From contig PLKG01000091.1 of NCBI GenBank assembly GCA_003140595.1, positions 70,807-115,213 on the forward strand: a stretch of 44,407 nt of DNA, written 5' to 3'. How positions within the stretch are numbered: position 1 is the stretch's first letter; every line of letters starts with the position of its first letter. The notes under the pieces were generated by a model. It saw only the letters and a list, made by a program, of their open reading frames with translations, did not search any database and had not been told where the DNA came from. The DNA comes from Acidimicrobiaceae bacterium (lineage in GTDB: Bacteria > Actinomycetota > Acidimicrobiia > Acidimicrobiales > Bog-793). Position numbers and translations under genes: made by a program. Positions 1 to 44,407 of this stretch are shown in pieces.

Positions 1-85
1 ACTAAAGGGCGCCGTTCAACGGACCATTTACGAGTCCCCTGCGATGTTTTTGTCACTCATCTGCCAGTTCAGTGGAGCTAGCTAT

Positions 86-95
86 TGTCTATAAT
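86..95 (+). promoter_or_regulatory. Possible -10 element (TATAAT at 90-95) upstream of the first substrate-binding protein
   Basis: TATAAT in 'attgtctataatcggg', about 50 nt before the ATG at 144; the -35 match is weak. Confidence 0.35.
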
Positions 96-143
96 CGGGC
101 TAGCCAATAAGGCAGGCCGAGTCAAGGGAGGTCGGGCACGATC

Positions 144-2126
144 ATGATCAAGAAGCGGAAGCTGAGCAAGCTCGCGGTTGTGGGAACGGCTTTAGCATGC
201 GCGGTGTTCGTGCTAGCGGTCGGTGCCACCAGTTTCGCGACCACGTCCAAGACCGACCTAGCCCAGGCCACCCATATGGTAAAGGTCCCTGGGGGCACCA
301 TGACGATCGCAGAAGGCGCTGCCGCCGGACCGAACTACATCTTCCCGATGATGGGCCTTCAGTACTTCAGTGTCACGAACTTCGACCTGATCTACCTCAT
401 GTTCCGCCCGTTGTACTACTTCGGCGTCGGCAACACGGCCGACCTCAACGAAGGGCTCTCTGTCGCGGACACGCCGGTGTACTCGAACAGCGGCCGAACG
501 GTCACCATCAAGATGAAGGGCTACAAGTGGAGCAACGGTGAGACCGTGAACGCCCAGGACGTGGTCTTCTGGATGAACATGTTGAAGGCCGACGCCACTT
601 CGTGGGCTGGCTACGCGCCCGGACCAGGGCAGTTCCCCGGCGATGTAACCAACGTTGTGGCGAACAACAAGACCGACACGGTCACGTTCACACTGGACGC
701 GACATACAGCTCGTACTGGTTCACCTACAACGAGCTGAGCCAGGTCACGCCCCTGCCGGTCGCTTGGGACATCACCTCAGCTGGCGCAAAGCCGGGTTCG
801 GGCGGTTGCTCGGGCGCCTCGTACACCTCGGTGAAGGCCCCCATATCGGCGACCACCGGCGCCCTTGCTGACGTCTCAACTTCCGCTAAGGCGTGCGCTG
901 CAGTGTTCGCCTTCCTCTCCGGCAAGACCGAGGCGGGGGACCTCGGGACCTACGCGTCGAACCCGTTGTGGCAGGTCGTGGACGGGCCATTCCGTCTGAC
1001 CGCCTACGACGCGACCGATGGCGGTGCGACAGTGGTGCCGAACAAGCAGTACTCGGGCCCGGTCAAGCCCTCCCTCGACAAGCTCGTAATGGCTCCGTTC
1101 ACTACCGACTCGGCTGAGTTCAACGTGCTGCAAAGCGGCAACAAGATCAACATCGGCTACGTACCGCCGCAGAACGTTCCCGTTTACAGGGGCAAGACCT
1201 GGTGCGCAACCGGACCGTGCGTCGGAGCGAACAACGCGCAGCTCGCAGCCAACTACAACCTGTCGCCGCTGTACGGCTGGGCGATCAACTATTTCCCCCT
1301 GAACTTCACGAACCCGACCTCGGGGTCGATCTTCAAGCAGCTGTACATCCGCCAAGCAATGCAGTCGCTGATGAACCAGACGCTGTGGATCCAGCTCTAC
1401 GAATCGGGTTACGGGGTTCCGGACTACGGTCCGGTGCCGGTGATCCCACCGACGGATTTCGCCTCTGCACAGGAGAGCACCAACCCCTACCCCTACAACC
1501 CTGCACACGCGAGGGCACTGCTCAGCTCACACGGCTGGAATGTAGTCAAAAACGGTCTCACCACCTGCGTGAAGCCGGGAAAAGCGGCCGACGAGTGTGG
1601 TGCGGGGATACCGAAGGGGGCTCCGCTGAGCTTCAATTACCTCTACTACAACGGCGCGGTTTCCTTTAACAGCCAGATCCAAGAGCTTCAGTCGAGTTGG
1701 GCCCAGGCTGGCATCAAGGTGATCCTCGCGGGCAAGTCATTCGGGGATGTCGTCGGCGTCGCGTTGCCATGCAGTTCCGGCAAAGCCTGTCCCTGGGACA
1801 TCGCCAACTGGGGCGGCGGTTGGACCTACGCGCCGGACTACTACCCGACCGGCGAGGAGATCTTCACCACTGGCGCGGGGTCCAACAGTGGTGACTACTC
1901 CGATGCGACTGCTGACAAGCTCATCGTGGACACGAACGTCTCGTCATCGCTGTCGTCGCTTCACACCTATGAGAACTACCTGTCGCAGCAGCTCCCCGTC
2001 ATCTGGCAGCCGGAAGGGGCCTACCAGTTGACCGAGATCGGGAAGAACGTCTGCGGCGTCCTCCCCCAGAACATCCTCCTCACCTGGGTAGCTGAGGACT
2101 GGTACTTCTGCAAGGCTGCCAAGTAG
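144..2126 (+). CDS. ABC transporter substrate-binding protein, family 5 (peptide/nickel/opine type)
   Basis: 660 aa; N-terminal signal/TM segment; 'SNSGRTVTIKMKGYKWSNGETVNAQDVVFWMNML' is typical of SBP_bac_5; SD 'gggagg' upstream. Confidence 0.88.
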   Translation: MIKKRKLSKLAVVGTALACAVFVLAVGATSFATTSKTDLAQATHMVKVPGGTMTIAEGAAAGPNYIFPMMGLQYFSVTNFDLIYLMFRPLYYFGVGNTADLNEGLSVADTPVYSNSGRTVTIKMKGYKWSNGETVNAQDVVFWMNMLKADATSWAGYAPGPGQFPGDVTNVVANNKTDTVTFTLDATYSSYWFTYNELSQVTPLPVAWDITSAGAKPGSGGCSGASYTSVKAPISATTGALADVSTSAKACAAVFAFLSGKTEAGDLGTYASNPLWQVVDGPFRLTAYDATDGGATVVPNKQYSGPVKPSLDKLVMAPFTTDSAEFNVLQSGNKINIGYVPPQNVPVYRGKTWCATGPCVGANNAQLAANYNLSPLYGWAINYFPLNFTNPTSGSIFKQLYIRQAMQSLMNQTLWIQLYESGYGVPDYGPVPVIPPTDFASAQESTNPYPYNPAHARALLSSHGWNVVKNGLTTCVKPGKAADECGAGIPKGAPLSFNYLYYNGAVSFNSQIQELQSSWAQAGIKVILAGKSFGDVVGVALPCSSGKACPWDIANWGGGWTYAPDYYPTGEEIFTTGAGSNSGDYSDATADKLIVDTNVSSSLSSLHTYENYLSQQLPVIWQPEGAYQLTEIGKNVCGVLPQNILLTWVAEDWYFCKAAK

Positions 2127-2169
2127 CCGTCAGAACCCGTCGTCCTTGACGGCGATGGGCTCTGTTCTC

Positions 2170-2201
2170 CCCCGGGCCACGGCGTTCGTCGTGGCCCGGG
2201 G
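2170..2201 (+). terminator. Strong hairpin, probable transcription terminator
   Basis: Perfect 12-bp stem CCCCGGGCCACG-GCGTTCGT-CGTGGCCCGGGG, 43 nt after the stop at 2126, followed by a pyrimidine-rich tract. Confidence 0.75.
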
Positions 2202-2279
2202 CCTTCTCTCTACCCAAAAGGGGCTCAGAGAGGTTCTTGACGCTCAGAGCGGGAGCGCTAAGTAGAGGGCGGGCACCAT

Positions 2280-2430
2280 GTCAGGCAGATCGCGTCCGGT
2301 GTTCCGGGACACAATCGCGTATGCCACTTCGAACGCCGCCCTGGCGGGCGCGCTTGACCTTCTTCACGAACAATTCGAGCCCTTCGGTCGGTCCTCTCGA
2401 TGCTCGGGCTCGATGGTCGGCGAAGATCTC
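2280..2430 (-). pseudogene. Possible ISL3-family transposase C-terminal remnant
   Basis: Minus-strand reading 'TEGLELFVKKVKRARQGG' resembles the ISL3 'PTEGLNLLVKKVKR.G.GF' C-terminal motif; in another frame 'SKWHTRLCPGTPD' resembles the downstream 'VKWHT' tail; no intact ORF. Confidence 0.35.
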
Positions 2431-2636
2431 CGGCCGGCCTAGAGCGTGTTGTCGAGTGATCGGACCTCGGGCACTTCATCGGCGAGGCAGTCGGCTATCG
2501 CCTTGACCCTTGGAGGGCGGCGACAGCCGCGGGGTTCGAGCCATCGTGTTCGCACACGCGGAAGGCGCTTGGCTGTCCCGACCTGCGGTTGGTGTCACAA
2601 CTACGCCGTAGTCCGCGCTCCTCCTGTGCCGTCAGG

Positions 2637-3857
2637 CTATGACAAGGTCGCCGACGGGGTACGTTCGTCGAGGCCCCAAGGGGCGCCGCTGTCGTTCAAC
2701 AGCTCGAGGAACGGCTCGGCCGGCAGAGCCTCGGGGCCGAGCAGCCCGACACCCGACCAAGCTCCGGAGGTGAGCAGCTCGATCGCCAGCACCGGATTGA
2801 TCGCTGTCTGCCAGACGACAGCCTGCGAGTCGTCCGCCGACATGCACCAGTCGTTGTCGACAGCGTGGTAGAGGTAGACCTCCCTGGGGGAACCATCCTT
2901 GCCAATGCCCGTCGTCCAAGTCCCGGCACAGGTGACTCCGTGCATGAGGTGGCCTATCTGGGCCGGGTCCGGCAGGCACGCAGCGACGACGTCTCGGGGC
3001 GAGACCTTCTCGGCGCCCACCGAGACCTTCTGCGTCGAGTCGAGGCCGAGCATGTGGAGCGTCTTGAGCACGCCGATGAAGTCGTCCCCTAGGCCGTACT
3101 TGAACGTGACGCGCTTCGCGTCGAGCCAGCGCGGTATGAGGATCACCTCTTCATGTTCCACGTTGACGCACTCGACTGGGCCGATGCCTGCGGGGAAGAC
3201 GAAGGTCTCCGGCTCGCTGAATGGCTCGGTGGTGAACCACCCACGCCCCTTCTCCCAGATGACGGGAGGATTCAGGCACTCCTCGATGGTTGTCCAAATG
3301 GAAAAGCTCGGGCAGAAGTCATGGCCGTCGATGACGAGATTGGCACCGTCCCTCACACCGAACTCGTCGACGGAACTGAAGAGATTATCCACTGCGTAGC
3401 GGGCGAAAACGTCGGACAGCCCCGGCTCGACTCCCATTCCCGCCAGTGCCAACAGCCCGCGCTCCTCCCACTTCGGGGCGAGCTCGAACTGCTCGTCTCC
3501 AAGCTTCACCCCTGTCTTGGAGAAAGGCTCTTCGACATTCGGACGAGAAAGGGACATTGCCATGTCCATGTAGTTGGCGCCAGCCGCAAACGCCGCGCGA
3601 TAGATCGGCATGACAAAGCGAGGGTCGACCGCGTTGAGCACCACGTCGCAGTTCTCTGCCCGAATGAGCTCGCTGATCATCAGCTCATCGGAGGCGTCAA
3701 TCTTGAAGCCAGAGAACCGCTCTGAGACCGAGGCCGCCTTCTCCGCGCGCTCTATGTCGTAATCGGCCATCACGACCTTCTCGAAGTTGCCCCGGCGCGC
3801 CGCTATATGTGCGAAGGCACTACCGACTCCACCGGCTCCTACAACGAGAACTCGCAT
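2637..3857 (-). CDS. Saccharopine dehydrogenase-like NAD(P)-binding oxidoreductase
   Basis: 'MRVLVVGAGGVGSAFAHIAARRGNFEKVVMADYD' Rossmann start; ORF opens at 3968 but the likely ATG is 3857. Confidence 0.85.
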   Translation of the reverse strand: MRVLVVGAGGVGSAFAHIAARRGNFEKVVMADYDIERAEKAASVSERFSGFKIDASDELMISELIRAENCDVVLNAVDPRFVMPIYRAAFAAGANYMDMAMSLSRPNVEEPFSKTGVKLGDEQFELAPKWEERGLLALAGMGVEPGLSDVFARYAVDNLFSSVDEFGVRDGANLVIDGHDFCPSFSIWTTIEECLNPPVIWEKGRGWFTTEPFSEPETFVFPAGIGPVECVNVEHEEVILIPRWLDAKRVTFKYGLGDDFIGVLKTLHMLGLDSTQKVSVGAEKVSPRDVVAACLPDPAQIGHLMHGVTCAGTWTTGIGKDGSPREVYLYHAVDNDWCMSADDSQAVVWQTAINPVLAIELLTSGAWSGVGLLGPEALPAEPFLELLNDSGAPWGLDERTPSATLS

Positions 3858-4173
3858 GAGAAGGTCCTTTCTCGGCAAATCCGACTGGCGATCTGCTTGG
3901 CGTAGCACGATGAAATGTGCCTCAGACGTGCACTTACTTAGTCTAGAGGAAGCCCGACAGTCCTCCATAGGCCGAAAGTCCCTATTCAGGCTCGGTTACC
4001 GGTGAGAGAATCGCCAAAGAGCTCGACCGTGAACAGGAAGGACCGCACCGGGTTGAGAACGTCACGTCGCTGGTCAAGGACCAACGACTGGCGGCGCCGA
4101 GCGCGCCGGATCGACACTGCCGAGCAAACGATAGCCAGATGTGCACAACGGAGTGCACAGGGAGGCAACTGAA

Positions 4174-5532
4174 GTGAGCAACAACATCAAGACAATTCTG
4201 AATGATCTCGAGAGACGGAACTCTGGCGAGCCGGAGTTCCTACAAGCTACGCGTGAAGTGCTGACTTCCCTCGAGCCCGTCGTCGAGCGGTACCCCAATT
4301 ACCAAGAAGCAAAGGTACTCGAGCGGCTTGTCGAGCCCGAGAGAGTGATCATGTTCCGCGTCAGCTGGGTCGACGACAATGGCGAGATCCAGGTCAATCG
4401 CGGCTATCGCGTCCAGATGAACAGCGCCATCGGACCGTTCAAGGGTGGCCTCAGGTTCCACCCGTCGGTCTATCTGGGACTGCTGAAGTTCCTCGCCTTC
4501 GAACAGGTCATCAAGAACTCCCTCACCACCTTGCCCATGGGCGGGGCCAAGGGTGGTGCCGACTTTGACCCGAAGGGAAAGAGCGACGGAGAGGTCCGTC
4601 GTTTCTGCCAAGCCTTCATGACAGAGCTCTACCGTCACATCGGCCAGTTCACCGACGTGCCAGCGGGCGACATCGGTGTCGGCGCCCGGGAGATCGGCTT
4701 CCTGTTCGGGCAGTACAAGCGGATCGCCAACCAGTTCACCGGCGTCCTCACCGGCAAGGGCCTCAACTGGGGCGGATCCGAGATCCGGCCGGAGGCGACG
4801 GGCTACGGATCCGTCTACTTCGCCCAGGAGATGCTTGCCACGCGTGCGGAAACCCTCGAAGGCAAGCGTTGCCTCGTGTCCGGCAGTGGCAACGTCGCTC
4901 AGTACACAGTCGAGAAGCTGATCGAATTGGGTGCAAAGCCGCTGACGGTCTCGGACTCGGACGGGTTCATCCACGACCCCGACGGGATCGACACCGAGAA
5001 GCTGGCATACGTGATGGAACTGAAGAACGTGCGGCGCGGACGCATCCGTGAGTACGCCGACCGCTTCCATGGAGCGACCTTCACGCCGGCGATCGACCAC
5101 GGGTCGAACCCGCTGTGGGCCATCCCGGCAGACTGCGCCTTCCCGAGCGCGACCCAGAACGAGATCAACGGCGTGGACGCGCGGGCTCTGGTGGCCAACG
5201 GCGTCCAGCTGGTCGCAGAGGGCGCGAACATGCCGACCACACCCGAAGGCGTCGATCGCTTCCTCGAGGCCAAGCTCCTATACGGCCCCGGGAAGGCTGC
5301 CAACGCAGGCGGCGTAGCTGTTTCCGGCCTGGAGATGACTCAGGACATCGAGCACCTCTCCTGGACCCGCGAGCAGGTGGACGGCAAGTTGAAGCAGATC
5401 ATGCGCGCGATCCACACCAACGTACGTGCCGCGGCCGAGGAATACGGCAGGCCGGGCGACTACGTCTTGGGCGCCAACATCGCCGGATTCGTAAAGGTAG
5501 CTGACGCAATGGTGGACGAAAGCACGGTGTAA
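4174..5532 (+). CDS. gdhA: NADP-specific glutamate dehydrogenase
   Basis: 'GPFKGGLRFHPSV', 'PMGGAKGGADFDPKGKSDGEVRRFCQAFM', 'VPAGDIGVGAREIG'; SD GGAGG at 4161 favours GTG at 4174 over 4141. Confidence 0.95.
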   Translation: MSNNIKTILNDLERRNSGEPEFLQATREVLTSLEPVVERYPNYQEAKVLERLVEPERVIMFRVSWVDDNGEIQVNRGYRVQMNSAIGPFKGGLRFHPSVYLGLLKFLAFEQVIKNSLTTLPMGGAKGGADFDPKGKSDGEVRRFCQAFMTELYRHIGQFTDVPAGDIGVGAREIGFLFGQYKRIANQFTGVLTGKGLNWGGSEIRPEATGYGSVYFAQEMLATRAETLEGKRCLVSGSGNVAQYTVEKLIELGAKPLTVSDSDGFIHDPDGIDTEKLAYVMELKNVRRGRIREYADRFHGATFTPAIDHGSNPLWAIPADCAFPSATQNEINGVDARALVANGVQLVAEGANMPTTPEGVDRFLEAKLLYGPGKAANAGGVAVSGLEMTQDIEHLSWTREQVDGKLKQIMRAIHTNVRAAAEEYGRPGDYVLGANIAGFVKVADAMVDESTV

Positions 5533-7161
5533 ATGGCTGGCGGTGCCGTTTCGATAGCTTCCTCGGAGAGCCTCGACAAGGGTTTGAAGTCGGGCGCGCT
5601 CGGGCTTGTCTCGAGCATCGTCATCGGCACCGCTTCCACAGCTCCCGCCTACAGCCTGGCTGCGACGCTCGGCCTTGTCACTGCCACGGTCGGTTTTCAC
5701 GCGCCACTCGTTGCAATCGGTGCATTTGTGCCGATGCTGCTGATCTCGATCGGCTACAGCGAGCTCAACAAGGCAGACCCGGACTGCGGGACGACCTTCA
5801 CCTGGGCAACGCGAGCCTTCGGACCGAAGACGGGCTGGGCGGGCGGCTGGGGAATCATCGCCTCCGATGTGCTCGTCATGGCCAGCCTCGCCGAGGTTGC
5901 CGGTCAGTACGGCTTCCTGCTCTTCAACGCGAACGGCATCGGTAACAACCCGACCAGCCCTTGGGTGCTCCTGGTAGGCGTTCTTTGGATCGTCGTTCTG
6001 GCCTACATCTGTTACAGGGGCATCGAGGTCTCAGCATGGGTCCAGCGCGTCCTGCTGGCTATCGAGCTCGTCATGCTGGCGGTCTATGCGATCGTGGCGA
6101 TCATCAGGGTTGCAGTGGGACACGCGCCACCGGGCCACATGGTGCCTACCTTGTCATGGTTCAACCCGACGACTCTGTCCCTCAACTCGCTCGTCGACGG
6201 TCTCGTGCTGATGTTGTTCATCTACTGGGGCTGGGACACTTCGCTCTCGGTGAACGAGGAGACGAGTGACAAGGAGCGACTTCCGGGCTTGGCAGGCATC
6301 ATCGCCACAGTGTTGCTGCTCGCAACCTACGGGCTCGTCACCATCGCCGCCCAAGCCTTCGCCGGCGTCGGTACGACGGGGATAGGCCTTGCGAACCCGG
6401 CGCACCTCACCGACGTCTTGTCGGTTCAGGGCACCGCAGTGTTCGGGTCGGCCTGGATCGGCTCGGTCTTCTCGCACCTCCTGCTTCTCATGGTGCTCTC
6501 GTCGGCCGCGGCCTCTACTCAGACGACGATCCTTCCCACCGCCCGCACCATGCTCTCGATGAGCGTGTACAAGGCGGTGCCCGACGCGTTCGGGACCATG
6601 CATAAGAAGTACCTGACCCCGACGGTTGCCACCGTGTCGATGGGCGTCATCTCGATAGTGATGTACGCGCTCATGAACTTCCTCTCGGGCGGCAATGTCA
6701 TCGCAGACTCGGTCACGGCGATCGGGGTGTGGATCGCCTTCTACTACGGCCTGACCGGTTGGACCTGCCTGTGGTACTACCGCAAGATGCTCACGCGGAG
6801 CGCTCGCGACCTCATGATGAAAGGTGTGCTACCTGGCCTCGGCGGGCTCATTCTGTTCGCTGCAGGTGCCTGGAGCTTGAAGGCGGACTGGTTCTTCTCG
6901 AGCGGTCAGAGCTACACGTCGTGGCAATTGCCGTTCGCCCCACACTGGGACATCGGCGGAGTCTTCATGGTGTTCCTAGTCAGTGCCCTGATCGGTCTCG
7001 GCTGTGCGGTGGCATGGCGCATCGCCGGGCCGTCGTTCTTCCGGGGCGAGACACTCAACCGCTCAACACCGACACTCGTGCCCGAGGGCGCCCCCTTGCC
7101 GCTGGTTCAGGCGGGCCCGGAGGCCCGGGGGGCACAGGGCCACGAAGCAGACGCGGACTGA
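5533..7161 (+). CDS. APC-superfamily amino acid permease
   Basis: 542 aa, multiple TM helices, 'GLVSSIVIGTASTAPAYSLAATLG', C-terminal hydrophilic tail; ATG directly abuts the gdhA TAA. Confidence 0.88.
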   Translation: MAGGAVSIASSESLDKGLKSGALGLVSSIVIGTASTAPAYSLAATLGLVTATVGFHAPLVAIGAFVPMLLISIGYSELNKADPDCGTTFTWATRAFGPKTGWAGGWGIIASDVLVMASLAEVAGQYGFLLFNANGIGNNPTSPWVLLVGVLWIVVLAYICYRGIEVSAWVQRVLLAIELVMLAVYAIVAIIRVAVGHAPPGHMVPTLSWFNPTTLSLNSLVDGLVLMLFIYWGWDTSLSVNEETSDKERLPGLAGIIATVLLLATYGLVTIAAQAFAGVGTTGIGLANPAHLTDVLSVQGTAVFGSAWIGSVFSHLLLLMVLSSAAASTQTTILPTARTMLSMSVYKAVPDAFGTMHKKYLTPTVATVSMGVISIVMYALMNFLSGGNVIADSVTAIGVWIAFYYGLTGWTCLWYYRKMLTRSARDLMMKGVLPGLGGLILFAAGAWSLKADWFFSSGQSYTSWQLPFAPHWDIGGVFMVFLVSALIGLGCAVAWRIAGPSFFRGETLNRSTPTLVPEGAPLPLVQAGPEARGAQGHEADAD

Positions 7162-7433
7162 GCCCTCCTCACAACACTGAGCCCGAAGAGCGGCCGTTAG
7201 GCCCGCGACCCTGTTGCTTCCTGCCCGAGCCGCGCCGCCAGGTCGTCGCCTGGACTCCGGCGCTCAGGCCTGGCGAGGCATCGAGTACATGTCACTTGCA
7301 CTGGTCGCGACCAACCGCCGGGCCGCTTCTGGCGGCGGGCAACACTTGAGAAGTGACGTCCTTCGACCAAGGGCGCTGGCTACAGTCATTGAGTCGTACC
7401 TGGCGATGGCGCTCAACGAGACAGAGGTGAAAC

Positions 7434-7892
7434 TTGAGGCGTGTCCCCCTTGCGGTGTTCGGCGTTACCGTCGCCGTCGCCTTGTTCCTGCCTGTAAGTC
7501 GTGCGGTGGCGGCTCGCGGTCCCGTGCCGGCATCGACGGGCCAGCTCTCTGCCGTGAAGACCACCCCTAAGGTGCTCCCGTGCGTCGGTCTCCCGCAGGT
7601 GAGACCGGCCAATTACCTGATGAGCTGCGCGGACGCCAATGCATCTTGGAAGAAGGTCAAGTGGGCGAGCTGGGGTGCCAAGTCCGCCATCGGCACCGGC
7701 GATCTCTACCAGAACGATTGTCAGCCGAACTGCGTCTCGGGACAGTTCCACTCCGATCGCGCGAAGGTGGTCCTGTCAGAGGTGAAAGCGACCAAGAAGT
7801 ACGGTCTGCTCTACTCGCAGGCCACGTTCTCCTACTCGCTCAAGGGCAAGCACATGAGCGAGACGTTCGGGCTCGCGACCTCGCCCGAGTAG
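7434..7892 (+). CDS. Hypothetical secreted protein
   Basis: Signal peptide 'MRRVPLAVFGVTVAVALFLPVSRAVA'; Cys/Trp pattern 'CADANASWKKVKWASWGAKSAIGTGDLYQNDCQPNC' resembles small actinobacterial secreted proteins. Confidence 0.65.
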   Translation: MRRVPLAVFGVTVAVALFLPVSRAVAARGPVPASTGQLSAVKTTPKVLPCVGLPQVRPANYLMSCADANASWKKVKWASWGAKSAIGTGDLYQNDCQPNCVSGQFHSDRAKVVLSEVKATKKYGLLYSQATFSYSLKGKHMSETFGLATSPE

Positions 7893-8164
7893 GCGGCTAA
7901 CGCCGTGGAACAAGGCCGTCGGCCAAAGGCCTCTGCAGCGGGACCTTCGGCCCTGGGAGAAAGGCGGAACCGGAACTACGGTGCACTATCGAGCAGGCCG
8001 TACCGACAGTCATCCCCCGCGACGCAATGGCGCGCCACCGGAAGATCGCCGAATGCACAAGGCGAGATGATGGACCGTAGACGCCGAGCCGGCTTCCAAC
8101 AGTGGTCTGCCCCGCACCAAGACCGTCACGGCTAGGGCACGATTGCGGAAAGGAGAACAGTGCC

Positions 8165-9610
8165 ATGGAGGAGAACCTGGAGAAGTACCGCCCGCTGTTC
8201 ATCGGTGGCGAATGGGTGGATCCCGCTCAAGGTGAGACCGGTGACGACATCAACCCGGCAACCGGGAAGACGATCGCCAAAGTTGCTGTAGCCGCCGAGC
8301 AGGACGTTGAGAGGGCGGTGACCGCTGCGCAGAAGGCCTACGACGACGTCTGGTTCGACACGCCTCCGAAAGAACGCAGTGCCATGCTCCTCAAGCTTGC
8401 CGACGCCATCGACGCCGACGCGGACGAGCTTGCCCGACTCGAGTCCATCGACGTCGGAAAGCCGATCACGGTCTCGAAAGCGGACATCCCCTTCGTGTCC
8501 GACAGTCTCCGCTTCTTTGCAGGAGCTGCCCGCTGCCAAGAAGGCAAGTCAACCGGTGAGTACGAGAGGGGGTTCACCTCCATGATCCGGCGGGAGCCGT
8601 TGGGCGTCACCGTCGGTATCTGCCCTTGGAACTACCCGTTGATGATGGCCATCTGGAAGCTCGGCCCCGCCTTGGCGGCTGGTAACACGTCCATCATCAA
8701 GCCGGCGCAGATCACGCCGCTCACCACGCTCCGCTTAGCGGACCTGGCAGCGGACATAGTTCCCGCGGGTGTGTTCAACGTCGTGACAGGCCGGGGCGCG
8801 GTCATAGGCGACGCTCTTACGCGACACCCAGCGGTCCGTCTCGTGTCTGTCACCGGCGATACGGCGACAGGCAAGATCATCGCCGCCGCCTGTGCCGAGA
8901 CAGTTAAGCGTGCCCACCTGGAGCTCGGAGGAAAGGCCCCTGTGGTGGTCTTCGACGACGCTGATTTGGAGGCTCTGGTCGAGTCACTGAAGTTCGCTGG
9001 CTACGCCAACACCGGCCAAGACTGCACTGCGTCATGCCGCGTGGTCACCGGTCCCAAGATCTACGACGACCTCCTGTCCGCTCTGGTGCCGGCTGTCGAG
9101 TCGATCAAGGTCGGCGACATCTCCGACGCCGCGGTCGAGGTCGGACCGCTTGTCTCGGCCAAACAACGCGAAAATGTGAAGGGCTTCGTCGACCGGGCAC
9201 AGGACGCCGGGGCCAAAATCCTAACGGGTGGCTCGGAAATATCCGGGCCGGGATTCTTCTACAAGCCGACCGTGGTCACCGACGTCGACCAGAAGGCTGA
9301 GATCGTGCAGCGGGAGGTGTTCGGCCCTGTCGTCACAGTGCAGCGATTCTCCGACGAGGATCAAGCCGTGGCCTGGGCCAACGATGTCGACTACGGGTTG
9401 GCCTCCTCGGTGTGGACCCGCGACATCGCCCGCGCGATGCGAGTCGCTCGCCGGCTTCAATACGGAGCTGTCTGGGTCAACACCCATTTCTGGCTCACCC
9501 CAGAGATGCCGCACGGCGGTTACAAACAGAGCGGTTACGGCAAGGACCTGTCGATGTACTCCCTCGAGGACTACACCCAGATCAAGCACGTGATGACGCC
9601 GCTTGCATAG
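8165..9610 (+). CDS. Aldehyde dehydrogenase, gamma-aminobutyraldehyde/betaine-aldehyde dehydrogenase type
   Basis: '[25 protein letters not shown]', '[16 protein letters not shown]', '[15 protein letters not shown]', '[37 protein letters not shown]'. Confidence 0.92.
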
Positions 9611-9840
9611 ATCCACCACCCGCGAACCTCGGCGTCGCGAGGACAAGGGCCGGTCGACGACATCCGAGGATCAGGCACAGCGGGAGGACCCATCGCGCTC
9701 CGCCACGACACGGGCCTCGGCGCCGACACAACCTAGGTGCCGCGGATACCTCGAGGTTCCTAGGCTTCGGCCTCACAGAACGCCCGGCGTGTGCTGTGGG
9801 CCTTGATGGACCCGACGAGGCGAGGATGAGGAGCGGTCCT

Positions 9841-11424
9841 ATGACCGAACGAGAATTCGAACTGAGCCGGAGGGATCTACTGGGTTACGCGGCCAGGGGT
9901 GCGGCACTTCTCGGCACGGGGGGCCTGCTGGCCGCATGCAGCTCCAGCGCCGCGAGCCCCAGCACCACCACGACGACGCCGATCCTCAAGCTCGGCGGAA
10001 CGCTGAGGGCCGGCCTCAGTGGAGGCAGTGGTAAAGACACCCTCGACCCTCATAACTGGGTCAGCCTTGTCGACGGCGCCCGCGTGTACTCCCTGTTCAA
10101 CCCCTTGGTGGACTTCGACCTCGACGCCCATCCCGTGTTGAGCCTCGCCGAGGAGCTCACTCCGAGCAAAGACGCGATGCGCTGGACGATCCGGGTGCAG
10201 TCGGACATCGAGTTTCACAACGGCAAAACGCTCAGCGCCGACGACGTCTTGTACAGCTTCCAACGCATCGTGAACCCTAAGAGACCGGCTCTCGGTGCCA
10301 GCTCGCTCGTGGCCCTCGATATCGCCAACGCGAGGAAGATCGACAAACTCACAATAGAGATCCCGTGCCTAACTCCGTTCTCACCGTTGAAGGACATCTT
10401 GTGCGCATATCACTTCTTCGTCGTACCGGTGGGATTCGACTTGAACAAGCCGGTAGGTACCGGACCTTTCAAGTTCAAGTCGTTCGTCGCCGGCAGACAG
10501 AGCACGTTCGTGAAGAACAAGAACTACTGGGAGACCGGCCTGCCCTATCTAGGTCAGCTCGTGATCAACGACGTCCTCGGTGAGGTCAGCCGGGTGAATG
10601 CACTGGGCAGCGGCACGCTCGATGTCATCGACCAGCTTTCCGCCTACTCGATCCCGGCAGTGCGCGCGGGCGGCAACAACGTAATCGTCACGTGGGGTGG
10701 CGGCTACACGCCCTTCACGATGCGAGTCGATCAGCCGCCGTTCGACGACGTCCGCGTCCGCCAGGCCTTCCGCCTCATCTGTGATCGCCAGTACATGCTC
10801 GACACCGTCTTCAGTGGGAACGGCAGGATCGGCAACGACGTGTTCGGCCTGCGCGACATCATGTACGACTCCGCTCTGCCCCAGCGCGTGCAGGACATCG
10901 ACCAGGCCAAGAGCCTGCTTGCAAGGGCGGGGCACCCCAAACTGACTGTCGAGTTGGTGACCGGCGAGATAGGGCCGGGCTCGATGCAGGCCGCGCAGGT
11001 CTTCAAGCAGCAGGCCGCGCTGGCCGGCGTGACTGTGAAACTGAGGGAGGTCACGCGTTCGGAGCTCTTCGGTCCGAATTACCTCAGCTGGACCTTCGCC
11101 CAGGACCGCTGGAAGTACTACCCATACTTCTCGAACGTCCTTCAGTCCACTCTTCCCCGTTCCCCCTTGAACGAATGCCACACGAACAACGCCGCCTACG
11201 TGAGCCTGTACAAGAAGGCGGTGGCCACCCTCGATGGTCACAGGCGGTCGGAGATCGCCCATGAGATGCAGCAGATGGAGTACTCGGGCGCGGCGAGCGG
11301 ATACGTCATCCCCTACTTCAACCCTGACATCGACGCCTATGGCTCCCGTGTGAACGGCGTCGTATCGAGCAAGACCGGCCTTCCTCTAGGGGCCTTCAGC
11401 TTCAAGAACATGTGGCTCTCGTGA
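9841..11424 (+). CDS. ABC transporter substrate-binding lipoprotein, family 5, Tat-type signal
   Basis: 'SRRDLLGYAARGAALLGTGGLLAACSSS' combines a twin-arginine and a lipobox; SBP_bac_5 body; ORF opens at 9412 but homology starts at ATG 9841. Confidence 0.87.
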   Translation: MTEREFELSRRDLLGYAARGAALLGTGGLLAACSSSAASPSTTTTTPILKLGGTLRAGLSGGSGKDTLDPHNWVSLVDGARVYSLFNPLVDFDLDAHPVLSLAEELTPSKDAMRWTIRVQSDIEFHNGKTLSADDVLYSFQRIVNPKRPALGASSLVALDIANARKIDKLTIEIPCLTPFSPLKDILCAYHFFVVPVGFDLNKPVGTGPFKFKSFVAGRQSTFVKNKNYWETGLPYLGQLVINDVLGEVSRVNALGSGTLDVIDQLSAYSIPAVRAGGNNVIVTWGGGYTPFTMRVDQPPFDDVRVRQAFRLICDRQYMLDTVFSGNGRIGNDVFGLRDIMYDSALPQRVQDIDQAKSLLARAGHPKLTVELVTGEIGPGSMQAAQVFKQQAALAGVTVKLREVTRSELFGPNYLSWTFAQDRWKYYPYFSNVLQSTLPRSPLNECHTNNAAYVSLYKKAVATLDGHRRSEIAHEMQQMEYSGAASGYVIPYFNPDIDAYGSRVNGVVSSKTGLPLGAFSFKNMWLS

Positions 11425-11684
11425 GCACCGCAACTCACCCAAGCGGGCGGTCAGCCCTGTCATCTGGCTCTGCGCGTTTGAGTGGGGAGCGCGTTCAGAT
11501 GCGGGGTGGTGTTGGGCGGATCGGCCATGTCACCTCGTAGAGCCGGAGGAGTTCGCGGGTCGGCGTGACTGTCGAAGCCCTCGAACCTGCGTCAGCGGTG
11601 CTCGTCGCTCTCGCCCAACAACAAGAACCTCTCGATGCCGCGCCGTTCCCGTCGCTGTGCCGGACCAATACGAAGGCAAGCCAA

Positions 11685-12569
11685 TCAGTTTGAACGGAGA
11701 GCTTCGACCAGCTCGTCCAACATCCGGTCGAGCGCGCCTAAGCCGACCGAGAGATGACCCTCCCCCCTTTCGAGATTGACCGAGGCATGAGGAAGCTGCG
11801 AGCAGAGCCACTGGCCGTGGGCGAACGGCACCATCAAGTCAGCCCTCCCTTGCCAGATCATGGTCGGGATCGAAACCTCACTTAGATCGAAGCCCCAGGG
11901 TTTGACGAATGCCAGGTCATCGTCGAGCCACCCGTCGACGCCGATCCGCAGGGCCTCGTGAAAGGACCAAGCCATGTCCTCCCCGAACTCGCCGGTCAGC
12001 ACGGCTCTGTCGACCTCGGGCAGCACCGACCCGAGCGACGTCACGATGTCAGCTGCGGTGACTTCTGTTAGATGCTCCCGCATTTGCTCAAGATACGGGC
12101 GCAACCTCTCTTCACCTTGGACCGCGGACCCGAACTCGGTCACGTTCTCCTCGCCCATGCCGGCCATCCAGTCGAGACCGTCGGCCTCGTAGGGGGCAAC
12201 ACTGGCGATCAACAGCACCGCTGCGGCCTCGTCGAGCCTCGCGGCACAGGCGAGCGCGTGAGGGCCGCCGCCGGACCATCCACCGACCACGCAACCTTCG
12301 GCGCCGATCGTGGCGAGTACCGCCTTGGTGTCCGCCACGACATCGACGACGCTACGGCCCGCTTGACGGCTCGAATCCCCGTACCCCGGTCGCGAGGTCG
12401 TGACGAGGCGTAATCCTCGCTCGTGGGCCGCTCTTGCGATGGCTCGGATCGGTGTGGCGGCACCAGGTGTCCCGTGATGGAAGACGAAGGGTAGGCCATC
12501 TGGCGGCCCGCTCACGCGAAAGTCAAGGCATCGCCCATCAGGGAGTTGAAGGACTTCGACGGCGGTCAT
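11685..12569 (-). CDS. Alpha/beta hydrolase
   Basis: '[10 protein letters not shown]', nucleophile elbow '[12 protein letters not shown]', '[19 protein letters not shown]', catalytic His 'GEGHLS'. Confidence 0.87.
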
Positions 12570-12709
12570 GCGGTCATCCTGCCATGTTCGCCCGGGCTGT
12601 CCAGCACGAGTGGATGCCGATCGCGAGATGGGCCCGTGACCTCTGACCGCGCTGAAGACCCCCCCCCCGAGATCTCACTCCCCAACGCGGAAAGCCGTCA
12701 GTCTGCGCT

Positions 12710-15310
12710 TCAGACACCGTGCGGCTGCGCGACAGACGAGGTCAAGAGGTCGTCGGGGAGCAGCGGGAGCGACCGCAGACGACGTCCTGTCAAGTCGAAC
12801 ATGGCATTGGCAATCGCTGGAGCAACGGCGATCATCGGCGTCTCTCCGGCTCCTGCCGAGGGCAGGTCGGGTCGGTTCAACAGGACGACCTCGATTGGCG
12901 GCACGTCGGAGATCCGCGGGACGCGGTAGGCGGAGAACGACCCGTTTGTGATTGCCCCGGCGATGAAGTGGACCGCCTCAAAGAGCGCGCCGCCAAGAGC
13001 AAGGACCGTGGCGCCCTCGATCTGACCGACCACGGTATCGGGGTTCACTACTGCGCCGCATTCGTAGCAGGTGACGATGCGGACCACCTGCAGACGGCCA
13101 TCGCGTCCGATTCCGACCTGCGCCGCGGTCGCAACCCGTCCCTCTTTCTCGAGCCCACACGCTATGCCCTGGCCGGCGCTGGCATGCCCAGTGGTCCAGC
13201 CGAAACTCTCAGCGGCAACCCCCACCACGTTTACGAGCCGTTCGTCGGCCAGGTTGGCGATGCGGAACGCGACCGGATCGTTGCCGAGCCGGTGTGCCAG
13301 CTCGTCGATGTGCGACTCCCGGGCGAAGTTGTTGGCCGTGGCGGCCAGGGCGCGGAACGAGCCGCGGGTGAGCGGGCTCTCAGCGGGCTGGTAGTCGATC
13401 CGCTGGTTCGCCACGCGGTAGGGCGTGGTGATGGCGGCCGGTCCTGAATTGATGTTGGCGAAGGTCCAAGCTGTCAGCTCACCATCGGCTGTCGCACCCG
13501 CTTTCACGTCGATGACGGCGGCCGGACGGAGCGTGCCGACACTGAACTCCTCACCGCGGGTCCAAGCGACCCGGACCGGGCCACCCACCTCCCGAGCGAG
13601 TTGCGCCGCCTCTGTCGCGACACCGCCCGCGTGCTTGCCACCGAATCCGCCGCCTGTCGGTGGGACGATCACGCGGACATCCTGCTCGCCCAGACCCAGG
13701 GCTGCGGCGACCTGGGCCCGGACCATGAAAGGCGTCTGCGTGCCGGTCCAGACAGTAAGGCGCCCGTGGTCGTCCCAAACTGCCAAGGCGACTCGGGTCT
13801 CGAGGGAAGCGGGGGCAACGAACGCGGTGGAATAGCTGGCGTCCACTCGCACGGTCGCGGCGTCGAGGGCGGCGCTCGGATCGCCTTGTTCGAAGTGGAA
13901 CGGTCCACTCCAACCCTCGTCTCCCGCTAGGGGATGCGAGCGTAGGAACTCGTCGAGGTCATCGTCCGAGGGCGCGCCCGGAATATCCCAGGTTGCCTCT
14001 AGGCAGGCCAGTGCCGCCCGGACCTGCACCCTGTCGCCAGCGACGACGCCGATACCTGAGGAGGTGCGCGCCACGACGACGTCGCCAATGCTGTCGAGTG
14101 CATCGGTGCGGAGATGAACGAGCTTGGAGTCGAGAACAGGCGCCCGCAGCATGGCCCCGTGCCGTAGGCCGGGCATGCTCAGGTCAGTCACGAACCGTAG
14201 GCCACCGGTTACGGCGTCGAGGGTGCGAGTGGGTATATGCGCTGTCCCCGCGATCCGCCAGTTCGATGGAGCGGTGACCGCAGGCTCACCGGTGACGATC
14301 TCCACTCTCCGGGTCCCGACGGGGACCGGCAACAGAGAGCGGGCGTACGCGGCGACACAGCTGAGCGCTCTCCCGGCGTCGGGCATGGAACGACTGCCGA
14401 AGGTACCCATGTCGTAAGGGCACAGGTCGGTATCGCCCATCGCGAGACGAACACTCTCGAGCGGCACGTGAAGCTCCTCGGCAACGAGCAGCCCAAGCGC
14501 GGTGCGGTTGTCCTGGCCCACGTCAACCTTGCCTGTGAACGCAGTGACGATCCCATCGCCTGTGACATGCAACCAGGCGCCGCCACTGGTCGACCACGTT
14601 CCCGGCGCCGGTTCTTCTGGCGGGAGGACCACGACCAAGCCGTCCCCGAGAACCCCGAACCAGTCTCGGTTCGCAGGATCGGTCATGTCCCACGGCCGCG
14701 CCGGCCTGTAGGCAGGCAGGCCAGGTTCGGGAGTCTGCCAATCATCCACCTCCGTTGTAGTCGCCAACTTGCGACCGAGACCCGGCTGCTCGACCAGCGC
14801 GGCAGCCCGGTGTACCGCCTTTCGAATGCGCGCATACGAGCCACAACGGCAGATGTTGCCGGACAGCGCCCTGTTCACGGCTTCGTCGTCCGGATTGCGG
14901 TCATGGGCCAGTAGGGCGACTACAGACAGGACCATCCCAGGCGCGCAGTAGCCGCACTGGGCAGCGCCGAGCTCGACAAATGCCTGTTGGACCGGGTGCA
15001 GGCGGCCGTCGGTCATGAGTCCTTCGATGGTGGTCACGCTCGCCCCGGCTATGTCCTCGACGCGCTGTTGACAGGCACGCACAGGCAGGTCGTCGACGAG
15101 GACGGTGCAGGACCCGCACGCACCCTCTCCGCAACCCGGCTTGGCACCGGTCAGGCCCAACTCGCCTCGCAGCGCTGACAGCAGCGACATGGTTGCGGGC
15201 ACCGAGTGCTCGGTTCCGTTGACGACCAGCGTTACTCGGTTTCGCGCCTCGACCCCTTCTGTGGGATCGTCCGACTGGTTGGGAACACGACCTTCGTCAG
15301 TGCTGGACAT
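12710..15310 (-). CDS. Fused 2Fe-2S / molybdopterin-binding hydroxylase (IorA-IorB-like, xanthine dehydrogenase family)
   Basis: N-terminal 2Fe-2S motifs 'PGCGEGACGSCTVLVDD' and 'CGYCAPGMVLS...GNICRCGSYARI', followed in one ORF by Mo-subunit motifs 'PPTGGGFGGKHAGG' and 'GSFRALAATANNFARESHIDELA'. Confidence 0.88.
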   Translation of the reverse strand: MSSTDEGRVPNQSDDPTEGVEARNRVTLVVNGTEHSVPATMSLLSALRGELGLTGAKPGCGEGACGSCTVLVDDLPVRACQQRVEDIAGASVTTIEGLMTDGRLHPVQQAFVELGAAQCGYCAPGMVLSVVALLAHDRNPDDEAVNRALSGNICRCGSYARIRKAVHRAAALVEQPGLGRKLATTTEVDDWQTPEPGLPAYRPARPWDMTDPANRDWFGVLGDGLVVVLPPEEPAPGTWSTSGGAWLHVTGDGIVTAFTGKVDVGQDNRTALGLLVAEELHVPLESVRLAMGDTDLCPYDMGTFGSRSMPDAGRALSCVAAYARSLLPVPVGTRRVEIVTGEPAVTAPSNWRIAGTAHIPTRTLDAVTGGLRFVTDLSMPGLRHGAMLRAPVLDSKLVHLRTDALDSIGDVVVARTSSGIGVVAGDRVQVRAALACLEATWDIPGAPSDDDLDEFLRSHPLAGDEGWSGPFHFEQGDPSAALDAATVRVDASYSTAFVAPASLETRVALAVWDDHGRLTVWTGTQTPFMVRAQVAAALGLGEQDVRVIVPPTGGGFGGKHAGGVATEAAQLAREVGGPVRVAWTRGEEFSVGTLRPAAVIDVKAGATADGELTAWTFANINSGPAAITTPYRVANQRIDYQPAESPLTRGSFRALAATANNFARESHIDELAHRLGNDPVAFRIANLADERLVNVVGVAAESFGWTTGHASAGQGIACGLEKEGRVATAAQVGIGRDGRLQVVRIVTCYECGAVVNPDTVVGQIEGATVLALGGALFEAVHFIAGAITNGSFSAYRVPRISDVPPIEVVLLNRPDLPSAGAGETPMIAVAPAIANAMFDLTGRRLRSLPLLPDDLLTSSVAQPHGV

Positions 15311-15446
15311 GGCCACATCCTGCCGGATCCCGATCGGTGCTGCTAGCACGACGCCGTGTGAAGGGGCCGACCACCTCGGCCCTCGATCCGCGTCGATGCA
15401 TGATCGAGCCAGCGATTACGTGACACCGCGAGGGGGGTGAGACGCG

Positions 15447-16190
15447 GTGATCAGCCGGCGGCTCTCGACCATGGGCCGAGCACGGCACGTCTCGTCGTAC
15501 CACTTGCGCACCACCCTGCACGAACGGTGGAGTCGCCACCTCTCCCTGGTCCTCCTCGTCGGGCTCGTCGGTGGCATCGGACTCGGCGGCGATCGTTGGT
15601 GCGCGTCGTACGCAGTCCGCCTTCCCGGCTACCTGGCCGCCACCGACGCGTCGGATCTGTGGGTCCAGACCTACGACATCACGTGCCTCGATGGCCTTGG
15701 CAACGGGTTGCTTGACCGAGTTCAAGCGGGCTCTCACCCAACCCGACCGAAACATGAACGGCCCCGTCATCGTGGTAGTCCGCCTTAGAGAAGGCCATGG
15801 GCGTCGCCCTGAACCCAGCATCGCTACAAAGGGGGGCCACACACGGACGACGGACAAGGTGATGACTAGCGATCCCCAAGGGGGCGGCAACGACGTTCAG
15901 CGTGCTGGGCGTCTGGCGGCCCGCAGAGATCGTGAATTACCAGTCGCCGGCGACACGCCCGGCATCTTGGTCGCAGGGCTCGCCGTCGTCGGCGTGCCGG
16001 TCGGGATCGCGCTCGGTCGGTTCGCCGCGACATCTACGCCGGTCCCGAGCCCTCGGTCCCCCTACCCGAGGTCCTCGTGGACGCGGTAGCAGTCTCGTGT
16101 TCGCGAACCTCGTGGCCGCCATCCCCAGGGCCTATGGCGGCCCGAACACGTACCACACTCGTGCTCCGGGCCGAATCAGTTGGCCGAGTC
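15447..16190 (+). pseudogene. Decayed FtsX-like ABC transporter permease
   Basis: Pieces in different frames: 'HLRTTLHERWSRHLSLVLLVGLVGGIGLG', 'AIVGARRTQSAFP', 'GYLAATDASDLWVQT', 'VVGVPVGIALGRF', 'PEPSVPLPEVLV', 'LVFANLVAAIPR', 'MAARTRTTLVLRAE'; most of the middle is missing. Confidence 0.65.
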
Positions 16191-16252
16191 GCGGTCACCA
16201 CTGGCAACAACGCCACAAATTGCCGGCCGGCAACAACGCCGAACAGGTCCGA

Positions 16253-16573
16253 CTAAATCTTGCGGACCTTGACGGCTGTTCCGTAGGCGCAGATCTCGGT
16301 CCAGTTCCCACCCATCTCCGAGGTGTCGAACCGCATGGCCAAGATGGCGTCGGCACCCTTCGCCTCTGCCTCTTCCACCATGCGCTGGGTCACCTCCTGG
16401 CGACTAGCGATCAGGTTCTTGGTCATGCCCTTGAGCTCGCCGCCGGCCAGGGACTTGAACCCGGCCCCGATCTGGGACCCGATGTTGCGGCTACGAACTG
16501 TCAATCCGAAGACCTCGCCCAAGACCTCTGTGACCTCACTGCCCGGCAAGTCGTTCATCGTCGAGATCAGCAT
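16253..16573 (-). CDS. YbjQ family (DUF74/heavy-metal-binding-like) protein
   Basis: 'MLISTMNDLPGSEVTEVLGEVFGLTVRSRNIGSQIGAG...GADAILAMRFDTSEMGGNWTEICAYGTAVKV'. Confidence 0.9.
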   Translation of the reverse strand: MLISTMNDLPGSEVTEVLGEVFGLTVRSRNIGSQIGAGFKSLAGGELKGMTKNLIASRQEVTQRMVEEAEAKGADAILAMRFDTSEMGGNWTEICAYGTAVKVRKI

Positions 16574-16769
16574 CTTCAGCCTCCCGTTATCGGTCGATGG
16601 GGCAAAGCTAGCGAACGCTCAAGGCGCGAGTGGGGCTCGCTCAAAATCGGTCCAAATCGGTGTCCGGGGCACACCTTGCTCCGATTCGCTACCGGTGTCG
16701 GTCGAGAACCTAGGGTGTCCCAGAGGCGCAGGCTCCGTGACGGACGACTGCTCGTCTCTTTGGAGGGCC

Positions 16770-17780
16770 ATGTCAGACAACTCGCAGGCCGTTGCCCAAC
16801 CTCCGAGCAGTGCGGGGCGCCGCGCCCCTTCTGTGGTTCTGTTCGGTGTAGGGGCGATCGTTCTAGCTCAGTTCCTTCTGGTTCTCATGTTCGCCTGGTC
16901 ATCGTCCCGCGCGGCACCGCACGATCTGCCTCTCGGCGTCAGCGGTCCCACGACACCCGCGACAGATCTCGCCCACGGTCTCGAGCAGGCCCAGCCCGGC
17001 GCGTTCACCGTCTCGGTGCTGACCGACGATGCCGCGGCTCGTGCGGCGGTCACAGACCGCCAGGTCTACGCCGCGGTCTCACTGGCGCCGGCCGGCGTCA
17101 CTCTCTACACAGCGTCGGAGGCGAGCCCGAGCGTTGCCCAGATGCTGACCCAAGCCGTGCCTGCGGCAATCGCGCGCGTTCTTCCCCATGCCACTGTGAC
17201 CATCGTTGACCTGGCGCCCAACCCTGCAGACGACCCGAAAGGGACGGCGATCCCCACCGCCCTGATCCCCTTGACTATGACCTCGATCGCTGCCGGCGCG
17301 GTGCTCGGGCTCCTGCTGGGCGACAGGCGCAAGAAGCTGGTGGGCCTGCTCGGTTACGCCATCCTCGCCGGCCTGCTCGTCACCTCGGCTCTTCAAGGTT
17401 TGCTCGGGGGATTGACGGGCTCCTGGTTCGCGAACGAGATCGTCATCACCCTGGGTGCCGGGGCGATCGCTGCTGTCACCTGCGGACTGGCCTCGATCGC
17501 CGGGATCGGGGGCATCCTCCTCACGCTGCTTGTGGCATGGTTCTTCGGCTTCGCCTTCTCCGGCGCGACCACAGCCTGGCAACTCATGCCTTCTCCGTGG
17601 GGACAGCTGGCGCAGTACCTACCCGTCGGAGCGACCAACACCGGCCTGAGATCAGTGGCCTTCTTCGACGGTGCCAAGGCCGCGGGACCGCTGGCGGTAC
17701 TGGCGGCATGGGCTCTCGCCGGGATCACCCTCACGTTGGTCAGAGGCGGTCGTCGGGAGGGGGTCGACAACTTTGCCTAG
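16770..17780 (+). CDS. ABC-2/YhgE-like integral membrane protein
   Basis: N-terminal TM, extracytoplasmic region, then five or so TM helices; ATG at 16770 with SD 'ggaggg'. Confidence 0.65.
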   Translation: MSDNSQAVAQPPSSAGRRAPSVVLFGVGAIVLAQFLLVLMFAWSSSRAAPHDLPLGVSGPTTPATDLAHGLEQAQPGAFTVSVLTDDAAARAAVTDRQVYAAVSLAPAGVTLYTASEASPSVAQMLTQAVPAAIARVLPHATVTIVDLAPNPADDPKGTAIPTALIPLTMTSIAAGAVLGLLLGDRRKKLVGLLGYAILAGLLVTSALQGLLGGLTGSWFANEIVITLGAGAIAAVTCGLASIAGIGGILLTLLVAWFFGFAFSGATTAWQLMPSPWGQLAQYLPVGATNTGLRSVAFFDGAKAAGPLAVLAAWALAGITLTLVRGGRREGVDNFA

Positions 17781-17900
17781 CCGGCGTCACTCGAGCACGA
17801 CCGCGTATCTGCAGGTGGAGATTGGTTCAGTGGAACGAATGGCTTCACTCGCGCGACGGCACCTGCGAACTCGAGCCTGATCGAGTACCGTCCCGGCCTT

Positions 17901-18791
17901 ATGGCGTATGAAGAGCCTCCACGGCACAACCGGACAAGCAAGCCCCTCTCCTACGGAGTCTTCCTCCCAGCCTTCGCCGAGTTCGCCGAGCCGAAGCGCC
18001 TCGTCGCGCTGGCGCAATCTGCGGAACAGGCTGGATGGGACGGCCTGTACTTGTGGGACCACATGCTGACGATTCCTGGGATGGCAGTCGCCGACTCGTT
18101 CGTCATGGCGGCGGCGATCGCCCAAGCGACCGAGCGGATCCGCTTGGGGATGATGGTCACGCCGCTCCCCCGCCGCCGGCCCTGGGTGTTCGCGCGGCAG
18201 GCCGCAACCCTTGACCAGCTATCTGAGGGCCGGCTCGATATCGGTGTCGGCCTCGGCCACGACGGATGGAGGGAGTTCAGCTCGTTCTCCGGGGAAGTCG
18301 TCGACCCGGTGGAGAGGGCCTCCTTTCTCGACGACTCGCTCGAGATCCTCCGGCGCTTCTGGTCGGGCAAGCCGGTCGAGTTCGAAGGCGAGCGGATCTG
18401 GGTGAACAGCCCACCGTTTCTTCCGACGCCGGTCCAAGATCCACTGCCGGTCTGGGTGGCTGCTAGATGGCCGCACCAACGTCCCCTAACCCGGGCCGCA
18501 CGCAACCAGGGTTGCTTCCCTCTTTTCGATCCGGGTGGGCGCGACCTCCCGGGGCTGCCCGAACCGGAACAGGTGGCAGCGGTGCGGACAAAGCTCCTCG
18601 ATCGAGGGGGACCGACCGACATCGACATCATTTGTCGCGGCGTGTCGGGGCCTGCTGACGGCCACGATCTTTCTTCGCAGTTTGCAGCTCTCGAGCAAGC
18701 AGGCATGACGTGGTGGCTCGAATCGTTCGGCCGCGGCGAGCCGCCCGCGGAACAGGTCGAAGCCGTCGTTGCCGCCGGGCCTCCCCGCTGA
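17901..18791 (+). CDS. LLM-class (F420-dependent type) oxidoreductase
   Basis: 'SYGVFLPAFAEFAEPKRLVALAQSAEQAGWDGLYLWDHM', 'RIRLGMMVTPLPRRRPWVFARQAATLDQLSEGRLDIGVGLG'. Confidence 0.9.
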   Translation: MAYEEPPRHNRTSKPLSYGVFLPAFAEFAEPKRLVALAQSAEQAGWDGLYLWDHMLTIPGMAVADSFVMAAAIAQATERIRLGMMVTPLPRRRPWVFARQAATLDQLSEGRLDIGVGLGHDGWREFSSFSGEVVDPVERASFLDDSLEILRRFWSGKPVEFEGERIWVNSPPFLPTPVQDPLPVWVAARWPHQRPLTRAARNQGCFPLFDPGGRDLPGLPEPEQVAAVRTKLLDRGGPTDIDIICRGVSGPADGHDLSSQFAALEQAGMTWWLESFGRGEPPAEQVEAVVAAGPPR

Positions 18792-18823
18792 GCGCGTTCG
18801 CCCGCTGAGATCCGAGCTCGGCC

Positions 18824-19671
18824 CTACTGTTTGAGCGACCCTTCGAGGCGACCGCGCACTAGGTATCGCTGGAAGACGAAGAAAAGCACCGCGATCGGTA
18901 TCGTCGTGAGCAGGGCGGCCCCGAGTTTGAGCGGGAACTGGTTGCCCGCCGACAAGCCACCACCCACGATGTTCGCGAGGCCCGTGGTAAGGGTGAAGTA
19001 CTGCGGCGAGACGGTCGCCACTTCGAAGAAGGCGAACTCGTTCCAGGCGCCCTGGAACGACAGGATCGCGAGAGTGATGATGCCGGGTCGGACCACCGGC
19101 AGGACCACTTTCCACCAGGTCATGAATACGCCGGCACCGTCTATTCGTGCTGCCTCCTCGAGCGCTAGCGGCACCTGCAGGAAGAACTGGCGCATCATGA
19201 ATATCCCGGTTGCGTCGACGCTTATGGGCAAGATCATCCCCGGATAGCTGTTGAACAGCCCGAGCTGTTTCAAGATCAGAAAGCGCGGGATGAGCAGCAC
19301 GACGCCGTGGCGACGATGAGGCCGAAAACGATCCGACGGCCGCGGAAGTCGAGCCGGGCCAGCGCGTAGCCGGCCAGGCTGTCGAGGAACACGCGGGAAA
19401 CTGTGAGCACGGTCGAGACGAACGCGCTGTTGAAGAGCCAGCGCGGGAAGTCGGTGACCCCGACGTTGCTGATGCCGAAGATCTGGTCCCACGCCAAGAG
19501 GGTCGCCGGGTGGGGAATCGGGGAGAGCCCGTTCACGCTCGCGTCGGCGTCGGTCTTGAAGGAGTTGGCGAGCTGGATGGCGAACGGTGCCAGGTAGACG
19601 AGGGCGAAGACGCCGAGCAGCACGTAGACGAGGATCTGCCAATGCAGTGACCGATGCGAGCGCGTCCTCAC
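18824..19671 (-). pseudogene. Carbohydrate ABC transporter permease (MalG-like), frameshifted
   Basis: N-terminal part in the 19276-19671 frame ('...RRIVFGLIVAT'), remainder in the 18824 frame ('GVVLLIPRFLILKQLGLFNSYPGMILP...EEAARIDGAGVF...'); join near 19300. Confidence 0.75.
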
Positions 19672-20255
19672 TTGGTGAGATCCTCCTTCACGAACTTCCG
19701 CTGCAGGAGGGTGAGCATCACTATGAACGCGAACAACATGAAGGCGATCGCCGCGCCCTCACCGAAGGCGTAGTCCGAGAAGCTCACCTGGTACGCGAGG
19801 AACGCAGGAGTCACCATCGTCGGGTTGTGCGGCCCGGTGAGGTAGCTCTGGTCGAAGACCTGCCACGTGCCAATGAAGCCGAGCGTTGCGACAAGCAGGA
19901 CAATCGGTCGAAGCATCGGCAAGGTGACATGGCGGAAACGCTGCCAGGAAGTCGCGCCGTCGATCTCACTCGCCTCCTCGGCCTCCTCTGAGATGTTCTG
20001 CAACGCGGCGAGGAAGAACAACGTGAAGGTTCCAGACGTCGTCCAGACGGCGAGGACGATGAGCACGCACATCCCGAGCGAGGGCCCGGAGAGCCAGCCC
20101 CAGGCAGAGATCCCGAGGAACTGGTGGGTCGCCCAAGCCGGTGCATTGTGCACGCCCATCATGCCCAGGATCGAGCTGAAGATCCCGTTCTGGTCATAGA
20201 GCCAGTTCGGCCCGGTGATGCCGACGAAGCCCAGAACACGGTTGACCGCGCCAGA
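19668..20255 (-). pseudogene. Carbohydrate ABC transporter permease (MalF/UgpA-like), 5'-truncated
   Basis: 'EEAEEASEIDGATSWQRFRHVTLPMLRP' EAA loop present; homology starts abruptly at 'SGAVNRVLGFVG', so the first TM helices are absent. Confidence 0.75.
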
Positions 20256-20926
20256 GCGCCAACGGCGACCACTACCACGCCCGCGCCGTGTTAGTGGCAA
20301 CCGGCTCCAGCTACCGCCGTACGGGCGCGCCTGGTGAGGAAGGGTTGATCGGCGCAGGCATCCACTTCTGCGCGACCTGCGACGGCCCCTTCTATAAGGG
20401 TGCCTCCCAACTCATGGTGCTGGGCGGCGGGAACAGCGGCCTGGAGGAAGGCCTTTTCCTGACCAGGTTCGTCGACAAGGTGGTGATCGTCGAGCACAAC
20501 GACAAACTGGCAGCCCACAAGCTCCTGCAGGACAAAGTGGTGGCTCACCCGAAGATGGAACTCTTGCTCAACCGCAACGTGAGGGAGTTCCAGCCCAAGA
20601 ACGACGGCAGCGGCAAGCTCGGCACGGTCATCTTGGAGGACCGAAAGACGGGCGAGGCCACAGAGCACCACCCGGCGGGCTGCTTCGTGTTCATCGGCCT
20701 GGACCCCAACACCGCCTTTGTAAGGGGCCAGGTGAACCTGGAAGAGCGGGGATTCATCGAGACCGACGCAAGCTTCATGACGTCGATGCCGGGCGTATTC
20801 GCCGCCGGCGACGTTCGTGCCGGGTCTACAAAGCAGCTCGCCACGGCGGTAGGCGAGGGCGCGGCTGCCTCGATCCAGATCCGCCAGTACCTCGAGAGCC
20901 AGCTCGCCACGGCAGGAATGGTCTAG
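20256..20926 (+). pseudogene. Thioredoxin reductase-like protein, 5'-truncated
   Basis: 'HFCATCDGPF' redox CxxC, 'VLGGGNSGLEEGLFL' NADPH site, 'PGVFAAGDVR'; homology reads back only to 'NGDHYHARAVLVATGSS' and the N-terminal FAD GxGxxG segment is missing. Confidence 0.78.
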
Positions 20927-21045
20927 TAATCGTGGCAACGGTCGGACGCGCTGAATGACCGTGTTCCTCGCTCGCGGCGGGTACTACGCCCGATCTTCAT
21001 TCAGAGGCGGATTCCCTGGACTCGCCGACCGTTTCGGACCATTGA

Positions 21046-21591
21046 TCAACTAGGGCCAAGGTACAGCTCGATCTCGGGAAGAAACCACTCCGAAATGACC
21101 ATGACGGCCATCCCGTCGATGTCGACCCTGTAGGTCCTGGCAAAGACGTAATCCTCGGGCGGCTTGGTTCCGGCGAATTCCGCTACGCGAAGCTCACCGG
21201 GGCCGGGAAGCTGGAACCGAGTGAAGCTGATCCCTTCTTTGGTCAGGATTCGCCCGATCGGGTCATCGCTGGTCTCGAGTTGGTGGCAGAAGGCGCCGGG
21301 AAGACGGGCCGGGTCCAGCAGGCTCGCGGCATGCACGTACGTCTTCGCCGATCTTCGTCCCTGAAGGACCGTCGACCGCTGGAGCAACGGGTGCCCACTA
21401 GCAACACCGAGGAGGTTCGGCGTGCCCGCCTCGATCATCACGTGGCACCGCTGGTGCGCGTCGACGGGCTCGCCGACCAGCTCTTCCAGGAACGCGGTCA
21501 CCGTTGCACCGGTCTGACCAAGCGCCGATTCCAAACTCAGCCGTAGGGTCACTCCACCATTGAATCGCACGACGGGTCGTTCCGCTGACAT
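21046..21591 (-). CDS. Chorismate-lyase/UTRA-fold-like protein
   Basis: 'LQRSTVLQGRRSAKTYVHAASLLDPARLPGAFCHQLETSDDPIGRILTKEGISF' resembles the DUF98/chorismate-lyase-like pattern. Confidence 0.45.
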   Translation of the reverse strand: MSAERPVVRFNGGVTLRLSLESALGQTGATVTAFLEELVGEPVDAHQRCHVMIEAGTPNLLGVASGHPLLQRSTVLQGRRSAKTYVHAASLLDPARLPGAFCHQLETSDDPIGRILTKEGISFTRFQLPGPGELRVAEFAGTKPPEDYVFARTYRVDIDGMAVMVISEWFLPEIELYLGPS

Positions 21592-21969
21592 TGATCACCG
21601 AAGCTGCGACAGAGGAGGCGGCACCAAGAGCGGGCTGCCAGCGCGAGTCAAAGCGGTGCGATACCGACCGAGGCCGCGTACGAAGGGTCCGGGGCCCTTC
21701 GATGTCGCTTCGGCCTCGCCGACGCAGAGCTTCCCGGTCGCGTCCGTGTGTAGAACAGGCTGCGCGCCAGTCTCCTGCGCAGTACTGAGGCCAGTCGCCC
21801 CAACGGCGAGGATCTTGGGTTGGGAGACTGCGCAGGCTCGGTCGGGATGGTTAGGCTGTCGCCCTCGTTGCACATCAGAGAGAACTCGTCACAAATCACA
21901 TGAGGTCGCCCGGGGGTGGCTTGCGACTCAAAGCAATCCGGTCGCTTGGGCGAGGAAAGGGGCACCAAA

Positions 21970-22923
21970 GTGGATATTCCGGCCAGTTCGGCTGCCGTTG
22001 GCGGCGGGTGTGTCGCAGGACAAGGCTCGGCTGAGCCGATACCTGGCGAGGTCCCGCGTGGCGGGAGCCTGACTGCCGATCAGGCCGAGCGCTACGAGGA
22101 GGAGGGCTACCTCGTGCTCCCCGATCTTCTCGACGACGAGGACCTGGCGCCGGCGCGCGCCGCAATGATGCAGAAGGTCGACCAAATGGCTGCTGACCTC
22201 CTCGCCGGTGGCTTGATTACAGATCCTCTGATCGACGAACCCTTCCGCACCCGACTCGCGCGTCTCTTCGACGGCCTCGGCGAAGAGGAGTTCCTCGCGT
22301 ACGGACGTAGCTGGCGCGATCGACTTCCTGGCTACTTCGTGCTGATGAGCAATCCGAAGATCCTTGACGCGGTCGAGAGCCTGATCGGACCCGAGATCTA
22401 CTCGAACCCCGTTTACAACGTGCGCCCGAAAGTGCCGCGCGTCGCGGCCGGCGCGGTGCCCTGGCATCAGGACAAGTCGTACTGGCCTGACGCGAACTCG
22501 AACCCGGTCATCACGGTGTGGATCTCGCTCGTCGATGCCACTTTGGATAACGGCTGCCTCCATATGATTCCGAGGACTCAGCGCGAACAGCTGCTCAACT
22601 TCGGCGAAGAGACATATTCGGGTACTGGGTACCTGCAGGTCGAGGACCGCCATTTCGACCAGTCGCTCAGGAGTCGCGTCCGAGCGCTGCCCGTCAAGAC
22701 TGGAACAGCCGTCCTCTTCAACGACCGGCTCATCCACTCCTCAACTCCGAACAATTCAGACCACGTCCGCTGGAGCGTGGACCTGCGCTACCAACCCACC
22801 GACCAGGATCCGATGCCCCAGTACGGCGCGGGGTTCCTCGCACGCAGCCGCGTGCACCCCGAGCGCGTGGCGAACCTGGAGGACTGGCTCGCCGGGCGTC
22901 CGGAGGCATTGCCAGGCGACTGA
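21970..22923 (+). CDS. Phytanoyl-CoA dioxygenase (PhyH) family protein
   Basis: Fe(II) ligands 'WHQDKSYW' and 'LFNDRLIHSSTPNNSDHVRWSVDLRYQ'; probable GTG start at 21970. Confidence 0.87.
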   Translation: MDIPASSAAVGGGCVAGQGSAEPIPGEVPRGGSLTADQAERYEEEGYLVLPDLLDDEDLAPARAAMMQKVDQMAADLLAGGLITDPLIDEPFRTRLARLFDGLGEEEFLAYGRSWRDRLPGYFVLMSNPKILDAVESLIGPEIYSNPVYNVRPKVPRVAAGAVPWHQDKSYWPDANSNPVITVWISLVDATLDNGCLHMIPRTQREQLLNFGEETYSGTGYLQVEDRHFDQSLRSRVRALPVKTGTAVLFNDRLIHSSTPNNSDHVRWSVDLRYQPTDQDPMPQYGAGFLARSRVHPERVANLEDWLAGRPEALPGD

Positions 22924-23004
22924 ACTCGTCGGAGCATCCCGCCGCGGCCGTGATCTCGTCGGCCCTCACAACGGGCGGTCGGCGTCTCAGGACGCGAGCT
23001 TAGG

Positions 23005-23423
23005 GTCACAATGTGATTGGACCATTTTGCGGTGCCAATCAGGCCGTACGCCGGATGACTACCGCACACGGCGGCACTGGCGGCTTCATCGTCGACGTCT
23101 CGTCAACGGCGTCCCTGTTCCGGAGTCCTGGCGAGTACGTCGATCACGCCGCGCCAAAAGGGGCTGTCGACACTATGACCCTCGGCCTTGCGCGCGAGGT
23201 CGCCGTCGAAGACGCCCGCGTGAAAGGCCTTTGGCCAGGTTCCATGGAGACCGACATGCACGCGAGTGGTTGCCAGTCAGGGCGCGTCGAACGACTCGCC
23301 TCGGCTATTCCGATGCAGCGTGGCGGCCAACCGGCGGAGGTGGCTGAGGCGATCGCCTGGCTCTGCTCAAACTCTGCCTCCTTCGTCACTGGTGCACTAC
23401 TGCACGTGAGCAGCGGTCGGTGA
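23005..23423 (+). pseudogene. Short-chain dehydrogenase/reductase, N-terminally truncated
   Basis: Starts at 'NVIGPFCGANQAVRRM', so the Rossmann cofactor half is missing; 'VDHAAPKGAVDTM' has His where catalytic YxxxK has Tyr; 'GALLHVSSGR' end. Confidence 0.78.
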
Positions 23424-23766
23424 CACAACGGAGCTCTCTCATCCTGGCAATACTCCAAGTCGGTTAGCACGGCATACAGAACGCCTTCGCTCCAAGTCGC
23501 CATGTGTCTGACCACGGGACAAGAGTTAGTTCTGTCCGGTGATCACTCTCAGGGGTGCCAGGTAGATCTCCGAAGCGGGCGACACGACCTTGACAAAAGA
23601 GCGAAGAGTCCCAGGTGCGAGAGCGGCACGACGGCATGTCTCCATCCCCACCCCAAGCAACCGTCCCCGGGTCCGACACGAGCCTCCGAGAGCACCGGTA
23701 GAGGTGTACGGTACTTCCCACTTGCTCGTTTCACTTCAGGGGGCGAGACCAATAAACCGGGGGGAA

Positions 23767-24063
23767 ATGAAGATGGCTTACGGAGTAGTGCATCAATTCG
23801 CGGGTGGCACGAAAGAGCAGTACGAGGCGTCGCTCGCAGCTGTCCATCCCAGCGAAGGTGGCCTGCCGGAGGGCCAGTTGTTTCACGCGGCTGGGCCTTC
23901 GGCCGGTGGCTGGACGATCGTCGCGGTCCATGAGTCGCAACGCAGCTGGGAGCGATTCCGTGACAGCGTCTTGATGCCCAAGATGGCTGCGGGCATTGAA
24001 GGTGGCTTCACCGTGCCTCCGCAGGAAACCTCATTCGAGGTCTACAACGAGGTGACCGCCTAA
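23767..24063 (+). CDS. Small hypothetical protein, ABM/dimeric alpha-beta-barrel-like
   Basis: 'MKMAYGVVHQFAGGTKEQYEASLAAVHPSEGGLPEGQLFHAAGPSAGGWTIVAVHESQRSWERFRD'; SD-like 'ggggg' upstream. Confidence 0.68.
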   Translation: MKMAYGVVHQFAGGTKEQYEASLAAVHPSEGGLPEGQLFHAAGPSAGGWTIVAVHESQRSWERFRDSVLMPKMAAGIEGGFTVPPQETSFEVYNEVTA

Positions 24064-24529
24064 CCCGAGGCGCATCGCGGCGCAGCGCCGTTGTCTCAGG
24101 GTCGCCAATCTCCTCGTCTGTAAGGAGTCGACGTTCGATGACAGCCGGGGCCTTCTTCTAGCTGAGCTGAGAAGATCACAACCTGATGAGAAGTCCTAGC
24201 CTCTTCGTCGGCGAGAAGGTCAATGGTCCGCCAGACTGGGGACTGCCTCGAGTTCGTGCTGGGTCTTTGACTTCCGCTCCCAGCAGCGACGGCCTTTTCG
24301 CGACTAGTACTAATCGCGTCGCATCAGGCGGACGCCCAAGCTACCGCTCTCCTGCACACCGGAGGCGAGCACGTGATTATTCCCTCGACGGCGGCTAGCG
24401 ACTTGTGGCACGAGAACGCGTGTGGCTTGTTCACCGCACCGGTGTGATGTCTCAGGTCCCCGTCCGGTAGCTCAACGCACGCGACCAGGCGTACCGGCCA
24501 TTTGGGCGAAGGTTGCCGCCCCTGGATTG

Positions 24530-25126
24530 TCATGACACAGCTGGGAGGTAGACATCTGCCCGCCAACGTCTGATCGGACCGGCAGTGCTCAGCGCACCGA
24601 CTGCCCGCAGTGCCCACTTGAGCACCTGCTCATTAGGCTCGTCTGAAGGAAGACGCAAGACGAGCCCTCGGCGAGGATGATCCTGGTCGACAATCCAGGT
24701 CTTTGGAATCGCAACAGCAAGCGATTGCAACTCGGCGAAGACGCGATGCCCAGTGACGTGGGTGATGCCAAGACTCGCCTGCACGAGTCCACGGCGATTG
24801 TGGCTCCCGGGGACCCACGTACACATCGTTGCGCCGGTGGAGCCTCCGCTGAACAAGGTGAAGAACCCAAGCGAGGTCGGCCTATCGTCCTCGTCGTTGA
24901 TCCTGGGTATCAGATTGATCCACCCATCCTCTGCACTGCCGAGCCGCGCCATGCAAGCGACGATCTGCGTCAACTCGTCGTCGGTGAATGCCACACGCTC
25001 GATTTCTCGCAGCTTGCGATGCACTCGAGGAGTATTGCAGTCGGCAGCGCCCCAAGGCGCCGGAATCCGGTTCGTCTCACCCTGAACACGCATGTGGACC
25101 TTCAGCCACTGCTGGAACGGCCCCAT
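24530..25126 (-). CDS. Conserved-looking hypothetical protein
   Basis: Protein-like ORF; probable start 'MGPFQQWLKVHMRVQGETNRIPAPWGAADCNTPRVHRKLREIERVAFTDDELTQIVACMARLGSAEDGWINLIPRI'. Confidence 0.5.
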   Translation of the reverse strand: MGPFQQWLKVHMRVQGETNRIPAPWGAADCNTPRVHRKLREIERVAFTDDELTQIVACMARLGSAEDGWINLIPRINDEDDRPTSLGFFTLFSGGSTGATMCTWVPGSHNRRGLVQASLGITHVTGHRVFAELQSLAVAIPKTWIVDQDHPRRGLVLRLPSDEPNEQVLKWALRAVGALSTAGPIRRWRADVYLPAVS

Positions 25127-26009
25127 CCCCGCCAATCTCGGAGCGGCCGTCCGGACAACACCAGTCCTAGCCAACTCGGTAACTTCATGCGATCCGTGCC
25201 GGTGACCCGGTTACCCAACCGGGACGTGACCAACATCCCAAGGGCAGCCCTCCACGTTCAACTCCCCCGTCCGTTCGGTTTCGCCTCCTCAGCTCAGCCG
25301 CAGCAGTGATATCCGCCGTTTCGGGCTCTCGATCCCGACTACCTCGCCGATAAGTCTCCACCGGCTGTGCAGCTGTCGGAGCAGCGGTCGTAGTGGGTGT
25401 TGCCGAACTCGAACGCATCGGGCTTGGGTGTGATGACCCCTAGCACGAGCCATTGCGCACGGCGACTATCGGTGAAGTCGTGCGCCGCCGAGAACCTCTT
25501 GCCCACCGGAGCGACAGTTGGCCACCGACTTTCAGTACCGAACGAGTGAGGCGTCGCCATTCGTCGCCATGAACTACACGCCCGCGGCGCCTGCAGCTCG
25601 CAGGACGCCAAGAACAAGCTGACACGCCGACAGTCAGTTTGCGACATGACATGGTCTCAACTACGGCGCGGGGTCCGACACATACGCGGAGCTGGGCCTC
25701 AGACTAGGCACGACCCTCGGCGACATCAAGGAATCGGGCGGAACCTGAGCTTCCGCTGTCCCGTCGGCACCTGCCAAAAGGTTGCCCCCCAGAATTTCGA
25801 CGAGGCAACACGACGTCATCCAGCCGGTAGGTACGAATCCCCATTCCTCCGCGAACGATCACGGTCGGCTGCGGGGGGCATCTATTTGCCACCGCCACTA
25901 CAGAAGGCCTGGTCCTCCCCGGGCGACAGGCGGCCTCGGGTCGCCAGTCGAAGGGTCTCATTGAGCACGAACGTCACCGCACTCAAGTTGCGGATAGCAC
26001 GAGCCGATA

Positions 26010-29000
26010 TTGGTTGGCAAGGTTTCGACTTCAGGGGCGCACTTGTCATTGCTTGTAGCACACGAGGAAAGCGAACGGGCTGAGAGCAGTCCTCTATCGT
26101 CACACGCGCTGCCACCGTCGTCGACGTTGTGGCTCTGGTTTCTCGGTCTCGAAGTCCTCTTTGCCCTGATCTACTTTCCTTTCGGGATTCCCTCGGGAAA
26201 GCCCTTGATCTTAGGTTTCCTTCCTTGGATGGAATGGCCAGGGCAGGTGCCCGCCTGGGCAATGCTGGGTCTATCTGCGGTGGCCGCGATCGCGTACGGA
26301 GTCAAGCGCAATCGGCCAAGCGCGCCACCTGGCTGGTGGTTCCTGGGTGCCGGTGTACTCCTCTTTATCACGGGTGACACGATCTACAAGTTCTGGCACC
26401 AGATCATGGGGCAGAACAACATACCGTTCCCCTCGTTCATAGATGCGATCTACGTAACTATGTACCCGGTTCTAGCTGTAGGGCTGCTACTTCTGGCGCG
26501 CGCGCGGATGCCCGGTGGCGACCGAGCAAGCCTCATCGACTCCCTGACGGTCACCCTCGGAGTGGGGCTTCTCTCATGGATCTTCCTCATTGGTCCTAAC
26601 GTCCGTGCTCCTGGAGGCACGCTCGCAAGGCTGACTGCTGCGGCGTACCCCCTCGGAGATGTTCTTCTGCTGGCGATGCTTGCTCACCTGTGGAGCTCTG
26701 GTGGCCTTCGCCACGCGGCGGGACGGTTGCTCGCGATCGGGGTACTTGGAACGCTCATGTCCGACTCGCTCTATGGGCTGGCCAACCTACACCCGAGCTG
26801 GAGTTGGAACGACGGCAACCCGATCGACCTCGGCTGGATTGTCTTCTACGCGTGCTGGGGAGCGGCCGCATTGCACCCGTCCATGAGAGCTCTGGCCGAG
26901 CCAAGGCCGGCCAGGACACTAACGACGAGCCGCTCCAGGCTCATGCTGCTCGCTACGGTCTCACTCATAGCGCCCGCCGTCCTGCTCGTCGAGGCAGCGC
27001 TCGGCAAACCCGTCGACGCCGAAGTCATTGCAGTGGTTGCGGGCACGATGTTCTTGCTCGTGCTCATGCGTATGGCCGGTCTGGTGCAGGCACACCAACA
27101 GGCCATGAGGCGAGAGAAAGTCCTGCGTCACGCGGCTGACGAATTGGTGGCGGCGTCCGGGCGCGACGGCACCTACCAGGCTATCGCCACTGCCGTGACC
27201 GAACTGGTCTCCGGGCGCAACGACATCTTGGGGGTGACGTTGGCTATATCGAGTCCGGCTGACGGTCTGGTGGTGGCGGCGCAGTCGGGGAACACCGGAG
27301 ACAAGCTTCTCAATCTGATGGCCTCGCGGCCCGAGCTGCGAACATCGCTGAACCGCGGAAAGACGGCTCGTTGGGCGAGCGAAATGACGTCATCGCCCGA
27401 ACGCCCAGACGAGGCGCCGGAGGGCTTTGTCATCTGTCCTCTCGTCTCCAAGGATGGCCTGCGCGGTCTGATCGCAGTTTCCAGCATCGCGGAGCTTTCT
27501 GAAGAGGTAACGAACACGATCGAAACGCTTGCCGCTCAGGCACAACTGGCGCTTGAGCGCGAGACACTCACAGAGACATTTCACGCCCGTCAAAGCGAGG
27601 CCCGCTTCCAGACCCTTGTCCAGAACGCCTCGGACGTCATCCTTGTTGCGCGCCCCGACGCGACCATCACCTATCAGACCCCTTCCGCAACGAGAACCCT
27701 CGGTTACGCGCCAGGCTCACTCGAAGGCCAACGGATAACGAGGCTCCTCCACCCCGAAGACGTCGAGCAGGCGCTGGCTGTCTACACCGGAGTCGCCTTT
27801 CGAGCGGGCGTGTCTGTCACGACACAATGGCGCATCCGGCACAGCGACGGTTCCTGGCGGCACGTCGAGGTGGTGGCGAACAACCTGCTGAGCGATCCGA
27901 CCGTCGAGGGCATTGTCCTCACGATGCGAGACGTGAGCGAACGTAAGGCCCTCGAGGACGAGCTCAAGCACCAGGCATTCCACGACTCGCTTAGTGGGCT
28001 CGCCAATCGCGCACTCTTCCTCGACCGACTGGAGCACGCGTTGGCGCGAGCGGCTAGATCGCAGTCCCTATTGGCCGTTCTCTTCCTCGACCTCGACGAC
28101 TTCAAGCTCGTCAACGACAGCTTCGGGCACGCAGCAGGCGACGATCTCTTGGTCGCGGTCGCTGGGCGCCTCACCAAATCGCTGCGAGTCGGCGACACCG
28201 CGGCCCGCTTTGGCGGTGACGAGTTCGCAGTTCTGCTCGAGGAGGTTGCGGGCTTCGAGGAAGCCAACCAAGTGGCGGAACGTATAATCACCGAGCTGCG
28301 CGTGCCCTTAACGGTTGAAGATCACCAGGTACAGGTGCATGCCAGCATCGGTATCGCCGTCAGCCCGGCAGGAGCCGAAGGTCCGGCCGAGCTGCTTCAG
28401 GCCGCCGATGTGGCAATGTACTCTGCCAAGTCCCGCGGCAAAGGTCGTTACGAGGTGTACCAGCCCGCACTGCAACAGGCCGTGTTAGAGCGGCTGGAAC
28501 GGACTGCGGACCTACAACGAGCAGTGGACAGACAGGAATTCGTAGTTCACTATCAACCGATCGTCACCCTCGACGGCAACGCGACCATCAATGGAGTTGA
28601 GGCGCTGGTTCGTTGGCGTCACCCTGAACGGGGACTTCTACTGCCAAAAGAGTTCATCCCGCTTGCTGAAGACACCGGCCTCATTATCCCGCTCGGGCGA
28701 TGGGTACTTCTGGAAGCGTGTCAACAGGCTCGCCAATGGCAGTTGAACCATAAGCTCTCCGATGCATTTCACGTCAGCGTGAACATATCAGCCCGGCACT
28801 TCGCGCACGACGGCCTGGTGGAGGACGTTTCGAATGCCCTCAAAGCGGGCGGCCTCGATCCGGGAAGCCTCGTTCTGGAGATCACCGAGAGCGTACTCGT
28901 ACAGGATGCCGATTCCGTGATCGCACGAATGCTGGAGCTCAAGTTGCTCGGCGTGTCATTCGCCATTGACGATTTCGGGACGGGCTACTCCTCGCTCAGC

Positions 29001-29318
29001 TACCTGAAGCGCTTCCCGATCGACATATTGAAGGTGGACAAATCCTTCGTTGACGATGTAGGCGAATCAGAAGACAGTGGCGCGCTGGCGGAGGCCATCG
29101 TCCAACTCGGAAACACCTTGAATCTGCAAACTGTCGGCGAGGGTATAGAGCAGGTCCGACAAGTTGAAGGTCTTCGCTCCCTCGGGTGCCAGTTCGGCCA
29201 GGGCTTCTACTTCGCGAAGCCGCTGCGCGCAGAGCAAATCGACGAGCTGTTGTCCCGACTTCCTGCCACCCATCCAACTTTGAAGGCAACCCCCCTGAGA
29301 GAGGACTCCTTGAGATGA
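26010..29318 (+). CDS. Membrane GAF-PAS-GGDEF-EAL bifunctional c-di-GMP enzyme
   Basis: Multi-TM N-terminus; PAS 'EARFQTLVQNASDVILVARPDATITYQTPSATRTLGY'; I-site RVGD five residues before 'GGDEF'; 'NGVEALVRW', 'DDFGTGYSSLSYLKRFPIDILKVDKSFV'. Confidence 0.93.
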   Translation: MVGKVSTSGAHLSLLVAHEESERAESSPLSSHALPPSSTLWLWFLGLEVLFALIYFPFGIPSGKPLILGFLPWMEWPGQVPAWAMLGLSAVAAIAYGVKRNRPSAPPGWWFLGAGVLLFITGDTIYKFWHQIMGQNNIPFPSFIDAIYVTMYPVLAVGLLLLARARMPGGDRASLIDSLTVTLGVGLLSWIFLIGPNVRAPGGTLARLTAAAYPLGDVLLLAMLAHLWSSGGLRHAAGRLLAIGVLGTLMSDSLYGLANLHPSWSWNDGNPIDLGWIVFYACWGAAALHPSMRALAEPRPARTLTTSRSRLMLLATVSLIAPAVLLVEAALGKPVDAEVIAVVAGTMFLLVLMRMAGLVQAHQQAMRREKVLRHAADELVAASGRDGTYQAIATAVTELVSGRNDILGVTLAISSPADGLVVAAQSGNTGDKLLNLMASRPELRTSLNRGKTARWASEMTSSPERPDEAPEGFVICPLVSKDGLRGLIAVSSIAELSEEVTNTIETLAAQAQLALERETLTETFHARQSEARFQTLVQNASDVILVARPDATITYQTPSATRTLGYAPGSLEGQRITRLLHPEDVEQALAVYTGVAFRAGVSVTTQWRIRHSDGSWRHVEVVANNLLSDPTVEGIVLTMRDVSERKALEDELKHQAFHDSLSGLANRALFLDRLEHALARAARSQSLLAVLFLDLDDFKLVNDSFGHAAGDDLLVAVAGRLTKSLRVGDTAARFGGDEFAVLLEEVAGFEEANQVAERIITELRVPLTVEDHQVQVHASIGIAVSPAGAEGPAELLQAADVAMYSAKSRGKGRYEVYQPALQQAVLERLERTADLQRAVDRQEFVVHYQPIVTLDGNATINGVEALVRWRHPERGLLLPKEFIPLAEDTGLIIPLGRWVLLEACQQARQWQLNHKLSDAFHVSVNISARHFAHDGLVEDVSNALKAGGLDPGSLVLEITESVLVQDADSVIARMLELKLLGVSFAIDDFGTGYSSLSYLKRFPIDILKVDKSFVDDVGESEDSGALAEAIVQLGNTLNLQTVGEGIEQVRQVEGLRSLGCQFGQGFYFAKPLRAEQIDELLSRLPATHPTLKATPLREDSLR

Positions 29319-30613
29319 ACGGCCCGACTTCAACCTTGAACGTGGCCTCCACCAACGGCCACGACTTCCATGGTGAGTCAGAAGCCGTGCGGCGTGACGC
29401 GCGGTGGGCGGACCTCGAGCGTCTACGGGCGTCGCACCCAATGATGGACGCGGTGATAGACGAGGTGCACGGCCGAAAGATCCGCATCGGAGATCAATGG
29501 CTCTGTGACTTCGCGTCCTGCAACTATTTGGGATTCGACCTTCACCCGGAGATTATTCAGTCGGTGGAGCGGGAGTTATGGAGATGGGGTACGCATCCGA
29601 GCTGGTCACGGCTGCTTGGCAGTCCTCGCGTTTACGTCGAGATCGAGGAGCAACTCACGGCCCTGCTGGGAGCACCTGACTCGCTGGTGCTCCCGACAAT
29701 CACGATCATTCACTCTTCGGTGATCCCCGCCCTTGCCGGTCAGGGCACCGTCCTGGTCGACTCTCAGGCGCACAAGACCATCTACGAAGGAGCCGCTATC
29801 GCCCATGGGGCGGGCGCGACCATCCACCGCGTCAGAGCGAACGACTACGACCACTTGGAGGAGATCCTGCGCTCGTTACCTGCAGGCGGACCCCGGCTGT
29901 TCTGTATCGATGGAGTGAACAGCATGACTGGCAATGTGCCGGACCTGACCGCATATGCGCGCATATGCCGTGAGTACGAGACGCTTCTCTATGTCGACGA
30001 CGCTCATGGCTTCGGAGTAATCGGAGAGTCGCCTACAGAGGCGATGCCCTACGGACGGCGAGGCAACAGCATTGTCCGATACTTCGATGAAAGCTACGAC
30101 AACATCGTGCTGGTGGCCGGCTTTTCCAAGTCGTACTCGTCGCTGCTCGCCTTCTTGGCGCTTCCCACTTGGATGAAGAACCACCTGAAGGTCGCTGCCG
30201 CGCCCTATCTCTACTCGGGACCGTCGCCAACGGCGTCGCTCGCGACGGTTCTCGCCGGCTTTCGCGTCAACGACGCCGAGGGTGACGATCTTAGGGCGGC
30301 CCTCTGCCGCAAGACCGCTCGAGTACTCGACCGGATCGCGGAGCTTGGTTTACGCACCTTGAACACTTCAGGTTTCCCGGTAATCGAGCTTCCGCTCGGC
30401 GACAGCGATGACATCGACGCCCTGGGACGGTTCCTCTTCGACCGGGGAATCTACGTGACACTGGCTGCGTACCCGCTCGTGCCGAGATCGCAGGTTGGCT
30501 TCCGGGTGCAGATCACAGCGGCCAACGGCGACGACGAGATCGAACAGCTCAACGAGGTCTTAGGTGAACTAGCAGCATGTTTTGACATGCAGCAAGCACC
30601 AGATCCTGCTTGA
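29315..30613 (+). CDS. Alpha-oxoamine synthase family PLP enzyme
   Basis: 'DFASCNYLGFDLHPEI', 'GTHPSWSRLLGSPRVYVEIEEQLTALLGAPDSLVLPT', 'DDAHGFGVIGE', PLP-Lys region 'VAGFSKSYSSLLAF'; ATG overlaps the upstream TGA. Confidence 0.87.
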   Translation: MNGPTSTLNVASTNGHDFHGESEAVRRDARWADLERLRASHPMMDAVIDEVHGRKIRIGDQWLCDFASCNYLGFDLHPEIIQSVERELWRWGTHPSWSRLLGSPRVYVEIEEQLTALLGAPDSLVLPTITIIHSSVIPALAGQGTVLVDSQAHKTIYEGAAIAHGAGATIHRVRANDYDHLEEILRSLPAGGPRLFCIDGVNSMTGNVPDLTAYARICREYETLLYVDDAHGFGVIGESPTEAMPYGRRGNSIVRYFDESYDNIVLVAGFSKSYSSLLAFLALPTWMKNHLKVAAAPYLYSGPSPTASLATVLAGFRVNDAEGDDLRAALCRKTARVLDRIAELGLRTLNTSGFPVIELPLGDSDDIDALGRFLFDRGIYVTLAAYPLVPRSQVGFRVQITAANGDDEIEQLNEVLGELAACFDMQQAPDPA

Positions 30614-30641
30614 GCCAAAGTGCGGCGATGGCACACCCAAC

Positions 30642-31913
30642 ATGACCGCGAGGCGGCCCAGTCAAGTCGGAATACTTGCGCCACTGCGGCACCGTGACTT
30701 CCGCCTGTTGTGGACCGGCCTGGTCGTCTCGCTGCTCGGTGACGGGATCTTCCTCGTGGCGGTCGCTTGGGAGGCCTACAAGATCGATGATCAACCTTCA
30801 GCCCTCGCCGGCGTAGGTCTCGCGACTTCGGCTCCCCAAGTTGTTCTTCTCCTCTTCGGCGGGGCGGTTTCCGATCGTCTTCCGCGCCGCATGGTGCTCG
30901 TCGCGGCCGACTCAGCGCGGGCTCTCGCTGTCGGCAGCCTCGCAGTTCTCGCGTCCCTGGGACACCTGGGTCTGTGGGAACTGTGGGCCGTGGCGTTCGT
31001 AATCGGCGCCGCAACGGCGTTCGCTGCCCCGGCGTTCGACGCCATTGTGCCCACGTTGGTGCCCGAAGAGCGGCTGCTGGAGGCTAACGGACTAGACCAA
31101 TTCATGCGACCAGCAGCGCTTCAGTTGCTTGGCCCAGCCATTGGTGGAGTGCTTCTCACTACGGTCGGCAGCGCAGGCGCATTCGGTACGGACGCGCTTT
31201 CCTTTGTGATCTCTGGGTGTTGCATAGCCGCGCTCTCCCCAGTTGCGTCAGTCACTGTGCCTGTCGAGAGCGGATCGCTGTGGGCCGACATTGGAGTCGG
31301 CTTGCGTTATGTCCGGAGCCAGGTGTGGCTCTGGGGGACTTTTGTGTCCGCCACTTTCACCTATCTACTCTTCCTGGGACCCACCTATGTGCTCGTTCCG
31401 TACCTGGTCAAGAACCGGCTACATGGCAGCGCCGCCACACTCGGGGTTGTGCTAGGCCTCGGAGGACTCGGCGCTCTGTCTGCGGCGGCTGTCACTGCAC
31501 AGGTCGGTGATCGGGGCCGTCACCCGATCACATTCCTGTACGCAGCGTGGACGGGAGCAACGCTCCTCGTGGCTGGCTACGGGTTGGTCACCCTTCGGTG
31601 GCAGCTCGCGGCGCTCGTGTTCTCGGTGGGAGCTCTCGAAGCGGCCGGAACTGTCGTGTGGGCGACGCTCAAACAGCGACTCGTGCCGAGCCGACTGCTT
31701 GGCCGAGTTTCGAGCATTGACTGGTTCGTGTCGACGGCGCTGATGCCGCTGTCGTACGTGTTGACTCCGCTCGTCGTGCGCCTCGTCGGTGTGAGCGCGA
31801 CCTTTGAACTAGCGGGCACACTTGGAGCGGTCGTGACTCTTGGCTTCCTGTTCTTACCCGGCATGCGAACCAATGAGCGCCCGACGACGGCGCCGGAGGT
31901 CGCCGGGCGATAG
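30642..31913 (+). CDS. MFS transporter, putative exporter (MFS_3/EntS-like)
   Basis: 'LRHRDFRLLWTGLVVSLLGDGIFLVAVAWEAY', 'LLLFGGAVSDRLPRRMVLVAADSARALAVG', about 12 TM; ORF opens at 30582 inside the preceding gene. Confidence 0.87.
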   Translation: MTARRPSQVGILAPLRHRDFRLLWTGLVVSLLGDGIFLVAVAWEAYKIDDQPSALAGVGLATSAPQVVLLLFGGAVSDRLPRRMVLVAADSARALAVGSLAVLASLGHLGLWELWAVAFVIGAATAFAAPAFDAIVPTLVPEERLLEANGLDQFMRPAALQLLGPAIGGVLLTTVGSAGAFGTDALSFVISGCCIAALSPVASVTVPVESGSLWADIGVGLRYVRSQVWLWGTFVSATFTYLLFLGPTYVLVPYLVKNRLHGSAATLGVVLGLGGLGALSAAAVTAQVGDRGRHPITFLYAAWTGATLLVAGYGLVTLRWQLAALVFSVGALEAAGTVVWATLKQRLVPSRLLGRVSSIDWFVSTALMPLSYVLTPLVVRLVGVSATFELAGTLGAVVTLGFLFLPGMRTNERPTTAPEVAGR

Positions 31914-32525
31914 CAAGCCTTCTCAACCAGCTTCTCGACGCGGCGTTGGATGCCCATCTGCCCGTTGCCAGTCCATGGGCGAGGGTGCCACCTCCTCGTA
32001 CCATGTAGACCGATATACGCTTTCTCAAAGCCGCCGCTCTCCGTGTGCTCACCGCCGCGGTCGCTGCGCCGTGCCGTTCGATGGGCGCCGCAGCGCATCC
32101 GGGGACAACCGGACTCCGCCGCTCAGATATCGACGATGCGACGGAAACGCTGCGAGTTGCGAACAACATCGTCGTCATCGAAATGGTTGGCAGCGAGCCG
32201 TGCCGACCGAAGAGGAGCATCGAGTCGGTCAAGCCCACATCTTGCAGCGGCAGTCGGTTCGGGTGAGTTCGTCGTCGGCGAAAACCTAGCTGGTCGTCGA
32301 GAACCGCAGAGACGCAATTCTGACTGCGCGGCGGCGCAAGCGGCGAACCTCAAGACGGCAACGACTGCCCACATCGAGGTCCCTATTCGACGCAAAGGCA
32401 CGTTCGGCGGCCAGGCACCCGCTGGCCGAATAGCGGCGGCTGGGCGATGTCGGCTCCGGAGTGCTGCCATCGACACCTTGAGTAACGAACTCATCCAGCG
32501 GCCAGCATGAGAACGGCCACCCGCG

Positions 32526-35447
32526 TCAGTAGCGATACATTGCCGCGGCGACCCTCCTACTTTTCCCGCCAACTGCGGACACCGTTACGTAAACGACGCC
32601 TGAACCAGCAGGCACGGTAGCTGTGATCTCAGACGACGAAAGGACGCGCACGCCCGTTGCCAGTGTCCCACCGAAGTGCACCAGGACGGTCCCGACAAAG
32701 TTGCTTCCCTGAATCGTGACCGGGGTGCCGCCTCTCGTGGGTCCGGCGGTGGGCGTGAGCTTGGTGACCCTCGGCGCGGCCACGAACGCGTACCTGGCTG
32801 TGCTGGTTCTCTTGCTTAACCCACCGAAAGCCGAAACGGTCACGTAGACAGTGCCCGACCTCGGCGGCGAAGTAGCGATGATCTCCGATGACGACAGCAC
32901 ACGCACGCCCGTTGCCAGTGTCCCACCGAAGCGCACCGACACGGTCCCAACGAAGTTGCGTCCCCAAATGCCCACCTTCGTGCCGCCCTTAGCGGGTCCT
33001 GTGGTCGGCGTGATCCCGGCGACAGTCGGAGCTGGCACGAAGGTGAACCTGTCCCTGGCAGTTCTCCCGCTGGACCCACCGGCGGTGGAAACCGTCACAT
33101 CAATGGCGCCGGAGCCTGTCGGCGCAACCGCGCTGATCTCAGATGATGAGAGGAGGTGAACATTCGTTGCCGGTATCCCACCAAAACGCACCGATACGGC
33201 TCCGACGAAGTTGCTTCCCACGACCGTCACCTTCGTGCCGCCCAGCGCCGGGCCAGCAGCGGGCGTCACTCCAGTGACTGTCGGCGGCGGTGGGACCCCG
33301 AAGGTGAACTCATCAGCCACAGTGACTGGACTGAGCGTCATGTCCTCCACTGAGATCACGAGATTATCCGTTCCCGACTCTGTGACCGGGAGAGTGCCGG
33401 TACAAAGTGTGGTTGTCGAGCAGGAAACGGTGATCCATGTTGCACCGACCTCAAGCTCATCCGCTCCCGCGACCGGGAGGAACCCTGAACCAGTGATGGT
33501 CACCGGGGTCGACTCGTTGGTCGGCCCCTCATTCGGCGACACGCCGGTGATGGTGGTGCCGAGATCCGTCCCGGATTCAAAGCACATCTGAGCGGCGAGC
33601 CCTGGGTAGAAATTGCCGGTATGAGCGAGAATGGGAGATCCGAGGCCGCTCGCCATGTCGTAACCCACCGTCGCCGGGTAAAGGCCACCTGAATAGCCGG
33701 ACGGCGAGTAGTCGTTGTTGCCTGTCGTTATGTCATTGAAGGCGAGAGCATGATAAAACGAAGCCCAAGCAGCGATGTTGTAGAGAGCTGCAGGCTGCAT
33801 GAAGGCGTCTCCCGACCCGTCGTATGTGCAAAAGGGGGATGCGCCGATCAGTGCAGCGGCTGCCGCCCACAGCGGTGCTGCTGCGCTCGTACCACCAACC
33901 GGCCCCCAGCCAGTTGCGAAACTTGAGTTCGATCCGCTGTAAAAGAAGGTGTACCCGGAACTCGGGTCAGCGTCCGCCGAGACGTCTGGAACCTGACGTA
34001 AGTAAGGGACGGTCGATCCGCACAATGTCGGATTGGAACTCGAGTACGAGCTGATCAAACCTGGGACCTTGGGGTGATCCTGGTAGAAGGGCATGCACTC
34101 GGCTGCCGATACCCCGCCCCCGCCGGCGCCGCCCGTGTCGGTCGAGTCATTCCACACGCTCTCGGAGTTGGCGACGAGCGACGTGCCTCCAACCCCGATG
34201 ACGTAGGGCTGGCTTGCCGGATCGAGCACCGAAGGAGTGGGCCCGTTCGTCGTGCCCTTGTCGCTGTAACAGTCGGTCGAGCCGGTGTCGCCCGCAGCCG
34301 AGAACACTGTCTGGCCTTGCGTCGCAGCCTGTGCGAAGAGAGCGCTCTCTGACTGGACCAATGCGATTCCTGCGTCCAACTCGCAGAATCCCCAGGAGAC
34401 GGACACGACCTCGTCGGTGTCGGAGTTGACGATGGTCGAATAGACGTCCCAGCTGTTCGAGTTGCCTTCCTGATAGACGTCGACAGTCGCGTCGGGGGCG
34501 AGCCCGATGATGTCCTCGATGTCGAGGGCCGCTTCGCCGGTGCCCGCGCCTGAACCGGTGCCTCCGTCGACCGGTATGTAGTTCACGGTGGTGTCAGTCC
34601 CGTAACACACCTGGTAAGCCGCGACGTCGGTAGGCAAATTCGGCTCGAACTCGACTAGGGCGACTTTGACTCCCTGTCCGAAATCACCCAAGGCGTAGAG
34701 CGGATCAAAGCCGTAGAAAGCAGCCAACTGATCGGCCGTGTGGCTCCCGCCCGAGCTAGCAGCGGCGATGGCTGCCGCGCAAGGTGTTGGACCCGCCATT
34801 GTCGGATCAGCGTCTCGCGAAGCGCGCGATGCGGATCGCGGGACATGCGGACTCGCAAGCAAGCTCTCGGGCGGAACGACATCGCTGAGGCCGAGAATCC
34901 CCTGGATGTACACGGCCACAGACGCCGAAATGCTCGGTGGCCACAAGGTTGTGAAGGCCGTGCGTCCGTTGGGTAGCCGGTAGTCCACGAGCCGCACATG
35001 CAAGGCACGATCGAGTGCTGCCACTGGCGCAAGTACCGGGATCGAGAGTCGATCCGCGGCCACTTGCCCAGGGTGGAGTCCGTCGGAGCGGAGCACGGCG
35101 TCGACAGCCTCCACCTCAGACAACGGAGGACCGAAAAGTTGACCGAATTGGCCGGGGCGGAGGAAGTGGTGGAAGTCCGGCGAGTGCCGATCAGACAGAG
35201 ATGCGATGAAGGAGGCCACGGCCGACGGATCTGGCAGCTTTAGCGTGACGTCGATATGAAGATCAGTCGAGGACGACAGGCGTCCAAGCGCGAGTGAGCG
35301 CGCTGGAGGTAGTGGGCTGGCGCTCCGATACAACACCGCGAGCCCAGATGAGACAACCGCTTGCGCGTTCGAACGGATAGGGAAAGAAGTGGTGCATGAG
35401 AACACTGCAACTACAGGTACGAATGAAACTACTAGGCGGCGTCGCAT
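32526..35447 (-). CDS. S53 family (sedolisin/kumamolisin-like) secreted peptidase with C-terminal IPT/TIG repeats
   Basis: Pro-domain 'HFLRPGQFGQLFGPPLSEVEAV'; 'EAALDIEDIIGLAPDATVDVYQ'; 'SAAGDTGSTDC'; 'GWGPVGGTSAAAPLWAAAAALI'; repeated 'P.V.GITPTTGPAKGGTKV.I.G.NFVG.VSVRFGG'. Confidence 0.92.
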   Translation of the reverse strand: MRRRLVVSFVPVVAVFSCTTSFPIRSNAQAVVSSGLAVLYRSASPLPPARSLALGRLSSSTDLHIDVTLKLPDPSAVASFIASLSDRHSPDFHHFLRPGQFGQLFGPPLSEVEAVDAVLRSDGLHPGQVAADRLSIPVLAPVAALDRALHVRLVDYRLPNGRTAFTTLWPPSISASVAVYIQGILGLSDVVPPESLLASPHVPRSASRASRDADPTMAGPTPCAAAIAAASSGGSHTADQLAAFYGFDPLYALGDFGQGVKVALVEFEPNLPTDVAAYQVCYGTDTTVNYIPVDGGTGSGAGTGEAALDIEDIIGLAPDATVDVYQEGNSNSWDVYSTIVNSDTDEVVSVSWGFCELDAGIALVQSESALFAQAATQGQTVFSAAGDTGSTDCYSDKGTTNGPTPSVLDPASQPYVIGVGGTSLVANSESVWNDSTDTGGAGGGGVSAAECMPFYQDHPKVPGLISSYSSSNPTLCGSTVPYLRQVPDVSADADPSSGYTFFYSGSNSSFATGWGPVGGTSAAAPLWAAAAALIGASPFCTYDGSGDAFMQPAALYNIAAWASFYHALAFNDITTGNNDYSPSGYSGGLYPATVGYDMASGLGSPILAHTGNFYPGLAAQMCFESGTDLGTTITGVSPNEGPTNESTPVTITGSGFLPVAGADELEVGATWITVSCSTTTLCTGTLPVTESGTDNLVISVEDMTLSPVTVADEFTFGVPPPPTVTGVTPAAGPALGGTKVTVVGSNFVGAVSVRFGGIPATNVHLLSSSEISAVAPTGSGAIDVTVSTAGGSSGRTARDRFTFVPAPTVAGITPTTGPAKGGTKVGIWGRNFVGTVSVRFGGTLATGVRVLSSSEIIATSPPRSGTVYVTVSAFGGLSKRTSTARYAFVAAPRVTKLTPTAGPTRGGTPVTIQGSNFVGTVLVHFGGTLATGVRVLSSSEITATVPAGSGVVYVTVSAVGGKSRRVAAAMYRY
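32640..33300 (-). repeat. Three tandem 255-bp (85-aa) IPT/TIG-encoding repeats
   Basis: Matching 'cgttgcc..tgtccca' cores at 32655, 32910 and 33165, spaced exactly 255 bp. Confidence 0.88.
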
Positions 35448-35852
35448 CTAGTTCTCGTTCTTCTCGGACCCAGGCAGTTGAGGCTTTGAGTGAGTAGCGG
35501 TCCATCTTTGACGGTCCCACGACTTTTGACCTGACGGATCGGACCGGTCCGCGTGCTCGCCTGGCAGCCGACCGGCTGGCGGCGATGTATTCGGGTTCTC
35601 ACTTGGTGAGCTCTGGGGAGACGAAGCAACCCATCTCCCAGTGCGGACCTGGGCATTGGCGGTGGCGTCCACATCTGCGCGTAAGTGTGGCGGGTTCCTA
35701 TGCGGCGCGATGGCGAGAGCGATCGCCCAGCCGATCAGTGTCCAGCCGAGCAGCAGGTGGACCACGAAGACAGACTCTACGCTGACGCCCCTCCGCACCG
35801 TGCCGAGGATCGTCGGAAGCATGCAGAGCAGGAATCCGCAGATCAGAGCCAC
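35448..35852 (-). CDS. Superinfection-immunity (Imm-like) small membrane protein with a long hydrophilic tail
   Basis: 'FLLCMLPTILGTVRRGVSVESVFVVHLLLGWTLIGWAIALAIA' matches the Imm-family two-TM pattern ('NLLLGWTLIGWVVAL'). Confidence 0.55.
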   Translation of the reverse strand: MALICGFLLCMLPTILGTVRRGVSVESVFVVHLLLGWTLIGWAIALAIAPHRNPPHLRADVDATANAQVRTGRWVASSPQSSPSENPNTSPPAGRLPGEHADRSDPSGQKSWDRQRWTATHSKPQLPGSEKNEN

Positions 35853-36599
35853 CGGATGGATCCATGTATTGAGCCGAGAAGCGACGCCAATCGTGATCGA
35901 CCTCCGCCACGTGCCGTAAATCGCCAGCGCTTCGGGTCTGCTCGTTGCAGTAGCTCAACCATACGTGTTATTGGCACCAGGGGCGGCTGACGCAACATCG
36001 CGTCCACGAGCACGCCAAGCGCCAATTACCTCGAACCACGCGACGTCCGTTTCCCACACCGGTAGTCGGACGCGGACGCCGTAGAACACCCGGCCGCCGT
36101 GATGGAGCCGCGAAGCGCCACGGTCCCGAATCTCGACAGGACCCTCTGCCGCAACGGCACAACTAGGCACCGGCAAGCCGTTGGCGGCCTTCCTCTATCT
36201 AGTCCGTGGGCGACTGGTTCGCATCGGCGACGCGCATCCTCGTCGTTCTCGACGCAGTTCGCGTCTAGGTCGCCACCCGCCAGCTCTCCATGAGTGCCGC
36301 GACGCCAATCAGACCACTCGCGCAAACCCCGAATCCTGGCCCGAAACCTCCTAATTCGATGTCGGTCGTCTCAGTCGGGCCGACTGTCGACCACTCAGCG
36401 ATCGCCGCTGCACGCTGTGCCTGGTTGCCAGACGGACGGACCAGCATCACCGAGTCAACGCCTTGTCCGTACAGCTCCGCCGACACCACTGGGTTTCTGG
36501 TGCCCTACCGTCCGTGTCACCTGAACGCCAGGTCCGACACCGGCCGGATTCGCGCTGGGCGCCTCACTACAAGCCTAATCGCGCCCAGCTAGCCCAAAC

Positions 36600-37181
36600 T
36601 TAGCTTGGCGGCAGACCGAGGTCGCTGCGAACAACGTCGCCTGCGCGTATTGCCGCCTTCCCAGTAGCCTTGAGTTGAGTGGCCTCTTTCTCGATTTGGG
36701 CCGCGGTTTCCGTTCTCACAGCCTTCAGATTCTTGATGACGACGCGGTCATCGGCAACCAACGTCTGAATGTCAGTTTCCGTCTTCCCAGTGACGGCGAT
36801 ACCCAATATTGCGTTGTCGAAGTTCGTCAACGCGGCTGCGTAGGTGTCACAGGGACCGATTGCCTCGCTGATCGTGGTCTTGCTTGTGATCTTGGAGCTC
36901 CACGTCACGTACGCGGCCCTAGAGACCGCGGCGACCGCCAGGTACTGCTGAGACGCCTTTGTCGACGAGACCGTCGTGGTTGATGTCGTCGGAGCAACTG
37001 TCGTCGATGTTGAAGTCGGACTGACAGTTGTTGATGTTGAAGCCGGACTGACAGTTGTAGATGTTGAAGCCGGACTGACAGTTGTAGATGTTGAAGTCGA
37101 AGGAGTTGCCGCCGGCTTGGAACTGGAACAGGCTGCCGCCAAGACCGCCAGTCCTATTACGACGATGTATCTCGCCTTCAT
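36600..37181 (-). CDS. Putative lipoprotein with Thr/Ser-rich repeat linker
   Basis: 'MKARYIVVIGLAVLAAACSSSKPAATPSTSTSTTVSPASTSTTVSPAS...' lipobox AAC; helical C-terminal region. Confidence 0.78.
   Translation of the reverse strand: MKARYIVVIGLAVLAAACSSSKPAATPSTSTSTTVSPASTSTTVSPASTSTTVSPTSTSTTVAPTTSTTTVSSTKASQQYLAVAAVSRAAYVTWSSKITSKTTISEAIGPCDTYAAALTNFDNAILGIAVTGKTETDIQTLVADDRVVIKNLKAVRTETAAQIEKEATQLKATGKAAIRAGDVVRSDLGLPPS
37006..37100. repeat. 27-bp tandem repeat (9-aa ASTSTTVSP unit)
   Basis: 'gatgttgaag(t/c)cggactgacagttgt' copies begin at 37006, 37033 and 37060, with a partial copy at 37087. Confidence 0.92.
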
Positions 37182-38139
37182 CGAGCCTCCTCGCTCACCA
37201 GCTTGGGACCATTCGCAGGTCATCCTGCGCCTTCGGTTCATCGGGCGTCAGGGCCAAATGTCACAAAGGTGTGGGCTCCAAGCGCGTCGTTCATTCCCGG
37301 TAGCTTCTCTGGTGACCAACAGCGGTCCATTCTGATTCCGCCATCCTGCCGGGTATCCGCCAGCCGGGTGACTCCACTTCACGCAACTGGAAATGCGGTG
37401 TCGAAGGTCGTGGAGGGTGGGCATCGCGGGTCTCCGACTGGTCCTGAAATCAGGTCTCGGCGGAACTGCGTTGATCAGTACATAAGGTAACCCGGAGCGC
37501 CGGACGCATGGCGATGTCGATGGTGGCTCTAGGCCCTTTGCTAGTGCGTCGCGCGCGGGCTGCTGAAGGAGTGGCGCTCCCTCACCAGACCTTAGGGTGC
37601 CGATCGCCGCGTCAGCCGGGTCGTACTCGTCGATGACTTCGATGCAGACGCCAGTCACGTGTCGAAGAATGGCTACTGTCGCCGCGGCGGGCACGAGAAG
37701 CCCTATCCCTCCGCCGAGTGGCCTCGGTTCGTTGCAACTGAACTCGAGCCTGCCTGTCCAATTCGGGCTCGTCGGCCAGGAACACGAACGCGTCTTGCAC
37801 GAGCTCGACCCGGACTGCTGTTCGAGCCGATACCGCCATGATTATCGAAGACGTCTCGGCCGTCGCCGGGTCCTCGAGCAACTTCGGGATCTCCTAACGG
37901 TCCTTTCGGCCAGGCAGGCCATAGGGGCGGATCCAACAGGGCCGCGACTTTCGCGGCGGATGCAGGATCGGTGAGAACGCGATCGCCGTTCATAGTCTCG
38001 ACGTTGGAAGTGGGGTGTTCGACGCGGGAGGGGACTGGTAATGGCGTGCGGGCCGAGGTGAACCGAACGCCAGGTGGACCGCCACTTTGTGCCAGCCAGG
38101 TGGTGCGACTCGGAGCGCGGAGGCCAAACGTGCCGTGAC

Positions 38140-39900
38140 TCAGCCCGGCCCGAGTACCGAGTCCAGCACGGCGAGCTCGCGCACACCCACCAGACCGAGG
38201 TCGGTGATCGCGTAGTCGGGGATGGATGTGATCTCGAGGAACATGAGATAGCCGAACGCCGTCGGCAGCTTGCAGCCGAGTGCCCGTGCAGCGGAGTCCA
38301 GTCGTGCCTCGGCTGCCGCCATCGTCTCGACATCGATGTCGGCCACGATCCCACCGACAGGCAATGCCAACGTCTCAATTACCTTCCCACCGTCTGTGAC
38401 TGCGAGGCCTCCCCTGAGCTCGATCACCGTGTTAATCGCAAGAGCCATGTCGGAGGGGTTCGTCCCCACGCAGATAATGTTGTTGTCGTCTGGAGCGGCA
38501 CTCGTGGCCAGTGCCCCCGAGTTGAGGCCGAATCCGCACACGATCGCGACAGACAGATTCGTCGTCTTGCCGTAGCGCTCGACGACGGTCACATAGAGAG
38601 CATCCTTGGCAACGTCGGGTCTTACCGAACCATCGACTACTTCCAGGAGAACATCGCGGCGACGGCGCACAAAGGGCACCTCGCGGTCCATCTCCATGGC
38701 AAGCACCCTTACCGGGGATCCGAGCTCAGTCGGCATGCGGATCTCGTCGGGCTCGAGCGGTCTCCGATTCATGGTGTCGAGCAGCGCCGGTCCCCTTGTC
38801 GGGACGAGTGGAGGACGTAGCGCGCGGCGACCCTCAGCGACGAGGACTCCCTTGGACACCACTTTGTCTACGACAAAGCTGGCGGGATCGTCGATGACAA
38901 CCACGTCTGCGGCCCGTCCAGGACATATCGAGCCGACGAGGTGGTCGATCCGATACATCTGCGCCGTGTTGATGGTCGCCATCTGAATCGCCGTGATTGG
39001 TGGCACGCCAGCTGTTATGGCCATGCGAACCAGCCGATCGAGGTGCCCATCCCGGAGCAGGCTCGTCGCCGTCACGTCGTCGGTGCAGAAGCCGACGCGG
39101 CCTGGATTGGCCCCGAGCCGTGTCACGACCTGGATGTTCTCCTCCATGAAGTGGGCGACGGCCGACTCTCGTACCATCACGTACATGCCGGCTCGCATCT
39201 TTGTGAGGACCTCTTCGGCGTTGTAACTCTCATGGTCTAAGCGGACGCCTGCGGCCGCCAGCACGCCAATGGTGGCCGCGCTTGCCATGGGCGCACAGCC
39301 GAAAACCGGCAATCGGTTCCGCCCCGCCATCTCGATGACCTCGAGCACCTCGGCGTCACGATTGGTGATGAACTCAGTCACCGTCTCCCATACGCCGAAG
39401 CAATCGTCCCACTTCTGGGCGATCTCATGGACCTCGGGGCCGAGCCGGAACCCCACGTTCGACTCGGGGATCGTGTACGGGACTTTGTAGGGTGCCGCCC
39501 AGAAGATCTTCATCTGGCTGGCCTCCGCCTCCGAGAGTGCATCTCGCACGCCTTCCAGCCCTGCAACGGCGTAGGTCTGGTCCAACCCGGAGACAACGCT
39601 CGTCGTGCCGCAACGGACCACGGCGTCGGCGAACATCGTCACCGACAACTTGCTGCACTCGATGTGGAGGTGACCGTCAATCAGGCCCGGAACCAAGTAC
39701 CGGCCCGTCACGTCTATGACTGTCGTGGCAGGTCCTGTATTGGGGGTGACATCACCCACCGCCGCGATCATGTCGCCAACGACAGCCACATCCGCCGGAT
39801 AGACCTCGCCGGTCGCCACATTGACAAGCCGGCCGCCGGTCAGCACCAGGTCGGCTTTCCGAACACCTTCGGCTGCGTCGATCTTCTCTCGTAGTTGCAC
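38140..39900 (-). CDS. ade: Adenine deaminase (amidohydrolase superfamily, Ade type)
   Basis: 'ADLVLTGGRLVNVATGEVYPADVAVVGDMIAAVGD', 'VPGLIDGHLHIECSKLSVTMFADAVVRCGTTSVV', 'GFCTDDVTATSLLRDGHLDRLVRMAI'. Confidence 0.92.
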   Translation of the reverse strand: MQLREKIDAAEGVRKADLVLTGGRLVNVATGEVYPADVAVVGDMIAAVGDVTPNTGPATTVIDVTGRYLVPGLIDGHLHIECSKLSVTMFADAVVRCGTTSVVSGLDQTYAVAGLEGVRDALSEAEASQMKIFWAAPYKVPYTIPESNVGFRLGPEVHEIAQKWDDCFGVWETVTEFITNRDAEVLEVIEMAGRNRLPVFGCAPMASAATIGVLAAAGVRLDHESYNAEEVLTKMRAGMYVMVRESAVAHFMEENIQVVTRLGANPGRVGFCTDDVTATSLLRDGHLDRLVRMAITAGVPPITAIQMATINTAQMYRIDHLVGSICPGRAADVVVIDDPASFVVDKVVSKGVLVAEGRRALRPPLVPTRGPALLDTMNRRPLEPDEIRMPTELGSPVRVLAMEMDREVPFVRRRRDVLLEVVDGSVRPDVAKDALYVTVVERYGKTTNLSVAIVCGFGLNSGALATSAAPDDNNIICVGTNPSDMALAINTVIELRGGLAVTDGGKVIETLALPVGGIVADIDVETMAAAEARLDSAARALGCKLPTAFGYLMFLEITSIPDYAITDLGLVGVRELAVLDSVLGPG

Positions 39901-40111
39901 GTGGCCTCCACCTCGAGTCGAGCCGAACCCGCGTTCGCGGCTCGGACAGCCAGAGCCCGACCTGAACTGATCATCTCCTTGGGTCTCGTATCAGGTCAAA
40001 TCCCGCGAACGGACGAGGAATTTACCTGTAGTTGAGGCCCTAGTAACGTGCCACCCAATTCTTTTGCAAGCAACGGAGAAGGCACCGACTGGTTGTTGGT
40101 CGAGCTAGTCG

Positions 40112-40155
40112 CGGTCACGGTCGAGCCTCCACCGTCAAGGGACGGAGGGTGACCG
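40112..40155 (+). promoter_or_regulatory. RNA hairpin sequestering the SD and start codon of the NCS1 permease
   Basis: CGGTCAC (40112-40118) pairs with GTGACCG (40149-40155); inner CCGTC-AAGG-GACGG stem (40132-40145); the SD GGAGG (40144-40148) is inside. Confidence 0.55.
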
Positions 40156-41621
40156 TGGGTCAAGACGAAAATCGGGGAGACGCTGCTAACTCCGCCGCCG
40201 ACCCCGCAACTACGCGTTCCATGGGAATTGAGCGGCGCGGCATCCAGCACGTGAGTGCCGACGAACGCTGGGGCACCCCGAGCGCACTGTTCTGGATGTG
40301 GACCGGCGCGATCTGGAACGTCGAGTACGTGGTCTACGGCACGCTGCTCGTCGCCATCTTTGGCCTGTCCTTCGCTCAGGCGGTGCCAGTCATCATCGTC
40401 GGCAGCATTGGGTCATATCTCCTGACCGGGCTCACCAGTCTCCAGGGACCCCAGGCCGGCACGACGGCTTTCACGATCAGTCGAGCGTCCTTCGGTCCGA
40501 GCGGGAACCGAGTGCCTTCTCTCTTCAACTGGATAACACAGGTCGGATACGAAACCGAGGGTATCGCTCTTGTCGTACTCGCAGGCTTGGCCCTAGCCGC
40601 GAAGGCCAACGTTGCCGGTAGCACCGGGCTGAAGATCGGTCTGCTCATCGGAGCCGTGCTAATCCAAGCGCTGCTCCCCTTCGTCGGCCATACCGCCATG
40701 CTGAAGGTTCTGAAGTGGTTGGCTTTCCCCTTTGTCGCCCTCTTCGTAATCATGGCGATCATCACCGCGTCGAAGGTCAACCTTCACGTGACTCCGCACG
40801 GTGCGGGCTGGGGTGGATTGATGGTGGCACTCGCCCTCATTATGTCCGCCGGCGGACTGGGCTGGACCGAGAACGCCAACGACTACTCCCGCTACCTTCC
40901 GCGCAATGCAAGCAAGAGCGGAATCATTCTCGCCGTTGCACTAGGCGGAGCGATCCCCTCGATCCTGCTTGAAGTGCTCGGTGCCGCGGTGGCAACCGCA
41001 GTACCGGTGACGTCTGCCTACACCGTAGCCTCGGTGACTGGCCTGGTCAGCGTATTCCCGGGCTGGTTCGTTGTCCCCTACCTGATCATCGCCATCTTCC
41101 AGCTCTTCGCGATCAACAGCGTGGACCTCTACTCATCGGGTGTAACACTCCAAAGCCTCGGCATCCACCTGAAGCGGTACCAATGCGTGATGATCGACAC
41201 GGTCGTGTCTGGCGGTTTCGCCGCTTACGTGATCTTCTCCCAGCACTTCAGCCAGTTGCTGTCGGACTTCCTGCTCTTCATTATCGTCTGGGTGGCGCCC
41301 TGGTGTGCCATCTACCTCGTCGACTACTTTCTACGGCGCGGCCGCTATGACACCCAGGCGCTGCAAGACGAGAGGGGCGGGATCTATTTCCGCAACGGTG
41401 GATGGAACTGGCGGGCTCTCGTCGCTCTGGGCATCGGGATGATCGCGGCAGCCGTTTGGCTCAACGCCTACTCCCCCTACGTGTCACCACTGTCCAGCCG
41501 GATAGGTGGCTCGGACTTCAGCATCTTCATGGGGATGATATTCGGCGGAGTCAGTTACTACCTGCTTGCTCGCAAGTCCGTCCCAGCCGAAGCCGAAAAG
41601 ACACCGGTAGCCCCGCAATAG
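40155..41621 (+). CDS. NCS1-family purine/cytosine permease
   Basis: 'WGTPSALFWMWTGAIWNVEYVVYGTLL', 'GPQAGTTAFTISRASFGPSGNRVPSLFNW', 'GWTENANDYSRYLPRNAS'; GTG at 40155 has better SD spacing than 40149. Confidence 0.88.
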   Translation: MGQDENRGDAANSAADPATTRSMGIERRGIQHVSADERWGTPSALFWMWTGAIWNVEYVVYGTLLVAIFGLSFAQAVPVIIVGSIGSYLLTGLTSLQGPQAGTTAFTISRASFGPSGNRVPSLFNWITQVGYETEGIALVVLAGLALAAKANVAGSTGLKIGLLIGAVLIQALLPFVGHTAMLKVLKWLAFPFVALFVIMAIITASKVNLHVTPHGAGWGGLMVALALIMSAGGLGWTENANDYSRYLPRNASKSGIILAVALGGAIPSILLEVLGAAVATAVPVTSAYTVASVTGLVSVFPGWFVVPYLIIAIFQLFAINSVDLYSSGVTLQSLGIHLKRYQCVMIDTVVSGGFAAYVIFSQHFSQLLSDFLLFIIVWVAPWCAIYLVDYFLRRGRYDTQALQDERGGIYFRNGGWNWRALVALGIGMIAAAVWLNAYSPYVSPLSSRIGGSDFSIFMGMIFGGVSYYLLARKSVPAEAEKTPVAPQ

Positions 41622-41868
41622 TCGCGGCGTACCTCCCGCACAGGAGCCCGGTCTGCTCAGAAGCCCCCGGCCCTTCCTGCCTGACAGCAATCCTGGTCGC
41701 TCACACATCTTGACCGTGCGCAAAGGATCGTGAACGCAGCTGACACCGCGGACAAACACGGCGCGCCAGGCTTCGAAAGCTAGCGCCGAAAGACACGGCC
41801 ATCTGTGATGTCGTAGACGCTACCGACCGCACAGATCGGCGTCGGGCCTCCTCATGACGTACCTTGGA

Positions 41869-42876
41869 CTATGGGTTGCCTGCCGCATAGTGCGCAAGTT
41901 CGGCGAGTAATTCTTCCTTCGCGCCTGTCGACAGCCATGCGATTTCGAAAGCGTTGCGCTCCAGCTGAACGAGCTCTGCTTTGGTGAGGGAAGCCGAGCT
42001 CGCCAACGACTCGAGGTTGGCGGTGAGGTAGGCCGCGAAGTACGCCGGGTCATCCGAGTTCACGGTCACTTTCAGTCCGCGCTCGAGCATCAATTTCAGT
42101 TCAGTGTCCTTCAAGTCCCCGGTGACGTAACGATTTGACACCGGACAGACCGTAAACCCGATACCTCTCGTCGCGGCTTCAGCCACGAGTTCGTCGGATT
42201 CGAGGACATTCATGCCGTGGTCAATTCGCTCGACGCCTATGACGCTCAGGCACTGACGAATGTGATCAACGATATCGAGTTGATCGACGTCGCAGTGCAT
42301 TGTCAGGCGGTACCCCTCTGACTTCGCTCGAGCGAATACGGCAGCGAACTTTGTGGGCGGATTGTCGCGTTCGTCGGAGTCGAGTCCAATCCCGATGATG
42401 GAGTCGCGGTATGGAAGGGACTCGAGCAGTGTTGCCATGGCGTATTCCGCCGAGTGGTCACGAAGAATGCACAAGATCAACTGCGCTCGGATCCCGAGTA
42501 GCCGCCGGGCATCAAAGAGAGCCCCACGCAAACCGCTAATCACGGAGTGGAATTCGACTCCTCTCGAAGTATGCGCTTGGGGATCGAAGAAGATCTCCGC
42601 GTATCGAATATTCTCCGAGGCCGCCCTCTCCAAATAGGACCACGCAAGGTCATAGAAATCTTGGGGCTTCACCAGCACCGACATCGCGTCGTAGTACACC
42701 GGTAGGAACGAGGACAGGTCATGGAACACATAACCGGCACGCATCTCGTCAATGTCGCGATACGGCAGGGCAATGTCATTGCGCCCCGCCAGCTTGAACC
42801 GCAGTTCGGGCTCAAGCGTTCCCTCGATGTGAAGGTGAAGTTCGGCCTTCGGTAGTCCGTGAATGAAGCTTGTCAT
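41869..42876 (-). CDS. Adenosine/adenine deaminase (Add family, adenine-deaminase-like)
   Basis: 'LPKAELHLHIEGTLEPELRFKLAGRN', 'GIGLDSDERDNPP', 'HCDVDQLDIVDHIRQCLSVIGVERIDHGMNVL', 'TVNSDDPAYFAAY'; ATG at 42876. Confidence 0.9.
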   Translation of the reverse strand: MTSFIHGLPKAELHLHIEGTLEPELRFKLAGRNDIALPYRDIDEMRAGYVFHDLSSFLPVYYDAMSVLVKPQDFYDLAWSYLERAASENIRYAEIFFDPQAHTSRGVEFHSVISGLRGALFDARRLLGIRAQLILCILRDHSAEYAMATLLESLPYRDSIIGIGLDSDERDNPPTKFAAVFARAKSEGYRLTMHCDVDQLDIVDHIRQCLSVIGVERIDHGMNVLESDELVAEAATRGIGFTVCPVSNRYVTGDLKDTELKLMLERGLKVTVNSDDPAYFAAYLTANLESLASSASLTKAELVQLERNAFEIAWLSTGAKEELLAELAHYAAGNP

Positions 42877-43174
42877 ATCAGACACTTCAGATTCCCTTTC
42901 GATGCGAGCCTGGAAGCAAGGTAGCGAGTTTGGCCAGCTAGGTCCAGTTAGGCCTTGAGCCTTGCTAGCAAGGGCAAGCAACACCGAGCAGCCTTCGCCA
43001 CAAAGAGCCACCGCAGCCCCCTCGACTACGGGGGGTGCGGCGGTCAGCCTCGGAGCAGACACCCTTTCGCCGGAGGCTTCGACTGGAGAGGACGCCGGAG
43101 GCACTAACGTAGGTTTCCTGGCTAGCTCAGCTGATGGGGACGCAGTCCCAGTTCAAAGGGGCAAATCGGCGCTG

Positions 43175-43565
43175 GTCACGCATTATCTCAGAACTCAGTT
43201 GTGCTGCGTAAGCGGCCAGGCCGAACCAGCGTGCGCTGCTGTCCGGCCAACATCCGCCAGGTTGGAGCCTGCTGCCACCTTGAGAGGGTTCTAGCCCTGG
43301 TTCACTTGCGATGCACCTTTCTGTCTCGCTTGCCGGACCCGGATCGTCTGGCGGTGCCAATCCGTCCCGTCGTTGTCGGGGCTGCTTCCCACCCTTCCCT
43401 GCGCTTCCAAGGTCAGGCTGCCCCCTACTTCACCGGCCTGCCGCCACAGGCCAGAGGTGGGTTCCTTCACTCCACCCGGTTGATAGCGCCTCGTGGCGCA
43501 CTCGTGCTCGTAGCGACAGTCGAAGGTCCCCCACGGTCCCCACCAGACTTATGGCGCACTCGCAC
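43175..43565 (-). ncRNA. Group II intron-like 5' ribozyme region (no intron-encoded protein found)
   Basis: Minus strand: GTGCG-type 5' end, then 'aaccgggtggagtgaaggaacccacc...ggcggcaggccggtgaagtagggggcagcctgaccttggaagcgcagggaagggtgggaagcagccccgacaa', close to what I recall upstream of actinobacterial LtrA ORFs. Confidence 0.5.
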
Positions 43566-43725
43566 CTGCAAGTTGTGTTCGGCGACCACACCCGACAACC
43601 ACCGCGAGCATTTCATTGGTCGTAGGTGGCCACCCGGTCATGGTGACTCATGTGATCTTTACACCCCGTTCCTCTCTTCCCCGGGTCGGGCCTCGCTCAC
43701 ACGACGCGTCGAGATCATCCTGAGA

Positions 43726-44370
43726 TCAGCTCGTCCAGCCGTCGGTGGCCGGACTCGTCGTGACCTTAGGTGAACCACCGGTCGTTGTGACACCGGTAAT
43801 GGGCGGCATCGAGAAATACGTATCTTCACACGAAGCCGGCGCAGTTGCCGTCATTCTGGCGTCGTTGGTGAAGGTGAGCGTCAACGGGTTGTCGGCCTGG
43901 CCACTAGCCGACACAGTGACAGGTGTCGTGAGAGCGTGCGGGCTGCCGCTCGTAGCCGTGGCGTAGTTCCAAATGACGTCGCTCGGCGCAGCAGCCAGGC
44001 AGCGAGTCTGAGTTGTCGTTAGCGCACTTGTCGTGTACCCGGTGGCGTAAGTCGTGGCGGCAGGCAGATTCACGGCGATAATCGTGACGGGGTACGGATA
44101 TGGGTTGGAGATCGTGACGACGACGTCAGCTTTGCCGCCCGGGTACAGCCCGTTTTCGGCAGCGGGTGGAGCAACGGCCCTGATGGTCAGGTTGGATGCA
44201 GTCACCAACCGGGCCTCGCCGCTCGGGCCGCTCGCGAGGCCGACGGTCCAGTTCGTCGAGGCGTAGGCCCCGCTTCCGGCCAGAAGAGCTCCAATCGTGA
44301 TCGACACAGTCTTGAACCGAATTAGCTGTCTCTGCCCGCGTTGGACAGGTTGGTCGCGACCGAGAGACAT
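43726..44370 (-). CDS. Secreted/surface hypothetical protein
   Basis: N-terminal signal 'FKTVSITIGALLAGSGAYA', then beta-rich 'LYPGGKADVVVTISNPYPYPVTIIAVNLP' domain. Confidence 0.68.
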   Translation of the reverse strand: MSLGRDQPVQRGQRQLIRFKTVSITIGALLAGSGAYASTNWTVGLASGPSGEARLVTASNLTIRAVAPPAAENGLYPGGKADVVVTISNPYPYPVTIIAVNLPAATTYATGYTTSALTTTQTRCLAAAPSDVIWNYATATSGSPHALTTPVTVSASGQADNPLTLTFTNDARMTATAPASCEDTYFSMPPITGVTTTGGSPKVTTSPATDGWTS

Positions 44371-44407
44371 TCGCTCGCAAACTCCTCGCGTTCCAGCAGT
44401 CGTGGCC

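What the first reader, a model, noticed from the sequence alone, without database searches (positions are those of the whole stretch)
26010..31913. Translationally coupled c-di-GMP enzyme, alpha-oxoamine synthase and MFS exporter: candidate undescribed signalling/small-molecule operon
Seen: the GGDEF-EAL ORF ends in TGA (29316-29318) overlapping the ATG (29315-29317) of an alpha-oxoamine synthase (AOS); an MFS exporter follows at or before 30642, same strand, with an ORF that opens inside the AOS gene. Established: AOS enzymes condense acyl-CoA with an amino acid (BioF, KBL, SPT, CqsA/LqsA), and CqsA/LqsA make alpha-hydroxyketone autoinducers. There is no biotin or heme gene context here. Inference: the cluster makes and exports an acyl-amino-ketone or related lipid/signal, with synthesis stoichiometrically linked to c-di-GMP turnover. 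I am not aware of a described system with this architecture.
Basis: partly seen in the sequence, partly recalled or inferred. Interest (0 to 1): 0.78.

Follow-up and report, generated by a model that had tools for sequence, protein, structure and literature searches.

The report
Lipid-signal synthase paired with membrane sensor
A three-gene bacterial operon pairs an enzyme of the type that builds lipid-like signal molecules with a membrane sensor that makes or breaks the second messenger c-di-GMP, and the pairing recurs across Actinomycetota, so it may be an undescribed cell-to-cell signalling system.

Summary
In detail: a GGDEF-EAL gene overlaps an alpha-oxoamine synthase (AOS) gene by 4 nt (ATGA, 29315-29318), and an MFS gene starts 29 nt after the AOS stop. 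The AOS belongs to a well-supported subfamily outside BioF, KBL, SPT and CqsA, with the core catalytic residues intact. The host genome shows no bioA or bioB over the curated cut-offs, so biotin synthesis is unlikely.

The constant partner is not GGDEF-EAL as such. It is the ~10-helix membrane domain in front of it, found within 5 kb of the AOS in 31 of 33 loci across several actinobacterial families. Its output varies: GGDEF-EAL in most loci, histidine kinase in others. One genome fuses sensor-GGDEF-EAL-AOS into one ORF. The sister AOS type is fused to an acyl-AMP ligase and an acyl carrier protein. MFS is optional (15 of 33).

I propose that the AOS makes an acyl-aminoketone-type signal read by the neighbouring membrane receptor: an analogue of CqsA/CqsS with an RpfR-like c-di-GMP output. 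Product, ligand and direction of the c-di-GMP change are inferred, not shown.

The parts
26049..29318 (+). Membrane sensor-PAS-GGDEF-EAL protein (start codon uncertain: TTG 26010, TTG 26049 or later)
   Evidence: GGDEF, RVGD I-site and EAL catalytic motifs intact
26100..27098 (+). N-terminal ~10-helix membrane domain, the constant partner of this AOS subfamily
   Evidence: alignment A1, AlphaFold model pLDDT 88.8, found next to AOS in 31/33 loci; no Pfam hit for this copy
27603..27935 (+). PAS domain
   Evidence: P0003 residues 519-629
27975..28445 (+). GGDEF domain
   Evidence: PF00990, residues 643-799
28506..29222 (+). EAL domain
   Evidence: PF00563, residues 820-1058
29297..29305 (+). Purine-rich ribosome-binding-site-like GAGAGAGGA before the AOS start
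   Evidence: sequence read directly
29315..29318 (+). ATGA overlap of the GGDEF-EAL stop and the AOS start
29315..30613 (+). Alpha-oxoamine synthase of a new subfamily (432 aa)
   Evidence: AlphaFold model 88.7, best PDB fold match E 3e-31 to ThaOS, then BioF, SPT and KBL
30128..30130 (+). Codon of the predicted PLP lysine (K272)
   Evidence: aligned to E. coli BioF K236
30642..31913 (+). MFS transporter (MFS_3/DHA3-like), optional third gene
   Evidence: present in 15 of 33 loci

Best explanation
The operon encodes a signal synthase and its membrane receptor. The AOS condenses an acyl thioester (acyl-CoA, or acyl-ACP as in the FAAL-ACP-AOS sister proteins) with an amino acid and releases a hydrophobic alpha-aminoketone or derived hydroxyketone. 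That molecule leaves the cell by diffusion or, where the gene is present, through the MFS transporter. It then binds in or at the ~10-helix membrane domain of the neighbouring sensor and changes the activity of the cytoplasmic GGDEF-EAL module (or of a histidine kinase in other genomes), so that c-di-GMP reports the signal's concentration. Shown: gene structure, recurrent pairing, output-domain swapping, intact active-site residues, subfamily status. Inferred: acyl-amino-acid chemistry from the fold, product, export, binding, sign of the response.
For: The sensor membrane domain lies within 5 kb of the AOS in 31 of 33 loci, in both gene orders and on both relative strands. 28 other actinobacterial AOS genes show no sensor, GGDEF or EAL in +/-1.5 kb. 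A distant AOS (L071, 31% identity) again has a sensor-histidine kinase next to it. Output swaps between GGDEF-EAL, HisKA, HisKA_3 and hybrid HK while the membrane domain stays. A single 1635-aa ORF holds sensor, GGDEF, EAL and AOS. 4-nt start/stop overlaps occur in the window, L036, L039, L041 and L084. AOS and sensor distances correlate (r 0.61, p 0.0002, 27 loci). The AOS catalytic residues (H153, D228, H231, K272) are conserved, with subfamily-specific changes C69 and H133 and a ~10-aa insert. Sister AOS are fused to AMP-binding and PP-binding domains. GGDEF, I-site and EAL motifs are intact. Precedents: CqsA/CqsS and LqsA/LqsS are synthase/sensor-kinase gene pairs (PMC3285556, PMC3376566; that CqsA is an AOS-fold enzyme: its NCBIfam model and PDB entries match this protein); a CqsS membrane domain can drive a cyclase (PMC4821796); RpfF/RpfR is an adjacent synthase and PAS-GGDEF-EAL receptor (PMC6361424).
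Against: No product, ligand or binding data. The membrane-domain family is broad: 141 of 397 phylum genomes, mostly without this AOS type, 20 examined loci without a linked AOS, including a close paralogue in the same genome (L159). It shows no detectable relation to proteins beside cqsA genes and no significant PDB fold match. AOS with no signalling role are common. The distance correlation does not control for species phylogeny. Solirubrobacter soli has the AOS and MFS without the sensor nearby (L040).
Confidence: 0.5

Rival explanations
1. The AOS makes a membrane lipid (sphingoid-like or aminoketone lipid) and the neighbouring sensor reads membrane or lipid state. c-di-GMP or the kinase regulates production of that lipid; no intercellular signal is involved.
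For: SPT is among the nearest folds. The FAAL-ACP fusion would suit lipid synthesis. The sensor has ~10 membrane helices. MFS is optional.
Against: The AOS is outside SPT. No lipid-assembly gene (acyltransferase, reductase) was seen to recur next to it; the recurrent neighbours are sensors, MFS and response regulators, with a Peptidase_S13 gene in some loci.
Confidence: 0.25
2. A small-molecule (antibiotic-like) product is made by the AOS and exported by the MFS; the sensor is only a regulator of the operon and does not bind the product.
For: The MFS scores in the drug/siderophore efflux group (TIGR00900, Tet(V), EntS models, below cut-off).
Against: MFS is missing from more than half of the loci while the sensor is nearly always there (some loci are cut by contig ends). 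No further biosynthetic gene is conserved.
Confidence: 0.15
3. The AOS is a BioF, KBL or other housekeeping AOS caught in a chance operon.
For: The closest solved relatives are BioF/KBL-type at under 30% identity.
Against: Separate, fully supported clade; all curated NCBIfam cut-offs missed by far; no bioA or bioB over cut-off in the genome; the genome has a separate KBL on contig C108; the pairing is conserved.
Confidence: 0.05

Closest known systems
CqsA/CqsS (Vibrio) and LqsA/LqsS (Legionella) alpha-hydroxyketone quorum sensing
   Same: AOS-fold synthase gene in one cluster with a multi-helix membrane sensor; in several relatives here the sensor is also a histidine kinase (PMC3285556, PMC3376566).
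   Different: The AOS is not in the CqsA clade and scores 86 bits against a cut-off of 428. The sensor has ~10 helices instead of six, and its profile finds nothing beside cqsA genes. The output here is GGDEF-EAL. Chemistry unknown.
RpfF/RpfR (BDSF signalling, Burkholderia and Cronobacter)
   Same: Lipid-signal synthase adjacent to a PAS-GGDEF-EAL receptor (PMC6361424).
   Different: RpfF is not an AOS (it acts on 3-hydroxyacyl-ACP). RpfR is drawn with an FI and a PAS domain in front of its DGC and PDE domains, without this membrane sensor; rpfF and rpfR are convergent, whereas here the genes are mostly co-directional.
BioF, KBL, SPT and ALAS (characterised AOS enzymes)
   Same: Fold, PLP lysine, stacking histidine, Asp and His of the DDAHG motif, and the conserved C-terminal arginine.
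   Different: Separate clade; Asn to Cys at position 69, an AN to IH change at 132-133, and a ~10-aa insert shared with the FAAL-ACP-AOS sister.
MASE-type membrane sensor domains (Pfam MASE5)
   Same: Multi-helix membrane domain in front of GGDEF; 7 of 30 members hit MASE5 weakly (best E 1.5e-4).
   Different: The window copy has no Pfam hit at all; own ~283-position profile, no PDB fold match at E below 0.001.

Membership tests
CqsA/LqsA autoinducer synthases | Falls in the CqsA clade or meets the NCBIfam NF005526 cut-off (428 bits) | tested here: not met
   86 bits; separate clade, sister relation unresolved
CqsA/LqsA autoinducer synthases | Makes a 3-amino- or 3-hydroxyalkan-4-one from acyl-CoA and SAM or aminobutyrate | not testable with these tools
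   needs enzyme assay
CqsA/CqsS-type systems | Synthase gene clustered with a membrane sensor gene | tested here: met
   31 of 33 loci
CqsS/LqsS receptors | Six-helix CqsS-type membrane domain | tested here: not met
   ~10 helices; the sensor profile finds nothing in the flanks of 15 cqsA loci, though those flanks are only 1.5 kb
BioF (8-amino-7-oxononanoate synthase) | Clade or TIGR00858 cut-off, and biotin genes in the genome | tested here: not met
   173 of 426 bits; no bioA or bioB over cut-off
KBL (glycine C-acetyltransferase) | Clade or TIGR01822 cut-off | tested here: not met
   118 of 493 bits; the genome's other AOS is the KBL
Serine palmitoyltransferase | Clade or NF047600 cut-off | tested here: not met
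   150 of 640 bits
AOS superfamily (PLP fold type I) | Fold plus PLP lysine, stacking His, Asp/His | tested here: met
RpfR-type lipid-signal c-di-GMP receptors | PAS-GGDEF-EAL output with intact motifs beside a lipid-signal synthase gene | tested here: inconclusive
   domains and motifs met, but the synthase is unrelated and its product unknown
RpfR-type lipid-signal c-di-GMP receptors | Ligand binding changes c-di-GMP turnover | not testable with these tools
   needs assay

The most novel reading that the evidence does not exclude
A previously undescribed signalling system of Actinomycetota: an AOS subfamily makes a diffusible acyl-aminoketone or hydroxyketone-type autoinducer, read by a new ~10-helix membrane receptor family that is itself a c-di-GMP enzyme (or a histidine kinase), with one lineage fusing receptor and synthase into one protein.
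Probability: 0.4. Interest if true: 0.85.

Novelty: new variant of a known kind. Interest (0 to 1): 0.68.

Why it matters
Alpha-hydroxyketone signalling is known from Gram-negative bacteria. A synthase/receptor pair in Actinomycetota, with the receptor acting directly on c-di-GMP, would extend this chemistry to a phylum of soil bacteria known for natural products. It would also supply a candidate ligand for an orphan membrane-sensor family found in about a third of the sampled genomes of the phylum. The pairing makes the question directly testable: the ligand candidate is encoded next door to the receptor.

Tried and rejected
Biotin, KBL, SPT, ALAS and CqsA membership of the AOS: rejected by trees and curated cut-offs. 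Chance operon: rejected by conservation. Conservation within the window's own class: rejected (1 of 247). A second apparent fusion in Solirubrobacter (L036, 1444 aa) was an artefact of overlapping frames. Sensor exclusive to AOS: rejected (broad family). Plasmid spread: only AOS below 60% identity, about 30% at best, on plasmids. Riboswitch control: no Rfam hit in the window. Sigma-70-type promoters: none found. PDB fold search with the membrane domain: no significant hit.

Full report
Observation. The window holds three co-directional genes: a sensor-PAS-GGDEF-EAL protein ending at 29318, an alpha-oxoamine synthase (AOS) at 29315-30613 and an MFS transporter at 30642-31913. The ATGA overlap at 29315-29318 is real. 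The MFS frame does open inside the AOS gene, but the likely start is ATG 30642. The first-stage coordinates are right; only the exact first codon of the first gene is open. No Rfam element was found in the window.

What the AOS is. Its best score among curated models is to BioF (173 bits against a cut-off of 426), with lower ones to SPT, KBL and ALAS; none passes. A tree with E. coli BioF and KBL, ALAS, SPT, 15 CqsA/LqsA proteins over the curated cut-off and many actinobacterial AOS puts the window AOS in one fully supported clade with relatives mostly of 60-80% identity, outside all of these. A careful tree of 42 rows gives 100/100 for this clade plus its sister, and cannot resolve which known AOS is nearest. 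The window's genome has a separate KBL (contig C108) and no bioA or bioB over the curated cut-offs in an assembly rated 94% complete. The PLP lysine (K272), the stacking histidine (H153) and the Asp/His of the DDAHG motif (D228, H231) are conserved; residue roles are from established knowledge of E. coli BioF. A conserved Asn of other AOS is Cys (C69), an AN pair is IH (132-133), and a ~10-residue insert follows the GVIGE motif. The AlphaFold model (pLDDT 88.7) matches AOS structures at E down to 3e-31. So it is a catalytically plausible AOS that probably has its own substrate preference; the substrate is unknown.

What travels with it. I collected 33 distinct loci. In 31 the N-terminal membrane domain of the window's GGDEF-EAL protein lies within 5 kb of the AOS. 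The two exceptions are a locus close to a contig end (G189) and Solirubrobacter soli, which has AOS and MFS with other signalling genes downstream (response regulator-SpoIIE and CHASE3-histidine kinase). In the phylum sample alone, 24 of 25 other genomes with this AOS type show the pairing. As controls, 28 other AOS genes of related genomes have no sensor, GGDEF or EAL within 1.5 kb, and the 20 best sensor loci without a neighbouring AOS have none within the stretch fetched. The MFS gene is present in 15 of 33, a lower bound because some loci are cut by contig ends.

The output varies, the membrane domain does not. GGDEF-EAL is commonest, but the same membrane domain precedes PAS-HisKA (L074), PAS-HK-REC (L079), HisKA_3 (L090, L091) and a hybrid HK-REC-REC-Hpt (L093), often with LuxR-type or other response regulators nearby. 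Some loci carry two copies, one with each output (L074, L075, L080). One genome (L073/G240) has sensor, PAS, GGDEF, EAL and AOS in a single 1635-aa ORF; this is one assembly, so a sequencing error cannot be excluded. A very distant AOS (L071) again sits beside a membrane-domain histidine kinase. Overlapping start/stop codons recur in both gene orders.

Acyl donor. The sister AOS type is fused behind an AMP-binding (fatty acyl-AMP ligase-like) and a PP-binding domain (L093, L094 and the partial L031; L094 read by eye). This suggests, by inference only, that acyl-ACP can be the donor in this lineage.

The sensor domain. It has about ten helices (pLDDT 88.8), no significant PDB fold match, no Pfam hit for the window copy and only weak MASE5 hits for 7 of 30 members. 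The family is broad (141 of 397 phylum genomes). In its tree the AOS-linked copies fall in a few groups (the label needs 6 changes against 16 by shuffling), including one supported clade of 22 that are all linked. The window's genome has a second, unlinked close relative (L159). AOS and sensor distances correlate (r 0.61), but this is not corrected for species phylogeny. The GGDEF, RVGD I-site and EAL motifs of the window protein are intact, so net synthesis or breakdown cannot be predicted.

Interpretation. A synthase constantly paired with a membrane sensor whose output is exchangeable is best explained as signal synthase plus receptor. It works like CqsA/CqsS or LqsA/LqsS (PMC3285556, PMC3376566), with an output like RpfR (PMC6361424); that a six-helix quorum-sensing receptor domain can drive a second-messenger cyclase has been shown with a chimera (PMC4821796). 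It is not a member of the CqsA family by the tests made.

Distribution and novelty. The AOS subfamily is frequent in some actinobacterial families of the sample but rare in the window's own class: only the window's genome of 247, although a bog Acidimicrobiaceae MAG has an 80% relative and one genome of the same order has the FAAL-fused type. Acquisition by horizontal transfer is likely but was not tested formally. No paper in the library joins AOS with GGDEF or c-di-GMP, but most subscription papers are not held.

Noticed in passing
L093 6309-9806, L094 9730-13182 (-), L031 3596-6343: Fusion proteins AMP-binding (FAAL-like)-PP-binding-AOS next to the same membrane sensor: a tri-domain enzyme that may load, carry and condense an acyl chain.
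   Followed up: partly
L159 (G000:C43:17371-18216, -): A second sensor-GGDEF-EAL protein in the window's genome, close kin of the window's sensor but without an AOS nearby; possibly a second receptor.
   Followed up: partly
window 19668-20926: A thioredoxin-reductase-like ORF (+) seems to lack its N-terminal part and meets an ABC-permease-like ORF (-) head to head near 20290; possible truncation or assembly junction. Family names are by eye.
   Followed up: no
window 32526-35447 (-): Large secreted protease-like ORF (sedolisin-like by eye) with repeated C-terminal IPT-like segments, directly downstream of the operon on the other strand.
   Followed up: no
window 38140-43104: By eye an adenine deaminase (-), an NCS1-type permease (+) and an adenosine deaminase (-): possible purine salvage group.
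   Followed up: no
L089 5113-5243 (-): Cobalamin riboswitch (Rfam RF00174) about 3.4 kb upstream of the AOS/sensor/MFS operon in that genome; apparently unrelated.
   Followed up: no
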